Positions 1 through 64,000 of a DNA stretch of 64,000 nt are shown one piece after another. The notes beneath the pieces were generated by a model, which worked only from the letters and a program-made list of their open reading frames with translations, was not told the DNA's origin and made no database searches. Origin of the DNA: Sphingomonas taxi (lineage in GTDB: Bacteria > Pseudomonadota > Alphaproteobacteria > Sphingomonadales > Sphingomonadaceae). The stretch covers positions 3,033,001-3,097,000 of the forward strand of contig NZ_CP009571.1 of assembly GCF_000764535.1 (NCBI RefSeq), written 5' to 3'. Position numbers and translations under genes: made by a program. Numbering within the stretch: the stretch's first letter is position 1; each line of letters opens with the position of its first letter.

Positions 1-110
1 TCCGCGCCCGCCTGGAACAGCGTCGCGATCATCTCGGGGGTGTTGCTTGCCGGACCTAATGTCGCCAGCACGCGAACCTTTCGCGCGCGGGGCGCAATGG
101 CAGTCGTCAT
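1..110 (-). CDS. pyk: Pyruvate kinase, N-terminal part (cut by window edge)
   Basis: Reading the minus strand from the ATG at 110 gives MTTAIAPRARKVRVLATLGP, then a stretch containing ASNTPEMIATLFQAGAD, and it runs off the left edge. The pattern of a basic leader, VATLGPAS, a short helix and L-F-x-A-G-A-D is the hallmark N-terminus of pyruvate kinase, which converts phosphoenolpyruvate and ADP to pyruvate and ATP. Only about 37 residues are present, so catalytic residues cannot be checked. The gene is divergent from the DUF1244 gene at 186, and the 75 bases between them must hold both promoters. The assignment rests on this short but characteristic stretch. Confidence 0.85.
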   Translation of the reverse strand, partial: MTTAIAPRARKVRVLATLGPASNTPEMIATLFQAGA

Positions 111-185
111 AGAAAGGGCTCCTGGGGAATGGCCGCGCTCCCCTCTAGCCCCTATCTAGGACCGATCAACTTCCGAAAGGTTTTC

Positions 186-572
186 ATGACCGACAAACTC
201 GCCGCGCTGCCCGACGCCGTCGCCGCGGCGGCGTTCCGCCGCCTCGTCCGCCACCTGCGCCATCGCACCGATGCGCAGAACGTCGACCTGATGGGCCTGT
301 CGGGATTCTGCCGCAATTGCCTGTCCGACTGGATCGAGGAAGCGGGCGGCCTGAGCAAGGCCGAGGCGCGCGAGACGATCTACGGCATGCCGCAGGCCGA
401 GTGGAAGGCGCGCTACCAGAGCGAGGCGACCCCCGAACAGCTCGCCCGCATGGAGGAAAGCCTCAAGCGCAACGAGGGCCGCGACGCCGGGGATGCGGCC
501 CTCGACGAGGCGCTCGACGAGAGTTTCCCGGCGAGCGATCCGCCCGCGATGACCGAGCCCGGCCGGGGTTGA
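186..572 (+). CDS. DUF1244 family protein
   Basis: This is a small cytoplasmic protein of 128 residues. The core FRRLVRHLRHRTDAQNVDLM...GFCRNCLSDWIEEA...YGMPQAEWKARYQ matches the DUF1244 family, common in alphaproteobacteria and of unknown function. The conserved C-x-x-C pair (FCRNC) could bind metal or be redox active, which is inference. After the core comes an acidic tail, with ALDEALDESFPASDPPA near the end, a short motif that also occurs as the end of unrelated small sphingomonad proteins. An in-frame ATG lies further upstream at 129. The ATG at 186 was chosen because AAGG (178-181) precedes it and the family core begins soon after. Confidence 0.82.
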   Translation: MTDKLAALPDAVAAAAFRRLVRHLRHRTDAQNVDLMGLSGFCRNCLSDWIEEAGGLSKAEARETIYGMPQAEWKARYQSEATPEQLARMEESLKRNEGRDAGDAALDEALDESFPASDPPAMTEPGRG

Positions 573-676
573 GCCCGGCGGGCTAAGCGCCTAGACGCCC
601 GCCCCTACCGGTCGTGACCGGTATCCTTTCAGCGAATCATATGAGGGCCGCAGGGCGCCTGCGGCGGGGTGGGACA

Positions 677-943
677 ATGGCGGAAGAACGGCAAGACGGC
701 ATGGGCGGCGGCCAGGTCGCGGCGGACGAGCTGCGCCTCCTGATCGAGCGCGCCGAGCGGCTCGAGGAAGAGAAGAAGGGCATCGCCGACGACATCAAGG
801 ACGTGATGGCCGAGGCCAAGGGCCGCGGCTACGACCCCAAGGCGATCCGCAAGATCCTCTCGATCCGCAAGAAGAAGAAGGAAGAATATCAGGAGGAGGA
901 GGCGATCCTCGAAGTGTACATGCAGGCGCTCGGAATGATCTGA
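677..943 (+). CDS. gapR: GapR-like nucleoid-associated protein (DUF2312)
   Basis: An 88-residue protein, highly charged and predicted to be almost entirely helical. It contains the DUF2312 signature: [20 protein letters not shown], then [22 protein letters not shown], then [11 protein letters not shown]. In Caulobacter the family member GapR is an essential protein that binds AT-rich, overtwisted DNA ahead of replication and transcription complexes. The length and the ordered lysine/arginine patches fit that family. The ATG at 677 was preferred over 614, because the extra upstream residues are arginine-rich and unlike the family. The gene stands alone, and a two-armed inverted repeat follows it. 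Confidence 0.88.
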
Positions 944-996
944 TCGCTGGGTGCGGAGATAGCGGCGTGTGGCCGCACCTTTTCTCCCACCCACGC

Positions 997-1103
997 CGTC
1001 ACCCCGGACTCGTTCCGGGGTCTACCCTGCGGCGAGGAGAATGGCCGGAGCCGTGAGCGCGCGCCTGTGGCCCCGTGGACCCCGGAACCAGTCCGGGGTG
1101 ACG
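997..1103. repeat. Two-armed inverted repeat, type A
   Basis: Left arm 997-1022 reads CGTCACCCCGGACTCGTTCC and on to GGGGTC. The right arm 1077-1103 is its reverse complement with one mismatch. Each arm is itself a hairpin (CCCCGGA/TCCGGGG), and about 54 bases separate them. The outer ends (CGTCAYCCC) match those of the type C and D elements elsewhere in the window, so they look like one REP-like superfamily. It sits between the ends of two convergent genes. Confidence 0.75.
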
Positions 1104-1155
1104 GGTTTCGAATGGCGCAGTGGCGAGCCTTGATGGGGCACTGGCCATCGGCGAA

Positions 1156-1830
1156 TCACCCCCGGTCGAGCCGCCGGCCCAAACCGACGAACAGATAGAT
1201 CAGCGGCGGCACCAGGATCGCCGAGAGCAGCACCTTGGCGATCATCTGGCCGAGCAGCAATTCGCCGATCGGGAAGACGCCGGCGAAGGCGATCGTCACG
1301 AACAGCAAGGTGTCGACGATCTGGCTGAGCACGCTGGCGATGCCGGCGCGCAGCCAGAGCAGCCCGCTCCCCTCGCGCCCTTTCAGCGCGGCGAAGATCG
1401 TCACGTTGAGCGTCTGCGAGATGCCGTAGGCGACGATGCCGCCGAGCCAGATGCGCGGCGTGCCGCCCATCATCAGCGTGAAGGCGTCGCGCCGCGCCGG
1501 GTCCATGTCCGCGGCGGCGGGCACCGACAGCACCACCACCGACAGCAGGATCGACACGATCAGCGGCGCGAAGCCGATCCGCACCAGCCGCGTCGCGGTG
1601 TCGCCGCCGTGCAGTTCGGCGATCGCGCTCGACACGACGACGAGCAGCAGGAAGGCGAAGATGCCCGCCTCCACCGCGAGCGGGCCGAGCCCGACGAGCG
1701 GCCCCAGCGCCGACAGCGGGCCGAGCGCGACCTGTTTGTTGCCGAGCACGCCGGCGATGCAGACCATGCCGCCGTAGAAGATCGAGAAAGCGAAGAGCGA
1801 GCGCGGGATAGCGCGAACCGGAGTGTCCAT
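1156..1830 (-). CDS. Queuosine precursor transporter (YhhQ/VUT family)
   Basis: A 224-residue inner-membrane protein with about six hydrophobic segments. Features typical of the YhhQ (DUF165, VUT) family are the N-terminal LFAFSIFYGGMVCIAGVLGNK, the GIVAYGISQTLNVTIFAAL helix, and the late R-A-G-I-A-S-V-L-S-Q-I-V-D-T-L-L-F motif, which contains the conserved S-Q-x-x-D-T. Family members import queuosine precursors such as preQ1 or preQ0 for tRNA modification. The frame extends further upstream, but the ATG at 1830 was chosen because the upstream stretch is arginine-rich and overlaps the phaC start. No other queuosine gene is nearby, so the substrate is inferred from the family alone. Confidence 0.8.
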   Translation of the reverse strand: MDTPVRAIPRSLFAFSIFYGGMVCIAGVLGNKQVALGPLSALGPLVGLGPLAVEAGIFAFLLLVVVSSAIAELHGGDTATRLVRIGFAPLIVSILLSVVVLSVPAAADMDPARRDAFTLMMGGTPRIWLGGIVAYGISQTLNVTIFAALKGREGSGLLWLRAGIASVLSQIVDTLLFVTIAFAGVFPIGELLLGQMIAKVLLSAILVPPLIYLFVGLGRRLDRG

Positions 1831-1948
1831 CGCCGCGACGCTAGCGGCTTTCGCCCGGCCTGCAAACCGCGCGCGGGGCGGCCGGTGCGGATAGCCATTC
1901 CCACGCAGGCGCGCGACGGGTAACGTCGCCCGCGGAGAAGAGGATGCC

Positions 1949-3718
1949 ATGGCCGATCCGCACGACGACCAGACCGCCCGCGCACAGGATGCCGCCCCCG
2001 GCGCGCCCGATCTCGCCGAGCTCCAGCATTGGACCTGGGTGATGGGCCGCGCGCAGCAGATGATGATGGAGCAGGGCCTGGGCCTGATGACGGCGGGCGG
2101 CGCGCTGCCCGACGCGGCGCCCTCCCCGCTCGTCAATCCCGCGCTGGTCCGCCAGACGCAGGATTATTGGCGCGACAATCTGGCGCTGTGGCAGCGCTTC
2201 GTCGATCCCGCCGCGGCGGTGCCGCCGCCGCCGCAATCGGACGGCGACGCGCGCGACAAGCGCTTCAAGGCGGCGGCGTGGCGCGACGATCCCTGGTTCG
2301 ACTGGATCCGCCGCAGCTACAATCTGATCGCCGACCATATGCTGCGCGGCGTCGACGCGCTCGACGGCGTGCCCGAGCGGCAGAAGGAGCAGTTGCGCTT
2401 CGCCGCGCGCGGGCTCGTCGAGGCGATGAGCCCGTCCAACTTCCCGCTGACCAACCCCGAGGTGGTCGAGAAGACGATCGCGACCAAGGGGCAGAACCTG
2501 CTCGACGGGCTCAGGAACATGCTCGCCGATATCCAGAAGGGCCAGCTCACCCATACGTCCGAGGGCGCGTTCGAGGTCGGCCGCAACCTGGCGACGACGC
2601 CGGGCAAGGTGGTCAAGCGCACGCCGCTGTACGAGCTGATCCAATATACGCCGACCACCGACCGCGTCATGACGACGCCGCTGGTGATCTTCCCGCCGTG
2701 GATCAACCGCTTCTACATCCTCGATCTGACCCCCGAGAAGAGCTTCATCCGCTGGGCGGTGGAACAGGGCATCACCGTCTTCATGGTGTCGTGGAAGTCG
2801 GCGGACGCGTCGATGAAGGACGTGGTGTGGGACGATTACGTCACCGCGCAGGTCGACGCGGTCGACACGATCCGCGCCGCGCTCGACGTCCCGGCGGTGC
2901 ATACGATCGGCTATTGCGTCGCCGGCACGACGCTGGCGGCGACGCTGGCCCTGCTCGCCGCGCGCGACGAGGCGGACAAGGTCGCCAGCGCGACCTTCTT
3001 CACCGCGCAGGTCGATTTCGCGCAGGCCGGCGAATTGCAGCATTTCGTCACCGACGAGCAACTGGCGCTGATCGGCACCTTGTCGCCGCAGGGCTTCCTC
3101 GACGGGCGCTACATGGCCGCGACGTTCAACCTGTTGCGCGGGCGCGACCTGATCTGGAATTACGTCACCAACAATTATCTGTTGGGGTCCGACTATACGC
3201 CGTTCGATTTGCTCCACTGGAACGGCGACACCACCAACCTGCCGGCGAAATGGCATCTGTCGTACCTGACCGATCTGTATCGCGACAATCTGCTCGTCCA
3301 GCCGGGCGCGATGTCGGTGGCGGGCGAGGCGCTCGATCTTCGCCGGGTGACGACGCCGGCCTATGTCCAGGCGGGGCGCGAGGATCATATCGCGCCGGCC
3401 GACAGCGTCTGGCGAATCACCCATCTGCTGCGCGGGCCGCTGCGCTTCGTGCTCGCCGGATCGGGGCATATCGCGGGCGTGGTGAACCCGCCGGCGGCGG
3501 GCAAATACCAATATTGGACCAACGAATCGGGTGCGGAGAGCCTCGCCGAATTCGTCGCCGGCGCGACCGAGACGAAGGGTAGCTGGTGGCCGGACTGGCT
3601 CGCCTGGCTGCGCGCGATCGACGGCGACACCGTCGCCGCGGCGGGCGCACGGCTGCCCGGCACGGGGGCGCTGACCGCGCTCGGCGAGGCACCGGGAGAC
3701 TATGTCCGCGCGCGGTAA
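1949..3718 (+). CDS. phaC: Class I poly(3-hydroxyalkanoate) synthase
   Basis: 589 residues, the usual length of class I PHA synthases, which polymerise (R)-3-hydroxyacyl-CoA into storage granules. The N-terminal third (WTWVMGRAQQMMMEQG...DPWFDWIRRSYNLIADHML) matches the PhaC N-domain. The lipase-like box is GYCVAGT with the catalytic Cys at residue 323. The probable partners are Asp479 (REDHIAPADSVW) and His507 (GSGHIAGVVNPP). Alanine replaces the usual second glycine after Val in the box. A strong GGAGAAGAGG ribosome site precedes the ATG. The phasin gene follows on the same strand, 90 bases downstream. The acetoacetyl-CoA reductase that would supply monomer is 15 kb away. Confidence 0.96.
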   Translation: MADPHDDQTARAQDAAPGAPDLAELQHWTWVMGRAQQMMMEQGLGLMTAGGALPDAAPSPLVNPALVRQTQDYWRDNLALWQRFVDPAAAVPPPPQSDGDARDKRFKAAAWRDDPWFDWIRRSYNLIADHMLRGVDALDGVPERQKEQLRFAARGLVEAMSPSNFPLTNPEVVEKTIATKGQNLLDGLRNMLADIQKGQLTHTSEGAFEVGRNLATTPGKVVKRTPLYELIQYTPTTDRVMTTPLVIFPPWINRFYILDLTPEKSFIRWAVEQGITVFMVSWKSADASMKDVVWDDYVTAQVDAVDTIRAALDVPAVHTIGYCVAGTTLAATLALLAARDEADKVASATFFTAQVDFAQAGELQHFVTDEQLALIGTLSPQGFLDGRYMAATFNLLRGRDLIWNYVTNNYLLGSDYTPFDLLHWNGDTTNLPAKWHLSYLTDLYRDNLLVQPGAMSVAGEALDLRRVTTPAYVQAGREDHIAPADSVWRITHLLRGPLRFVLAGSGHIAGVVNPPAAGKYQYWTNESGAESLAEFVAGATETKGSWWPDWLAWLRAIDGDTVAAAGARLPGTGALTALGEAPGDYVRAR

Positions 3719-3728
3719 CGCTATCATG

Positions 3729-3786
3729 CTGCACCGCAACAAATTTAGTTGAAAGTGAGGGCGATACCGACTATTGTGCGTTGCAG
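3729..3786. promoter_or_regulatory. Two candidate PhaR operators before the phasin gene
   Basis: CTGC-ACC-GCAA (3729-3739) and GTGC-GTT-GCAG (3776-3786) each match CTGC-N3-GCAG, the site described for Rhodobacter PhaR, at 7 of 8 fixed positions. They face each other as an imperfect inverted pair (TGCTGCA...TGCAGCA) in the phaC-phasin gap. PhaR represses phasin genes until polymer appears. No phaR gene lies in this window, so the regulator is inferred. Confidence 0.5.
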
Positions 3787-3808
3787 CATAATAGCTGGAG
3801 TAGGATCG

Positions 3809-4477
3809 ATGGACGATACCGTCCCGAAGTCGCCGATCACGCCCGCCCGCCGTGGCGCCGGCGCCGCGCGTGGCGCCGATAGCGCCGCCGCCCCGTCCCA
3901 GCGTTCCAAGATCAAGCCGACCGGCAGGAAGCCGGCTGCGGTGCGTGCGCCCGAGCCGGCGACCGCATCGCTTCCCGTCGTGCCCGCCGCCGTCCCGGTC
4001 GCGGTCGCGCCGATTGTCCCACCCGCAGCAAAGGAAGTTCCCATGGAAACGATCGAAAACGTCACCGCCACGACCCAGACCGCCTTCACCGATGCGACCG
4101 ACCGCGCCAAGGGTGCCGTCGACAAGAGCCAGAAGCTGCTCCAGGAGGCCAGCGAGTTCGGCAAGGGCAATATCGAGGCGCTCGTCGAATCGTCGAAGAT
4201 CGCCGCGCGCGGCCTCGAGACGCTCGGCCAGGATGCTGCCGCTTATGCCAAGAAGTCGTTCGAGGAGGCCGCCACGGTCGCCAAGACGCTGACCTCGGTC
4301 AAGTCGCCGACCGAATTCTTCAAGCTGCATTCGGATTACGTCCGCTCGTCGTTCGACGCGCTCGTCCAGCACAGCTCGCACAATGCCGAAGCGGTGCTGA
4401 AGCTCGCCGGCGAAGTGGTGCAGCCGCTGTCGAACCGCGTCGCGCTCGCCGCCGAGAAGCTGAAGGTCGCGGCGTAA
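3809..4477 (+). CDS. phaP: Phasin (PHB granule coat protein)
   Basis: 222 residues from the ATG at 3809. Residues 1-78 are a low-complexity, Ala/Pro/Arg-rich extension. From about residue 79 follows a helical, amphipathic phasin domain (FTDATDRAKGAVDKSQKLLQ ... SSKIAARGLETLGQDAAAYA ... SPTEFFKLHSDYVRSSFDAL ... VVQPLSNRVALAAEKLKVAA). Phasins coat PHB granules and control their number and size. The position directly after phaC and the candidate PhaR sites support this role. An internal ATG at 4043 has a better ribosome site (AAGGAAG at 4031-4037) and would start exactly at the phasin domain, so a shorter product is possible. A TTG further upstream at 3749 would overlap the operators and is less likely. 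Confidence 0.9.
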   Translation: MDDTVPKSPITPARRGAGAARGADSAAAPSQRSKIKPTGRKPAAVRAPEPATASLPVVPAAVPVAVAPIVPPAAKEVPMETIENVTATTQTAFTDATDRAKGAVDKSQKLLQEASEFGKGNIEALVESSKIAARGLETLGQDAAAYAKKSFEEAATVAKTLTSVKSPTEFFKLHSDYVRSSFDALVQHSSHNAEAVLKLAGEVVQPLSNRVALAAEKLKVAA

Positions 4478-4497
4478 ACTTCTATTCGATCCAGAGC

Positions 4498-4532
4498 AAA
4501 GGGGCGGCCGCAGCGATGCGGTCGCCCTTTTC
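4498..4532 (+). terminator. Rho-independent terminator after phasin
   Basis: GGGCGGCCGCA (4502-4512), loop GCGA, then TGCGGTCGCCC (4517-4527) form an 11-base stem with one G-U pair, followed by TTTTCCT. It lies between the phasin stop and clpS. Confidence 0.75.
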
Positions 4533-4585
4533 CTGTTCCAAGCCCTTGCTCCGCGCGCCCGGCGTGCCATATTTCGGCGATCACC

Positions 4586-4930
4586 ATGACAGTTGAAGCG
4601 ATCACGATGGCCGAACGCCGCGACGATGGAACGGATGAGGGCACCGGCCTCGCCACCAAGACCCGGACGCGGACAAAACAGCCGACGCCGTACCGCGTTC
4701 TGATGCTCAACGACGACTATACGCCGATGGAATTCGTCGTCCTGTGCCTGCAACGCTTCTTCCGGATGAACATGGAGGAGGCGACGCGGGTCATGCTGCA
4801 CGTCCATCAGAAGGGCGTCGGCGTCTGCGGCGTGTTCTCCTACGAAGTCGCCGAGACCAAGGTCGGGCAGGTCATGGACTTCGCCCGCCAGAACCAGCAT
4901 CCGCTGCAATGTACGCTGGAGAAGGCGTAA
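4586..4930 (+). CDS. clpS: ATP-dependent Clp protease adaptor ClpS
   Basis: About 114 residues. The ClpS core [20 protein letters not shown] ... [20 protein letters not shown] ... [20 protein letters not shown] is complete. It includes the N-degron pocket residues ([10 protein letters not shown]) and the HxxG turn. ClpS binds proteins with bulky hydrophobic N-terminal residues and hands them to ClpA-ClpP. The N-terminal tail is charged and flexible, as usual. The ATG at 4607 (MAERRDDG) is an equally good start; neither has a clear ribosome site. clpA is not in the window. The gene is convergent with the Crp/Fnr regulator, with 24 bases between the stops. Confidence 0.93.
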
Positions 4931-4954
4931 ACGTCGGACAGGCCGCCGTCGCCG

Positions 4955-5701
4955 TTACCGCGCGCCCGGCAGCCAGCTGAAGTCGAGACCTGCCGCCCGT
5001 GCGGTGTCGCGCGCGGTGTGATGCGCGGTCCGCACCAACATGGTTTCGTCGACGAAGGTCATCCGGCCGCCGTCGCGCGCGATCATCCCCTCGTCCTGCA
5101 GCTGGCGCAGCATGCGGTTGACGTGCACCGCGGTGAGCCCGGTGGCATCGCCGATCTCCTCCTGCGTCAGCCCGAGCTGGAAGGTGTTGCCGGCGGTGCC
5201 GTCGACGATGCGCAGCCGGTTGCGGATGTCGATCAGCAGCGCCGCGACGCGCGCCTTGGCCGAGGTGCGGCCGAGCCCGGCGAGCCGGTCGGTGAGCGCG
5301 ACGCGTTCGATCTGGTCGACCGCGATCAGCAGCGCGGCGAGTCGGGGATGATCGGCGCTGAGCGTGCCGATCGCCGCCCGCTCGACCGGCGCGACGGCGC
5401 ATTCGGTGAGCGCGATCACCGTTTCGGGCGAGTTGCGATAGACCAGCCCCGCCATCGCCACCAGATCGCCGCGGAACAGGAACCGCAGGATCTGGCGGCT
5501 GCCGTCGGGCAGGATGACATAGCTCATCATCGTGCCGCGTTTGACCACGAACAGCTCCGGGGATTTGTCGTGTTCGCGCAGCAGCACCGCGCCGCGGCGC
5601 AGTGTCCGTTCGCGCTGTTCGAGGCTGTCGAGGGCCGCCTTCTCATTGTTCGACAGGTCGATCAGTTCGCCGAGGCGCTCGGCGAGGCAACTGGTCGTCA
5701 C
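4955..5701 (-). CDS. Crp/Fnr family transcriptional regulator
   Basis: About 248 residues. The N-terminal cyclic-nucleotide-binding-like beta roll (GAVLLREHDKSPELFVVKRG ... LPDGSRQILRFLFRGDLVAM) is followed by a dimer helix. The C-terminal winged helix-turn-helix contains TQEEIGDATGLTAVHVNRML. No N-terminal cysteine cluster of the FNR [4Fe-4S] type is visible, so it is not a classical oxygen sensor; the ligand is unknown. GTG at 5701 was chosen because GGGGGA lies ten bases upstream; a TTG at 5719 is in frame but overlaps that site. It is divergent from murA, and the 160-base AT-richer gap between them must hold both promoters. Confidence 0.85.
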   Translation of the reverse strand: MTTSCLAERLGELIDLSNNEKAALDSLEQRERTLRRGAVLLREHDKSPELFVVKRGTMMSYVILPDGSRQILRFLFRGDLVAMAGLVYRNSPETVIALTECAVAPVERAAIGTLSADHPRLAALLIAVDQIERVALTDRLAGLGRTSAKARVAALLIDIRNRLRIVDGTAGNTFQLGLTQEEIGDATGLTAVHVNRMLRQLQDEGMIARDGGRMTFVDETMLVRTAHHTARDTARAAGLDFSWLPGAR

Positions 5702-5861
5702 GCTGTTGAAATCCCCCAATTAATCGATTCTGGGTAGCAGCAACCCAAGTCGGTGCATTAAAATCAATCAACAAGCCGGGTTAAAGTTGGTTATGCGGGT
5801 GCGATCGTCCATCGCCGCATTCGCGTCTTGCGCGGGCGCGGCGGCGCGTTAGACGACGGGG

Positions 5862-7145
5862 ATGGACCGTATCCTCATCCGTGGCGGCAATCGCCTGTCG
5901 GGCCGCCTGCGCATCTCGGGCGCCAAGAACGCCGCGCTGACGCTGATGCCCTGCGCCTTGCTTACCGACGAACCGCTGACGCTGCGCAATTTGCCGCGGC
6001 TCGCCGACGTCGACGGTTTCGGCCATCTGCTCAACCAGTTGGGCGCCTCGACGCGGATCGAGGGGACGCGGCCGGAGGATTTCGGCCGGGTGATGACGAT
6101 CCGCGCCGGCAAGCTCACCTCGACCGAGGCGCCCTACGATATCGTCCGCAAGATGCGCGCGTCGATCCTCGTGCTCGGCCCGGTGCTGGCGCGCGCCGGC
6201 GAGGCGACGGTGTCGCTGCCCGGCGGCTGCGCGATCGGCAATCGCCCGATCGACCTGCACCTCAAGGCGCTGGAGGCGATCGGCGCCGAGCTCGAAATGG
6301 CGGCGGGCTATGTCAAGGCGACCGCGCCGGGCGGGCGACTGACCGGTGGGCGCTATCGCTTCCCGGTGGTGTCGGTCGGCGCGACCGAGAATGTCGTGAT
6401 GGCGGCGGTGCTGGCCAAGGGCAGCAGCGTGATCGAAAATGCGGCGCGCGAGCCCGAGATCGTCGACCTGTGCAACTGCCTCGTCGCGATGGGCGCGCGG
6501 ATCGAGGGGATCGGCACCGAGACGCTGGAGATCGAGGGCGTCGACCGGCTCCACGGCGCGACCTATGCGGTGATGCCCGACCGGATCGAGGCGGGCAGCT
6601 ATGCCTGCGCCGCGGCGATCACCGGCGGCTCGCTCGAGCTGCTCGGCGCCAATGCCGCCGACATGCAGGCGACGATCGACGCGCTGCGCGAGGCGGGCGT
6701 GACGGTGACCGAGACGCGCGACGGCGTGTCGGTCGAGGCGAATGCGCCGCTCGGCCCGATCACGTTGTCGACCGCGCCCTATCCGGGCTTCGCCACCGAC
6801 ATGCAGGCGCAGTTCATGGCGATGCTGTGCAAGGCGTCGGGCGCCAGCGTGCTGACCGAGACGATCTTCGAGAACCGCTACATGCACGTGCCCGAGCTGG
6901 CGCGGATGGGTGCCGACATCCAGGTCCACGGCCGTACCGCGGTGGTCAAGGGCGTCGACCGGCTGGTCGGCGCGCCGGTGATGGCGACCGACCTGCGCGC
7001 GTCGATGAGCCTGATCCTCGCGGGGCTGGCGGCGGAGGGCGAGACCTCGGTCGCGCGCGTCTACCACCTCGACCGCGGCTACGAGCGGCTGGAGGAGAAG
7101 CTCTCCGCGGTCGGCGCCGACATCGAACGCGCCAGCGACGGGTGA
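5862..7145 (+). CDS. murA: UDP-N-acetylglucosamine 1-carboxyvinyltransferase
   Basis: 427 residues, normal for MurA, which transfers enolpyruvate from phosphoenolpyruvate to UDP-GlcNAc in the first committed step of peptidoglycan synthesis in the cytoplasm. The N-terminus [20 protein letters not shown] and the [13 protein letters not shown] motif are typical. The catalytic loop is [20 protein letters not shown] with Cys123 as the active-site cysteine, the residue attacked by fosfomycin. The C-terminal part ([39 protein letters not shown]) is conserved. The gene is monocistronic as far as can be seen, and a type B repeat follows. Confidence 0.97.
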
Positions 7146-7196
7146 CGTTCGGGGCTGAGCCCCGCAAGATCCGTGACCCCGGCCTATATCAGCGCA

Positions 7197-7284
7197 GTGC
7201 TCCTGCGAACGCAGGAGCCCAGAGCCAAGCAAACAACGTCTTATGGCGTTCGGGAATCCTGGGCTCCTGCTTTCGCAGGAGCAC
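7197..7284. repeat. Two-armed inverted repeat, type B (copy 1, inverted)
   Basis: The left arm 7197-7222 contains the hairpin CTCCTGCGAACGCAGGAG. The right arm 7259-7284 is its near reverse complement. The 36-base spacer, read on the minus strand, matches the spacers of the copies at 19744 and 42958 (CCCAGGA...GCTTG..CTGGG), so this copy lies in the opposite orientation. The rest of the murA-ptsP gap holds nothing recognised. Confidence 0.75.
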
Positions 7285-7417
7285 CGGGCGACTTTCCTGG
7301 AGGCCTCGACTTGTTCCGGGATGACGGAGTGGTCGGTGTGCGATTACGCGAAACCAACCCCCACCCCCGACGAATGGTGCATGGCACCCTGCCCCGGCAT
7401 CTGTTAGCCCTGCTGTC

Positions 7418-9691
7418 ATGCCCAGTTCGGCCGCCGCATCCGCCCGTGAGATCCTGACCCGCCTTCACGACGTGATGGCGGGTCGCAACCCGGCGCAGGC
7501 CAAGCTCAACGCCGTCGTCGGCATCATCGCCGAGGCGATGGATAGCGAGGTCTGCTCGATCTATCTGCTGCGCGAAGGCGTGCTCGAACTCTTCGCGACG
7601 CGCGGGCTCGACCAGGCGGCGGTCCACGTCACCAAGCTGGCGCTCGGCGAGGGGCTGGTCGGCTCGATCGCCGAGGATGTCGAGGTGCTCAACCTCGACG
7701 AGGCGGCGAGCCACCCCGATTTCGCCTACAAGCCCGAGACCGGCGAGGAACGCTATCACAGCTTCGCCGGCGTGCCGATCATCCGCCGCGAGCGCGCGGT
7801 CGGCGTGCTCGCCGTCCAGCATAGCGAGCAGCGCAAATATCAGGACGTCGAGATCGAGGCGTTGCAGACCGTCGCGATGGTGCTGTCGGAACTGATCGCC
7901 AACGCCGGGCTGATCGACAGCGCGACCGCCGGCAGCGACCGGCCGCAATCGACCGCGGCGGTGCGCCTGCCCGGGCAGAAACTGGTCGAGGGCATGGCAT
8001 CGGGCCACGCCGTCTTCCACCAGCCGCGCATCGTCGTCGAACATACCGTCGCCGAGGACACCGACGCCGAGCGCCACCGCGTCTATGCCGCCTTCGACAA
8101 GATGCGCGAACAGATCGACCGGATGACGCGCGAGGCGGAATTCGGCGTCGGCGGCGAGCATGAGGAGGTCCTCCAGACCTACAAGATGTTCGCCTATGAC
8201 GAGGGCTGGGCGCGGCGGATCAACGAGGCGATCGATTCGGGGCTCACCGCCGAGGCCGCGATCGAGCGCGTCCAGCAGCGCACCCGCCAGCGCATGCGCC
8301 AGATCGACGATCCGCTGCTCGCCGACCGGATGCACGATCTCGAGGATCTCGCCAACCGGCTGCTGCGCATCGTCTCGGGCCAGATGGGCACGGCGGCGCA
8401 GATGGGGCTGCGCCAGGACACGATCCTGATCGCGCGCAATCTCGGCCCCGCCGAATTGCTCGAATATGACAAGCGGCGGCTGAAGGGGGTGATCCTGGAA
8501 GAAGGGTCGCTCACCGCACATGTCACGATCGTCGCGCGCGCGATGGGCGTGCCGGTGCTAGGGCGCGTCCGCGACGTCCGCCGATTGATCGCCGAGGGCG
8601 ATCTGCTGCTGCTCGATTCGGTTGCCGGCAACGTCTTCGTCCGCCCGTCGGCGGCGATGGAGGAGGCGTTCGAAGCCAAGCTCGCGATGCGCCAGAAACG
8701 CAAAGCCGCCTTCGCCGCGCTGCGCGACGTGCCGCCGGTGACCAAGGACGGTCACCGCGTCACGCTGATGGTCAACGCCGGACTGCGCGACGATGTCGCC
8801 GCGCTCGACGTGACCGGTGCCGACGGCATCGGCCTGTTCCGCACCGAATTCCAGTTCCTCGTCTCGGCGACGCTGCCGCAGCGCGAGCGCCAGCAGCGGC
8901 TCTATCGCGAGGTGCTCGACGCGGCGGGGACGCGTCCGGTGATCTTCCGCACGGTCGATATCGGCGGCGACAAGGCATTGCCCTATCTCAACAAGAAAGA
9001 TGCCGACGAGGAGAATCCGGCGATGGGCTGGCGCGCGCTGCGGCTCGCGCTCGACCGCGACGGCCTGATGAAGGTGCAGGCGCGCGCGCTGATCGAGGCG
9101 GCGGCGGGGCGCACGCTCAACGTCATGTTCCCGATGGTGTCGGAGGCGTGGGAATTCGCCGAGGCGAAGGCGCTGTTCGAGGCGCAGCGCGTCTGGCTCG
9201 ATGCGCGCGGGCGGCGGCCGCCGCTGGCGATCCGCTATGGCGCGATGCTCGAGGTGCCCGCGCTCGCCGAGCAGCTCGATCTGTTGCTGCCCGACATCGA
9301 CTTCCTGTCGGTCGGCACCAACGACCTCACGCAATTTTTATTCGCGGCCGATCGCGCCAATCCGCGGCTCGCCGAACGCTACGACTGGCTGAGCCCGTCG
9401 ATCCTGCGCTTCCTGTCGCGGGTGATCGGGCCGTGCCGCGACGCGGGCGTCGACCTCGGCGTCTGCGGCGAGATGGGTGGGCGGCCGGTCGAGGCCATGG
9501 CGTTGATCGGATTGGGAATCGATCGGCTGTCGATCACCCCGGCGGCGATCGGGCCGATCAAGGCGATGGTGCGCAGCCTCGATCATGGCGCGGTCCAGCG
9601 TTTCGTCGCCGAGCTGATCGCGCGTCCGCCGCGCGACATGCGCGGCGCGCTGACCGAATGGGCGGCGCAGCACGGCGTCGATCTGGCCTGA
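7418..9691 (+). CDS. ptsP: PEP-protein phosphotransferase of the nitrogen PTS (EI-Ntr)
   Basis: 757 residues in the EI-Ntr order. An N-terminal GAF domain spans about 20-165 (AEAMDSEVCSIYLL ... YHSFAGVPIIRRERAVGVLA). Next is the PTS enzyme I N-domain, then the swivelling phosphohistidine domain with SLTAHVTIVARAMGVPVLG (His368 is the probable phosphorylated residue). The PEP-binding barrel contains GIGLFRTEFQFL, RTVDIGGDKALPYL and VGTNDLTQFLFAADR, with the catalytic Cys in GVCGEMGG. It takes phosphate from phosphoenolpyruvate and passes it to NPr, in a chain sensing nitrogen and carbon status. No NPr or EIIA-Ntr gene is in the window. The GAF domain separates it from the sugar-PTS enzyme I. 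Confidence 0.95.
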   Translation: MPSSAAASAREILTRLHDVMAGRNPAQAKLNAVVGIIAEAMDSEVCSIYLLREGVLELFATRGLDQAAVHVTKLALGEGLVGSIAEDVEVLNLDEAASHPDFAYKPETGEERYHSFAGVPIIRRERAVGVLAVQHSEQRKYQDVEIEALQTVAMVLSELIANAGLIDSATAGSDRPQSTAAVRLPGQKLVEGMASGHAVFHQPRIVVEHTVAEDTDAERHRVYAAFDKMREQIDRMTREAEFGVGGEHEEVLQTYKMFAYDEGWARRINEAIDSGLTAEAAIERVQQRTRQRMRQIDDPLLADRMHDLEDLANRLLRIVSGQMGTAAQMGLRQDTILIARNLGPAELLEYDKRRLKGVILEEGSLTAHVTIVARAMGVPVLGRVRDVRRLIAEGDLLLLDSVAGNVFVRPSAAMEEAFEAKLAMRQKRKAAFAALRDVPPVTKDGHRVTLMVNAGLRDDVAALDVTGADGIGLFRTEFQFLVSATLPQRERQQRLYREVLDAAGTRPVIFRTVDIGGDKALPYLNKKDADEENPAMGWRALRLALDRDGLMKVQARALIEAAAGRTLNVMFPMVSEAWEFAEAKALFEAQRVWLDARGRRPPLAIRYGAMLEVPALAEQLDLLLPDIDFLSVGTNDLTQFLFAADRANPRLAERYDWLSPSILRFLSRVIGPCRDAGVDLGVCGEMGGRPVEAMALIGLGIDRLSITPAAIGPIKAMVRSLDHGAVQRFVAELIARPPRDMRGALTEWAAQHGVDLA

Positions 9692-9789
9692 AAGGCTGCC
9701 GAACCGCGGCCACCCCGCGTTGACTTGCAGCAAGGCATCGGGGAATGTCATGCACGTCAGCGATCCGCAGCCCTCCCTTGGAGACACGA

Positions 9790-10746
9790 ATGGACGAGGT
9801 CGATCCCGGCCAGCCGAACCCGACCCCCGTTGCCCAGGCTCGCCCGGGTGAACGGCTGCGCCAAGCGCGGGAGATCAGGGGGCTGAGCCTGGCCGAAGTC
9901 GCGGCGCGGACGCGCGTGCCGCAACGACATCTGGAGGCGTTGGAGACCGGCGACTATGCGCTGCTGCCCTCGCCGACCTATGCGATGGGCTTCTCCAAGG
10001 CCTATGCGCGCGCCGTCGATGCCGACGAGGTCTCGATCGCGCAGGACGTACGCCGCGAGCTCGACCGGCTCGGGCCGCGCCAGCCCGAATACGTCCCCTA
10101 CGTCACCGCCGACCCGGCGCGGGTGCCCTCGCGCGGCGTCGCGGTGATCGGCGCCGGCGTCGCGCTCGCGGTCTTGATTCTCGTCGCGCTCTGGTATGGC
10201 AGCAGCCTGTTCCAGCCGCAGGCCACCACCACGGCGGCGACCGACGACGTCGCCACGCAGGCGGTCGCGCCCAAGCCGACCGCGGCGCCGTCGCCGGCGA
10301 TCCCGACCGGCGGGCAGGTGGTGCTGACCGCGACCGACACGGTATGGCTGCGCGTCTACGACGCCGACGACAAGGTGCTGTTCCAGGGTACGATGAAGCC
10401 AGGCGACCGGTTCGAGGTGCCCGCCGCCGCCAAGGATCCGATGATCAACGTCGGCCGTCCCGACAAATTGGCGGTCACGCTCAACGGTTCGGCGATCCCG
10501 CCGCTCGGCGACGGATCGCGCCCGATCAAGGATGTCGCGGTCAGCGGCTCGGCGGTCGCGCTGCGCCTCGCCGGCCAGCCCGCCGCCCAGCCCGCCGGGA
10601 CGCCGACGGCGGCGCCTCGACCGACCCGCAGCGGCGGTGCGCGGCGCGACGGCGGCAACCGGCGCAGCAGCCCCGCCGACACCGCCGGCGCCGACCGCAT
10701 CGTCCCGCAAGAGCCGGCGGCGACAGGCAATTCTTTCGCACCTTAA
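9790..10746 (+). CDS. RodZ-like helix-turn-helix membrane protein
   Basis: 318 residues. An N-terminal Xre-type helix-turn-helix (about 20-85: GERLRQAREIRGLSLAEVAA ... YAMGFSKAYARAVD) is followed by a basic stretch, one transmembrane helix (about 118-138, VAVIGAGVALAVLILVALWY), and a periplasmic DUF4115-type beta domain (about 175-260: VVLTATDTVWLRVYDADDKV ... MKPGDRFEVPA). A low-complexity Pro/Ala/Arg tail ends it. This is the layout of RodZ, which links MreB to the elongasome. Start at 9790 with GGAG just upstream. It stands before cpoB and tilS and likely shares their transcript. Confidence 0.85.
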   Translation: MDEVDPGQPNPTPVAQARPGERLRQAREIRGLSLAEVAARTRVPQRHLEALETGDYALLPSPTYAMGFSKAYARAVDADEVSIAQDVRRELDRLGPRQPEYVPYVTADPARVPSRGVAVIGAGVALAVLILVALWYGSSLFQPQATTTAATDDVATQAVAPKPTAAPSPAIPTGGQVVLTATDTVWLRVYDADDKVLFQGTMKPGDRFEVPAAAKDPMINVGRPDKLAVTLNGSAIPPLGDGSRPIKDVAVSGSAVALRLAGQPAAQPAGTPTAAPRPTRSGGARRDGGNRRSSPADTAGADRIVPQEPAATGNSFAP

Positions 10747-10821
10747 GGCTGGCGACAGGTGGCCGGATGCAGCTATGGCGGCATGGAATTGACCCAAGCC
10801 GCGCCGGGGGGTGCCAAGATT

Positions 10822-11760
10822 ATGCGTACGATCATCTGGGCGCTTGCCGCCACCTCGCTGATACCGGTCGCCGCCGCGGCGCAGAGCAACGTCGAAGGCC
10901 GCGTCGGCAAGCTCGAGAGCGAGATGCGCGCGGTGCAGCGCAAGGTGTTCCCAGGCGGCGCCGGCCAGTATCTCCAGCCGGAGATCACCCGCCCCGACGC
11001 GCCGCAGCAGGCGGGCGGCACCCCGGCGACCAGCGCGGTCGCCGACCTCACCGGCCGCGTCACCGCGCTGGAACAGCAGATGGCGTCGATGACCGACCAG
11101 ATCGAGCAGACCGGGTTCAAGCTGCGCCAGCTGCAGGATCAGTTCGACGCCTATAAGCGCAGCAACGACGCGCAGCTGAAGGCGCTGGCGACTACCCCGG
11201 CGCTCGCCGCCGCGCCCGGCTCGGCACCGCTCGGTGGAGGCGACGACACTGCGCGCCCCGCCGCCACGCCCGCCCGGAGCAACACGCCCGTGTCGGTCGC
11301 CGCCGCCGGTGACACCGCCCCCTCCGCCGCCGCGGTGGCCGGCGCCAAGGTCGACAAGCCGAGCACCGGCGACACGCCCGAGGACGAATATCTCTACGGC
11401 TATCGCCTGTGGGCGGCGAAGCAATATCCGCAGGCCGAGGTGCAGCTGAAGAAGGTCGTCGCCGACTATCCCAAGCATCGCCGCGCGAGCTGGGCGCAGA
11501 ATCTGCTCGGCCGCGCCTATCTCGACGAGGGCAAGCCGAGCCTCGCCTCGATGGCCTTCTACGACAATTACAAGAAGATGCCGGACGGCGAACGCGCCCC
11601 CGACAGCCTCTATTATCTCGCCCAGGCGCTGATGAAGCTCAACAAGCCGGCCGACGCATGCAAGGTCTATGGCGAACTGACCGACGTCTACGGCACCAAG
11701 ATCTCTCCGAGCATGAAGGCCGATGTCCAGAAGGGCCGTACCGCCGCCAAGTGCAAGTGA
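10822..11760 (+). CDS. cpoB: Tol-Pal cell division coordinator CpoB (YbgF)
   Basis: 312 residues. A signal peptide (MRTIIWALAATSLIPVAAAA, about 1-20) is followed by a coiled-coil trimerisation region (VEGRVGKLESEMRAVQRKV ... LTGRVTALEQQMASMTDQIE). A long Ala/Pro linker then leads to C-terminal tetratricopeptide repeats (YLYGYRLWAAKQYPQAEVQL ... RRASWAQNLLGRAYLDEGKP ... SLYYLAQALMKLNKPADACK). CpoB works in the periplasm with Tol-Pal and coordinates outer-membrane constriction with peptidoglycan synthesis. pal and tolB are not seen upstream, where alphaproteobacteria often have them; a RodZ-like gene is there instead. Its 3' end overlaps tilS by 38 bases. Confidence 0.9.
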   Translation: MRTIIWALAATSLIPVAAAAQSNVEGRVGKLESEMRAVQRKVFPGGAGQYLQPEITRPDAPQQAGGTPATSAVADLTGRVTALEQQMASMTDQIEQTGFKLRQLQDQFDAYKRSNDAQLKALATTPALAAAPGSAPLGGGDDTARPAATPARSNTPVSVAAAGDTAPSAAAVAGAKVDKPSTGDTPEDEYLYGYRLWAAKQYPQAEVQLKKVVADYPKHRRASWAQNLLGRAYLDEGKPSLASMAFYDNYKKMPDGERAPDSLYYLAQALMKLNKPADACKVYGELTDVYGTKISPSMKADVQKGRTAAKCK

Positions 11761-12754
11761 CCCGTTCGCCGTCGCGGCGGAGCGGTTCCATCACGACCTC
11801 AACCGCGCGCTCGGGGTCGAGCCGCGCGGGGTGATCCTGCTCGCCGTGTCGGGCGGGCCCGATTCGATGGCGATGCTGACGCTCGCCGCGGCGACCTTCC
11901 CCGGCCGTATCCGCGTCGCCACCGTCGACCACCGGCTGCGCGCCGCCGCGGCCGGGGAGGCGGCGATGGTGGCGAACCATTGCGCGTTGCTCCACGTGCC
12001 GCATGCGACGCTGATCCCCGACCAGCCGATCACCGGCGCGAGCATCCAGGCGGCGGCGCGGCAGGTCCGCTATCGCCTGCTCGCCGACCACGCCCGCGCC
12101 ATCGGCGCCGAGACGATCGCCACCGCGCACCATGCCGACGATCAGGCCGAGACCTTCCTGATGCGCGCCGCGCGCGGATCGGGCATCGCCGGGCTCGCCG
12201 GGGTGCGGCCGCGTGCGACGATCGAGGGCGCCACCGTCATCCGGCCGCTGCTCGAATGGCGCCGTGCCGAACTGCGCGCGATCGTGCGGCGCGCCGAGGC
12301 GCCGTTCGTCGACGATCCCTCCAACGCCGATCCGGCGCACGACCGCACCCGCTTCCGCCGCCTGCTTGACGCCAACGAATGGCTCGGGCCGCCGCAGCTC
12401 GCCCGCGCCGCCGCCGCGCTCGCCGAGGCGGATGGCGACGTGCGTGCGATCGTCGAATGGCTGTGGTCGAGCCGCGCGGCCGCCGACGGCGCCGGGGTGC
12501 GGATCGACATAGCCGGCCTGCCCCGCGAACTCGTCCGCCGCCTCGCCCGCCGCGCGATCGGCATGGTGGTCGAGGCCGCCGCTTTGCCCGCGCCGAAGTG
12601 GAGCGACTCGGCGAATATCGAGGCGCTGCTCGACGCGCTCGCCGCCGGCCGGCGGGCGACGCAGGCGGGCGTGCTGGTGTCGCCGCACGGCGACAGCTGG
12701 CGTTTCCGTCCCGCCCCGGCGCGTCGTTCTTCCGGATCGGCCGAATCAGGCTGA
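11723..12754 (+). CDS. tilS: tRNA(Ile)-lysidine synthetase
   Basis: 343 residues. The PP-loop motif SGGPDS is at residues 43-48, followed by TVDHRLR, the [20 protein letters not shown] region and [21 protein letters not shown], all typical of TilS. TilS attaches lysine to C34 of the CAU-anticodon tRNA-Ile so that it reads AUA, an essential reaction. The start lies inside cpoB, overlapping it by 38 bases. No other start codon lies in frame before the catalytic motif, so the overlap is probably real and implies translational coupling. ftsH follows after 55 bases, the order conserved in alphaproteobacteria. Confidence 0.95.
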
Positions 12755-12809
12755 GCGTTCCATTGCCATTAACCTCCACACGCCTATCTTGTGCTGCGAA
12801 AGGTTCCCC

Positions 12810-14783
<1,974 letters not shown>

Positions 14784-14824
14784 CCCCCGCGGCGGTTCAG
14801 CCCGCCGTCAGTTTGTTCGCGCTA

Positions 14825-14857
14825 ATCGGCGGCATTCCCATTCGGAGTGCCGCCGAT
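14825..14857 (+). promoter_or_regulatory. Hairpin covering a start codon
   Basis: ATCGGCGGCA (14825-14834) and TGCCGCCGAT (14848-14857) are perfect reverse complements around a 13-base loop. The loop holds the CGGAG ribosome site, and the stem covers the first bases of the ATG at 14856. Such a structure could restrict translation of the following gene; no ligand or protein can be named. Confidence 0.45.
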
Positions 14858-15221
14858 GTCGCGTAAAGCCTTGATCGCCCTTGCCGTTTCCCTTGCCGCC
14901 GCGGCGCCGGCCAGCGCCGCGATGAGCGTCGGCACCTTCCTGACCCGCGCCGCGCCGCTGCGTGAGAATCCCTTCACCGCGCTGACCAACCCCGATTATC
15001 AGGTGCTCAAGGCGGAGGCCGATACCGCCACCCGCCAGCTCCGCGCCGACAGCGCCGCGCGCGTCGCCGCCGGCAAGAAACCGATCGCCTGCATGCCCGA
15101 GGGCGCCAAGATCGGCATCCTGCAGATGCTCGGCGGCCTCGACGCCCTGTCGCCGGCGGAGAAGAAGCTGCCGCTCAAGGAGGGATATGCGCGGGTGCTG
15201 GCGAAGACTTATCCGTGCTGA
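14856..15221 (+). CDS. Small secreted protein with Cys pair, resembling the Rap1a/Tai pattern
   Basis: 121 residues. Residues 1-22 (MSRKALIALAVSLAAAAPAS ending AA) are a clear Sec signal peptide, so the mature protein of about 99 residues is periplasmic or secreted. Two cysteines remain: one in PIACMPEGAKIG and one as the last residue (VLAKTYPC), well placed for a disulfide. The spacing C-x-P-x-G ... A-x-x-L-x-x-x-Y/F-P-C recalls the Rap1a/Tai group of periplasmic proteins, which includes type VI effector immunity proteins. That is a pattern resemblance only, and no type VI gene is nearby. The ATG at 14856 was chosen over GTG 14847 because CGGAG stands at the right distance. Confidence 0.7.
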   Translation: MSRKALIALAVSLAAAAPASAAMSVGTFLTRAAPLRENPFTALTNPDYQVLKAEADTATRQLRADSAARVAAGKKPIACMPEGAKIGILQMLGGLDALSPAEKKLPLKEGYARVLAKTYPC

Positions 15222-15295
15222 GCGTAGCGGGCGGGTTCTACGCGCAGAGGCACGGAGGCGCGGAGATGCTGCTGGGTGGCGGGCGATGCCCAGTC

Positions 15296-15398
15296 CGTCA
15301 TCCCGACGAAAGTCGGGACCCATGGACGCGCTGGCGGACATGATGGGCGGACATCGGCGGCGTCGTATCCATGGGTCCCGGCATCCGCCGGGATGACG
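15296..15398. repeat. Two-armed inverted repeat, type C (copy 1)
   Basis: Arms 15296-15325 (CGTCATCCCGACGAAAGTCG...CCATGG) and 15369-15398 are inverted and near identical, each with an inner hairpin (CCCGAC/GTCGGG or CCGGC/GCCGG). The spacer is about 43 bases. Related copies lie at 22860 and 25227. The surrounding gap of 318 bases between the two genes shows nothing else recognisable. Confidence 0.75.
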
Positions 15399-15539
15399 AA
15401 TGGGAGCACGGCGCTCGCGGGGGGATATGCGGGCGGGGTTCGCAGGCGGTAGCCGGCTTCCCGGCGCCCCCGCCACGCCGCCGCGCTTAGATCGCCCGCC
15501 GACCTTCCCACGCCCGGCAAGCCCCGATACAGCCGCACG

Positions 15540-17729
15540 ATGAGCCCCACCCGACGCACGTTCCTGATCGGCGGTGGTGCCGGCGTCGGGCTGGTCGTCG
15601 CCTGGGGTATATGGCCGCGCCGCTACGCGCCCAATCTCGCCACCATCCCGGGCGAGACCGGCTTCGGCGCCTGGCTCAAGATCGGTGCCGACGGCCATGT
15701 CACGGTCGCGGTGCCGCAGCTCGAACACGGGCAAGGCGTCTATACCGCCCTCCCCCAGATCGTCGCCGACGAGCTCGGCGCGGACTGGCGCACCGTCGGG
15801 GTGGAGGCGGCGTCGATCAACCCGCTGTACGCCAACCCGCTCGCGCTCGACGAGCTGTTCGAAAGCACGCTCATCCACGTGCCCGAATCGGTTGAGATGA
15901 CCGTCGCCCGCCGCGGCGCGCTGATCGTCACCGGCGGATCGACCTCGGTGCGGATGTTCGAGGACGATTGCCGCACCGCCGGTGCCGCCGCCCGCGCGTT
16001 GCTGTGCAAGGCCGCGGCGCGGCGCTGGGACGTCGTCTGGACCGATTGCGCGGTCGATGCCGGCTTCGTCACCCACGGCACGCAGCGCCTCCGCTTCGCC
16101 GACTTCGCCGCCGCCGCGGCCGCCGAGACCATCCCCGACCCGCTGCCGATCGGCGTGCAGGGCGCGGGCAAGCTCGTCGGCCGGTCACTGCCGCGGCTCG
16201 ACGTCCCCGCCAAGGTCGACGGCTCCGCCGGCTTCGCCGGCGACATCCGCCTGCCCGACATGGTCCATGCCGCGATCCGCCAGGGGCCGATCGGCGACGC
16301 GCGGCTGATCGGCGTCGACCGCGCCGCCGCCGATCGCATCCGCGGCGTGCTGACGGTGGTCGAGACGCCGCTTTGGGTCGCCGCGATCGCCACCACCGGC
16401 TGGGCCGCGCAACGCGCGCTCGACGCGCTCGCGCCGCGCTTCGCCAGCGACGCGCCGCTTCCGGACAGCGCCGGCATCGCCCGCAGCCTTTCCGATGCGC
16501 TCGCCAAGCCGGGCCAGCGCATCGCAGCGGTCGGCGACCTCGGCACGTTGCTCGACGGCGCCGGCGTCGTCACCGCGGACTATACCGCCGCCCCCGGCGT
16601 CCACGCCGCGCTGGAGACGACCAGCGCCACCGCCGCGTGGCGCGACGGTCGGCTCGAACTATGGCTGCCGACCGCGGCGCCCGCCGCCGCCCGCGCCGCC
16701 GCGGCAAAGGTCGCAGGGATCAGCGAAAGCGCGGTCGTCATCCATCCGACGCTCGCCGGCGGCGGCTTCGGCGCGACGCTCGACCCGTTGGTCGCCGAAC
16801 AGGCGGCGCTGCTCGCGATGCGGCTCAAGCGCCCGGTCAGCCTCGTCTGGTCGCGCGGCGAGGACAATGCGCACGACCGTTTCCGCCCGCCCGCGCACGC
16901 CCGGCTGCGCGCCCGCCTGTCGAGCAACGGCGCGATCGCGGCGTGGCACGCCGCGATCGCCGCGCCCGCCACCGGCCATGCGCTCGCCCGCCGGTTGCTG
17001 CCCGGCGCCGGCTGGGCGCTCGGCACGGGCGATCCCTATGCGGTCGCCGGCGCGCAGCCACCGTACCGCATCCCGGCGCTGCGGATCGACCATCACCCCG
17101 CGGAGATCGGCGTCCCCACCGGTCATCTGCGCGGCGGTGCGCACGGCTATACCGCCTTCTTCACCGAATCGTTCGTCGACGAGCTCGCGCAGGTCGCCGG
17201 CACCGAGCCGCTCTCCTACCGGATCGGCATGCTCGGCGGCGACGCGCGGCTGGCGCGCTGCCTCACCACGGTGGCGGCGCTGGGTGGCTGGTCGGGCGGC
17301 GCGGCGGGATCGGGCCAGGGCATCGCCTGCCACAGCTTTCGCGGCAGCCATATCGCGGTGCTCGCCGAGGCGGAGCTGGCGAACGGCCGCCCGCGCGTCG
17401 CCCGACTCGTCGCCGCGGTCGATTGCGGGCGGACGATCAACCCCGATCTGGTGCTGCAACAGATCGAGGGCGGGCTGATCTTCGGCCTCGCCCACGCGCT
17501 CGGCGCGTCGACGGGGATCACCGCCGAGCGCAGCGACGTGCGCGGGCTTGCCGGCCTCGCACTGCCGCGACTCGCCGATACGCCCGACATCGTCGTCGAG
17601 ATCGTCCGCTCTGACGAGCCGCCCGGCGGGGTCGGCGAACTCGGCGTCCCCGCGGTCGCGCCGGCGATCGCCAACGCGCTGCATGCCGCAACCGGTATCC
17701 GCCTGCGTCACCTGCCGCTAAGGCGGTAA
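15540..17729 (+). CDS. Molybdopterin-binding oxidoreductase, IorB-like (xanthine oxidase family)
   Basis: 729 residues. A twin-arginine signal (SPTRRTFLIGGGAGVGLVVA) points to Tat export. Next come an N-terminal domain with WLKIGADGHVTVAVPQLEHG and a Moco-binding region with repeated Gly-rich loops (GGFGATLDPLVAEQAALLAM, GHLRGGAHGYTAFFTESFVD). The C-terminus GGVGELGVPAVAPAIANAL holds the conserved Glu that acts as base in this family. It resembles the beta subunit of isoquinoline 1-oxidoreductase and membrane aldehyde oxidases, which normally pair with a small [2Fe-2S] subunit. None is encoded next to it. The substrate is unknown. hemH begins one base after its stop, so the two are probably co-transcribed. 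Confidence 0.85.
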   Translation: MSPTRRTFLIGGGAGVGLVVAWGIWPRRYAPNLATIPGETGFGAWLKIGADGHVTVAVPQLEHGQGVYTALPQIVADELGADWRTVGVEAASINPLYANPLALDELFESTLIHVPESVEMTVARRGALIVTGGSTSVRMFEDDCRTAGAAARALLCKAAARRWDVVWTDCAVDAGFVTHGTQRLRFADFAAAAAAETIPDPLPIGVQGAGKLVGRSLPRLDVPAKVDGSAGFAGDIRLPDMVHAAIRQGPIGDARLIGVDRAAADRIRGVLTVVETPLWVAAIATTGWAAQRALDALAPRFASDAPLPDSAGIARSLSDALAKPGQRIAAVGDLGTLLDGAGVVTADYTAAPGVHAALETTSATAAWRDGRLELWLPTAAPAAARAAAAKVAGISESAVVIHPTLAGGGFGATLDPLVAEQAALLAMRLKRPVSLVWSRGEDNAHDRFRPPAHARLRARLSSNGAIAAWHAAIAAPATGHALARRLLPGAGWALGTGDPYAVAGAQPPYRIPALRIDHHPAEIGVPTGHLRGGAHGYTAFFTESFVDELAQVAGTEPLSYRIGMLGGDARLARCLTTVAALGGWSGGAAGSGQGIACHSFRGSHIAVLAEAELANGRPRVARLVAAVDCGRTINPDLVLQQIEGGLIFGLAHALGASTGITAERSDVRGLAGLALPRLADTPDIVVEIVRSDEPPGGVGELGVPAVAPAIANALHAATGIRLRHLPLRR

Positions 17730-17730
17730 G

Positions 17731-18738
17731 ATGTTGATCCCCGCCGACCATCCGCCGATCCCCACCCGCAAGATCGGCGTGCTGCTGACCAACCTCGGCA
17801 CCCCCGACGGCCCCGACGCCAAATCGGTCAAACGCTATCTCGGCGAGTTCCTGTCCGACAAGCGCGTCGTCGAGATCCCGGCGATCGCGTGGCAGCCGAT
17901 CCTGCGCGGCATCATCCTCAACACCCGCCCGAAGAAGTCGGCGCACGCCTATGGCCTGGTGTGGAGCGAGGAGGGCTCGCCGCTCGCCGCGATCACCCGC
18001 CGGCAATCGCAGGCCTTGCAGGGCGCGTTCGGCGACGGCGTCATGGTCGATTATGCGATGCGCTACGGCAATCCGGCGATCGCCGACAGGCTGACCGCGC
18101 TCAAGGACGCTGGGTGCGAGCGCATCCTGATCGCGCCGCTCTATCCGCAATATTGCGCCGCGACGACCGCGACCGCCAACGACAAGGCATTCGCCGCGCT
18201 CGCCGGCATGCGCTGGCAGCCGGCGATCCGCACCTTGCCGCCCTATCACGACGATCCCGCCTATATCGCCGCGCTCAGGACGCAGGTCGAGATGCAGATC
18301 GCGACGCTCGATTTCGTCCCCGATGCGGTGATCGCCAGCTTCCACGGCATGCCGAAGCGGACGCTCCAGCTCGGCGACCCCTATCATTGCCACTGCCAGA
18401 AGACCGCGCGGCTGCTCGGCGAGGCGATGGGGCGCGAGCTGGTCGTCGCTTTCCAGTCGCGATTCGGCCCGGCGAAATGGCTCGGCCCGGCGACCGACGA
18501 GACGCTCGAGGCGCTGCCCGCCAAGGGCGTCCGCAAGGTCGCGGTGATCGCGCCGGGCTTCTCCGCCGACTGCCTGGAAACGCTGGAGGAACTGGCGATC
18601 CGCGGCCGCGAGAGTTTCATGACCGCCGGCGGCACCGATTTCGCCTATCTGCCCTGCCTCAACGACGGTGCGCCGGGGATGGCGATGCTGCGCACGCTGA
18701 TCGCGCGCGAGCTCGCCGGCTGGATCGCCGAAACGTAA
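17731..18738 (+). CDS. hemH: Ferrochelatase
   Basis: 335 residues, the normal length. It inserts Fe2+ into protoporphyrin IX, the last step of heme synthesis. Typical motifs are IGVLLTNLGTPDGPDAKSVK, the active-site histidine in VIASFHGMPKRTLQLGDPYH, FQSRFGPAKWLGPATDETLE, and the glutamate-rich GFSADCLETLEELAIRGRES. The ATG stands one base after the stop of the molybdopterin enzyme, which suggests translational coupling. The cysteines in the YHCHCQ segment are worth noting, since some ferrochelatases bind a [2Fe-2S] cluster, but the usual C-terminal cluster cysteines are not seen. Confidence 0.96.
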   Translation: MLIPADHPPIPTRKIGVLLTNLGTPDGPDAKSVKRYLGEFLSDKRVVEIPAIAWQPILRGIILNTRPKKSAHAYGLVWSEEGSPLAAITRRQSQALQGAFGDGVMVDYAMRYGNPAIADRLTALKDAGCERILIAPLYPQYCAATTATANDKAFAALAGMRWQPAIRTLPPYHDDPAYIAALRTQVEMQIATLDFVPDAVIASFHGMPKRTLQLGDPYHCHCQKTARLLGEAMGRELVVAFQSRFGPAKWLGPATDETLEALPAKGVRKVAVIAPGFSADCLETLEELAIRGRESFMTAGGTDFAYLPCLNDGAPGMAMLRTLIARELAGWIAET

Positions 18739-18809
18739 AATTACGCTACGGCCATTGCCAGTTCGGCGGCCTCTGCCTAGCCTCGGGTTAAGCATAAGGA
18801 GAGGTACGG

Positions 18810-19532
18810 ATGGCCAGGGTAGCGATCGTCACGGGTGGTACGCGTGGCATCGGCGAGGCGATCAGCCTCGCCTTGCAGGAAGCGGGCGTCACCGTCGCCG
18901 CCAATTATGCCGGCAACGACGAACGCGCCCGCGCCTTCACCGAGCGGACCGGCATCCGCGCGTTCAAATGGGACGTCGCCGACTTTGACGCCTGCCAGCA
19001 GGGCTGCGCGCAGGTCGCCGCGGAGCTCGGCCCGGTCGACATCGTCGTCAACAATGCCGGCATCACCCGCGACGGCACGATCCTGAAGCTCACCTATCAG
19101 GCGTGGAAAGAGGTGATCGACACCAATCTCGGCGGCTGTTTCAACATGGCGAAAGCGGTGTTCCCCGGCATGCGCGAACGCAAATGGGGGCGGATCGTCA
19201 ACATCGGCTCGATCAACGGCCAGGCCGGCCAATATGGCCAGGTCAATTACGCCGCGGCGAAATCGGGCATCCACGGCTTCACCAAGGCGCTGGCGCAGGA
19301 GGGCGCGCGCGTCGGCGTGACGGTCAATGCGATCGCGCCGGGCTATATCGACACCGACATGGTCGCCGCGGTCCCCGGCGACGTGCTGGAGAAGATCGTC
19401 GCCAAGATCCCGGTCGGCCGCCTCGGCCAGGCGAGCGAGATCGCGCGCGGCGTCGCCTTCCTGTGCTCGGACGAAGCCGGCTTCGTGACCGGATCGACGC
19501 TGAGCATCAACGGCGGCCAGCATATGTATTGA
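18810..19532 (+). CDS. phaB: Acetoacetyl-CoA reductase (NADPH)
   Basis: 240 residues, a short-chain dehydrogenase. The cofactor motif TGGTRGIGEA is at the N-terminus, and the catalytic residues are Ser134 (NIGSINGQAG), Tyr147 and Lys151 (NYAAAKSG). The segment ITRDGTILKLTYQAWKEVID and the C-terminal VTGSTLSINGGQHMY are specific to PhaB, which reduces acetoacetyl-CoA to (R)-3-hydroxybutyryl-CoA for PHB synthesis. A strong ribosome site (AAGGAGAGG) precedes the ATG. It lies 15 kb from phaC, so the PHB genes are scattered. The related fatty-acid enzyme FabG is the main alternative, but the motifs favour PhaB. Confidence 0.93.
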   Translation: MARVAIVTGGTRGIGEAISLALQEAGVTVAANYAGNDERARAFTERTGIRAFKWDVADFDACQQGCAQVAAELGPVDIVVNNAGITRDGTILKLTYQAWKEVIDTNLGGCFNMAKAVFPGMRERKWGRIVNIGSINGQAGQYGQVNYAAAKSGIHGFTKALAQEGARVGVTVNAIAPGYIDTDMVAAVPGDVLEKIVAKIPVGRLGQASEIARGVAFLCSDEAGFVTGSTLSINGGQHMY

Positions 19533-19743
19533 CCGTTCGAGGCGCGGCCACGCCCGCGCCGCTGCATGCAGCGCACGAACGGTCACGGCCGGCGGGTCGG
19601 CCAAGGCCGAACCCGTCCGACGACGGCTTTGCCGGCGTCCTGATTGGCCCCCGGCTGTCATCACGTCGCAGCGAGGAGAACGGCTGGGAGAGCGCACGCG
19701 GGCGGCCCGTCCCTCGAGCGAATCCCATGTCGTAACCACGCCC

Positions 19744-19832
19744 GTGCTCCCGCGAAAGCGGGAGCCCAGGAGTCACGTACGTCATCAGATGTTGCTCTGC
19801 TTGGCCCTGGGTTCCCGCCTTCGCGGGAACAC
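19744..19832. repeat. Two-armed inverted repeat, type B (copy 2)
   Basis: Left arm 19744-19770 and right arm 19805-19832 are inverted and carry hairpins CTCCCGCGAAAGCGGGAG and TTCCCGCCTTCGCGGGAA. The substitutions relative to the copies at 7197 and 42958 are compensated within each hairpin. The spacer matches that of 42958. The rest of the 460-base gap 19533-19992 shows no gene or RNA that I recognise. Confidence 0.75.
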
Positions 19833-19992
19833 ATGCAGGGTTTGACAAAGGCCGGGCGAATCGCGCGTAAGCGAATAACCCGGGACGGCCCCAAGCCTCG
19901 CCATCGCCATCCCCGAACGACACGAAGCCCGGTCGCCATACGGCAACCGGGCTCCACCCCTCGAAACGCTACGCGAGGGCAAGCACTGCCGC

Positions 19993-20376
19993 TTAGCGGC
20001 AGTAACCGGGGCGATCCGAGCGTTCGACCGCGCGGCCGGCGAGCGCGCCCGCACCGGCGCCGAGCACCGTGCCGAGCGCACGGTCGCCGCGGGTGTCGAT
20101 CGTGCGGCCGAGCAGGCCGCCGGCGATCGCGCCGACGATCGTGCCGGTGGTGCCGCTGTTGCAGCGCTGGCCGCCGCGATAGCCGCGATCGCCGTAATAG
20201 CCGCGACCGCCGCGATAGACGCGGTCGTCACGATAGCCGCGGTCGTAGCCGCGCTGCTCGTAGCCACGATCGTAGCCGCCGTAATAGCCGCGCTGCGCGG
20301 CGGCGGGGGTGGCGGGAACGAGGGCGGCGGCGGTCATCGCGAGGGCGGCGCCGGCGAGGCTCAGGGTCTTCATCAT
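19993..20376 (-). CDS. Secreted glycine-zipper 2TM-domain protein
   Basis: 127 residues. A signal peptide (MMKTLSLAGAALAMTAAALV, cleavage near ATPAAA-Q) is followed by a Tyr/Arg/Gly-rich repeat region (GYYGGYDRGYEQRGYDRGYR) and then a glycine-zipper hairpin (GTTGTIVGAIAGGLLGRTID ... ALGTVLGAGAGALAGRAVER). Such proteins are envelope proteins of poorly known role; the zipper probably inserts in or packs against a membrane. Two cysteines (QRCNSG and the near-terminal GYCR) could pair. Start at 20376 with GGGAGAAG upstream. The adjacent ATG at 20373 is possible. Confidence 0.82.
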   Translation of the reverse strand: MMKTLSLAGAALAMTAAALVPATPAAAQRGYYGGYDRGYEQRGYDRGYRDDRVYRGGRGYYGDRGYRGGQRCNSGTTGTIVGAIAGGLLGRTIDTRGDRALGTVLGAGAGALAGRAVERSDRPGYCR

Positions 20377-20539
20377 GGGTCTTCTCCCGAAAATCTGTCC
20401 AACTCGGCGGCGGCCCGGTGGGGGACCTTCCCGTCGTCGATGCACATCATTTGCCCGATTCGCGTTGAGCGGACCCTGAATGCCTCCGTTATCGTGCGTT
20501 CAGGCTATCGCCGCCGCGCCCGCCGCTTATGGAGGCGCG

Positions 20540-21550
20540 ATGCGCGTCCTGTTCGTCGTCCTCGCCGTCCTGCTGATCGTCCCCGGCTGGACCGGGGAGG
20601 AGCGGCTGGCGCTGCTCGGCAACCGGCCGCAGCTGATCGCCACGCCGGTCGCGCTCGACCCGCACGATCCGCAGCGTCGGCGGCTGGGCTCGCTCACCTA
20701 TCTCGGCGGGGTCGCGCTGCGCAGCCTCGATCCCGCCTTCGGTGGCTATTCGTCGCTGAGCGTCGTGCCGCAGGCCGACGGCGACCGCTTCACGCTGCTG
20801 AGCGACGGCGGCAACGCCGTCGCCTTCACGATGGGTGCCGATTGGGCGCCGCGCGCCTTGCGCTTCCGCAACCTGCCCGGCGGCCCCGGCATCGGCTGGG
20901 AGAAGCGCGACCGCGACAGCGAATCGATGGCGCGCGATTCGAAGACGGGGGCGATCTGGGTCGGTTTCGAACGCGCGAACGCGATCTGGCGCTATTCGGC
21001 CGGCTTCGCGCGGGCACAGGCGCAGCGCGCGCCGCGGGAGATGGCGGGCTGGCCCGACAACGGCGGCCCCGAATCGCTCGCCCGTATGCCCGACGGGCGA
21101 TTCGTCACGATCAGCGAGATGCGGCACGTCCCCCGCTCGCGCTGGCATGGCCCCGAGGCGGCACGGCTCGCCAGCCGCGATGCGCTGATCTTTCCGGGCG
21201 ATCCGATCGTCAGCCGGCCGCATCGCTTCGCCTATCTCGGCTACGGCCGCTTCGATCCCGCCGACGCGACCGCCTTGCCCAACGGCGATCTGCTGGTGCT
21301 CGATCGCGCCTTCCGCCTGCCCTATCGGTTCAGCAACCGGCTATCGCTGGTGCCCGCCGCGGCGATCCGGCCGGGGGCGGTGGTGCGTGGCAAGCTGCTG
21401 GCGACGCTCGACGCGCCGCTGATCCACGACAATTTCGAAGGCGTCGCGACGACGGTGGAACGGGGCCGCACGATCGTCTGGCTGGTGTCGGACGACAATC
21501 AGTCGATGCTGCAACGCACCCTGCTGCTCAAATTCCGGCTGGAGCGCTGA
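20540..21550 (+). CDS. Esterase-like/phytase-like beta-propeller protein, exported
   Basis: 336 residues. A signal peptide or anchor (MRVLFVVLAVLLIVPGWTGE) precedes a beta-propeller-like domain. Typical segments of the 'esterase-like activity of phytase' family are FGGYSSLSVVPQADGDRFTLLSDGGN, GIGWEKRDRDSESMARDSKTGAIWVGFERAN and the C-terminal NFEGVATTVERGRTIVWLVS with DDNQS. Some members show phosphatase or esterase activity, but the substrate here is unknown. The start at 20540 has an excellent GGAGG site. It is convergent with rpmB, and a shared terminator separates them. Confidence 0.82.
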   Translation: MRVLFVVLAVLLIVPGWTGEERLALLGNRPQLIATPVALDPHDPQRRRLGSLTYLGGVALRSLDPAFGGYSSLSVVPQADGDRFTLLSDGGNAVAFTMGADWAPRALRFRNLPGGPGIGWEKRDRDSESMARDSKTGAIWVGFERANAIWRYSAGFARAQAQRAPREMAGWPDNGGPESLARMPDGRFVTISEMRHVPRSRWHGPEAARLASRDALIFPGDPIVSRPHRFAYLGYGRFDPADATALPNGDLLVLDRAFRLPYRFSNRLSLVPAAAIRPGAVVRGKLLATLDAPLIHDNFEGVATTVERGRTIVWLVSDDNQSMLQRTLLLKFRLER

Positions 21551-21565
21551 GCCGCGCGCAACGGC

Positions 21566-21598
21566 GAAAACCCGCCGCTCCCGGGGAGCGGCGGGTTT
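21566..21598. terminator. Bidirectional terminator between esterase gene and rpmB
   Basis: AAAACCCGCCGCTCC, loop, GGAGCGGCGGGTTT form a long perfect stem with A-rich and T-rich flanks, so it can stop transcription from both convergent genes. Confidence 0.85.
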
Positions 21599-21627
21599 CG
21601 AACCACGGCAGTCGCGACGCGAAACGC

Positions 21628-21933
21628 TTAGGCGGCTTCCGCCGTCGACGTCGTCGCCAGCTTCTTGACGATCTCGCGCTTCAGGCGGCGGCAACGCAGC
21701 GAGAGCTTGTCCTCGCTGGTCTTGACCAGCCAATTGTCGAGGCCGCCGTTATGCTCGACCGAGCGCAGGCCGTGCGTCGAGACGCGCAGGCGGACGCCCT
21801 TTTCGAGCGAATCGGAGATCAGCGTGACGTTCTGCAGGTTGGGCAGGAACGTACGCTTGGTCTTGTTGTTGGCGTGGGAAACGTTGTTGCCCACCTGCCG
21901 GCCCTTGCCGGTCAGCTCGCAAATGCGCGACAT
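21628..21933 (-). CDS. rpmB: 50S ribosomal protein L28
   Basis: 101 residues. [40 protein letters not shown] and [20 protein letters not shown] are the conserved L28 sequence. It is longer at the C-terminus than the E. coli protein, as is common in alphaproteobacteria ([17 protein letters not shown]). L28 helps assemble the 70S ribosome. The gene is isolated from other ribosomal genes, and its promoter must lie in the 155 bases shared with the divergent gene at 22089. Confidence 0.97.
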
Positions 21934-22088
21934 GGTTTTTGATCCTGAATTCGGTTGCCCGGAAAGTCGGCGCCACTAGCGGCAATCGGCTCCGCCGTCA
22001 ACCAGTGCCGTCCACCGGCGGCGATGCAACGGAGTCGCCGCACCGGCGTTGTTACGCCATCGTAAAGGTCGTCGGTAGGGGAAATCGC

Positions 22089-22298
22089 ATGCGCACGTTG
22101 CTGGTACTGCTCGGGATCGTCGCGCTGCTCGTCGTCGCGGCGATGCAGTTCGGCCTGGTCAGCATCGATCAGACGCATCCTGCCGTCGTCCAGGCGCCGC
22201 AGTTCAAGGCGGACGTCGCCCGCGTCAGCGTCGGCACCGAGAACAAGACGGTCGCCGTTCCCACGGTCAACGTCGAAAAGCCCGCCAACGCGCAATAG
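22089..22298 (+). CDS. Small membrane-anchored protein of unknown function
   Basis: 69 residues. Residues 1-22 (MRTLLVLLGIVALLVVAAMQ) are one hydrophobic helix, with no clear signal-peptidase site, followed by a polar tail of about 45 residues (VQAPQFKADVARVSVGTENK). The ATG at 22089 has AGGGGA upstream, which supports it as a real gene; the open frame further upstream lacks a ribosome site. The likely topology is a short N-terminal anchor with the tail in the periplasm. I do not recognise a family. Confidence 0.62.
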   Translation: MRTLLVLLGIVALLVVAAMQFGLVSIDQTHPAVVQAPQFKADVARVSVGTENKTVAVPTVNVEKPANAQ

Positions 22299-22335
22299 GC
22301 TTTACCCGGTCGACCGGGACCGGCAGGGCGCGGCG

Positions 22336-22785
22336 ATGTTCCCGCTGCCGATCCCGATGCGCCGCGCGCTCGACGCCGCGGCGGAGGCGGCGCTGGCCGG
22401 CGAGGTGCCGGTTGGCGCCGCGCTGGTCTGGCGCGGCGAGATCGTCGCGGTCGCCGCCAATTCGCCGCGCGCCCTGTGCGACCCCACCGCCCATGCCGAG
22501 ATGCGCGTCATCCGCGCCGCCGCTGCCGCACTCGGCCGCGACCGGCTGGAGGACGCCGAACTGTGGGTGACGCTGGAGCCTTGCGCGATGTGCGCCGGCG
22601 CGATCGCGCATGCCCGGATCGCGCGGCTCTATTACGGCGCGAGCGACCCCAAGGGGGGTGCGGTGGAGCATGGGCCGCTGCTGTTCGCGCAGCCGACGCT
22701 GCATCACCGGCCGGAGATCTATGGCGGGATCGGCGAAAGCGAGGCGGCCGACCTGCTGCGGACGTTCTTCCGGTTGCGGCGATAG
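22336..22785 (+). CDS. tadA: tRNA-specific adenosine deaminase
   Basis: 149 residues of the cytidine-deaminase fold. The zinc and catalytic residues are His53 and Glu55 (HAEM) and Cys83/Cys86 (PCAMC), in the TadA arrangement. The N-terminal AGEVPVGAALVWRGEIVA and C-terminal YYGASDPKGGAVEHGPLLF are also TadA-like. TadA converts A34 to inosine in tRNA-Arg(ACG), an essential reaction. It could also be annotated as a general nucleoside deaminase, but length and motifs favour TadA. It begins 37 bases after the small membrane-protein gene. Confidence 0.9.
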   Translation: MFPLPIPMRRALDAAAEAALAGEVPVGAALVWRGEIVAVAANSPRALCDPTAHAEMRVIRAAAAALGRDRLEDAELWVTLEPCAMCAGAIAHARIARLYYGASDPKGGAVEHGPLLFAQPTLHHRPEIYGGIGESEAADLLRTFFRLRR

Positions 22786-22859
22786 GGGCGCGACGGCGGG
22801 GAGTAGTTGCTTCGCGCGGAGGCGCGGAGAGGGTAAGTCGTGGATCACCCCCCCGATTT

Positions 22860-22963
22860 CGTCATCCCGGCGAACGCCGGGACCCATGGGTGCGGTGGTG
22901 GCAATGGTCCGCGAAACCCCGGCAGCACCGAGACCATGGGTCCCGACTTTCGTCGGGATGACG
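22860..22963. repeat. Two-armed inverted repeat, type C (copy 2)
   Basis: Arms 22860-22889 and 22934-22963 both have the outer sequence CGTCATCCC and inner CCATGG, in inverted order, and each forms a hairpin. The left hairpin is CCGGCGAACGCCGG and the right one CCCGACTTTCGTCGGG; in the copy at 15296 these two variants are swapped. The remaining part of the 300-base gap shows nothing else. Confidence 0.75.
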
Positions 22964-23085
22964 ATCCGGGCGGGTGCGCGCCCACCATGAACGCGACACC
23001 CGCCGCGCCTCCGCGCGAGAACCTTCTTCGCTACCTCGCGCTAATAAAAGCGCCGCCCCGGCCCGGACCGAAGCGGCACTCCGGA

Positions 23086-23757
23086 TCACCGCAGGTCGTT
23101 CTGCGAGATCGGCACGATCTTCACCTCGACGCGGCGGTTCGCCGCCCGCCCGGCATCGGTGTCGTTCGACGCGATCGGCTGCGTCTCGCCGAAGCCGCGC
23201 GTGCCGATTCGCGCCGGCTGCACGCCGCGGCTCGCGAGATAATCCGCCACCGAGGTCGCGCGCCGTTCCGACAGCGTCTGGTTATAGGAATCCGAACCGG
23301 TCGAATCGGTATGGCCGTACACGTCGATATAGGTCTGGTTGTACTGCGCCAGCGTCTCGGCGACCTGGTCGAGCGTGCGGCGGAACTGCGGCTGCACGTC
23401 GGCGCTGTTGTAGGCGAAGGTGATCCCCGACGGGATGTTGAGCACCAGATTGTCGCCCTCGCGCGTCACCTGCACGTCGGTGCCGGCGGTGCGGGCGCGC
23501 AGGTCGCGCTCCTGCTTGTCCATATAGGCGCCGATGCCGGCACCGGCGAGGCCGCCGATGCCCGCGCCGAGGATCTTCTCGGTCCGGTCGCGGCGTCCGC
23601 CGACGAGGTCGCCAAGCAGATAGCCGCCCAGCGCGCCGCCGATGCCGCCGATCGCGGTCTTTGAGATGCGGCGCTCGCCGGTCTCGGGATCGGTGGTGCA
23701 GGCGCTGGTGGTGACCAGCGCGGCGAGCGCCGCGGCGGCGAGGAACTTCGACTTCAT
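23086..23757 (-). CDS. OmpA-family lipoprotein with glycine zipper
   Basis: 223 residues. A lipoprotein signal ends in TTSAC, with Cys20 as the lipidated residue. A glycine-zipper region follows (IGGIGGALGGYLLGDLVGG and ILGAGIGGLAGAGIGAYMDK, about 37-83). The C-terminal OmpA domain (about 105-215) contains ITFAYNSADVQPQFRRTLDQ, YGHTDSTGSDSYNQTLSERR and RRVEVKIVP. The Asp and Arg of that domain bind diaminopimelate in peptidoglycan, so the protein should tether the outer membrane to the wall. This YiaD-like arrangement is widespread. Alternative names are Pal-like or YiaD-like; pal itself lacks the zipper. Confidence 0.9.
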   Translation of the reverse strand: MKSKFLAAAALAALVTTSACTTDPETGERRISKTAIGGIGGALGGYLLGDLVGGRRDRTEKILGAGIGGLAGAGIGAYMDKQERDLRARTAGTDVQVTREGDNLVLNIPSGITFAYNSADVQPQFRRTLDQVAETLAQYNQTYIDVYGHTDSTGSDSYNQTLSERRATSVADYLASRGVQPARIGTRGFGETQPIASNDTDAGRAANRRVEVKIVPISQNDLR

Positions 23758-23908
23758 GACAACCCTTTCACGTTCGTTCCCGGCTAAACTCGGGTCCGAT
23801 ATGGCTTGTTCCGCTAGCGATCTGAACCGCGGCTGACACGCATAATCACGTCATCGCGATACAGACAGTTGTCGCCGCGCGCGTTGTGCGGCAAAGACAC
23901 GTCCGCCG

Positions 23909-25210
23909 ATGGCACCGCTTCCGCCCTTCCCCTGGATCGACGTCGTGATCATCCTCGCATTGGTCGCGCTCAACGGCGTGTTCGCCATGAGCGAGCTGGC
24001 GATCGTGTCGTCGCGCAAGGCGCGGCTGGAGGCGATGGCGCGCTCGGGGCGCAAGGGGCCGGCCGCCGCGTTGAAGCTCGCCGCCGATCCCGGCAAGTTC
24101 CTGTCCTCGGTGCAGATCGGCATCACGCTGATCGGCATCCTCGCGGGTGCCTATTCGGGCTCCAGCCTCGGCGGGCCGACGGCGGCACGGCTGCAGGCGC
24201 TCGGCCTGTCGGCGGAGACGGCGCAGACCGCGGGCTTCGCATTGGTTATCGGCCTCACCACCTACGCCTCGCTGATCATCGGCGAGCTCGTCCCCAAGCA
24301 ATTCGCGCTGCGCAAGCCCGAGACGGTGGCGTCGCTGGTCGCGTTGCCGATGCGCTATATCGCGGTGGTCTGCGCGCCGCTCGTCTGGCTGCTCGATTCA
24401 TCGAGCGCTCTGGTCTTCCGCGTCCTCGGCCTCAATCGCGAATCGGAGGATCAGGTGACGGCGGAGGAGCTGCACCTGATCGTCGCCGAGGCGAGTAAGT
24501 CGGGCGTGATCGAGGAGCATGAGCGCACGATCATCTCGGGCGTCGTCCGCCTCGCCGACCGGCCGGTGCGCGAGGTGATGACGCCGCGCACCGAGGTCGA
24601 CTGGCTCGACTGCAACCTCGGGCCGGAGGGCATCCGCGACACGCTGCTGGCGACGCCGCACACCCGCCTGCCGGTCGCCGACGGCTCGGTCGATGCGGTG
24701 ATCGGCGTCGTCCAGGCGCGCGACATCGCCGCGGCGCTGTTCCGCGGGCAGGCGCTCGACCTGCGCAAGCTGATGCGCAAGGCGCCGGTGGTGATCGACC
24801 GGATCGATGCGATGGACGCGCTGATCGCGCTGCGTCAGGCCGAGGTGCCGATGGCGCTGATCCACGACGAATACGGGCATTTCGAAGGCATCGTCACCCC
24901 CGCCGACCTGCTCGCGGCGATCGCCGGCGAATTCGCCAGCGACGCCGATCCCGACGATGCGCCCTCGGTCGTCGTGCGCGACGACGGCTCGCTGCTCGTT
25001 GCGGGCACGATGGCGGCGGATGCGCTCGCCGAACGGCTTGGCATCGATCTGCCCGAGGACCGCGATTATGCCACCGTCGCGGGGCTCGCGCTCGCCGCCT
25101 TCCGCCACCTGCCCGGCGAGGGCGAGAGCTTCGAGGAACAGGGCTGGCGGTTCGAGGTGGTCGACCTCGACGGCCGGCGGATCGACAAGTTGCTCGTCAG
25201 CGAGGCCTGA
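23909..25210 (+). CDS. CorC/HlyC-type membrane protein (DUF21 and CBS domains)
   Basis: 433 residues. An N-terminal DUF21/CNNM membrane domain with about four helices (WIDVVIILALVALNGVFAMS, SVQIGITLIGILAGAYSG, AGFALVIGLTTYASLIIGEL) contains the conserved GELVPKQFAL. Two CBS domains follow (about 205-330: VMTPRTEVDWLDCN, VIGVVQARDI, MALIHDEYGHFEGIVTPADL), then the C-terminal transporter-associated domain. Relatives take part in magnesium or cobalt homeostasis; the old name hemolysin is misleading. The substrate cannot be read from the sequence. Confidence 0.9.
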   Translation: MAPLPPFPWIDVVIILALVALNGVFAMSELAIVSSRKARLEAMARSGRKGPAAALKLAADPGKFLSSVQIGITLIGILAGAYSGSSLGGPTAARLQALGLSAETAQTAGFALVIGLTTYASLIIGELVPKQFALRKPETVASLVALPMRYIAVVCAPLVWLLDSSSALVFRVLGLNRESEDQVTAEELHLIVAEASKSGVIEEHERTIISGVVRLADRPVREVMTPRTEVDWLDCNLGPEGIRDTLLATPHTRLPVADGSVDAVIGVVQARDIAAALFRGQALDLRKLMRKAPVVIDRIDAMDALIALRQAEVPMALIHDEYGHFEGIVTPADLLAAIAGEFASDADPDDAPSVVVRDDGSLLVAGTMAADALAERLGIDLPEDRDYATVAGLALAAFRHLPGEGESFEEQGWRFEVVDLDGRRIDKLLVSEA

Positions 25211-25226
25211 CGGCGGGCCTGCCTTT

Positions 25227-25332
25227 CGTCATTCCGACGAAAGTCGGGACCCATGGATGCGCTGGTGGACAGGTGAGCACGCGACCTCGACGGGCATCGC
25301 GACCATGGGTCCCGGCCTTCGCCGGGATGACG
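25227..25332. repeat. Two-armed inverted repeat, type C (copy 3)
   Basis: Arms 25227-25255 (CGTCATTCCGACGAAAGTCG ... CCATGG) and 25303-25332 are inverted. The spacer shares GGACG/ATGCGCTGGYGGACA near the left arm with the copy at 15296. The element starts 16 bases after the stop of the preceding gene. Confidence 0.75.
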
Positions 25333-25367
25333 ATGGGAGTAGGGACCGAGCGAGCCACGCGCGCCCC

Positions 25368-25405
25368 TTCGCGGCTTCGCGGCTTCGCGGCTTCGCGGCT
25401 TCGCG
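25368..25405. repeat. Tandem array of the 8-mer TTCGCGGC (about 4.75 copies)
   Basis: Four perfect copies of TTCGCGGC followed by TTCGCG. The unit differs by one base pair step from the TTCGCGTC unit in the arms of the type E elements at 29318 and 32347, so it may be a remnant half-element with an expanded arm. The gap 25211-25567 otherwise holds only the type C element and the promoter region of the PAP2 gene. Confidence 0.7.
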
Positions 25406-25567
25406 TGAATCAATCCTGCGACACCCCGAGGAAAGTTTCCCCGCACCACACTGTCTTCGCACGAATCCACCCGCTCACCGCGACCGACATGCAAAGGACG
25501 CATTCAATTCATCGCCACTTCAGCTAATCGGGACGACGAGCATCGTCCGAACGACCAAGGCAGTTGA

Positions 25568-26545
25568 ATGCTATCGCAGCGCGTCCACGCGGCCCGTCCC
25601 GCCTTCTCTCCGAATATCGCCCACCGCGCCGCCGCCGACACGCCCGGCTTCTCGCGTCCGACGATCGTCGCGGCATTGCTCGCCGGCCTGATCGCCACCG
25701 CCTGGCTGCTCCACCGCGCCGAACTCAGCGTCGCAGTGTGGAGCCGCAGCAACCTGCCGTTCGTGCTCGCCGCGGTCTGCGTCGCCGCATTGCGCAGCCA
25801 TGTCGTGCCGCGCGGCTGGCGTCATGCCGCGGCGCTGCGCGACGGGGCGGGCTATTATGCGGTGTTCACGCTGATCGCGCTGACCGGCGCGGTGGCGAGC
25901 TATCCGCTCGCCGCGCTCACCCACGGCTATGCCGATCAGACGCTGCAACGGATCGACACCGCGCTCGGCTTCGACTGGCTCGCCTGGTACCGGACGGTGG
26001 CCGATCATCGCCCGCTGCAGATCCTCGGCATCGCCTGTTACGAAAGCATCTATCTCACCCCCGCGATCCTGCTCGGCTGGTTCGCCCGGACCGGCCAGCG
26101 GCGCGAGGCGCATCGCTTCCTCGCCGGCTTCTGGCTCGCCGCGATGCTGACGCTGGCGCTGTTCACGCTGATGCCGGCGATCGGGCCGCTGTCCTATCTA
26201 TGGCGCGGCGCGGTGCCCTATATGCCGGTCAGCGAGACCTGGCAGTCGAACCTCATCCCGGCGCTGCGGGCGCATACCATCCACGCCGTCGATCTCGGCG
26301 CGCTGCGCGGGCTCGTCTCGGCGCCGAGTTTCCACGCCGCCGCCGGCACGCTCTACCTGCGCACGATCTGGCGGACGCCGCCGCTGCGCCGCTGGCTGAC
26401 GTGGCTGGTCGCGGCGATGCTGCTCGCCACCCCAGTCGAGGGGACGCATTACCTCATCGACATGATCATCGGCGCCGCCGTCGCGATGCTGGCGATGGAG
26501 ATCGTCGACCTGCTGCTCGCGCGCCGCCTAGCCGCTGTTGCGTAG
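25568..26545 (+). CDS. PAP2-superfamily membrane phosphatase/inositolphosphotransferase-like
   Basis: 325 residues with about six transmembrane helices. The C-terminal part carries the PAP2 signature: SAPSFHAAAGTLYLRTIW (S-x-x-x-H) and GTHYLIDMIIGAAVAMLAME (H-Y-x-x-D). The earlier FTLMPAIGPLSYLWRG is typical of the PAP2_3 branch, which includes inositolphosphorylceramide-synthase-like and undecaprenyl-phosphate phosphatase-like enzymes. Sphingomonads make sphingolipids, but the exact substrate is unknown. Its end overlaps the end of ppc, on the other strand, by 18 bases. Confidence 0.85.
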   Translation: MLSQRVHAARPAFSPNIAHRAAADTPGFSRPTIVAALLAGLIATAWLLHRAELSVAVWSRSNLPFVLAAVCVAALRSHVVPRGWRHAAALRDGAGYYAVFTLIALTGAVASYPLAALTHGYADQTLQRIDTALGFDWLAWYRTVADHRPLQILGIACYESIYLTPAILLGWFARTGQRREAHRFLAGFWLAAMLTLALFTLMPAIGPLSYLWRGAVPYMPVSETWQSNLIPALRAHTIHAVDLGALRGLVSAPSFHAAAGTLYLRTIWRTPPLRRWLTWLVAAMLLATPVEGTHYLIDMIIGAAVAMLAMEIVDLLLARRLAAVA

Positions 26546-29212
26546 TGCCGTCGCGACCGCGTTGATCGACAGCAGGATGCCCTCGCCGATGCGCGGATCG
26601 TCCTCGCCGGCGCGATGGCGCTTCATCAGCTCGATCTGGAGCAGGTTGAGCGGCTCGATATAGGGCAGCCGCAGCCGGATCGACGCATCGAGCGCCGGAT
26701 GCTTTTCGAGCAACCGCGTCTGCCCGGTCACCTCGAGCAATCCGTCATGCGTCTGGTGCCAGGCATCGCGGATGCGGCCGAAGATGCCGCTGCGCAGCCC
26801 CTCGTCCTCGACCAGCTCGGCATAATGGCCGGCGATGGCGATGTCCGATTTGGCCAGCACCATCTCCATATTGGCAAGCGTCGAGGCGAACAGCGGCCAG
26901 CCCTGCGCCATCTCCCGGAGCAGCCCCTTGTCCGCGAAGCCGGCGATCGCCTGCCCGACGCCATACCAGCCCGGCAGCATCACGCGCGCCTGCGCCCAAC
27001 TGAACACCCAGGGGATGGCGCGCAGATCCTCGATCGCATCGCTCTTCTTGCGGCTCGCGGGGCGGCTGCCGATCTTGAGCCCGGCGATCTCGCCGATCGG
27101 CGTCATCTGGCGGAAGAAGGTGCGGAAGCCTTCGGTGCCGTAGACGAGGCCGCGATAGGCGTGGAAGGCGGTGTCCGACAGCGCGTCCATCGCCGCGCAG
27201 AAATCGTCGTTCTCTGCATTCGACAGGCGCTCGGGTTCGAGGCTGGCGAGCAGCGTCGCCGCGGCGATCGCCTCGAGATTGGTCATCGCGCTGTCGCGGG
27301 TGCCGTATTTGGCGGCGATCACCTCGCCCTGTTCGGTGATGCGGATGCGCCCCTGCACCGTTCCCGACGGTTGCGCGCGGATCGCCGCGAACGCCGAGCC
27401 GCCGCCGCGCCCGACCGCGCCGCCGCGACCGTGGAACAGCTGCATGCCGACCCCCGCCGCCTCGAACACCGGCTTCAGCGCGGTCGACGCCTTGGACAAT
27501 TGCCAGGTCGAGGTGAGATAGCCGCCATCCTTGTTGCTGTCCGAATAGCCGATCATCACTTCCTGATGGCCGCGCTTCGCTGCGATCGCGGCGATCTCGG
27601 GCAGCGCGAACCAGTCGGTCATGATCCCCGGCGCCGCTTCCAGATCGCCGACCGTCTCGAACAGCGGCACCGCCATCACCGCCGCGGTCGGTGCGTCGCC
27701 GGGCCGGTAGAGGCCGACCTCCTTGAGCAGCAGGTTGATCTCGAGCAGGTCGGACACCGACTGCGCCATCGAGACGATGTAATTGGTGATGCACGCCGGA
27801 CCGTATTTCGCATGCGCCTCGGCGGCGGCCTGGACGATCGCCAGTTCGGACGTCGTCTCCTCCGAATAGGTCATGAAGCGGCTGGCGAGCGGCCGCGCAT
27901 TGGCGAGTTCGCGGCGCAGCAACGCGACCCGCGCCGCTTCGTCGAGCGCGAGATAGTCCGCCTCGACGCCGGCGGTCTTGAGCAATTCGGCGACGACGCG
28001 TTCGTGCACCGCGCTGTTCTGGCGCAGGTCGAGCGTCGCGAGATGGAAGCCGAACGTCTCGACCGCTCGAATGAGCCGGCCGAGCGCGCCGCCGGTCTTG
28101 AGCGCTCCGGCTGTCGACAGGCCGTGCGCGATCGCGACGAGATCGGCGCGGAACGCCTGCGGATCGGGATAGGGTTCGCCGTGGAGATGGCCGGGGCGCG
28201 GCGCCGCCTTGCCGGTCAGCGCCTGATGCGTCGCGGCGAGCCGTGCGTAGATGCCGGACAGCGCGCGGCGATACGGTTCGTCCGCGCGGCTTTGCGCGGT
28301 ATCGCCGCTCGCCTCGGCCAGCGCCTCGACCGCGGCGTCGACGGGGACGTGCTCGGTCGAGATCGACAGTTCGGCGCCGAGGGCGTGCACCCCCTCCAGA
28401 TAGAAGCCGAGCACCGCCTCGCAGGCGCGCCCCAAAGCGGTCCGCAGCGAATCGGCGGTGACGAAGGGATTGCCGTCGCGGTCGCCGCCGATCCAGCTCC
28501 CCGGCCTGACGAAGCTCGGCACCCGCTCGCCGAACGCGCGGTCCCAGCGCTGGTAGAGCGCGGGCAGCGCCGGCAGGAACACCTCGCGCATATAGGACAG
28601 CGCCGTCTCGACCTCGTCGGTGACGTAGAGCCGCTCGCGGCGCAGCACGCGCGTCTGCCACAGCAAGGCGATCTGGCGGGTGATCGCATCGTCGACGCGG
28701 TCGCCGTCGGGCGTCTCGTCGCGGCCCATGTCCTTGAGTGCCATCAATTGCGCGATGCGGTTGCGATGGTCGATCATGCTCTTGCGCCGCACCTCGGTGG
28801 GATGCGCGGTGAGCACCGGGACGATCAGCGCATGGGCGAGCAATTGCTGCACCTGGTCGCGGCCGATCCCCTCGCCTGCCAGCTTGGCGAGCGCGGCGGC
28901 GACGTCGGCGCCCTGTTCGGCGGCGATCCCCTGCCGGTCCTCGGCGAGATTGGCGAGCATCGAGAACAGCATGAAGCCGCGGACGAAATCGAGCGTCTCG
29001 TCGAGGCCGAGGTTCTGGAGCTGCTGGTGGACGCTGTCGCTGCTGCCGGTGCCGCGATGCCGCTCGACCGAGGCGCGGCGGATCGCCTCGGTCGCCTCGA
29101 ACAGCGCCTCGCCGCCATAAGCGCGGATGACGTCGCCGAGCTGCGCGCCGAGGAAGCGGACGTCGGGATTGTTGGCGATCGGCGGAAGCGAAGCGGGGTC
29201 GTGCGTGGCCAT
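26528..29212 (-). CDS. ppc: Phosphoenolpyruvate carboxylase
   Basis: 894 residues. It carboxylates phosphoenolpyruvate with bicarbonate to oxaloacetate and so refills the citric acid cycle. Signature motifs are VLTAHPTEVRRKS with catalytic His137, GSWIGGDRDGNPFVT, QEVMIGYSDSNKDGGYLTS and LFHGRGGAVGRGGGSAF. The C-terminal LNLLQIELMKRHR ... SINAVATALRNSG is complete. Start at 29212 (MATHDPASLPPIANNPD). The gene appears monocistronic. A very long open frame on the opposite strand (26615-30124) is a composition artefact. Confidence 0.98.
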   Translation of the reverse strand: MATHDPASLPPIANNPDVRFLGAQLGDVIRAYGGEALFEATEAIRRASVERHRGTGSSDSVHQQLQNLGLDETLDFVRGFMLFSMLANLAEDRQGIAAEQGADVAAALAKLAGEGIGRDQVQQLLAHALIVPVLTAHPTEVRRKSMIDHRNRIAQLMALKDMGRDETPDGDRVDDAITRQIALLWQTRVLRRERLYVTDEVETALSYMREVFLPALPALYQRWDRAFGERVPSFVRPGSWIGGDRDGNPFVTADSLRTALGRACEAVLGFYLEGVHALGAELSISTEHVPVDAAVEALAEASGDTAQSRADEPYRRALSGIYARLAATHQALTGKAAPRPGHLHGEPYPDPQAFRADLVAIAHGLSTAGALKTGGALGRLIRAVETFGFHLATLDLRQNSAVHERVVAELLKTAGVEADYLALDEAARVALLRRELANARPLASRFMTYSEETTSELAIVQAAAEAHAKYGPACITNYIVSMAQSVSDLLEINLLLKEVGLYRPGDAPTAAVMAVPLFETVGDLEAAPGIMTDWFALPEIAAIAAKRGHQEVMIGYSDSNKDGGYLTSTWQLSKASTALKPVFEAAGVGMQLFHGRGGAVGRGGGSAFAAIRAQPSGTVQGRIRITEQGEVIAAKYGTRDSAMTNLEAIAAATLLASLEPERLSNAENDDFCAAMDALSDTAFHAYRGLVYGTEGFRTFFRQMTPIGEIAGLKIGSRPASRKKSDAIEDLRAIPWVFSWAQARVMLPGWYGVGQAIAGFADKGLLREMAQGWPLFASTLANMEMVLAKSDIAIAGHYAELVEDEGLRSGIFGRIRDAWHQTHDGLLEVTGQTRLLEKHPALDASIRLRLPYIEPLNLLQIELMKRHRAGEDDPRIGEGILLSINAVATALRNSG

Positions 29213-29317
29213 GGCCCGATGCTGCGCTGCGGCGGGAGTCGGGTCAACCGGTCATGGCGTTGGAGACGCGGGAAATCGCAGCGGGCTCCCGATTCGATTC
29301 GTCAGAAAAGAAGAATG

Positions 29318-29436
29318 GTTCGCGCGAAGACGCGAAGGTGTCGCGCTTGCAGCAGTCGCGGCCCGTCACATCAAGCCATTGCAATGACAGGGCCACGCTC
29401 GTCCCAGGCGGAACACCTTCGCGTCTTCGCGCGAAC
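29318..29436. repeat. Two-armed inverted repeat, type E (copy 1)
   Basis: The left arm starts GTTCGCGCGAAGACGCGAAG and the right arm ends CTTCGCGTCTTCGCGCGAAC. The spacer of about 70 bases carries GCAGTCGCGGCCCGTCACAT and on. The same element lies at 32347 in the opposite orientation; the spacers differ at only about six positions. Confidence 0.8.
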
Positions 29437-29484
29437 GAGACCTTCTGCATCCCGTCCCGGCGTCAGGTCCTTACTAGCGAGGGC

Positions 29485-29940
29485 CTACCGCGTGCTATTG
29501 CCCAGCGGATCGCCCGGCACCGGCGGTGTCGGCCGCGTCGCGGGCTCGCGGCCTGCATCGCGCGCCGCGCGCCATTCCTTTTCCTCTTCCGAGGTGACGG
29601 TGCCGTCGTGGTTGAGATCCATCTGGTCGAAGCGCTTGAGCGTGCCCTCGTCCCATTCGATCAGGCTGATGACGCCGTCGCCGTTGCGGTCGAGGCTCAT
29701 CAGGCGGCTGTTCTGGCGGGGCAGTTCGGTCTTGTCGAGCCGGTCGTCGGCATTGCGGTCGAGCGTGCGGAAGCGGCGCTCCATCGTGCTGGTGAAGTCG
29801 ACGCGGCTGGTCACCGCCGGTGGCACGAAGCCCGCGGCGTTCGCGTCCGCCTCCGCCACCTTGTCCTCGCGCGGGCCGCATCCGGCCACCGTACCCGCCG
29901 CGACAAGCGCCGCCGCCGCGATGATGATCCCCGTCCGCAA
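29485..29940 (-). CDS. EF-hand lipoprotein
   Basis: 151 residues. The lipoprotein signal ends in GTVAGC with Cys21 as the lipid site. Three EF-hand-like loops follow: DRNADDRLDKTE, DRNGDGVISLIE and DLNHDGTVTSEE. The last two have full D-x-N-x-D-G calcium ligands, while the first lacks the central glycine. The C-terminus is proline-rich. It is probably an envelope calcium-binding protein of unknown role. It follows the HNH gene by 17 bases on the same strand and may be co-transcribed. Confidence 0.85.
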   Translation of the reverse strand: MRTGIIIAAAALVAAGTVAGCGPREDKVAEADANAAGFVPPAVTSRVDFTSTMERRFRTLDRNADDRLDKTELPRQNSRLMSLDRNGDGVISLIEWDEGTLKRFDQMDLNHDGTVTSEEEKEWRAARDAGREPATRPTPPVPGDPLGNSTR

Positions 29941-29957
29941 ACCCGGTCTCCGTATCG

Positions 29958-30524
29958 TTACGCTTCCAGCTCAACGTCCCAGTAGAGCCAGTCGTGCCAC
30001 GTGTCGTGGAGATAGTTGGGCGGAAAGGCGCGGCCATGTTCCTGCAGATGCCAGTTGGTCGGCCGGATCGGCTCGACGTACAGTGGCATATGCGCCTGTT
30101 TCGGCGTCCGCCCGCCCTTCTTGAGGTTGCACGGCGCGCAGGCGGTGACGACATTCTCCCACGTCGTCCGTCCGCCTTGCGCGCGCGGCACGACATGGTC
30201 GAAGGTCAGGTCGCGCCCGACGCCGCAATATTGGCAGGCGAAGCGGTCGCGCAGGAACAGGTTGAAGCGGGTGAACGCCGGAAACGCCGAAGGACGCACA
30301 TATTGTTTGAGCGCGATCACCGAGGGCAGCTTGATCTCCGCCGTCGGGCTGCGCACCGAGCGTTCGTAGTGCGCGACGATGTCGACGCGATCGAGGAACA
30401 CCGCCTTGATCGCGGTCTGCCACGGCCAGACGCTCAAGGGATAATAGGACAGCGGCGTATAATCGGCGTTGAGCACCAGCGCCGGACAATTGTCGGGGTG
30501 ACGGATCAGATCGGGATGAAACAC
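29958..30524 (-). CDS. HNH endonuclease family protein
   Basis: 188 residues. The C-terminal HNH domain contains FACQYCGVGRDLTFDHVVPR and TTWENVVTACAPCNLKKGG, with two C-x-x-C zinc pairs and the D-H catalytic pair. The N-terminal half (NCPALVLNADYTPLSYYPLS, W-x-T-A-I-K-A-V-F-L-D-R) is conserved in a family of stand-alone chromosomal HNH proteins with no known phage or restriction context, and none is seen here. GTG at 30524 (VFHPDLIRHPDN) was chosen because GGAGGAG lies just upstream; another GTG at 30536 is in frame. The cellular role is unknown. Confidence 0.85.
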   Translation of the reverse strand: MFHPDLIRHPDNCPALVLNADYTPLSYYPLSVWPWQTAIKAVFLDRVDIVAHYERSVRSPTAEIKLPSVIALKQYVRPSAFPAFTRFNLFLRDRFACQYCGVGRDLTFDHVVPRAQGGRTTWENVVTACAPCNLKKGGRTPKQAHMPLYVEPIRPTNWHLQEHGRAFPPNYLHDTWHDWLYWDVELEA

Positions 30525-30631
30525 GGCTCCTCCCACGGATTACCCGCGGGCCATGTCGCCCACGAGAGTGACGCTGGTATGACAGCACGCCGCATCGATG
30601 CCGGTCAAGCCTTCTGCGGCGGGACGCGCGC

Positions 30632-31504
30632 GTGAGCCGCGTCGTCACCCGCTTCGCGCCGAGCCCGACCGGACGACTGCATCTCGGCCATGCCTTTGCG
30701 GCGTTGCAGGCGCACGATCATGCGCGTGACGCAGGTGGCGGTTTCCTGCTGCGCATCGAGGACATCGACGGCACGCGCAGCCGCGAGGGCTTCGTCGCCG
30801 GGATCGCCGAGGATCTGGCGTGGCTCGGCCTGACGTGGGACGGGCCGGTGCTGCGCCAGTCGACGCGGCTGGACGTCTATGACGCGGCGCTGGCCGGGCT
30901 GCGCGACAATGGCCTGCTCTATCCCTGTTTCTGCACCCGCGCCGATATCGCGGCGAGCGCCTCGGCACCGCATCAGGGGCCGGATGGCCTCGTCTATCCC
31001 GGCACCTGCCGCCATCTGCCCACTGCCGAGGCGGCGGCGCGAATCGCCGCGGGCGTACCACATGCATGGCGGCTGGCGACGGACCGCGCCGTCGCCCTCG
31101 CCGGCCCGCTCGACTGGACCGACGCGCTCGCGGGGCCGCAGCACGCCAACCCGGCGGCGTTCGGCGACGTCGTCCTCGCCCGCAAGGACGCCCCCGCCAG
31201 CTATCACCTCGCGGTGACGATCGACGACGCCGCGCAGGGGATCACCGACGTGGTGCGCGGCCGCGACCTGATGCGCGCGACCGACATCCACCGATTGCTG
31301 CAGGCGCTGCTCGGCCTGCCGACGCCGCGCTATCGCCACCATCCGCTGCTGCTCGGCCCCGACGGCACCCGCCTCGCCAAGCGCAACGGCGCCCCCGCGC
31401 TCGCCGATCTGCGCGCCGCGGGCGAGGACGGGGCGGCGCTGGCGGCGGCCCTGCGCGCCGGCCGGCTTCCCATTGGCTTTACCATCGCAAGCGCTTACCT
31501 ATAG
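30632..31504 (+). CDS. gluQ: Glutamyl-Q tRNA(Asp) synthetase
   Basis: 290 residues, which is a glutamyl-tRNA synthetase catalytic domain without the anticodon-binding domain. HLGH (17-20) is the class I HIGH motif, and the KMSKS-like motif is RLAKRNG. Zinc ligands are Cys99, Cys101, Tyr122 and Cys126 (CFC ... VYPGTC), as in E. coli GluQRS. The enzyme attaches glutamate to queuosine at position 34 of tRNA-Asp. It starts at GTG with FAPSPTGRLHLGH close behind. A queuosine-precursor transporter is encoded at 1156. The HIG1-like gene follows after 3 bases. Confidence 0.94.
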   Translation: MSRVVTRFAPSPTGRLHLGHAFAALQAHDHARDAGGGFLLRIEDIDGTRSREGFVAGIAEDLAWLGLTWDGPVLRQSTRLDVYDAALAGLRDNGLLYPCFCTRADIAASASAPHQGPDGLVYPGTCRHLPTAEAAARIAAGVPHAWRLATDRAVALAGPLDWTDALAGPQHANPAAFGDVVLARKDAPASYHLAVTIDDAAQGITDVVRGRDLMRATDIHRLLQALLGLPTPRYRHHPLLLGPDGTRLAKRNGAPALADLRAAGEDGAALAAALRAGRLPIGFTIASAYL

Positions 31505-31507
31505 CGG

Positions 31508-31738
31508 ATGAACACCTTTCTCGTCCTCCTGCTGATCGCGGCGATGCTGGCGACGGTGGTCGCATTGGTCCGGGGCGTCATCGCCTTCCTCCAGGAATCG
31601 CACGCGCAGGTCCGCGACGGCCAGGGGCCGTCCGCCGCCTCGCTCAAATCGAACAAGATGATGCAGATGCGCATCTTCTTTCAGGCGATCGCGATCCTGA
31701 TCGTCGTGCTGATCCTGTTCCTCGCCGGACGCACCTGA
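31508..31738 (+). CDS. HIG1-domain/twin-transmembrane small protein
   Basis: 76 residues with two transmembrane helices (about 3-26 and 54-73) joined by a polar loop (QVRDGQGPSAASLKSNKMM). The loop-helix part K-S-N-K-M-M-Q-M-R-I-F-F-Q-A resembles the N-K-x-M-R-x-R-V-x-x-Q pattern of HIG1-type proteins, which associate with respiratory complexes in mitochondria and alphaproteobacteria. Its position between gluQ and the cobalamin adenosyltransferase gene, with 3 and 4 base gaps, suggests one transcript. Confidence 0.8.
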   Translation: MNTFLVLLLIAAMLATVVALVRGVIAFLQESHAQVRDGQGPSAASLKSNKMMQMRIFFQAIAILIVVLILFLAGRT

Positions 31739-31742
31739 GCCG

Positions 31743-32291
31743 TTGGTCAAGCTCAACCGCATCTACACGCGCACCGGCGACGCCGGCACGACCGGCCTCG
31801 TCGACGGCTCGCGCGTGTCGAAGGCCGATCCGCGCATGGCGGCGATCGGCGACGTCGACGAGGCGAACAGCGCGATCGGCGTCGCGATCGCCGCGCTCGG
31901 CGAGCGGGCGCCCGCCGCGGCGCTGCTGACCATCCAGAACGACCTGTTCGACCTCGGCGCCGATATCGCCACGCCCGCGGGGATCGACGGCGCGCTCCGC
32001 ATCGTCCCCGCGCAGGTCACGCGGCTCGAGGCGGAGATCGACGCGATGAACGCCGATCTCGCGCCGCTGACCAGCTTCATCCTGCCCGGCGGCGATGCCG
32101 GTGCGGCGGCGCTGCATCTGGCCCGTGCTATCGTCCGCCGCGCCGAGCGCAGCGCGGTGGCGGTCGACGGGCTCAATCCGCCGGCGCTCGCCTACCTCAA
32201 CCGCCTGTCCGACTGGCTGTTCGTCGCCACCCGCGTGGTCAACGGCGCGGGCGCCGGCGACATCCTCTGGCGGCCGGGCGCGAGCCGCTAG
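31743..32291 (+). CDS. Cob(I)alamin adenosyltransferase, PduO type
   Basis: 182 residues. The ATP-binding N-terminus KLNRIYTRTGDAGTTGLVDG, the central GDVDEANSAIG, and the C-terminal [14 protein letters not shown] and YLNRLSDWLFVATR are diagnostic of the PduO family, which adenosylates corrinoids to make coenzyme B12. It starts with the rare codon TTG, since the family begins precisely at this M-V-K-L-N-R-I-Y and no other start fits. It follows the HIG1-like stop by 4 bases. No cobalamin riboswitch or other B12 gene was seen, so the enzyme may serve a salvage pathway. Confidence 0.93.
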   Translation: MVKLNRIYTRTGDAGTTGLVDGSRVSKADPRMAAIGDVDEANSAIGVAIAALGERAPAAALLTIQNDLFDLGADIATPAGIDGALRIVPAQVTRLEAEIDAMNADLAPLTSFILPGGDAGAAALHLARAIVRRAERSAVAVDGLNPPALAYLNRLSDWLFVATRVVNGAGAGDILWRPGASR

Positions 32292-32346
32292 CTTCCTCCG
32301 GCCTCGCGGGACATTCCCCCGCCCCCTCCTTCCGCCCGGATTCTTT

Positions 32347-32481
32347 GTTCGCGCGAAGACGCGAAGACGCGAAGGTGTTCCGCCTGGGGCGAGCGTGGCC
32401 CTGTCATCGAAATGGCTTGATGTGATGGGCCGCGACTGCGGCAAGCGCGACACCTTCGCGTCTTCGCGTCTTCGCGCGAAC
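32347..32481. repeat. Two-armed inverted repeat, type E (copy 2, inverted and expanded)
   Basis: Same element as at 29318 in the opposite orientation. Both arms carry one extra 8-base unit (GAAGACGC on the left, GCGTCTTC on the right) compared with the other copy. Within the 346-base gap 32292-32637 nothing else is recognised apart from the egtB upstream region. Confidence 0.8.
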
Positions 32482-32637
32482 CGTTCTTCTGTTCAGCGGA
32501 GCGCATCCGCCAACCGGATCAAGTGTGAAACAGCCTCGAACCCATCGAAATCGCGCGAAACGTCCATCCCGGCTGCAACCCTTTGCCGTTTCGCGCGCTG
32601 TCCTGACTTGCGTTAAGACGCGCGGGGGAGGCCAGCC

Positions 32638-33888
32638 ATGTTGAAGATCGCACCTCAGCCGCTAACGCCGCTCGCCGAGCGCTTCTCTGCCGTCCGCGCA
32701 CTGACGCTGGCGCTCGCCGCGCCGCTGTCCGACGCCGACGCCACCGTCCAGTCGATGCCCGACGCGTCGCCGACCAAATGGCATCTCGCGCATACGACGT
32801 GGTTCTTCGAGACCTTCGTGCTGCGCGACCACGTCTCCGGCTACCGCCTGCACGACGAACGCTTTCCGTTCCTGTTCAACAGCTATTACGAGGCCGAAGG
32901 GCGCCGCCACGCGCGCGATCGCCGCGGCATGATCACCCGTCCGACGCTTGACGAGGTCCGCGCCTATCGCGCCTATGTCGACGCGGCACTCGCCGCAGCG
33001 CTGCCCGACCTGCCCGAAGCGGCACGCGAGCTCGTCGCGCTCGGTTGCCATCACGAGGAGCAGCATCAGGAGCTGCTGGTCACCGACGTCCTGCATCTGT
33101 TCGGCGAGAATCCGCTCGAACCGGCGATCTGGCCTGCCGCGCCCAAGGTGCCGGTGGCGATGCCCGGGCCGGTGCGCTGGATCGACCATCCCGGCGGTAT
33201 CGTCCGCATCGGCCATGACGGCGACGGCTTCGCCTTCGATTGCGAGGGGCCGCGCCACGACGCCCTGCTCGCGCCGCATGCCCTCGCCGACCGCACCGTC
33301 ACCAACGGCGAATGGGCGGCGTTCATCGCCGACGGCGGCTATCGCGACCCAGCGCATTGGCTCGCCGACGGCTGGGCCTGGGTGAAGGCCGAGGGAATCG
33401 TCGCGCCGCTCTATTGGGAGGAGCGCGACGGCAAATGGACGCGCTTCGGCCTCGACGGCCGCCGCGCGATCGACCCCGCCGCGCCGGTGACCCACGTCAG
33501 CCTCTACGAGGCGGACGCCTATGCGAGCTGGGCGGGCGCGCGCCTGCCCACCGAATTCGAATGGGAGGCCGCGGCGCAGGCGCAGGACGCGCGCGGCGGC
33601 AATCAGATGGATGCCGCCGGCCCGGTCGAGCCGCGCCCGGCGTCCGGCCCCGCTTTCTTCGGCGACGTCTGGGAATGGACCGGTAGCGCCTATCGCCCCT
33701 ATCCCGGCTTCCGCACGATCGAGGGCGCGGTCGGCGAGTATAACGGCAAGTTCATGAGCGGCCAGTTCGTGCTGCGCGGCGGCAGTTGCGCGACGCCGCG
33801 CGGCCATGCCCGCGCCAGCTACCGCAACTTCTTCTACCCGCATCAGCGCTGGCAGTTCACCGGCGTGCGGCTCGCCAAGGACCTCTGA
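32638..33888 (+). CDS. egtB: Ergothioneine biosynthesis sulfoxide synthase EgtB
   Basis: 416 residues. The N-terminal DinB_2 domain carries the iron histidines: one in KWHLAHTTWFFETFVL and an H-x-x-x-H pair in GCHHEEQHQELLVTDVLH. The C-terminal formylglycine-generating-enzyme-like domain includes TNGEWAAFIADGGY, RLPTEFEWEAAAQAQ, DVWEWTGSAYRPYPGF, FVLRGGSCATPRGHARASYR. EgtB joins hercynine to a thiol (gamma-glutamylcysteine or cysteine) with oxygen. The gene is immediately followed by egtD, without any gap, so the two steps to the sulfoxide are coupled. egtC/egtE are not present here. Confidence 0.95.
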   Translation: MLKIAPQPLTPLAERFSAVRALTLALAAPLSDADATVQSMPDASPTKWHLAHTTWFFETFVLRDHVSGYRLHDERFPFLFNSYYEAEGRRHARDRRGMITRPTLDEVRAYRAYVDAALAAALPDLPEAARELVALGCHHEEQHQELLVTDVLHLFGENPLEPAIWPAAPKVPVAMPGPVRWIDHPGGIVRIGHDGDGFAFDCEGPRHDALLAPHALADRTVTNGEWAAFIADGGYRDPAHWLADGWAWVKAEGIVAPLYWEERDGKWTRFGLDGRRAIDPAAPVTHVSLYEADAYASWAGARLPTEFEWEAAAQAQDARGGNQMDAAGPVEPRPASGPAFFGDVWEWTGSAYRPYPGFRTIEGAVGEYNGKFMSGQFVLRGGSCATPRGHARASYRNFFYPHQRWQFTGVRLAKDL

Positions 33889-34866
33889 ATGTTGAAGCCC
33901 GAAGTCGAGGACGGCGAGCAGACGCTCGCCGATCCGCAGTTCCGCGCCGACGTGCTCGCCGGGCTGGAACGCCGGCCCCGCGCCATCCCCGCGCGCTGGT
34001 TCTACGACCGCCGCGGCTCCGAATTGTTCGAGGACATCACCAACGTCCCCGAATATTATCCGACGCGTACCGAGACTGCGATCCTCGAGACGATCTGTCC
34101 GGAAGTCGCGGACATCGCCGGTCGCGGCCGCGCGGTGGTCGAATTCGGCTCGGGCTCGTCGGTCAAGACGCCGCTGCTGCTGCGCTGCACCGAACCTTCC
34201 GCCTACGTCCCGATCGACATTTCGGGCGACTTCCTGCGCGACTCGTCGCGCGCGCTGTCGGAAGCCTTCCCCGGTCTGCTCGTGCTGCCGTTCGAGGCGG
34301 ATTTCATGCGCCCGCTCACCCTGCCGGCGACGATCGCGGATACGCCCAAGCTCGGTTTCTTCCCGGGCTCGACGATCGGCAACATGATCCCGCTGATGGC
34401 GGTCGACCTGCTCCGCACGATGCGTGCGTCATTGGGCGAGGGTGCGATGCTGCTGATCGGCATGGACCGGATCAAGGACGAGGCGACTCTGGTCGCCGCC
34501 TATGACGATGCCGGCGGGGTCACCGCGGCGTTCAACCGCAATGTGCTCGACCGCATCAATCGTGAGCTTTCCGGCACGATTCCGGTCGAATCCTTCGCGC
34601 ACGAGGCGCGCTGGAACGACGATCGCGCGCGCATCGAGATGCACCTCGTCGCCACCCGCGACGTCGCATTCACCGTCGACGGCCAGCCCTTCGCGATGGC
34701 GGCTGGAGAGAGTATCCACACCGAGAACAGCCACAAATACGGCTCGCGCGATGCGCGCATCCTGCTCCGTTCGGGCGGCTGGACACCGATCCGCGAATGG
34801 ACCGATCCCGACGGTCTGTTCGGCCTGTTCCTCGCCGAGGCGCAGGCGGAGCGCCCCGCCCCCTGA
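33889..34866 (+). CDS. egtD: L-histidine N(alpha)-methyltransferase EgtD
   Basis: 325 residues, the usual EgtD length. Motifs are IPARWFYDRRGSELFEDITN, PEYYPTRTETAILE, the SAM-binding VVEFGSGSSVKTPLLLRC, and LGFFPGSTIGNMIP. It methylates histidine three times to hercynine, the first step of ergothioneine synthesis. The ATG follows the egtB stop directly (TGA-ATG), so translation is presumably coupled. The order egtB then egtD is typical of proteobacteria. Confidence 0.95.
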   Translation: MLKPEVEDGEQTLADPQFRADVLAGLERRPRAIPARWFYDRRGSELFEDITNVPEYYPTRTETAILETICPEVADIAGRGRAVVEFGSGSSVKTPLLLRCTEPSAYVPIDISGDFLRDSSRALSEAFPGLLVLPFEADFMRPLTLPATIADTPKLGFFPGSTIGNMIPLMAVDLLRTMRASLGEGAMLLIGMDRIKDEATLVAAYDDAGGVTAAFNRNVLDRINRELSGTIPVESFAHEARWNDDRARIEMHLVATRDVAFTVDGQPFAMAAGESIHTENSHKYGSRDARILLRSGGWTPIREWTDPDGLFGLFLAEAQAERPAP

Positions 34867-34916
34867 CGGCTGGCAGACGCGCCGAAAGCGGCTATGGCGC
34901 GTCAATAGCATAGGAG

Positions 34917-35792
34917 ATGGACGTGGAGTCAGTCGGAGTCATCGGTTCGGGCCAGATGGGCGCGGGCATCGCACAGGTATCGGCGGCGGCGGGCTATCGC
35001 GTGTTCTTGAGCGACGTCTCGGTCGAGCGCGCCGAGGCGGGCAAGGCGGGGATCGCCAAATTGCTCGCCCGCGCGGTCGACAAGGAGAAGATCGACGCCG
35101 CGACCCGCGACGTGACGCTCGCCCGCATCGAACCCGTCGCCAATGTCGAGGCGATGGCCGATTGCGGCCTCGTCATCGAGGCGGCGACCGAGCGCGAGGA
35201 GATCAAGCGCGCGATTTTCGGCCAGGTCGGCAAGGTGCTCGGACCCGACGCGATCCTCGCCTCCAACACCTCGTCGATCCCGATCACCCGGCTGGCGCAG
35301 AGTTCGCCCGATCCGCAGCGCTTCATCGGCGTGCATTTCTTCAATCCGGTGCCGGTGATGGGCCTGATCGAGGTGATCCGCGGCCTCGCCACCTCCGACG
35401 CGACCGTCGGCGTGATCGAGGCCTATGCCGACCGGCTCGGCAAGGCGGTGGTCCGCGCCAACGACGCGCCGGGCTTCATCGTCAACCGCGTGCTGATGCC
35501 GATGATCAACGAGGCGGTGTTCGCGCTCGGCGAGGGCGTCGCGACGATCCGCGACATCGACCTCGCCTGCCAATTGGGGCTCAACCACCCGATGGGGCCG
35601 CTGACGCTCGCCGATTTCATCGGCCTCGACACCTGTCTGGAGATCACGCGGGTGTTGTTCGAGGGCACTGGCGACCCCAAGTTCCGCCCTGCCCCGCTGC
35701 TGGTGAAGTACGTCGAGGCCGGCTGGTACGGCCGCAAGACCGGCCGCGGCTTCTACGATTACAGCGGCGCCACTCCGGAGCCGACACGATGA
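34917..35792 (+). CDS. 3-hydroxybutyryl-CoA dehydrogenase
   Basis: About 290 residues. The NAD-binding motif [20 protein letters not shown] is at the N-terminus. [30 protein letters not shown], the catalytic His-Glu pair (His in HFFNP), [20 protein letters not shown] and [20 protein letters not shown] are typical. It oxidises (S)-3-hydroxybutyryl-CoA, linking beta-oxidation or butyrate metabolism to acetoacetyl-CoA, the substrate of PhaB. AGGAG (34912-34916) touches the ATG at 34917 but lies six bases before the in-frame GTG at 34923, so the real start may be that GTG (VESVGVIG). A 48-codon gene overlaps its stop by ATGA. Confidence 0.93.
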
Positions 35793-35935
35793 GCCTCGAC
35801 GATATGATGGTCGACACGCCCGACGGGCCGATGACCTACAAGGAATGGAAGAAGAAGAACCCGGTGCAGCTCCCCTCGCGCCGCACCAAGGGCAAGGATT
35901 TGCCCAACAAGGTCAAGATGCGGACGGACGAATAA
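35789..35935 (+). CDS. Small conserved-looking protein, translationally coupled
   Basis: 48 residues ([20 protein letters not shown] then a basic tail with [20 protein letters not shown]). Its ATG overlaps the stop of the dehydrogenase gene (ATGA), so it is probably translated by re-initiation. It is acidic at the front and strongly basic at the back, with no membrane segment. I recognise no family. A type D repeat follows 20 bases downstream. Confidence 0.65.
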
Positions 35936-35955
35936 CTCATCGTCATCCTCATTAT

Positions 35956-36047
35956 GTCATCCCCGCGCAGGCGGGGATCCAGACGCGCGGGTCCGCGCTT
36001 GAGCCGCACCGTCAGCGTCTATGGATCCCCGCCTCCGCGGGGATGAC
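35956..36047. repeat. Two-armed inverted repeat, type D (copy 1)
   Basis: Arms 35956-35981 (GTCATCCCCGCGCAGGCGGG ...ATCCA) and 36022-36047 are inverted, each with a CCCCGC/GCGGGG hairpin. The spacer shares AGACGCGCGGGTCC...GCCGCACCGTC with the copy at 38832. The right arm contains the last codons and stop of the amino-acid permease gene on the minus strand. Confidence 0.8.
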
Positions 36048-37370
36048 GATCGTTGGGGGGCGGGCGCGAAACCACATCGCATACACGCCCGCCAGCACCG
36101 CCAGAAACGGCACGCCATACACCAATGTCAGCGCGAACGGCGCGGTGAACGGCGTCGTCAGCAGGATCGCGACGATCGCCCCTGCCCCGGCGAGGCTCGT
36201 CCACGGATGCCCCCACAGCCGGAACGCCGCCGGCGCCCCATGCCGCCGCCGGAAGGCGAGATGCGTCACGAAGATCATCCCCCAGGTGAACAGCGCGCCG
36301 AAGATCGACACCGCGATCATCACCCCGAACGCCGCCTCCGGCCGCCACGCATAGACGCCACCCGCCACCGCGATCCCCCCGCCCGAGACGAGCAGCGCCG
36401 CCGCCGGCACGCCGCGCCGGTCGACCCGCGCCAGCGCACGCGGCGCGAGGCCGCTCTCGGCGAGGCTGAACAGCATCCGCGACGCCGCATAGAGCTGGCT
36501 ATTCATCGCCGACAGCGCCGCGATCAGCACCACCGCGTTGAGCACGCCCGCGGCATAGGGCACGCCGCTCGCCTGCATCACCGTGACGAACGGGCTCGTC
36601 GCCGTCCCAGCCTGCGTCCACGGCACGATCGCCAGCATCACCGCGAGGCTGCCGAGATAGAAGAGCGCCAGCCGCAGCATCGTCGAGCGGAAGGCGCGGA
36701 CGATCGCCCGTTCGGGATCGCGCGCCTCGCCCGCCGCGACCGCGATCATCTCGATGCTGATATAGCTGAAGATCGCGACGATCACCGCGGTCCAGATCCC
36801 GCCCAGCCCATGCGGCGCGAAGCCGCCGGCGTCGGTATAATGGGAAAAGCCGATGCCATGCGCGGCGATCACCCATGATCCGACCGCGATGAAGATCAGG
36901 ATCGCCGCGATCTTGATCGCCGAGAAGACATATTCGACCGCGCCGAACAGCCGCACGCTGGCGAGGTTGACGCCGAGCAGCGCCAGCGAGAAACCGGCGA
37001 TCCACCACAGGCCCGGCACCCCCGGCGCCCAGTAGCGCATGTAGATCGCCACCGCGGTCACCTCGGTGCCGATCGCGAGGATCACCGCCGCGGCATAGGC
37101 ATAGCGGACGAGGAAGCCCGCGAACCGGCCGAGATAGCGTTCCGCGAACAGCCCGAACGACCCCGTCGCCGGATCGGCGACCGTCATCTCGGCAAGGCAG
37201 CCCATCAGCGCCAGCGTCACCAGCCCGCCGATCGCATAGCTCACCAGCACCGCCGGCCCGGCCAGCCCGATCGCGAGGCCGCTGCCGAGGAACAGCCCGG
37301 TGCCGACCGCGCCACCGATCGCGATCATCGCGAGCTGGCCCGGCCCGAGCGTGCGTCGCAAGCCGGTCAT
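36012..37370 (-). CDS. Amino acid permease (APC superfamily, AroP/ProY-like)
   Basis: 452 residues with about twelve transmembrane helices. The N-terminal GGAVGTGLFLGSGLAIGLAG matches the G-x-x-x-G-T-G-L-F-x-G-S motif of amino-acid/proton symporters. Later helices (MNSQLYAASRMLFSLAESGL) are also typical. The substrate cannot be set. The last twelve or so residues (IVIPAEAGIHRR) come from the right arm of a type D repeat, so the original C-terminus has been replaced or extended. The nucleoside transporter gene ends 10 bases upstream on the same strand, and the two probably form an operon. Confidence 0.88.
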   Translation of the reverse strand: MTGLRRTLGPGQLAMIAIGGAVGTGLFLGSGLAIGLAGPAVLVSYAIGGLVTLALMGCLAEMTVADPATGSFGLFAERYLGRFAGFLVRYAYAAAVILAIGTEVTAVAIYMRYWAPGVPGLWWIAGFSLALLGVNLASVRLFGAVEYVFSAIKIAAILIFIAVGSWVIAAHGIGFSHYTDAGGFAPHGLGGIWTAVIVAIFSYISIEMIAVAAGEARDPERAIVRAFRSTMLRLALFYLGSLAVMLAIVPWTQAGTATSPFVTVMQASGVPYAAGVLNAVVLIAALSAMNSQLYAASRMLFSLAESGLAPRALARVDRRGVPAAALLVSGGGIAVAGGVYAWRPEAAFGVMIAVSIFGALFTWGMIFVTHLAFRRRHGAPAAFRLWGHPWTSLAGAGAIVAILLTTPFTAPFALTLVYGVPFLAVLAGVYAMWFRARPPTIVIPAEAGIHRR

Positions 37371-37380
37371 CGCGTGCGGC

Positions 37381-38712
37381 TCACCCGATCAGCAGCCCGG
37401 CGAGCGCCGCGCTCATCAGATTGGCGAGGCTGCCCGCCGCCAGCGCGCGCAGGCCCAGCCGCGCGATCGTCGGCCGCTGGTTGGGCGCGAGGCTGCCGGT
37501 CACCGCCATCTGGATCGCGATCGACGAGAAATTGGCGAAACCGCACAGCGCGAAGGTCACCACCGCGACGGTGCGCGGCGACAGGCTCGTTTGCGTGCCG
37601 AGATCGATATAGGCGACGAATTCGTTGAGCACGATCTTCTCGCCGAACAGCCCGCCGGCGATCCCCGCCTCGTTCCACGGCACGTTGAGCAGGAACATCA
37701 CCGGCTGGAAGACATAGCCGAGCAGCGCCTGGAAGCTCAGCCCCGGCAACCCGACCATATTGCCCAGCCCGCCGAGCAGTCCGTTGGCGAGCGCCACCAA
37801 GGCGACGAAGGCCAGCACCATCGCGCCGACCGCCACCGCCAGCCGCACGCCGGTCTGTGCTCCCTGCGCGGCGGCCATGATGAGATTGGCGGGCTTTTCC
37901 TCGTCATGCGTCGCGTCGGGCAAAGGCTCGCCCGGCACGCCCTCGGGCAACAAGGCGGCAGGGCCGGCGCCGCTGATCCGCGCTTCCGCCAGCCGGATGT
38001 CGCGATTCTCGTCGGGCAAGTCGCCGAGCGGCAGCTCGCCTTCGGGGGTGACGCGGCGATCGGGCATGATGATCTTCGCCATCAAGATGCCGCCCGGCGC
38101 CGCCATAAAGCTCGCCGCGAGCAGATATTCGATGCGGATGCCCATCGAGGCATAGGCCGCGAGGATCGTGCCGGCGACGCCCGCCATACCGCTGGTCATC
38201 ACCGTGAACACCTGCGGCGGGGTGAGGCCGGCGAGATAGGGGCGGATCACCAGCGGCGATTCCGACTGGCCGACGAAGATGTTCGCCGCCGCGCAGAGCG
38301 ATTCGACCTTCGAGGTGCCGATGACGGTCTCGATCGCGCCGCCGACCCAGCGCACCACCACCTGCATCACGCCGAGATAATAGAGGATCGAGACGAGGCT
38401 GGCGAAGAAGATGATGACCGGCAGCGCCGCGATCGCGAAGCTCTGGCCGCCGATCTCGGGTGCGGCAAGCTTGCCGAACAGGAATTCGGTGCCCTTCTGC
38501 GAATAGCCGAGCAGCGCGGCGACCCCGGCCGAGGCGCCGGCGAGCGCCTGCCGCCCCGGCCCCCAATAAAGGACGACGGTGGCGATCAGCGCCTGCAACG
38601 CGAACGCCGCGCCGACGACGCGCAGCCGGATCGCGCGACGATCGGCGGAGAGCAGCACGGCGATGCCGAGGATGACGAGGATGCCGGCGACGCCGATCAG
38701 GATACGATGCAT
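37381..38712 (-). CDS. Concentrative nucleoside transporter (NupC family)
   Basis: 443 residues. The three-domain order of CNT transporters is visible: an N-terminal helix pair, a nucleoside-recognition gate (FFASLVSILYYLGVMQVVVR), the motif FVGQSESPLVIRPYLAGLTP, and the C-terminal gate and transport domain (NEFVAYIDLGTQTSLSPRTV, LCGFANFSSIAIQMAV). The Q-S-E-S-P-L motif binds the ribose in the family. A longer central loop (about 230-280, acidic) separates the halves. It takes up nucleosides with a cation. The permease gene follows after 10 bases. Confidence 0.92.
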   Translation of the reverse strand: MHRILIGVAGILVILGIAVLLSADRRAIRLRVVGAAFALQALIATVVLYWGPGRQALAGASAGVAALLGYSQKGTEFLFGKLAAPEIGGQSFAIAALPVIIFFASLVSILYYLGVMQVVVRWVGGAIETVIGTSKVESLCAAANIFVGQSESPLVIRPYLAGLTPPQVFTVMTSGMAGVAGTILAAYASMGIRIEYLLAASFMAAPGGILMAKIIMPDRRVTPEGELPLGDLPDENRDIRLAEARISGAGPAALLPEGVPGEPLPDATHDEEKPANLIMAAAQGAQTGVRLAVAVGAMVLAFVALVALANGLLGGLGNMVGLPGLSFQALLGYVFQPVMFLLNVPWNEAGIAGGLFGEKIVLNEFVAYIDLGTQTSLSPRTVAVVTFALCGFANFSSIAIQMAVTGSLAPNQRPTIARLGLRALAAGSLANLMSAALAGLLIG

Positions 38713-38831
38713 GATTCATCCCGCGGGGAAGTGAACGACGCGGCCCCCCGGCAGCGCGGCCGCACCATACACGGCGTTTATCAGGAGACTAGCGGCGAAT
38801 GGGCGGGGGGACGCCCCCTCCCTTCCACATC

Positions 38832-38923
38832 CGTCATCCCCGCGAAGGCGGGGATCCAGACGCGCGGGTCCCGCTTACGCCGCACCGTCGGCGTATATGG
38901 ATCCCCGCCTGCGCGGGGATGAC
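38832..38923. repeat. Two-armed inverted repeat, type D (copy 2)
   Basis: Arms at 38832 (CGTCATCCCCGCGAAGGCGG...) and ending at 38923 are inverted. The spacer is nearly the same as in the copy at 35956, in the same orientation. It lies in the 232-base gap between the HAD and nucleoside-transporter genes; nothing else is seen there. Confidence 0.8.
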
Positions 38924-38944
38924 ATGGAATTCGAAGGTCGGGAC

Positions 38945-39589
38945 CTAAACCGGCTGCGCCAGCAACCCCAGCGCCACCAGCTCGCGCCGCAGCGTCGGCT
39001 CGTCGGTGAAGTGCAACCCGATCAGCCCGACGCTGCGCGCGCCGTCGATGTTCGCCGCATTGTCGTCGATGAACACCGTCCGCGCCGCCGCCAGCCCGAA
39101 CCGGTCGAGCGCCAGCCGGTAGATCGCCGGATCGGGCTTCACCATCTTCTCCACCCCCGACACGACGATGTCGCGGAAGCGATCGAACATCGCCGCCTCG
39201 CGCGCGCGGAACGGCGGCCAGAATTCGTGGCTGAAATTGGTGATCGCGAACAGCGGCACGTCCGCCGCCTCCAGCTCGTCGACCAGCGCCGCCATGCCGG
39301 CGATCGGCGCGCCGATACTCTCCAGGAACCGCGGTCCCCAGAGTCCGATCAGCGCCGCATGCTCCGGATACAGCGCGGCAAGCTCCGCCGAGGTCTCGGC
39401 GAAGTCGCGTCCAGCATCGTGCTGAAAATGCCATTCGTGCGTGACGACGTCGCGCAGGAACGCATCGAGCGCCCGATCGTCGTCGATCAGGCGCCGGTAG
39501 AGGATCCGCGGATCCCAGTCGTACAGGACCCGGCCGACATCGAAGATCACGGCCGTCGGGGCCGTGAGCGACACGTCGGCCGCGGGCAT
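38945..39589 (-). CDS. HAD-family hydrolase (haloacid dehalogenase-like)
   Basis: 214 residues from the ATG at 39589. HAD motif I is IFDVGRVLYDWDP (nucleophile Asp), motif II ITNFS, motif III lysine in EKMVKPDPAIYRLAL, and motif IV FIDDNAANIDGARS. A helical cap lies between motifs I and II, placing it in the HAD-IA subfamily with 2-haloacid dehalogenases and phosphoglycolate phosphatases. The second Asp of the phosphatase motif (D-x-D) is Gly, as in several epoxide-hydrolase-like or dehalogenase-like members. The substrate is unknown. It follows rpmJ by 10 bases and probably shares its transcript. Confidence 0.85.
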   Translation of the reverse strand: MPAADVSLTAPTAVIFDVGRVLYDWDPRILYRRLIDDDRALDAFLRDVVTHEWHFQHDAGRDFAETSAELAALYPEHAALIGLWGPRFLESIGAPIAGMAALVDELEAADVPLFAITNFSHEFWPPFRAREAAMFDRFRDIVVSGVEKMVKPDPAIYRLALDRFGLAAARTVFIDDNAANIDGARSVGLIGLHFTDEPTLRRELVALGLLAQPV

Positions 39590-39599
39590 ACCCAAAGGG

Positions 39600-39725
39600 T
39601 TAGCCCTGGCGCGCCTTGAAGCGGCGGTTGGTCTTGTTGATGACGTAGGTGCGGCCGCGGCGACGGATCACGCGATTGTCGCGATGACGGTCCTTGAGCG
39701 ACTTCAGGCTATTGCGGATCTTCAT
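39600..39725 (-). CDS. rpmJ: 50S ribosomal protein L36
   Basis: 41 residues reading [20 protein letters not shown] then [21 protein letters not shown]. This is the C-minus (zinc-free) form of L36 used by alphaproteobacteria: the position where other forms have zinc cysteines carries Arg and Lys. L36 is a small component of the large ribosomal subunit. The gene is too short for usual gene-length cutoffs. A HAD phosphatase gene follows after 10 bases. Confidence 0.95.
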
Positions 39726-39862
39726 GATCGATTCGCTTCTTTTCGAAATTGACGGTGTCGGTGAAAGCGCGAGCGCCTAAGGGCGGAGGCCGTAATAGTC
39801 AAGCAACGCCACACGCGTTAGAGCGTTTCCCAGACGCAACGTATCGCAAAGGTATCCCCGTG

Positions 39863-40474
39863 ATGAGCATCCGTCCGTTCCTGGCCCTCGGCGTTGCCGC
39901 CGCGGCACTTGCAGGCTGCGCGACCACGTCGCCGCTCCCGCCGACGGAGGTGATCCGCTACCATCTCGGCGCGCCGATCGCGCGCGGCACGATCGCGGTC
40001 GAGCCGCTCTCGGGCGGCGCCCCCGCCAGCCTCGAGTTCAAGACCTATGCCGCCGCGGTCGAGGCCGAATTGCTCAAGGTCGGCTATACCTTGCCGGCGC
40101 AGGGTGCGACCCCCGATTATGTCGCCACCGTCGCCTTCACCCGCACCAGCCGCGAGGGCCCGCCGCGCCAGTCGCCGGTCAGCATCGGCATCGGCGGCGG
40201 CGGGTTCAGCGGCGGTGGTGGCCGCCGCGGCGGCGGTGGCGTCGGTCTGGGCGGCGGCATCGGCTTCCCGATCGGCAGGAGCCGTCCGACCGAATTGCTC
40301 GTCGCCGAGCTCGCGGTGACGATCAAACGCCGCGCCGACCAGTCGCCGGTCTGGGAAGGCAAGGCGCAGGGGATCAGCGACATCAAAGGCGCCGACCAGC
40401 AGGCCGGCAAGCTCGCCCGCGCGCTGTTCACCGGCTTTCCGGGCGATTCGGGCCGCACCATCACGGTGAGGTGA
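39863..40474 (+). CDS. DUF4136 lipoprotein
   Basis: 203 residues. The lipoprotein signal ends LAGC with Cys19. The body (PIARGTIAVEPL ... SLEFKTYAAAVEAELLKVGY ... TPDYVATVAFTRTSREGPPR ... VAELAVTIKRRADQSPVWEG) matches DUF4136, a periplasmic or outer-membrane lipoprotein domain of unknown function. A very Gly-rich loop (about 113-135) sits in the middle. The ATG at 39863 was chosen; the open frame goes further up but without a signal-like sequence. Confidence 0.82.
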   Translation: MSIRPFLALGVAAAALAGCATTSPLPPTEVIRYHLGAPIARGTIAVEPLSGGAPASLEFKTYAAAVEAELLKVGYTLPAQGATPDYVATVAFTRTSREGPPRQSPVSIGIGGGGFSGGGGRRGGGGVGLGGGIGFPIGRSRPTELLVAELAVTIKRRADQSPVWEGKAQGISDIKGADQQAGKLARALFTGFPGDSGRTITVR

Positions 40475-40478
40475 CCGC

Positions 40479-40568
40479 CCTCGCCCTCACCCTGCGCCGC
40501 CTGCGGCGTCTTTCCCTCTCCCGGCGGGAGAGGGAGGCGCGCAGCGCCGGAAAGGGGTGAGGGTGAGG
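40479..40568. repeat. Inverted-repeat element, type F
   Basis: Outer arms CCTCGCCCTCACCC and GGGTGAGGGTGAGG are inverted. In the centre a hairpin TCCCTCTCCC/GGGAGAGGGA (about 40513-40535) stands between shorter GC-rich arms (TGCGCCGCC and GCGCGCAGCGC). Only one copy is in the window. It begins 4 bases after the DUF4136 stop and might act as a terminator. Confidence 0.65.
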
Positions 40569-40611
40569 TCATCCCCTTCGCCAAGCATCCTCTACCAATC
40601 AGGCACGCCTC

Positions 40612-41721
40612 ATGACCCTCAGCATCAACGCCGCCTTCGACGGCGGCAACATCCGCGTCGTCGCCATCGAGGGCGACCGCATCGACCTCGAGATCGTCAA
40701 GGACCACGAGTCCGACTTCTTCCAATGGTTCTATTTCCGCGTCGCCGGCGCGCACGGCCGACGGCTGCGCTTCCGCATCGTCAACGCCGGCCAGTCGGCC
40801 TATCCGTTCGGCTGGCCCGGCTACAGAACGCGCGTCAGCACCGACCGGCAGGCGTGGCGGATGATCGACACCACATATGACAAGGGCGTGCTGTCATTCG
40901 ATTACGCGGTCGAGTCCGAACTCGCCTGGTTCGCCTATTTCGCGCCCTATACGATGGAGATGCACCACGATCTCGTCGCGCGCATCGCCGCCCGGCCCGG
41001 CGTCACGCATCGCGAGCTCGGCACCTCGCTCGACGGGCAGAGCATCGACTATTTCCGTATCGGCGACGGTCCCAAGCCGGTGTGGCTCTACGCCCGCCAG
41101 CATCCCGGCGAATCGATGACCGAATATTGGATGGAGGGCGCGCTCGACTGGCTGACCAGCCCCGCCGCCGCGCCGCTGCTCGCCAAGGCGACCGTCCATG
41201 TCGTCCCCAACATGAACCCCGACGGCACGCGCCGCGGCCATCTGCGCACCAATGCGGCGGGCGTGAACCTCAACCGCGAATGGCACGCGCCGACGCCCGA
41301 GCGCAGCCCCGAAGTGCTGTGCGTCCGCGATGCGATGGACGCGACCGGCGTCGCCTTCGCGATCGACGTCCATGGCGACGAGGCGATCCCGGCGAATTTC
41401 ATCGCCGGCTTCGAGGGCATTCCCAACTGGACCGAAGAGCATGGCGCCAAATTCTACGCCTTCGGCCAACGCCTCGCCGAGCACACGCCCGATTTTCAGA
41501 CCGAGAAAGGCTATGAGAAATCGAGCGCGGGCAATGCCAATCTCTCGATGTCGACCAACCAATTGGCGCAGCGCTTCGGCGCGGTGTCGGTGACGCTGGA
41601 GATGCCGTTCAAGGATCATGATCCCAATCCCGACGCCGAATTCGGCTGGTCGCCCGAACGCTCGCGCGCGCTCGGCGTGTCGTGTCTCGAAGTGCTCGCC
41701 GGGATGATCGACGAAATCTGA
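40612..41721 (+). CDS. M14-family metallocarboxypeptidase (cytosolic carboxypeptidase-like)
   Basis: 369 residues. The N-terminal beta domain (DFFQWFYFRVAGAHGRRLRF ... SFDYAVESELAWFAYFAPYT) is typical of cytosolic carboxypeptidase (M14D) proteins. The catalytic domain has zinc ligands His164 and Glu167 (RQHPGES) and His254 (DVHGDE), the substrate region NPDGTRRGHLRTNAAGVNLN, and the probable catalytic Glu330 (VTLEMPFKDH). No signal peptide is present, so it acts in the cytoplasm. It removes C-terminal residues from peptides; the natural target is unknown. The GNAT gene overlaps its stop by one base (TGATG). Confidence 0.92.
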   Translation: MTLSINAAFDGGNIRVVAIEGDRIDLEIVKDHESDFFQWFYFRVAGAHGRRLRFRIVNAGQSAYPFGWPGYRTRVSTDRQAWRMIDTTYDKGVLSFDYAVESELAWFAYFAPYTMEMHHDLVARIAARPGVTHRELGTSLDGQSIDYFRIGDGPKPVWLYARQHPGESMTEYWMEGALDWLTSPAAAPLLAKATVHVVPNMNPDGTRRGHLRTNAAGVNLNREWHAPTPERSPEVLCVRDAMDATGVAFAIDVHGDEAIPANFIAGFEGIPNWTEEHGAKFYAFGQRLAEHTPDFQTEKGYEKSSAGNANLSMSTNQLAQRFGAVSVTLEMPFKDHDPNPDAEFGWSPERSRALGVSCLEVLAGMIDEI

Positions 41722-42185
41722 TGGAGATCAGGCAGGACGATCCCGCCGCGCCTTATGTCGCGGACCTGCTCGCGCATCACCTCACGGAGTTGCGCGGGCA
41801 GATGGCGGATTACGCCTTCGCGCTCGATGCCGGCGGCCTGTCGGCGCCGGGCGTGACCTTCTGGACCGCGTGGCGCGATGGCACGCTGGTCGGCTTCGTC
41901 GCGCTCAAGCAGCTCGATCCGCGCCACGGCGAGGTCAAGTCGATGCGCGCCGCCCCGGCCGCGCGCGGCACCGGCGTCGGCCGGGCGCTGCTCGATCATG
42001 TCGTCGCGGTCGCCCGCGATCGCGGCTACGACCGGCTCAGCCTCGAAACCGGCACCGCCGCCCTGCACGCGCCCGCGGTCGCTTTGTATCGCAGCGCCGG
42101 CTTCATCGACACCGGGCCGTTCGCCGACTATCGGCCGAGCCCGCACAACCAGTTCTTCGCCCTCGACCTTCGTCCTCGACCCTAA
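41721..42185 (+). CDS. GNAT-family N-acetyltransferase
   Basis: 154 residues. The acetyl-CoA-binding motif A is KSMRAAPAARGTGVGRALLD (R-x-x-G-x-G/A pattern), followed by VAVARDRGYDRLSLETGTAA and VALYRSAGFIDTGPFADYRP, typical of GNAT enzymes such as the PhnO/YhhY-like group. The N-terminal part is acidic. The ATG overlaps the TGA of the carboxypeptidase gene, so the two are coupled. gpmA starts 12 bases downstream. The acceptor is unknown. Confidence 0.88.
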   Translation: MEIRQDDPAAPYVADLLAHHLTELRGQMADYAFALDAGGLSAPGVTFWTAWRDGTLVGFVALKQLDPRHGEVKSMRAAPAARGTGVGRALLDHVVAVARDRGYDRLSLETGTAALHAPAVALYRSAGFIDTGPFADYRPSPHNQFFALDLRPRP

Positions 42186-42197
42186 AGGGAGCTTCCG

Positions 42198-42884
42198 ATG
42201 CCGCGCCTCGTCCTGATCCGCCACGGCCAGTCCAGCTGGAACCTCGAAAACCGCTTCACCGGCTGGTGGGACGTCGACGTCACCGAAAAGGGCGCCGCCG
42301 AGGCGCGCGCCGCGGGCGAGATGATGGCCGCCAAGGGCCTCGACTTCGACATGACCTTCACCTCGCTGCAGACGCGCGCGATCAAGACGCTCAACCTCGC
42401 GCTCGAGGCGATGGGCCGGCTGTGGCTGCCGACCGAGAAGGACTGGCGTCTCAACGAGCGCCATTACGGCGGCCTCACCGGGCTCGACAAGGCGGAGACG
42501 TCGGCCAAGCACGGCGAGGCGCAGGTCAAGATCTGGCGCCGCAGCTTCGACGTGCCGCCGCCGCCGATGGAGGCCGGCAGCGACTATGACCTGTCGGCCG
42601 ATCGCCGCTATGCCGGCATCGCCATCCCGGCAACCGAGAGCCTCAAGGACACGATCGCACGCGTCCTGCCTTATTACGAGGAGCGGATCGTGCCGGCACT
42701 GCGCGACGGCCAGCGCGTGCTGATCTCGGCGCACGGCAATTCGCTGCGCGCTTTGGTCAAGCATCTGTCGAACATCCCCGACGACGAGATCACCGGTCTA
42801 GAAATTCCGACCGCGCAGCCGATCGTCTACGAACTCGACGACGCACTGAACGCCACCGACCGTTATTATCTCAGCGAACGGTAA
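42198..42884 (+). CDS. gpmA: 2,3-bisphosphoglycerate-dependent phosphoglycerate mutase
   Basis: 228 residues, the length of the alphaproteobacterial form. His9 in [20 protein letters not shown] is the phosphorylated residue. [20 protein letters not shown] and the second catalytic His in [20 protein letters not shown] complete the active site. It interconverts 3- and 2-phosphoglycerate in glycolysis. AAAGGGAG lies just before the ATG. It is likely the last gene of the carboxypeptidase-GNAT-gpmA transcript; a hairpin follows. Confidence 0.96.
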
Positions 42885-42888
42885 GTGT

Positions 42889-42907
42889 GGAGGGCGCCAC
42901 GCCCTCC
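42889..42907 (+). terminator. Hairpin after gpmA
   Basis: GGAGGGCG-CCA-CGCCCTCC is a perfect 8-base stem with a 3-base loop, 5 bases after the gpmA stop, followed by CCTCTTCCTT. The U-tract is imperfect, so strength is uncertain. Confidence 0.55.
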
Positions 42908-42957
42908 CCTCTTCCTTCGTCGTTTCGCGGGAACAGGGTCCTTGCGAACGTCCACCA

Positions 42958-43046
42958 GTGCTCCTGCGAACGCAGGAGCCCAGGAGTCTCGAACTCGATA
43001 AGCTGTTGCTTTGCTTGACCCTGGGTTCCTGCTTTCGCAGGAACAC
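42958..43046. repeat. Two-armed inverted repeat, type B (copy 3)
   Basis: The left arm contains CTCCTGCGAACGCAGGAG, and the right arm TTCCTGCTTTCGCAGGAA followed by CAC. The spacer (AGTCTCGAACTCGATAAGCT and on) matches the copy at 19744 in the same orientation and the copy at 7197 in reverse. Confidence 0.75.
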
Positions 43047-43198
43047 TGGAAAGCCCAAGTGACCGAGCGAACTCTAGAGAGGTTTCGGCTCCGCAGGGAT
43101 GACGAAGGTGGCACCAGATTTTCGCCCCTGTCCTACACCGGTCCCACGCGCTAAACCCGCCGCGCTCTGTCTCATCGTGACCCCCGATCACCACCAAA

Positions 43199-43228
43199 AC
43201 GGAAACGATAGACCCGGATCGTTTCCGT
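43199..43228. promoter_or_regulatory. Perfect 11-base inverted repeat before purE
   Basis: ACGGAAACGAT (43199-43209) and ATCGTTTCCGT (43218-43228) are perfect reverse complements around an 8-base spacer, about 95 bases upstream of purE. It could be an operator or a leader hairpin for purEK. On the minus strand it is followed by TTTTGG like a terminator, but no minus-strand gene ends there. Apart from this and the type B repeat, the 438-base gap 42885-43322 shows nothing. Confidence 0.5.
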
Positions 43229-43322
43229 TAAGGTGTCCATCTTGTCCATGTCGTCCAACACGGGTGCGCGCCTGCCGGTGCAAGCCGTTGCCCTCCCTCC
43301 GCTCTGCCGCTAACCGCCGTCT

Positions 43323-43799
43323 ATGACATTGGTCGGCATCATCATGGGTTCGACGTCCGATTGGGACACGATGCGGCACGCGGCGGACGTGCTCGCCGAA
43401 CTGGGCGTCGCGCACGAGACGAAGGTCGTCTCCGCGCATCGCACTCCCGACCGGCTCTACGATTACGCCAAGACCGCGGCGGACCGCGGCCTCAAGGTCG
43501 TCATCGCCGGCGCCGGCGGCGCCGCGCACCTGCCCGGCATGGCCGCGGCGATGACGCACCTGCCGGTGCTCGGCGTGCCGGTCCAGAGCAAGGCGCTGTC
43601 GGGGCAGGACAGCCTGCTCTCGATCGTCCAGATGCCCGCCGGCATCCCGGTCGGCACGCTGGCGATCGGCAAGGCCGGCGCGACCAACGCCGGGCTGCTC
43701 GCCGCGGCGATCCTCGCGACGCACGATGTCGCGCTCGCCGAACGCCTGCAAGCCTGGCGCCAGCGGCAGACCGACGCGGTCGCCGACGAGCCCGCCTGA
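43323..43799 (+). CDS. purE: 5-(carboxyamino)imidazole ribonucleotide mutase
   Basis: 158 residues. [57 protein letters not shown] and [20 protein letters not shown] are the class I PurE signatures, including the catalytic His in SAHRTP. It converts N5-CAIR to CAIR in purine synthesis. purK overlaps its stop (TGATG), as usual for the pair. The start is close to the family N-terminus; no strong ribosome site is seen. Confidence 0.97.
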
Positions 43800-44854
43800 T
43801 GCTCACTCCCGGCAGCACGATCGGCATCCTCGGCGGCGGGCAATTGGGCCGGATGCTCGCCGTCGCCGCAGCGCAGCTCGGCTATCGCACGCACGTGCTC
43901 GCCCCCGAGGCGGACAGCGTCGCGGCGCAGACCGCGGCGAGCCTGACCCGCGCCGATTACCACAATCGCATCGTCCTCGCCGACTTCGCCGCCGCCTGCG
44001 ACGTCGTCACCTACGAGTTCGAGAATATCGCGCTCGGCCCGGTCGAATGGCTCGCCGAACGCGTGCCGGTCCATCCGCATCCCCGCGCCCTCGCCGCCGC
44101 GCAGGAGCGGATCGCCGAGAAGCGCTTCGTCGAGCGCGTCGGCGGCCGCCCGGCGCGCTGGGCCGCGGTCGACAGCCGCGAGACGCTGATCGCGGCGCTC
44201 GACCATGTCGGCACGCCCGCGGTGCTCAAGACCGCGCGCTTCGGCTATGACGGCAAGGGCCAGATGCGCCTCCACGGCCCCGCCGACGCCGATGCGGCGT
44301 GGGAGGCGATCGGCGGCCCCGCGGTGCTCGAGGCGTTCGTCGATTTCAGCCATGAATTCTCGATCCTGATCGCGCGCGGTCAGGACGGCGCCACCGTCCG
44401 CTACGACCCGCCGCAGAACGTCCATGTCGATGCGATCCTGCGCACGTCGCGCGTGCCGGCGCCGCAGCCGATCCTCGACCAGGCCGAGGAAGCGACCGCG
44501 CTCGCCTGCCGCATCGCTGCCGAGCTCGATTATGTCGGCGTGCTCGCCTGCGAATTCTTCGCCACCGCCGACGGCCCGGTGTTCAATGAAATGGCGCCGC
44601 GCGTCCACAACTCGGGCCATTGGACGATCGAGGGCGCCGAGACCTCGCAGTTCGAGAATCATATCCGCGCGATCTGCGGCCTGCCGCTCGGCAGCACCGC
44701 GCTGACGGGCAGCGCAGTGGCGCTCGAAAACCTGATCGGCGACGATGCGTGGCAGCCGGCGCTGACCGAGCCCGGCGCGCATCTCCACCTCTATGGCAAG
44801 GGCGCAGCGCGGCCCGGCCGCAAGATGGGCCACGTCACCCGCGTCCAGCGCTGA
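43799..44854 (+). CDS. purK: 5-(carboxyamino)imidazole ribonucleotide synthase
   Basis: 351 residues of the ATP-grasp family. IGILGGGQLGRMLAVAAAQL, VVTYEFENIALGPVEWLAE, LKTARFGYDGKGQMRLHGP, EAFVDFSHEFSILIARGQDG and EMAPRVHNSGHWTIEGAETS are all typical of PurK, which makes N5-CAIR from AIR, bicarbonate and ATP. Its product is the PurE substrate, and the one-base overlap with purE suggests coupled translation. It converges with the TonB-like gene, with 6 bases between the stops. Confidence 0.97.
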   Translation: MLTPGSTIGILGGGQLGRMLAVAAAQLGYRTHVLAPEADSVAAQTAASLTRADYHNRIVLADFAAACDVVTYEFENIALGPVEWLAERVPVHPHPRALAAAQERIAEKRFVERVGGRPARWAAVDSRETLIAALDHVGTPAVLKTARFGYDGKGQMRLHGPADADAAWEAIGGPAVLEAFVDFSHEFSILIARGQDGATVRYDPPQNVHVDAILRTSRVPAPQPILDQAEEATALACRIAAELDYVGVLACEFFATADGPVFNEMAPRVHNSGHWTIEGAETSQFENHIRAICGLPLGSTALTGSAVALENLIGDDAWQPALTEPGAHLHLYGKGAARPGRKMGHVTRVQR

Positions 44855-44860
44855 AACGGA

Positions 44861-45625
44861 TCAGCGCGTCTTCGCCGATGGCGGCTTCGCGATGTCGAAG
44901 GCGACCGGCACGATCACCGGCACCGGCAGCACCTTGCCGTTGCGCAGCACCGGCCTGATCCGGAACAGCGGCGCCATCTGCACCGCGGCGGCGCCGAAGC
45001 CGATGCCGGTGGGCGTATCCGATACCACCCAGCACCGTTCGGGCCGGCCCGAGCGCGGCACCCGACAGGCGAGCAGGGCATGCCCCGAAACGCGGTCGCG
45101 CACCGCATCGGGCGGCCAGAAGCGCCGCAGTTCTGCGTCCGTTGGCCGGTAGATCCAGCTCGCCCGCGCATAACGGACCTTGCCGCCGCCACCATCGCCC
45201 GCGCCATTGCCTGCACCGCGACCGGTTCCCGTCCCCAGGCCCGCCCCGACCGACGGCGGCCCGACGAGCTGTGCCACGTCCTGATCCGCACCGAACGGTG
45301 ACGGTATCACCGCGCTCGGCGGCGGCGGTGGCGCGAGCGGTTGCGGCGTCGTGTCGATCGGTGGCGGCGGCGGCGGTCGCGAGGCCGTCGGCGGCGCGCC
45401 GCCTGACGGTGCCGGTACGGGCGGAGGTGGCCGTTTCGGCGGCGGCGGCAGTTCGGGCGGTGGCGGCGGCGGCGGTGGCGCCACGTCGAACAGCGTCAGT
45501 GCCGGTGGCGATGGCGGCGGTGCCGGCAACGGCGGCCGCGCCAGCAGGAGCAGCAGCAGCAACGCGCCATGCACGCCGAGCGCCAGCGCGAGCGCCGGAC
45601 GATCGGGGGCATGGCGGTGTCTCAC
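44861..45625 (-). CDS. TonB-like energy transducer
   Basis: 254 residues. An N-terminal anchor helix (about 11-29, LALALGVHGALLLLLLLARP) is followed by a long proline-rich spacer (about 30-110, with runs of up to eight prolines), a Gly-rich hinge, and a C-terminal TonB_C-like domain. That domain carries GHALLACRVPRSGRPERCWV and TPTGIGFGAAAVQMAPLFRI, the pattern of sphingomonad energy transducers. It should couple the inner-membrane proton motive force to outer-membrane receptors such as the two encoded 8 and 13 kb away. Two cysteines in the C-domain may pair. The CocE-type gene ends 10 bases upstream; no exbB/exbD is nearby. Confidence 0.8.
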   Translation of the reverse strand: MRHRHAPDRPALALALGVHGALLLLLLLARPPLPAPPPSPPALTLFDVAPPPPPPPPELPPPPKRPPPPVPAPSGGAPPTASRPPPPPPIDTTPQPLAPPPPPSAVIPSPFGADQDVAQLVGPPSVGAGLGTGTGRGAGNGAGDGGGGKVRYARASWIYRPTDAELRRFWPPDAVRDRVSGHALLACRVPRSGRPERCWVVSDTPTGIGFGAAAVQMAPLFRIRPVLRNGKVLPVPVIVPVAFDIAKPPSAKTR

Positions 45626-45635
45626 CGCGGCACCG

Positions 45636-47534
45636 TCATTTCACGACGGGCAACGCGATATAGCTCGCATCCGGCCCGGCGACGGTGATCTTCTGCGTCG
45701 CCGTCACATAATCCTTCGGCTGCGCGAAGAAGATGTTCGGCACGAAGGTCTGCGGATTGCGGTCGTAGAGCGGGAACCAGCTCGACTGGACCTGCACCAT
45801 GATACGGTGGCCGGGCAGGAAGACGTGGTTGGTCTCGGGCAGCGCGAACTGGTATTTCAGCGGCGCATTGGCGACGAGCGGCTTGGCGACCGCCAGATCC
45901 TCGCGGTAGCGGCCGCGGAAGATGTCCATCGCCACCGCGAGCTGATAGCCGCCCATCTCCGCCTGCTTGGGCATCACCTCGGGATAGACGTCGACCAGCT
46001 TGACCACCCAGTCGCTGTCGGTGCCGCTGGTCGAGGCGGTGAGATGCACCTCCGGCGTGCCCGCGATCGTCACCGGCGCGGTGAGCACGTCGCTGGTGAA
46101 GGTGACGACGTCGGGCCGCCCCGAAACGGCCCGCTGGTCGTCGACCAGCCAATTCTTCCACGTCGATCCCTCGGCATAGATCGGCCGCGTCGGGCGGACG
46201 CGATAGGACACCGGATGCGCCGGGTCGGAAACGTAATCCGCGGTTTGCGCCGCGCCGCCCGCCGCGGCGAAGCCCAAGGCGCCGCCGGGCTTGAGATAGA
46301 GCGGCGTCGGCGTCGACGACGTCCACGCCTGCAACCGCTGCCATTCGTTGGCGCCCGACTGGAAGGCGGTGACCGGGGCGACGTCCATCGCCGGCTGGCC
46401 GCTCTTGAGATAATGCGCGAGGAACGGCCGCAGCACGTGCCAGCGCCACCATTTGGCGGTGTCCTGATCCCATTTGATCGCGCCGAGCGCGCTGCCGTCG
46501 CCGGCCTCCTGCCCGTGATACCACGGGCCGAGCGTCAGGAAGACCATGTCGTTCTTGGTGTCCTTGGGCTCGAGCGCGCGATAGACCGCGGGCGCGCCGT
46601 AGATGTCCTCCTGATCCCACAGCCCCGCGACGAGCATCGTCGGCACCTTCAAGGGCTGCGCGGCCAGGATCTTGTCCATCGCCGCGCTCGACCAATAGCC
46701 GTCATAGGCGGGATGCGCGGCGACCTTGCGGTAGAAGCCCGACGCCTGATCGACGCCCTGCGCCTTCGCCACCGCACCCGCCGAGACGTTGCGCAGCCAG
46801 TAATCGTAATCGTCGGCGGTGTCGGTGATCCACGGCGTGCTGGCGTCGCGCGTCCCCTGCTGGCCGAGCATATAGGGCAGGCCGATCTGGCGGAAGGCGC
46901 CGTTGTGGAACCAGTCGTCGCCGCGCCAGCCGTCGACCATCGGGTTCATCGGCACCGACACCTTGAGCGCCGGATGCGGGTTGATCAGCGCCATCAGCGG
47001 CAGGAAGCCGTCGTAGCTGATGCCGCTGATCCCGACGCGGCCGTTGCTCTCCGGCACGTTCTTCACCAGCCAGGCGATCGTGTCGTAGGTGTCGGTCGAA
47101 TCGTCGGTCTTCGTTGGATTGTTGGGCGATCCGGCGGGCGTCGGGTTCATCAGCGTGATGCCCTGGCTGCCGTGCATGCCGCGCACGTCCTGGATGACGC
47201 GGATATAGCCGTCCGCCGCGATGAGGTCCCACGGCCCGTCGCCATGCGACAGGATGCCGGCGAAGGTACCGCTGTCCGCCTTGGTCTGGTCGTCCGCGTC
47301 ATAGGGCGTGCGGGTCAGCAGGATACCGGCGTCCTTGGTCCCCTTGCGGATGACGATCACGGTGTGGAGCTTGACCCCGTCGCGCATCGGTATCTCGACC
47401 GCCTTGCGGACGTATTCGTAATGGGTGTCGCGCGGCGCCAGTTTGGCGGGGCGCTCGTCGTAACTCTGCGCGCCGGCGGCGGCGGCGGTGGCGAGCGCGC
47501 CCAGAGCGCAGGCGGCGAGAAGCGATCGGATCAT
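45636..47534 (-). CDS. CocE/NonD-type hydrolase (X-Pro dipeptidyl-peptidase-like), exported
   Basis: 632 residues. A signal peptide (MIRSLLAACALGALATAAAA, cleavage near AGA-Q) precedes an alpha/beta hydrolase domain with VEIPMRDGVKLHTVIVIRKG, RGMHGSQG and the nucleophile motif GISGISYDGF (Ser173). The C-terminal jelly-roll domain of the CocE/X-Pro peptidase family (about 400-620) includes FTSDVLTAPVTIAGTPEVHL and VQVQSSWFPLYDRNPQTFVP. Relatives cleave acyl bonds in peptides, cocaine or glutaryl-cephalosporins; the substrate is unknown. ATG 47534 was chosen as the start of the signal peptide. The TonB-like gene follows after 10 bases. Confidence 0.9.
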   Translation of the reverse strand: MIRSLLAACALGALATAAAAGAQSYDERPAKLAPRDTHYEYVRKAVEIPMRDGVKLHTVIVIRKGTKDAGILLTRTPYDADDQTKADSGTFAGILSHGDGPWDLIAADGYIRVIQDVRGMHGSQGITLMNPTPAGSPNNPTKTDDSTDTYDTIAWLVKNVPESNGRVGISGISYDGFLPLMALINPHPALKVSVPMNPMVDGWRGDDWFHNGAFRQIGLPYMLGQQGTRDASTPWITDTADDYDYWLRNVSAGAVAKAQGVDQASGFYRKVAAHPAYDGYWSSAAMDKILAAQPLKVPTMLVAGLWDQEDIYGAPAVYRALEPKDTKNDMVFLTLGPWYHGQEAGDGSALGAIKWDQDTAKWWRWHVLRPFLAHYLKSGQPAMDVAPVTAFQSGANEWQRLQAWTSSTPTPLYLKPGGALGFAAAGGAAQTADYVSDPAHPVSYRVRPTRPIYAEGSTWKNWLVDDQRAVSGRPDVVTFTSDVLTAPVTIAGTPEVHLTASTSGTDSDWVVKLVDVYPEVMPKQAEMGGYQLAVAMDIFRGRYREDLAVAKPLVANAPLKYQFALPETNHVFLPGHRIMVQVQSSWFPLYDRNPQTFVPNIFFAQPKDYVTATQKITVAGPDASYIALPVVK

Positions 47535-47558
47535 GCGGCGGCAACCCCAAAACGAAAC

Positions 47559-47584
47559 GGCCCGCCTCCGGAGGGAGGCGGGCC
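47559..47584 (-). terminator. Rho-independent terminator, minus strand
   Basis: GGCCCGCCTCC and GGAGGCGGGCC form a perfect 11-base stem. On the minus strand it is followed by GTTTCGTTTT. It would end the M16-small protein transcript before the CocE gene. Confidence 0.8.
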
Positions 47585-47612
47585 GCAATGTGTCCCGATT
47601 ATTGCCGGCGAA

Positions 47613-47912
47613 TCAAGCGCTACGCTTGCCCGACAGCGGGAAGCTGCCGAAGGCGCCGGCACCGACCGTACCGGTCAGCGTATCGCCCTCGGCGGTCGCC
47701 TCGCAATCGAGCGTCATCGGCATCGGTACGGTCATCTGGAGCTTCCAGCTGATCGTATTGCCCGACACCGTGCCGGCGACGTCGCCCGAGCCCATCGCAC
47801 CCGAGGCGCTGCCGGTGAAGGCATCGCCCTCGCTCTGCACGACGAGCGTCAAATTCTGATCGCCAAGCGGCGACTTCACGATGCAATCCCAGCTGCCATC
47901 AACCTCGGCCAT
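47613..47912 (-). CDS. Small beta-rich protein of unknown function
   Basis: 99 residues from the ATG at 47912, with a strong GAGGAGAG site. The pattern of alternating strands (GSWDCIVKSPLGDQNLTLVV, DAFTGSASGAMGSGDVAGTV, SWKLQMTVPMPMTLDCEATA, LTGTVGAGAFGSFPLSGKRS) suggests a small beta barrel of the lipocalin kind; two cysteines lie near either end. No signal peptide is visible. It follows the M16 peptidase gene by 10 bases, and a terminator comes after it, so the two form one transcript. I do not assign a family or role. Confidence 0.75.
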   Translation of the reverse strand: MAEVDGSWDCIVKSPLGDQNLTLVVQSEGDAFTGSASGAMGSGDVAGTVSGNTISWKLQMTVPMPMTLDCEATAEGDTLTGTVGAGAFGSFPLSGKRSA

Positions 47913-47922
47913 CACGCTCTCC

Positions 47923-50772
47923 TCATTTCGCTGCGGTCACAGCACCGGCCGGGGCGCCGGCGACTGCGCTTGCCGGGACGACCTCGACCGGCAGGCCGAG
48001 GCTGTCAAGCTGCGGCTTTACCTTGGAAGCATCGCCGACGACGATCCAGGTCAGCCTGGCCGGATCGATCGTCTGCGCCACCGCGCTGCGCAACTGCGGC
48101 AGCGTCATCGCGCGATAGCGGGTGGCGACCGTCGCGTAATAATCGTCGGGCCGCTTGAACAGGTCGTTCGCCTGCATCGCCCCCAGCACCGCCTGCGAGG
48201 TTTCGAACTGGCCGGGCAATTGCAGCGTCGCGCCCTTGATCGCGAGGTCGAACTCTGTTTCCGTCATCGGTTTGGTGGTGACGAACTGCGCGACGTCGTC
48301 GCGCGCCGAGGCGAGCGCCGGGCCGGTCTTGTCCGCCTGCACCCCCGCCTGCAACAGATAGGGTGCGGCGAATTCCGACGGCTGGAAGCGGCCGCCGGCA
48401 CCATAGGACCAATGCTTCTCCTCGCGCAGGTCCATGTTGAGCCGGCTGAGGAAACTGCCGCCGAGCGCATCGTTGACCGTGTTAAGGACGAGCAGGTCGT
48501 CGGTGCCCTTCAGGCCGGTGCGCTGACCGCCGACGATGATCGACTGCGGGCTGTCGGGGCGATCGACGAGGACAATGCCCGGCTTGAGCGGCGACGGCGT
48601 TCCGGCGAACGTCTTGGTGCCGGCCGTGCCCGTCCCCTTCCAGTCGCCGAACCGCGCCTCCAGCGCCGCCTGCACCTCGGCGAGCGGCCGGTCGGAGACG
48701 ACGAACAGCTTCGCCTTCTCGGGCCGCAGCCACGCCTGCTGGTAACTGCGCAGGTCGGCCGGCGTCAGTGCCGCCACCGCGACCGGATCGCCGCTGCCCT
48801 GCGCCTTCGCATAGGGCGTACCCGCCGCGAGGATGCGCGTCGACATGCGCTGCGCGAGCGCTCCGGGGTTGGTCAGCTCCTGCTGGATTTGCGCGACCTG
48901 CTGCGCCTTGAAGCGGGCGACGTCGGTGTCGCCATAGGCCGGCCGCCGCGCGACCTCGGCGAACAGGTCGAGCGCCGGGCCGAGGTTGGCGCTCGGCACG
49001 CCCATCGACAGCGTGCTGCGATCGTTGCCCGCCCCCGACGACAATTGCATGCCGAGCCGCTCGCGTGCTTCGGCGAGCGCGTTGACGTCGTAATGTTCGG
49101 TGCCTTCGTCGAGCATGTTGAGCGCGACGAGCTGCGTGCCGAGCTTGCCCGGTACATCGGCGGCATAGCCGGCATCGAAGCTCAGCACCGCCTGCGTCAC
49201 CGGCACCGCACTGCGCTGCGCATAGACCAGCTCGATGCCGTTCGACAGGCGGCTGCGCTCGACCTTGGGGAAGGAAAGGCCGGTGACCGCACCGACCGCG
49301 GGGATCGCGCCACGCGTCCCTTTCGCCGGCTGTTCCGGTGCGGCGACGACATCGACCTTGGGCGGCACTTTCGCCTCCGCATAAGCGTCGCGCGCGCCGG
49401 GAACCACATTCACGGCGAGCACCGGACGGCCGAGCCATTTGTCCGCCGCCGCCTTGACGCTTGCCGGGGTCTGCGCGGCGAGGTCGGCGAGCTGCTTCTT
49501 GTAGAAGCCGGGATCGTTCGAATAGAGCGCGCCCTCGGCGAGCGCGACCGCCTTGCCGCCGAAGCCGCCGACGGCCTCGAGCCCGCGGACGCGGCCGGCG
49601 ACGCGGGTGGTGACGAAGCGCGACACCTCGTCCTGCGTCGGGCCGGTGCGCAGGAAGTCGGCGACGACCGCATCGAGCCGCTGCGCCGCAAGCGCCGGAT
49701 CGACGCCCGGACGCACCAGCCCCTCGATCGCGAACGTACCGACCTGCGCGAAGGCACTGTTGTCCGCGGAGATTTGCGTGAACAGCTTCTCCTTGCGGAT
49801 CAGCTCGTTGGTCAGGCGCGACGAGGCCATGCCGCCGAGCACGCCGGCCGCGACCTCGAGCGGTGCGGCGTCCTTGTCGTTGAGCCCCGGCACCGTCCAG
49901 TTGCGGCTGATCATCGTCGCGGCGACACGATCCTTCAGCGTCACCGTCTTGGCGGCGGGCAAGGTGATGACCGGCGCGGCGGGCAGCACGCTCTTGGGGC
50001 CGGCCTTGATCGCACCGAAATATTTCTCGACCAGCGGTCGCGCGCTGGCGACGTCGACGTCGCCGGCGAGCACCAGCACCGCATTGTTCGGGCCGTAATG
50101 GCCGCGGAACCAGTTCTTGACGGTGTCGAGGCTGGCGGCGTCGAGATCGGCCATCGATCCGATCGTGTCATGACCGTACGGGTGCGTCGCCGGGAACAGC
50201 CCCTCGGTGACCGCATAGCCCATCAGGCCATAGGGGCGGTTGTCGCCCTGCCGCTTCTCGTTCTGAACGACGCCGCGCTGCTCGTCGAGCACGCCCTGCG
50301 TGATCGCGCCGAGCAGATAGCCCATCCGGTCGGATTCGAGGAACAGCGCGCGCTCCAGCGCCGCGGTCGGCACCGTCTCGAAATAATTGGTCCGGTCGAA
50401 ATAAGTGGTGCCGTTGAAGTCGGTCGCCCCAACCTGCTTCAGCGGTGCGAAGAAGTCCCCCGGTGCATTCTCCGACCCGTTGAACATCAGATGCTCGAAC
50501 AGATGCGCAAAGCCCGTCGAGCCCTGTGGCTCGTGCTTCGAGCCGACGTCGTACCAGACGCTGACCGCGACGACCGGCGCCTTGCGATCGGTATGGACGA
50601 CAACGCGCAGGCCGTTCTTCAACGTGAATTGCTGATAGGGAATGTCGACCGCCTTGACGAGCGCGGCGACCGGCGCGGCCTTCACCGGGGCGGGAGCGGG
50701 CGTGGTCTGCGCGTGCAGCGGCGCCACCAGCGCGATCGATGCGACGCCGGCAAGTGCGAATAGCTTCGTCAT
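47923..50772 (-). CDS. M16-family zinc metallopeptidase (pitrilysin type), exported
   Basis: 949 residues. A signal peptide (MTKLFALAGVASIALVAPLH, cleavage near HA-Q) is followed by two fused M16 halves. The first has the inverted zinc motif HLFEHLMF: His90, Glu93, His94, with the third ligand Glu expected in the downstream helix NEKRQGDNRP...E region. The second half (about 500-920: LSNGIELVYAQRSAVPVTQA ... FLSRLNMDLREEKHWSYGAG) lacks the zinc motif and forms the lid, as in the family. It is probably a periplasmic peptide-degrading enzyme. It is divergent from clpB. Confidence 0.92.
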   Translation of the reverse strand: MTKLFALAGVASIALVAPLHAQTTPAPAPVKAAPVAALVKAVDIPYQQFTLKNGLRVVVHTDRKAPVVAVSVWYDVGSKHEPQGSTGFAHLFEHLMFNGSENAPGDFFAPLKQVGATDFNGTTYFDRTNYFETVPTAALERALFLESDRMGYLLGAITQGVLDEQRGVVQNEKRQGDNRPYGLMGYAVTEGLFPATHPYGHDTIGSMADLDAASLDTVKNWFRGHYGPNNAVLVLAGDVDVASARPLVEKYFGAIKAGPKSVLPAAPVITLPAAKTVTLKDRVAATMISRNWTVPGLNDKDAAPLEVAAGVLGGMASSRLTNELIRKEKLFTQISADNSAFAQVGTFAIEGLVRPGVDPALAAQRLDAVVADFLRTGPTQDEVSRFVTTRVAGRVRGLEAVGGFGGKAVALAEGALYSNDPGFYKKQLADLAAQTPASVKAAADKWLGRPVLAVNVVPGARDAYAEAKVPPKVDVVAAPEQPAKGTRGAIPAVGAVTGLSFPKVERSRLSNGIELVYAQRSAVPVTQAVLSFDAGYAADVPGKLGTQLVALNMLDEGTEHYDVNALAEARERLGMQLSSGAGNDRSTLSMGVPSANLGPALDLFAEVARRPAYGDTDVARFKAQQVAQIQQELTNPGALAQRMSTRILAAGTPYAKAQGSGDPVAVAALTPADLRSYQQAWLRPEKAKLFVVSDRPLAEVQAALEARFGDWKGTGTAGTKTFAGTPSPLKPGIVLVDRPDSPQSIIVGGQRTGLKGTDDLLVLNTVNDALGGSFLSRLNMDLREEKHWSYGAGGRFQPSEFAAPYLLQAGVQADKTGPALASARDDVAQFVTTKPMTETEFDLAIKGATLQLPGQFETSQAVLGAMQANDLFKRPDDYYATVATRYRAMTLPQLRSAVAQTIDPARLTWIVVGDASKVKPQLDSLGLPVEVVPASAVAGAPAGAVTAAK

Positions 50773-50914
50773 GAGAATAGAGTCCCCCGCTTCGTCCTGA
50801 ACCTATGAACTGGTCGAGCATAACCGGGGGGCGAACACTGGCAAGCGACCGCGGCGGCTTTTTTGAAAATGCGTCGCGACGGCGACGCCATCATCCCAGT
50901 CTCGATCGGATACC

Positions 50915-50943
50915 CTTGTGTTGCACAATGGCAACACTACATC
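50915..50943 (+). promoter_or_regulatory. Possible RpoH (heat-shock) promoter of clpB
   Basis: CCCTTGT with CTTG at 50915-50918, an 18-base spacer, then CTACATC at 50937-50943. This resembles the alphaproteobacterial RpoH pattern CTTG-N17/18-CYTATNT with two mismatches in the -10 part. It lies 26 bases before the clpB ATG, and clpB is a classical RpoH target. Confidence 0.35.
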
Positions 50944-50968
50944 CGGGCCATACAAGCAAGGGGATTTT

Positions 50969-53548
<2,580 letters not shown>

Positions 53549-53551
53549 ATA

Positions 53552-53578
53552 GAAAGGGCCGGCGATGCCAGCCCTTCC
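53552..53578. terminator. Terminator between clpB and the TonB receptor gene
   Basis: AAGGGCCGGC-GAT-GCCAGCCCTT forms a 10-base stem with one mismatch, with A-rich and T/C-rich flanks, between convergent stops. It can serve both genes. Confidence 0.65.
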
Positions 53579-53597
53579 ATTCACACCTCTGATCGGA

Positions 53598-56500
53598 TCA
53601 GAAGTTGACGCCGAACTGAATGCGCGCCGCGCGACCCGCGTTGTACTGCGTTGGCAGCGAATAGGTCGGCAATGGCGCACCTGCCGACGTGGTCCCAGTC
53701 TCCGAAAGCCGGAGCGCGGGCAGAGAGTTGAAGACGTTGAATACCGACAAGCGAACAAACCCGTTGAACGCGTCGGTCGGCAGCGCGACGGTCGCATCAA
53801 GGTTGATCTGCGCCAGCCAATCCGCCGTCAATTGCGAGCCGCGAGGCACGATGCCTAATGTGCTCGACCGCACTCCTCCCGCCCGGTCAAATCGATCGTT
53901 GATCACCGTAAAGCCGGTCGGGTCACGGACAACCGCACCGCTAGCCACGTTACAATAGGCGCCGCTCGTTCGATAATACAGGCCGGTGACCCCACCCGGG
54001 GCCGTAGCGTCGAAATCGCGGCTGGCCGGAGCCCGGCCATAGCAGCCGAACTTCCGTGGCGAGGTGACGTTGGCGTTCACGCCAAGCGTCAGCCAGTCGG
54101 TAAATTTGTAAGATCCCCAGATCTTGAAGTTGTGACGGCGATCATTAGGCAGATATCCATACGTGCCATCGACCAAGGCGGGCAGATCGAATGCCGTCGT
54201 CAAGCCGGCGTCAGTCTGACCGTTGTCCGAACGAACACCGCCTTCGATATTCCCATACAGCTTCGAATAGGAGTAGTTGGCGTGCAGTTCCCATTTGCCG
54301 TCGGTTTCACGATCAAGCGTGAAAACCACCCCTCGAAAGGTGCGTTGGGCACGCGGATATTGCAGGGCCACAGAGGGCAGGGTTACGGTTTGGCGCGACG
54401 TTTCGCCGGGAAGCGGATCGCTCAACGCGACGATGACATCACGCCCGGGATTGATCAGCGCGAACTGATGCACACCGTTCCAGATGGCACGGCAATCTGC
54501 GGCAGCTTTGCCCTGCGCGATGCAATAAGGCACGATAGCCTGATCGAGCGACGCATCCTCAAGCGAGTTATTCAATTTGGTCTGGGTGAAGTTGAAGCCC
54601 AGCCGGATGTGGTTGCCCAGTCGCCGTTCGATGCCGAAGACGATCTCGTCGGCCGACTGCGGCTTTAGATTCGCCGCAACCACCGAATCGGTATTCGGAA
54701 CCGTCCCGTCATTGCTGATCGTGCAGGCAGTCCCAGCCGGTGCATTGTTTGGACAGGCGGTGAAGCCGGCTCCCGTAGTGATCGGCGCGCCCAAGATCGG
54801 CACGTTGGTGGCCGTCAACCCGCCGAAGCGATAAAAGGCATTGTAGTCGAGTTCGCCGCCGGCGAGCCGGACGTTGGTGTTCACCGCCACCGGCAGATAA
54901 TAGCGGCTGAATGATCCAAAGAACTTGGTCCGTCCGTCACCGAGGGGATCGACGCTTGCACCAAGCCGAGGCGCCCACTGGTTCTTTGCGACGAAAAACG
55001 TCTGCCCTGCCGCATTGCGATTTTCGAACCGATCGTTGCGTATGCCGAGATTCAAGTTGATGCGGTTGTCGAACAGCCGCCACTCATCCTGCGCATAGAA
55101 CGCCGTGTTGCGGGTCGCGAACTGACCGCCGGTCTTAAACGTGCGCGCGGAGATATAGGACGTTCCACCGGCAAGACCCACGGTCGGATCGATCGTCGCA
55201 GCGCTCCCAGAGGCCGTAAGCAGCGTGTATTGCGCGCCGCCATTGGCGATCGTCGTTGAATTCTCGTCCAAATCCTCACGATCATAGCCGCCACGGATAT
55301 GGTGGGACCCGACCAAATCGAAACGAAGGTCGGCGTCGGCACGATAGAACGTGCGCTTGTCGAAATTAAGCGACGCATTGGACAGCGTATTGCCGATGCT
55401 GCTATTCGCGCCGTTACGCTGATCGAGCACGTAGGGAAGGTCAGCGACACTCGACTCGGTAGTATCAGTGTTCTTGTTGACGCCATAAGCCGCCGACAGT
55501 GTCAGCCAGTTGGTGAAGCTGCCGGTATATCGGAAGACATAATTCTCGCCGCCTGAACGATATATATTGGTCGCGACATAACCGCCCGGCGAATTCGTGT
55601 TCAGATTATAGCGAAGGCCACTCGCCAGCGTATACTGACTGGTTCCGAACACGTCCTCGATTTGCTTGCCACTGGTGTTCCAGTACGTAGCCTCCAGCCG
55701 CTGCCCGTCAATGATGACGGCGTCTACCTTGCCGCCCCAGAACGGGCTGGCATTGGAATTCCGGCTGTACGAAGTGCCGACCAGTTGCTGCCCGCTCGAG
55801 CGCAGATCCGCGTAGTCGGCGCAGACGTTCGCGTTGCTTGCACATCCCGATGCGCCTGTCTGTGCGGCGGATACAGTGCCTGTGTAACCCTGTCCCCAGC
55901 GGCCATCGCGCGCATTGTAGATACCATAGAAGAACAAATGATCCTTTATGATCGGGCCGGATAATTGGGCAATGAATTCGCTATTTTTTGAATATGCAGA
56001 ATCATTATCCGCAGCATAGGTATTCTTCGTCTTGGAGATGAGGCTGTTTGGCTGCCAGTTAAAGGTGATGCCGCCGTGCCATTCGTTGGACCCAGACTTG
56101 GTGGTGGTGTTGATCATGCCACCGGTAAACCGCCCAAATTCCGCGGGGACCCCACCGGTCTTGATCTGGACGGTTTGGTAGAATTCAAATGGAATCGCGA
56201 CCGCGCCAAGCCCATTGCGGAATTGCGTGATGTTCAGCCCGTTGACGTAATAGATATTTTCGGAGACCGACCCGCCGTTGACAGACGGGAGCCCGTTGTC
56301 GCGCACGGAGCCGAATCGATTGTCGCCGCCCGTCGTTCCGGGTGCCAGCAGGACGACCGACGTGAGATCGCGGGCGACAGGGACCCGGATCGCGACATCC
56401 GCGACATCGACGGTCTGGCCGACGGTGTTGCTGCTGAAATCGACGACCTGCACCCGCCCTGCGGTCACCACGATGTCCTCGCCCGTGCTGGCGTCAGTCA

Positions 56501-56879
56501 GTTGCAGATTGAATTGATTCGCCGCGCGCCCCTGGATTAGCCGAACGGTCGGGTCGGTAAAGCTCTGGTAGCCCTCAGCAGAAACGGTGAAGCTGTACGT
56601 ACCTTGCGGCAAAGCCGAGATCACGTAGCTCCCATCCTGACCAGTCACGGCACTGCGCGTAAAGCCCTGGGCCACCGACGTAACCGTCACGTTTGCGCCG
56701 GCGATGGCCTTTCCATCAGTTCCTAGGACCCGCCCAGTTGCGTTGACTTGGGTATAGTCCTGCGCCACCGCGGGCACGGCAACCGTCATCATGGCAGCGC
56801 CCGCCCCCATCAATGTCAGCGCCTGCATCGCAGCGCCGGCGCGTAATGCGTGGCGCGCAATTGTCGTATTCGTGATCAT
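53598..56879 (-). CDS. TonB-dependent receptor, Oar-like, with carboxypeptidase-regulatory-like N-domain
   Basis: 1093 residues. The signal peptide (to about residue 39, ending AVPAVAQ) is followed by a transthyretin-like regulatory domain (about 44-130: NATGRVLGTDGKAIAGANVT ... ISALPQGTYSFTVSAEGYQS), a plug domain (about 150-270: LTSVVLLAPGTTGGDNRFGS ... IKTGGVPAEFGRFTGGMINT) and a long beta-barrel ending in Phe (RIQFGVNF), the outer-membrane assembly signal. This is the Oar type found in Caulobacter and sphingomonads, probably for large or peptide-like substrates; the ligand is unknown. Third-position A/T use is clearly higher than in neighbouring genes, a sign of foreign origin. It lies between clpB and a broken clpB copy. 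Confidence 0.93.
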   Translation of the reverse strand: MITNTTIARHALRAGAAMQALTLMGAGAAMMTVAVPAVAQDYTQVNATGRVLGTDGKAIAGANVTVTSVAQGFTRSAVTGQDGSYVISALPQGTYSFTVSAEGYQSFTDPTVRLIQGRAANQFNLQLTDASTGEDIVVTAGRVQVVDFSSNTVGQTVDVADVAIRVPVARDLTSVVLLAPGTTGGDNRFGSVRDNGLPSVNGGSVSENIYYVNGLNITQFRNGLGAVAIPFEFYQTVQIKTGGVPAEFGRFTGGMINTTTKSGSNEWHGGITFNWQPNSLISKTKNTYAADNDSAYSKNSEFIAQLSGPIIKDHLFFYGIYNARDGRWGQGYTGTVSAAQTGASGCASNANVCADYADLRSSGQQLVGTSYSRNSNASPFWGGKVDAVIIDGQRLEATYWNTSGKQIEDVFGTSQYTLASGLRYNLNTNSPGGYVATNIYRSGGENYVFRYTGSFTNWLTLSAAYGVNKNTDTTESSVADLPYVLDQRNGANSSIGNTLSNASLNFDKRTFYRADADLRFDLVGSHHIRGGYDREDLDENSTTIANGGAQYTLLTASGSAATIDPTVGLAGGTSYISARTFKTGGQFATRNTAFYAQDEWRLFDNRINLNLGIRNDRFENRNAAGQTFFVAKNQWAPRLGASVDPLGDGRTKFFGSFSRYYLPVAVNTNVRLAGGELDYNAFYRFGGLTATNVPILGAPITTGAGFTACPNNAPAGTACTISNDGTVPNTDSVVAANLKPQSADEIVFGIERRLGNHIRLGFNFTQTKLNNSLEDASLDQAIVPYCIAQGKAAADCRAIWNGVHQFALINPGRDVIVALSDPLPGETSRQTVTLPSVALQYPRAQRTFRGVVFTLDRETDGKWELHANYSYSKLYGNIEGGVRSDNGQTDAGLTTAFDLPALVDGTYGYLPNDRRHNFKIWGSYKFTDWLTLGVNANVTSPRKFGCYGRAPASRDFDATAPGGVTGLYYRTSGAYCNVASGAVVRDPTGFTVINDRFDRAGGVRSSTLGIVPRGSQLTADWLAQINLDATVALPTDAFNGFVRLSVFNVFNSLPALRLSETGTTSAGAPLPTYSLPTQYNAGRAARIQFGVNF

Positions 56880-57285
56880 GCGTTTCCCCTTCGCTCGACC
56901 GGAATCACCCCATGCTGGAGCGATGTCTCGGTCAGCCTACCCTGTGCCCTCCCGTACTTGGCCAGTGCCGTACGGACGACATGACCATGAAACTATTCCT
57001 GCCGCAGACTGTAAAGCCGACCACCTCTCTTATTTAGATAATCGTATAATATCGTGCCTTTTATGTCACGATTGCAATCGTGATGGTACTTAACCCTGAT
57101 TACCACTGTTGGTCCATGCTAAATCATTGATGATAAATAGCTAAGTTTGTCATTCCTTGATCGCAATGGTTGTCAGCCGTAAAAATTACGCACTTTCTGT
57201 ATTACGTGAGGGGACTCAGTGTGCCCGCGATATGTGGATGCAGAGTACTGACCTTGGCTATCCCTCCGCTCGAGAGACCGAGAAT
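56880..57285. promoter_or_regulatory. AT-rich upstream region of the Oar-like receptor, with 18-base palindrome
   Basis: This 406-base stretch has no convincing gene and is much more AT-rich than the rest. It contains the perfect palindrome TCACGATTGCAATCGTGA at 57066-57083. On the minus strand a TATTAT box (57046-57051) stands about 20 bases downstream of the palindrome centre, towards the receptor gene, so the palindrome may be an operator at its promoter. Which protein binds is unknown. An open frame here (57157-57540, plus) has no ribosome site and mixed composition and was not called. Confidence 0.5.
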
Positions 57286-58025
57286 GCGACGCTCCGCGAG
57301 GAGGCACCAAGAACGACATCGGCGGCGGCGTCGGGTGCTGGACCGGCAATCTATGGAGCGGTGCTGCAGGACAAATGCGACAAATCGCCCAGCATGGAAG
57401 AGGTGATCACCGGTGCGTCATTGACCAAGCGCAGGCCGTGCGGCGCCGGCCCTATCAAGTCGTGCTGTTCGACGAGGTCGAGAAGGCGCACGGCGACGTG
57501 TTCAACGTGCTGCTGCAGGTGCTCGACGACGGCCGGCTGACCGATGGCCAGGGGCGGACGGTGGATTTCAGCAACACGCTGATCATCCTGACGTCCAACC
57601 TCGGCTCGCAATATCTCGCCGCGGTCGAGGAGGGGCAGGCGGTCGAGACGGTCGAGCCGCAGGTGATGGAGGTCGTCCGCGCCCATTTCCGGCCCGAATT
57701 CCTCAACCGGCTCGACGAGATCATCCTGTTCCACCGGCTGGGTCAGAGCCATATGGCGCCGATCGTCGACATCCAGGTGGCGCGCGTCGGCAAATTGCTC
57801 GCCGACCGCAAGGTGACGCTCGACCTGACCGACGCCGCGCGCAACTGGCTGGGCCGGGTGGGCTACGATCCCGTCTACGGCGCCCGGCCGCTGAAACGCG
57901 CGGTGCAGCGCTATCTGCAGGACCCGCTCGCCGACATGATCCTGCGCGGCGAGGTGAAGGACGGCGCCACGGTGCACGTCGACGAGGGCGACGGCAAACT
58001 GGTGCTGACGGTGGGACAGGCATAG
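57286..58025 (+). pseudogene. clpB: Degraded second copy of clpB (3' part), with in-frame deletion
   Basis: Bases 57286-57432 align with clpB 52545-52694 at roughly 80%, with frameshifting gaps (shared MLREE, W-T-G, MER and RDK segments at DNA level). From 57433 the alignment jumps to clpB 52962, so 267 bases (89 codons, clpB residues about 579-667, including the second Walker A) are missing. The jump falls on AGGCNGTGCG, present at both ends in clpB (52695-52704 and 52962-52971). From there to the end (57433-58018) the copy has about 15 differences in some 580 bases, all but one silent. An open frame from ATG 57375 gives 216 residues ending VLTVGQA, against VLTVA in clpB. Whether this piece is expressed is unknown; it cannot bind ATP through Walker A. 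Confidence 0.88.
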
Positions 58026-58051
58026 CCCGACCTTCCGGACCGGACACAAAA

Positions 58052-58080
58052 AAGGGCGGGTCGTGAGACCCGCCCTTCTT
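58052..58080. terminator. Bidirectional terminator after the clpB fragment
   Basis: AAGGGCGGGTC-GTGA-GACCCGCCCTT, preceded by AAAA and followed by CTTC, is a perfect 11-base stem. It lies between the convergent clpB fragment and second receptor gene. Confidence 0.85.
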
Positions 58081-58100
58081 CGTTCGGAAGGCGAAGCGCT

Positions 58101-61100
58101 TTAGAAGTTGAACTTCGCGCCGGCACGGTAGGACCGGCCGAAAATGCCCTCGCCGCCCTGCACCGCATTGTACAGATAGGCGCCATAGGTGACCGGATCG
58201 ATCGGAGGCAGACGGTTGAAGATGTTCAACGCGTTCACGTAGAACGAGAACTTGTCGTTGACCTTGAACGTCGCATTCGCGTCGGCCGTGATGTAGCTCT
58301 TCACGCGGCAACCCGAATAGGCAGGTGCCTGGCCGCAATCCTTATACGCGTCACCCTGATCCATCGCCGACAGGTCATAGCCCGACGTATAGTTGACGGT
58401 ACCGGTCAGCGCGAGGTCGCCGAAGTCGAACGTGTTGGACCAGTTGCCCTTCCACTCGAACGTCCCCGAACCCGCGGTCAGGTTGAAGTTGCCGAGCGTG
58501 TCGACATAGGTCTGGCGAACGCCGTCGACCGTCGTGCTCAGCTCCAGGATGAGGCTGGCGTTCAGGTTGGTCGTCCACTTCACCCCGCCGAAGTCGACGA
58601 AACCGTTGGCGCCGAAGTCGATGCCCTCGGACTTGATCGTCTGCGCGTTGATCAGCTGCGAACGGACGAAGGCGATCTTTGGCCGTGCGGTCGGGTTGTT
58701 CACGTCGACCGCGTCCGGGATCACTTCGAAGCCGGTCGGGATGGCCTGACCCGCATAGTAAGCGGCGATCGCCGGCGAGAGGTCCGGCGTGGTGATCGCG
58801 CCGGTCTTCTTGATGTTATAGTAATCGACCGTCAGCGACAGGCTGCGGATCGGTTCGAACTTGATGCCGGCGGTGAAGCTGCGCGACTTCTCCGGCTTCA
58901 GGTCCGGCGACGCCAGGGTGGTCTGGCCGATCGAATAGGCGGTGATGTAGCCCGAGCAGTTGTTCGGGGTGTTCGCCGTACAGATCTGGCCGGCACCCGG
59001 ATTGGTGCTGTACTGGCTGAGGAACGCGGCCGGAATGCTCGAAAGCTGCTGCGTCACATAGCCGGTCGTCGGCAGGGCGTTCGCCTCGCCGAACGAGGGG
59101 ATGCGGAACCCGCGCGAATAGGTGCCGCGGACGGTGACCTGCTGGATCGGGGTGAAGATCGCGCCGAACTTCGGCGAGAAGTTGCTCTGACCGGTCGAAT
59201 AATGGTCATAGCGGCCCGAGGCGTTCAGGGTCAGCTGATCGAGGATCGGAGCGTTGATTTCGCCGAAGGCCGAGGTGACGGTACGGTTGCCGCTGGTGCC
59301 GAAGGCGTTCTGGCGGAAATAGCGCTGCGTCGGGCCGTTGGTGTCGGGGTTGCCGCTGGGGGCGTCGACCGCCTCGTAGAAGACCGATCCGCCGACCGCG
59401 ACGCGAAGATCGCCGCCGGGCAGCGCGAACAGCGCCTTACCGAGGGTGAACTGCGCCTGGTAGAGGTCCGAGCTGCTGTTGGTGATGTTCTGCGGCGTCA
59501 GATAGTCGAGCGTCGCCTGGCTGTTCAGCTCGGGATTGACGAAATTGTAGCTGCCGTCGGCGATGACATCGAGCAGATGCTGGATGTAGACATAGCCGTC
59601 GGTACGACGACGCAGGTCGGTGTGCATCGCGGTCGCATCGGCCCGGTAATCGACGTCGCCGAAGATGGTCCCGTTGATGCCCATGGCGGCGCGATAGACG
59701 CGGCTGCGGGTTTCGTTGAACTCACGCTCGTTGGCGAGGGTGCCGACGAGGCGGGCGACCTGGCCCGATGCCGCGAACGGGTTGTTCGGGTTGAGCGTCC
59801 CGTTGGTCGCGTTGCACGTCGCCGTGCCGCGTGCGCAGATGTAGACCGGCAGGGCGAGGATCGCCGAGCGCGGATCGATCGCTGCGGTGGCGTTCTGCGA
59901 GGTCGAATATTGCGGGAACAGGATACCCGCCGGCGCATTCGCGCGGATCGTCGCCGGCACGCCCGTGTAGCTGGCGGTCGACTGCTGGAAGTTGACCTGG
60001 AAATAGGCTTCCGACGTATCGCCGACCTTCGCGGTGAAGCGTGCCGAACCACCGAAACGCTCCTGATCGGGCGTCACGTTGCCATAGAGGTTCTGCGTAT
60101 CGACCTGGCAGACCGTGCCCGGAGCCGTCGCGTTGATCGGCAGCGCCAGTTCGGCGGCGGTCGGATTGTAGGGGGTGCCGACGCGGCAACCGGCCGTCGG
60201 ATTCAGCAGCTGGTAGCGGCCGAGCGCGGTCGTGTTGGTGGCGTTGGCCGGACGGACGTAGAAATTGCCCGTGCCGATCGCGAACCCGTTGGTGAACGAG
60301 CCATTGGCGTCGAGGCCATTGGCGACGTTGTTCGGGCCGCAGACGCGCGTACCGGTGCGATCGCCACACAGGCCGCGTTCGTCGCTGCTGTTGAACGGTG
60401 CCGGCAGCGACTTGGACTGCACGCCTTCGGCGCGATAGTAGAAGCCGCTGACGTAAGCGTTGTAGCCCTTTTCGTCGAGATCGCCGGTGCCGGCGGTCAG
60501 CGACAGGCGCTGGTTGGCGTTGTAGCCGCGTTCCGCGATACCGGCTTCGACGCGACCGGTGACGCCCTGGAACGAACGCTTGGTGATGATGTTGACCACA
60601 CCCGCGATCGCGTCCGCGCCGTAGCTCGACGACGCGCCGTCGCGCAGCACGTCGACGCGCTCGACGATGTCGTCGGGGATCGTGTTGAGATCGACGAAGT
60701 TGCGCGAGCCGTCGTCCGACAGCGGATAGTAAGCGGCGCGCAGGCCGTCGAACAGGACCAGCGTCGAGTTGGTCGACAGACCGCGCAGCGATACCGACGA
60801 TGCGCCCGATGCGAAGGCACCGTTCGCGGTGAAGGAGTTGGTCAGCGCCGGACCGTTGTTGGACGACAGCGCCTGGATACCAGCCTGCACCGTGTTGATG
60901 CCGCGGGCATCGAGATTCTCGGTGGTGATCGTGCTGACCGGCGACGGACCGGCGTCGGTACCGCGGATGATCGAACCGGTTACGACGATGTCATTGCCGG
61001 CCTGATCGTCTGCCGCCTCGGTACCCTGCGTCTGCTGTGCGATCGAAGCGGCATCGGTGGACGCGCCTTCCGGCGCGGTCTGCGCCGAGACGGCGCCCGC

Positions 61101-61172
61101 ATAAAGCATCGCGAACGGCGTAACGGCTGCGAGCAGCGCCGCCTTGCGCGTGGAACGGTGGATCGTGAACAT
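58101..61172 (-). CDS. TonB-dependent receptor
   Basis: 1023 residues from the ATG at 61172 (a GGGAA site lies upstream). The signal peptide (KAALLAAVTPFAMLYAGAVS-AQ, to about 31) is followed by a TonB-box region (NDIVVTGSIIRG), a plug domain (about 75-200: VSLRGLSTNSTLVLFDGLRA, RVDVLRDGASSSYGADAIAG, VVNIITKRSFQG) and a beta-barrel ending FGRSYRAGAKFNF with terminal Phe. It belongs to the large iron/carbohydrate/peptide receptor group (TBDR with plug and STN-less N-terminus) common in sphingomonads. The substrate cannot be named. Composition is like the rest of the chromosome, unlike the Oar-like receptor next to it. Confidence 0.94.
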   Translation of the reverse strand: MFTIHRSTRKAALLAAVTPFAMLYAGAVSAQTAPEGASTDAASIAQQTQGTEAADDQAGNDIVVTGSIIRGTDAGPSPVSTITTENLDARGINTVQAGIQALSSNNGPALTNSFTANGAFASGASSVSLRGLSTNSTLVLFDGLRAAYYPLSDDGSRNFVDLNTIPDDIVERVDVLRDGASSSYGADAIAGVVNIITKRSFQGVTGRVEAGIAERGYNANQRLSLTAGTGDLDEKGYNAYVSGFYYRAEGVQSKSLPAPFNSSDERGLCGDRTGTRVCGPNNVANGLDANGSFTNGFAIGTGNFYVRPANATNTTALGRYQLLNPTAGCRVGTPYNPTAAELALPINATAPGTVCQVDTQNLYGNVTPDQERFGGSARFTAKVGDTSEAYFQVNFQQSTASYTGVPATIRANAPAGILFPQYSTSQNATAAIDPRSAILALPVYICARGTATCNATNGTLNPNNPFAASGQVARLVGTLANEREFNETRSRVYRAAMGINGTIFGDVDYRADATAMHTDLRRRTDGYVYIQHLLDVIADGSYNFVNPELNSQATLDYLTPQNITNSSSDLYQAQFTLGKALFALPGGDLRVAVGGSVFYEAVDAPSGNPDTNGPTQRYFRQNAFGTSGNRTVTSAFGEINAPILDQLTLNASGRYDHYSTGQSNFSPKFGAIFTPIQQVTVRGTYSRGFRIPSFGEANALPTTGYVTQQLSSIPAAFLSQYSTNPGAGQICTANTPNNCSGYITAYSIGQTTLASPDLKPEKSRSFTAGIKFEPIRSLSLTVDYYNIKKTGAITTPDLSPAIAAYYAGQAIPTGFEVIPDAVDVNNPTARPKIAFVRSQLINAQTIKSEGIDFGANGFVDFGGVKWTTNLNASLILELSTTVDGVRQTYVDTLGNFNLTAGSGTFEWKGNWSNTFDFGDLALTGTVNYTSGYDLSAMDQGDAYKDCGQAPAYSGCRVKSYITADANATFKVNDKFSFYVNALNIFNRLPPIDPVTYGAYLYNAVQGGEGIFGRSYRAGAKFNF

Positions 61173-61452
61173 GTGTTTCCCTTGCCTGACCCAAACGTGT
61201 CGACCCGCTGTGACGGTATCGGCCCGGGTGTTTGCCAAGCCCCCCTCGACCGCTGGAGCGGCCCTCAAGAGACATACCGCTGAAATGCGGGCGGAAATTT
61301 TTGCTGTAAACCTGCGTTTCAAAAACCGGCAACGTTTGCCGCACAGTGTAGCCTAAATGACACAATTATTGTCGTTGTTCGGCTGTCGCGGTAGAATCCC
61401 TGCTCGCAATTGCAGCATGACGACGCGATCTGTCGTTTTGAGGGGCAGGCCC

Positions 61453-62292
61453 TCAGGCCCCCGGCATAGCCCCCGCCACCAGCAACGGGTCGAGCCGCGC
61501 GTCGCGCCAGCGCAGGCTCCAGTGGAGATGCGGTCCGGTCGCCCGGCCGGTCGCGCCGACCGCACCGATCGGATCGCCCTGGCGGACGTGGTCGCCGACG
61601 CGCACGTCGATGCGCGACAGATGGAGGAAGGCGCTATTGAGACCGTGGCCGTGGTCGATCATCAGCAAATTGCCTTCCAGGGTGAAAGGATGGTCCGCGG
61701 CGAGGATGACGACGCCGTCTGCGGGCGCGACGACGGGGGTGCCGGTGGGGCGGGCGATGTCGATGCCCGAATGGTAGCTGCCGGGTTCGCCGCGATAGAT
61801 GCGTTGCGCACCGAACAGCCCCGAGATGCGGCCGATCGCAGGCCAGCGGAACGCCTGGCGCCAGCCGGTCGCGTCGGTGACCTCAGCACGCGCCGCGGCG
61901 ATCCGGGCGAGCTCGGCGGGGCGCAGCTGCGCCATGACCGGATCGGGGGCGGGGAATTTGGGCAGCGTGTCGAGCCGCTCGATCCGCCATGCCCGCGCCG
62001 CCACGGCGAGTGGCTGGGTAATCCGGCGGCCGTCGTCGAGCGTCGCGACGAGCACGGCCTGCGATCCGGCGTCGCGATCGAAGCCGGCGATGAAGCGGCC
62101 CGCCTCGACCGCGATCGGCTGGCCGTCGAGGGTCACCGTCACGCTTCCCGTGGGGACGGTGCCGGCGATCAGCCCGCCCTGCGTCGGCGTTCCGGTCCAG
62201 CGAAACGCCGGGGCAGCGACCGGGGCGGGCGCCTGGGGCGACGCCGCCGCGGCCAGGCAGACGAGCGGTGCCAGCGCGGCCGGCAGCCTCAT
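61453..62292 (-). CDS. M23-family metallopeptidase (LytM-like), exported
   Basis: 279 residues from the ATG at 62292. The signal peptide (MRLPAALAPLVCLAAAASPQ) is followed by a beta-rich N-domain (about 30-120) and the M23 domain. That has zinc ligands in YHSGIDIARPTGTPVVAPAD (H-x-x-x-D) and GPHLHWSLRW, plus the G-N-L-L-M-I-D-H-G-H-G strand. Such enzymes cut peptide cross-links in the wall or activate amidases. The ATG overlaps the stop of the DUF2093 gene by ATGA. The frame stays open far upstream, but that part is a shadow of xseA. Confidence 0.92.
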   Translation of the reverse strand: MRLPAALAPLVCLAAAASPQAPAPVAAPAFRWTGTPTQGGLIAGTVPTGSVTVTLDGQPIAVEAGRFIAGFDRDAGSQAVLVATLDDGRRITQPLAVAARAWRIERLDTLPKFPAPDPVMAQLRPAELARIAAARAEVTDATGWRQAFRWPAIGRISGLFGAQRIYRGEPGSYHSGIDIARPTGTPVVAPADGVVILAADHPFTLEGNLLMIDHGHGLNSAFLHLSRIDVRVGDHVRQGDPIGAVGATGRATGPHLHWSLRWRDARLDPLLVAGAMPGA

Positions 62293-62489
62293 CGCGGGCT
62301 GAGTGCCTCGCTGGCGAGATGCGCGCTGGCGAAGGCTTCCTGCCGCGCGACGCTCCAATAGCGCAGCAGCTCGATCGGGATGCGGGCGCCGCTCACCGCA
62401 CAGACGACATGATCGCCGGGAGTCAGCACCCGGAAGCCGTTGGCCATATAGTGAAGCCGCGCCGGGCGATCCGAGTTGGAAACGAGCAT
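62289..62489 (-). CDS. DUF2093 protein
   Basis: 66 residues. RPARLHYMANGFRVLTPGDH, VVCAVSGARIPIELLRYWSV and A-R-Q-E-A-F match DUF2093, a small alphaproteobacterial family of unknown function, usually encoded next to xseA. Here xseA ends 14 bases upstream, and the M23 gene starts inside its stop codon. The family is cytoplasmic by sequence. The full operon order is xseA, DUF2093, M23. Confidence 0.9.
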   Translation of the reverse strand: MLVSNSDRPARLHYMANGFRVLTPGDHVVCAVSGARIPIELLRYWSVARQEAFASAHLASEALSPR

Positions 62490-62503
62490 GTCTTGAGATC
62501 CTG

Positions 62504-63931
62504 TCAGAGCAACGTCGGCTGGTCGGGCTTGGGATAGGCCCTGGCGGGTTTGCGCTCAACCTTGCGCTCGGCGGCGGGCTGGACCGTGCCGTCGTCGACG
62601 ACGGCATCGATGCTGCCGTCGCGGAAGCGCAGCGTCACCGCCCCTGCCTCGCGCACCGCCGCGGCGGACGCCAGCGTCTTGCCGCCCTCGCCCCCGCCCT
62701 CGCGGCGTGCGGTGACCCGCGCATAGCCGCGGTCGAGCACCGCATCGGGGTTGAGCGACCGGACCAGCCGCCACGTCGCCGCCAGCCGGTCGCGGTTGCG
62801 GTCGACCTGTTGCTGCAGCACCGCCGGACGCAGCGCGCCACTCGACCGGTCGAGCTGGCCGCGCGCCAGCGTCACCCGCCGTTCGAGCCCGCGGTCGAGC
62901 CGCTGGCCGGCATCGTCGGCACGCTGGCGCTGCGGCCCGAGCAGCGTGTCACGCTTGGGCAGCAGCCGGGCGAGCCCGGTCAGCCGCTCGCGGCCGCGCT
63001 CGACATAGCGATTGGCGCAACGCTGCGTGCGCAGGCCATGGCTCTGGATCGTGTGGCGCAGGTCGGCGAGCACCGGCACCGCCAGCTCCGCCGCCGCCGT
63101 GGGCGTCGGCGCGCGCAGGTCGGCGGCGAAGTCGCACAGCGTCGTATCGGTCTCATGGCCGACCGCGGAGATGATCGGGATGGTACAGCCGGCGACGGCG
63201 CGGACGACGACCTCCTCGTTGAACGCCCACAGATCCTCGATCGAACCGCCGCCGCGCGCGACGATGACGAGGTCGGGCCGCGGCATCGGGCCGTCCGCGG
63301 GCATCGCGTCGAAGCCGCGCACCGCGGCGGCGACCTCCTCGGCCGCCCCCTGCCCCTGCACCTTGACCGGCCAGACGAGCACGTGGGTCGGACAGCGATC
63401 CTCGAGCCGGTGGAGGATGTCGCGGATCACCGCGCCGGTCGGCGAGGTGACGACGCCGATCGTCCGCGGCAGATAGGGCAGCCGCGCCTTGCGCGCGCCG
63501 TCGAACAATCCCTCGCCCGCCAGCTTCGCCTTGAGCTTCTCGAACAGCGCCATCAGCGCGCCGGCGCCGGCGAGCTCCATCCGCTCGATGACGATCTGAT
63601 ATTTGGAGCGGCCGGGATAGGTGGTGAGCTTGCCCGTCGCGATCACCTCGATGCCGTCCTGCGGCGCGAAGGCAAGCGCATTGACCTGCCCCTTCCACAT
63701 CACGCCGTCGATCACCGCGGCATCGTCCTTGAGCGCGAGATAGACGTGGCCCGAGGTCGCGCGCTTGTAGCCCGAGATCTCGCCGCGGATGCGGACGTGG
63801 CCGAACTCCCCCTCGACCATCCGCTTGAGCTTGAAGCTGAGTTCGCCGACCGACATGGCGAGCGCGTTGTCGCCGGGCCGCTCCTCGGCTAGCAGCCGGG
63901 CGTCGTCGGTATCGGATAGGAACTCTGGCAT
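62504..63931 (-). CDS. xseA: Exodeoxyribonuclease VII large subunit
   Basis: 475 residues. The OB-fold N-domain (MSVGELSFKLKRMVEGEFGH, VRIRGEISGYKRATSGHVYL) is followed by the catalytic domain (LPYLPRTIGVVTSPTGAVIR, LVIVARGGGSIEDLWAFNEE, ISAVGHETDTTLCDFAADLR) and a basic C-terminal coiled coil. With XseB it degrades single-stranded DNA to oligonucleotides in repair. Its ATG (63931-63929) overlaps the purD ATG head to head. A later ATG at 63856 (MSVGELS) is possible, but the longer N-terminus resembles sphingomonad relatives. The short C-terminal extension KPARAYPKPDQPTLL is unusual but not disruptive. Confidence 0.95.
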   Translation of the reverse strand: MPEFLSDTDDARLLAEERPGDNALAMSVGELSFKLKRMVEGEFGHVRIRGEISGYKRATSGHVYLALKDDAAVIDGVMWKGQVNALAFAPQDGIEVIATGKLTTYPGRSKYQIVIERMELAGAGALMALFEKLKAKLAGEGLFDGARKARLPYLPRTIGVVTSPTGAVIRDILHRLEDRCPTHVLVWPVKVQGQGAAEEVAAAVRGFDAMPADGPMPRPDLVIVARGGGSIEDLWAFNEEVVVRAVAGCTIPIISAVGHETDTTLCDFAADLRAPTPTAAAELAVPVLADLRHTIQSHGLRTQRCANRYVERGRERLTGLARLLPKRDTLLGPQRQRADDAGQRLDRGLERRVTLARGQLDRSSGALRPAVLQQQVDRNRDRLAATWRLVRSLNPDAVLDRGYARVTARREGGGEGGKTLASAAAVREAGAVTLRFRDGSIDAVVDDGTVQPAAERKVERKPARAYPKPDQPTLL

Positions 63932-64000
63932 GAACGTCCTGCTGTTGGGCTCAGGTGGCCGCGAGCACGCACTCGCATGGAAACTGGCGCAATCGGCCCT
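63930..64000 (+). CDS. purD: Phosphoribosylamine-glycine ligase, N-terminal part (cut by window edge)
   Basis: The plus-strand ATG at 63930 begins MNVLLLGSGGREHALAWKLA, the invariant N-terminus of PurD (GARS), which joins phosphoribosylamine with glycine in purine synthesis. Only 23 residues are in the window. AGGA stands 9 bases upstream, inside the xseA start region. Its start codon and that of xseA share two bases on opposite strands. purE and purK are encoded 20 kb to the left. Confidence 0.92.
   Translation, partial: MNVLLLGSGGREHALAWKLAQSA

Follow-up and report, generated by a model that had tools for sequence, protein, structure and literature searches.

The window, a stretch of 64,000 nucleotides from Sphingomonas taxi, contains an intact clpB gene and, a short distance downstream, a fragment of a second copy. 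The fragment raises a question: how can a broken gene copy have a decayed front and, joined to it, a tail that is almost identical to that of the intact gene? The order of genes at the locus is M16 peptidase (minus strand), clpB, TBDR1 (minus strand), the clpB remnant and TBDR2 (minus strand), followed by further genes, one of which is probably xseA (called xseA-like below). Among named records, the best-ranking relatives of this clpB come mostly from Sphingomonas and other Sphingomonadales. TBDR1 is presumably an Oar-like receptor. The two clpB tails form a 581-base direct repeat around the TBDR1 segment; this arrangement is observed directly, and its coordinates are collected in Table 1. A DNA search of the whole genome (4.06 Mb in three contigs) returned only two other clpB matches, both short (76-83%) and near C1:3557 kb; these would belong to a paralogous Clp gene. 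Upstream of TBDR1, the stretch 56880-57285 is AT-rich (GC ca. 0.40 at 57000-57199), and no convincing DNA match to it was found among 20 relative loci tested.

Table 1. Features of the clpB locus, in window coordinates.
Feature	Position	Strand	Basis or remark
Intact clpB, 859 aa	50969..53548	+	TIGR03346 above cut-off; alignment to remnant
Direct-repeat arm 1 (intact clpB tail)	52962-53542	+	581 bases
TBDR1, outer-membrane receptor, carboxypeptidase-regulatory domain and OMP_b-brl_4 barrel	53598..56879	-	Pfam; orthologs 3' of clpB elsewhere in genus
clpB remnant, whole	57286-58013	+	DNA alignment to clpB
Remnant front, decayed	57286..57432	+	81% to clpB from 52544; 5 gap columns
Front/tail joint with 267-base in-frame deletion	57423..57446	+	AGGCNGTGCG near-repeat
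Remnant fresh tail (direct-repeat arm 2)	57433..58013	+	97.2% to 52964-53542; flank follows clpB in G111
Flank with hairpin/terminator-like sequence	58014..58100		Directly behind clpB in G111
TBDR2, TonB-dependent receptor	58101..61322	-	Pfam; adjoins clpB in G111, G104 and G157

For comparison, the neighborhood of clpB was surveyed in 109 of the 294 other genomes of the genus; these were mostly chosen for high clpB-tail similarity and in some cases by TBDR1 matches, and are not a random sample. The genus-wide clpB-tail and TBDR1 searches scored few candidates per genome. With the window and 19 loci from a separate collection of genome contigs, 129 loci were available (110 from the genus). Enough DNA lay behind clpB in 127 of them, and each of these was searched with its own clpB; the other two were too short downstream.

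The remnant had been described, from the letters alone, as a mosaic of an old front and a nearly identical tail, and the alignments bore this out. Bases 57286-57446 aligned to clpB 52544-52707 at 81% identity (30 of the 160 aligned bases mismatched), with five gap columns, and the own-genome DNA search linked this front to clpB at an E-value of 4.3e-29, which upholds its supposed clpB origin. The tail (57435-58013, aligned to 52964-53542) differed at 16 of 579 sites (97.2% identity), and 15 of the differences are silent; the earlier figure of about 97% thus stands, while the accompanying count of 15 differences with 14 silent is raised by one in each case. Similarity stops abruptly at 53542/58013. 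Between front and tail, the alignment offset changes from 4738 to 4471, so that the border is indeed an in-frame deletion of 267 bases. The sequence AGGCNGTGCG, a 10-base near-repeat, occurs at each of the two places in clpB that the joint brings together.

The two parts have decayed very differently. At codon positions 1 and 2, 19 of 106 sites differed in the front, compared to 3 of 386 in the tail (Fisher, 5e-11), so the contrast is not due to chance; at third positions, the respective values were 11 of 54 and 13 of 193 (p = 0.007). The mismatches of the front were distributed over codon positions 1, 2 and 3 as 9, 10 and 11. When the clpB genes of eight relatives were compared to the window's clpB over the same stretch, 1-7 first, 0-2 second and 6-15 third positions differed. 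Damage that is even over codon positions, unlike that in the relatives' clpB, means that most of the divergence postdates the loss of function, in agreement with the earlier claim that the duplication is not recent. This decay pattern is a direct observation: at positions 1 and 2 it amounts to 0.205 per site (0.12-0.33), compared to an upper bound of ca. 0.007 amino-acid-changing substitutions per site on the branch of the tail. Dating by silent sites is uncertain because the codon bias of clpB is strong (GC3 0.90). In an 18-row tree, the front was a long, unplaced branch that joined the window (W) in 0% of 200 bootstrap trees; since the tree cannot place it, the assignment of the front to this lineage rests on the mismatch pattern.

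Relatives indicate which of the two copies holds the ancestral place. In G111, the closest genome of the genus by clpB-tail match among the matches listed, clpB runs directly into what lies behind the remnant in the window, namely the flank and TBDR2, and TBDR1 is not at the locus. Two further genomes (G104 and G157) also have clpB followed by TBDR2 without TBDR1. Because that flank lies directly behind clpB in G111, the position now occupied by the remnant tail is the ancestral one of the clpB 3' end. The displaced 3' piece has kept the old downstream neighbor, and the intact clpB has a new one, TBDR1. A DNA search of 295 genomes of the genus gave full-length TBDR1 matches (73-78%) in at least seven others (G017, G306, G307, G294, G141, G134 and G266), and in 7/7 of those listed the ortholog was located downstream of clpB: at no more than 90 bases in G017, G294, G134 and G266, at ca. 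0.9 kb in G306 and G307, and behind another receptor in G141. The donor-type order, i.e. clpB followed by a TBDR1 ortholog, is thus present in other genomes. G017 has the order clpB-TBDR1-TBDR2, with no clpB remnant at the locus; such a change therefore need not leave a displaced tail behind.

TBDR2 has its own history. The TBDR2 of G017 (L160) is only 63% identical to that of the window, compared to 91-95% for clpB, the M16 peptidase and the xseA-like gene, and hence seems to have been replaced too. Against G111 (L151), TBDR2 had a dS of 0.68 at 96% protein identity; the dS was 0.29 for clpB and 0.19 for the xseA-like gene, and DNA identity to G111 drops to ca. 80% near 60734-61333. Recombination inside or beside TBDR2 (58101-61322) is possible on this evidence.

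The idea that TBDR1 is a recently foreign gene, as judged by dS, was considered and rejected. The copies of the window and G017 differed from all others by a dS of 1.18-1.79 (clpB in those comparisons, 0.35-0.63), but high values also occur within the G306 group, in which 12 of 15 pairs had a TBDR1 dS of 0.64-0.92 (the other three, 0.25-0.43) and clpB had 0.27-0.33. TBDR1 simply changes fast, through weaker codon bias (GC3 0.71 vs. 0.90 for clpB) or recombination, and vertical inheritance with loss in G111 is therefore a possible history.

Among the 127 loci searched, a long second clpB copy was found only in the window and in G253 (2 of the 110 genus loci). The remaining second-copy matches were 19-65 bases long, apart from one weak match at the protein level, and similar ones were obtained with reversed sequence; with the window ClpB as the query, one more weak match was detected, at a distance of 14 kb in G112 (39%, E 7e-3). 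In G253, the second copy is a decayed clpB tail (L257, G253:C96:1-17000) located at +6967 to +7234 relative to the clpB end, in clpB-forward orientation. Of the 88 sites at each codon position, 17, 15 and 37 are mismatched against that genome's own clpB, and the alignment has 10 gap columns. The decayed tail is preceded by a block of ca. 6 kb that is 73-76% similar to the block at the corresponding place behind the clpB of G065. It is followed by a stretch whose relationship to the stretch that comes first after clpB in G016, G236 and G116 shows in a translated search and hardly in the DNA, and then by a TBDR1-like gene (60%); in those three genomes, a TBDR1-like match lies ca. 1.5-1.6 kb behind clpB. 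This parallel is directly observed. As read from the sequence, G253 is an independent clpB-anchored displacement, with the donor-type and recipient-type orders both found elsewhere.

How the tail stayed fresh was examined by assigning its differences to branches. With G111 as the outgroup, six of the 16 differences fell on the clpB branch (five silent) and eight on the remnant branch (all silent); two were ambiguous (both silent). That the differences are almost purely silent is an observation. The sole amino-acid difference is at 57936, where clpB codes for Leu and the remnant for Met, and the intact clpB was probably the copy that changed, because G111 and G017 both have the remnant's base. 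With this single outgroup, the chance of eight silent changes out of eight on a neutral remnant was 2e-5 to 1.3e-4, depending on transition bias. Under strict polarity (G111 and G017 in agreement), there were only three remnant-branch sites (P = 0.02-0.04) and four clpB-branch sites. In a polarity-free calculation with the 15 silent changes split evenly, P was 0.001-0.002 for zero amino-acid changes on the remnant and 0.003-0.0075 for at most one. Between the tails, dN was 0.002 and dS 0.108, against a dS of 0.29 between the clpB genes of the window and G111. Since no amino-acid change was assigned to the remnant branch, the tail probably evolved within a working clpB until recently; the evidence for this is good, not overwhelming.

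The preliminary description had offered two explanations for the fresh tail, of which the first was gene conversion: the intact clpB would overwrite the uninterrupted tail and stop at the deletion. The local tails are in fact sisters in a tree of 111 tails (100/78), and a 197-base stretch (57546-57742) is identical in both although G111 differs there at 10 sites. But a neutral converted copy would gather mostly amino-acid-changing substitutions, and none was assigned to the remnant; with 15 of 16 differences silent (P = 0.001-0.0075, polarity-free), the local gene fits poorly as the source. A GENECONV-style permutation test gave p = 0.06 for the longest shared tract (54 polymorphic third positions in a row), i.e. 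no clear conversion tract. Homologous recombination is thus retained as the likely cause, the local clpB is not retained as the source, and intragenomic conversion as the whole explanation appears unlikely; a recent conversion limited to the middle stretch is possible. Although the remnant tail groups with the local clpB, both show the kind of change expected of a working gene, and this pattern points to an allele from a close relative that is not in the sample. The simplest source of the tail would be the clpB of such a relative without TBDR1. The two local copies are about equally distant from G111 (93.6 and 93.3%), so either of them may be the import.

The second explanation was selection on the tail. 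In that case the front would decay freely, and the target of selection would be either a C-terminal part of ClpB made on its own or a regulatory sequence. There is an open frame at 57375-58025, the ratio of dN to dS between the tails is as low as given above, and the front could be as old as the divergence between the tails if silent sites in clpB evolve far more slowly than neutral ones. However, the open frame is without the first 68 of the 166 AAA_2 profile positions, which presumably contain the Walker A motif, and by eye no clear ribosome-binding site precedes the ATG at 57375 or the GTG at 57438. No similar open frame was found in the 126 other loci searched, and the second tail of G253 is decayed. 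Selection on the tail is therefore quite unlikely.

Taken together, the remnant is probably the scar of two recombination steps, a reading that we hold with moderate confidence: an old clpB-anchored insertion of TBDR1, and a later replacement of the tail from a close relative. We infer the number and order of the events, as well as the donor. In the old step, clpB-anchored recombination would have set TBDR1 directly behind clpB and displaced the former 3' part of clpB downstream, beside its old neighbor TBDR2. The displaced piece would then have decayed and lost 267 bases at the near-repeat; the AGGCNGTGCG joint may reflect a deletion older than the tail replacement. In the recent step, the remnant tail from the deletion joint onward would have been replaced by a working clpB tail, the donor being a close relative with TBDR2 directly behind clpB. 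A mirror version, in which a segment of TBDR1 plus the old front entered such a relative, would give the same sequence and is indistinguishable here. Several points weigh against this reading: the full arrangement of TBDR1 and decayed remnant was seen in no other genome examined, no genome examined has a clpB with the exact silent alleles of the remnant, G017 has TBDR1 and no remnant, the front has no firm place in the tree, and strict polarity retains just three sites on the remnant branch. In its favor, the genome has members of the ComEC and DprA gene families, which makes DNA uptake conceivable.

A single event could be envisaged instead. A segment, circular or linear, that contained TBDR1 and the tail of a related clpB would have entered through a crossover in clpB, and the decayed front would have been carried along. 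The TBDR1 segment does lie between the arms of a 581-base direct repeat, as expected after integration by a single crossover, and the tails differ like two functional alleles. Yet this requires a segment in which a decayed piece of clpB was already joined colinearly with the tail, so an older donor remnant is needed anyway, and we regard this version as quite improbable. If the two-step recombination scar is the correct reading, a pseudogene fragment can look freshly conserved with neither selection nor self-copying, because recombination with relatives renews it.

The place behind clpB varies in its receptor content. A receptor-type match started within 310 bases of the clpB end in 56 of the 110 genus loci, 55 of them in convergent orientation; because the genomes were mostly picked by clpB-tail similarity, such counts are not unbiased frequencies. 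In one tree group of 13 genomes (100/100), the content of this slot differed between members: TBDR1 orthologs in G134, G266 and G294 (also G306 and G307, at 0.9 kb), receptors 47-48% like TBDR1 in G310, G143 and G123 and ca. 33% like it in G140 and G141, a TBDR2 ortholog in G142 (82%), and other receptor-type matches in G265 and G283. Tentatively, Sphingomonas-like bacteria might use the clpB 3' end as a permanent anchor of homology when they swap outer-membrane receptor genes; the slot would change its receptor even among near relatives, displaced tails would be the scars, and the 581-base repeats would make TBDR1 a removable unit. If so, loss of TBDR1 via the repeats would restore the arrangement of G111. 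In the literature searched, we found no account of a receptor slot behind clpB, which does not prove that none exists, and nothing on gene conversion of a clpB pseudogene in bacteria.

The locus may be compared to three known systems. Homology-facilitated illegitimate recombination was described in three naturally competent species and, at low efficiency, in E. coli conjugation (PMC3240628). The likeness consists of homology on one side (here clpB), a gain of new DNA and, possibly, a short-homology joint on the other side; that process was seen in experiments, whereas the present one is deduced from sequence, and its joint may be a later deletion in an old remnant. In the displacement of T6SS effector and Rhs genes, a conserved upstream anchor receives new downstream genes, and old 3' pieces are pushed downstream in order (PMC5361080). 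An upstream anchor, inserted genes and orphaned 3' ends are common to both; there, however, the roles of anchor and orphan fall to effector, immunity or rhs genes, and selection may maintain the orphans. In the window, a housekeeping gene, clpB, serves as the anchor and a receptor gene as the cargo, and what has been orphaned is a fragment in decay whose tail was renewed. In the papers considered, displacement is described for toxin and effector loci; the window hints that a chaperone gene can anchor the turnover of nutrient-receptor genes. Merodiploids of Streptococcus pneumoniae that arise by transformation (PMC3784515) likewise have extra gene copies left by recombination with incoming DNA, but the tandem duplications reported there are ca. 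100-900 kb in length, unlike the 581-base repeat around a 3.9-kb segment here. With a joint that is possibly illegitimate, the window is best filed, by analogy, as a new instance of the displacement logic of homology-facilitated illegitimate recombination and the Rhs/T6SS loci, with an unusual anchor and an additional renewal of the tail.
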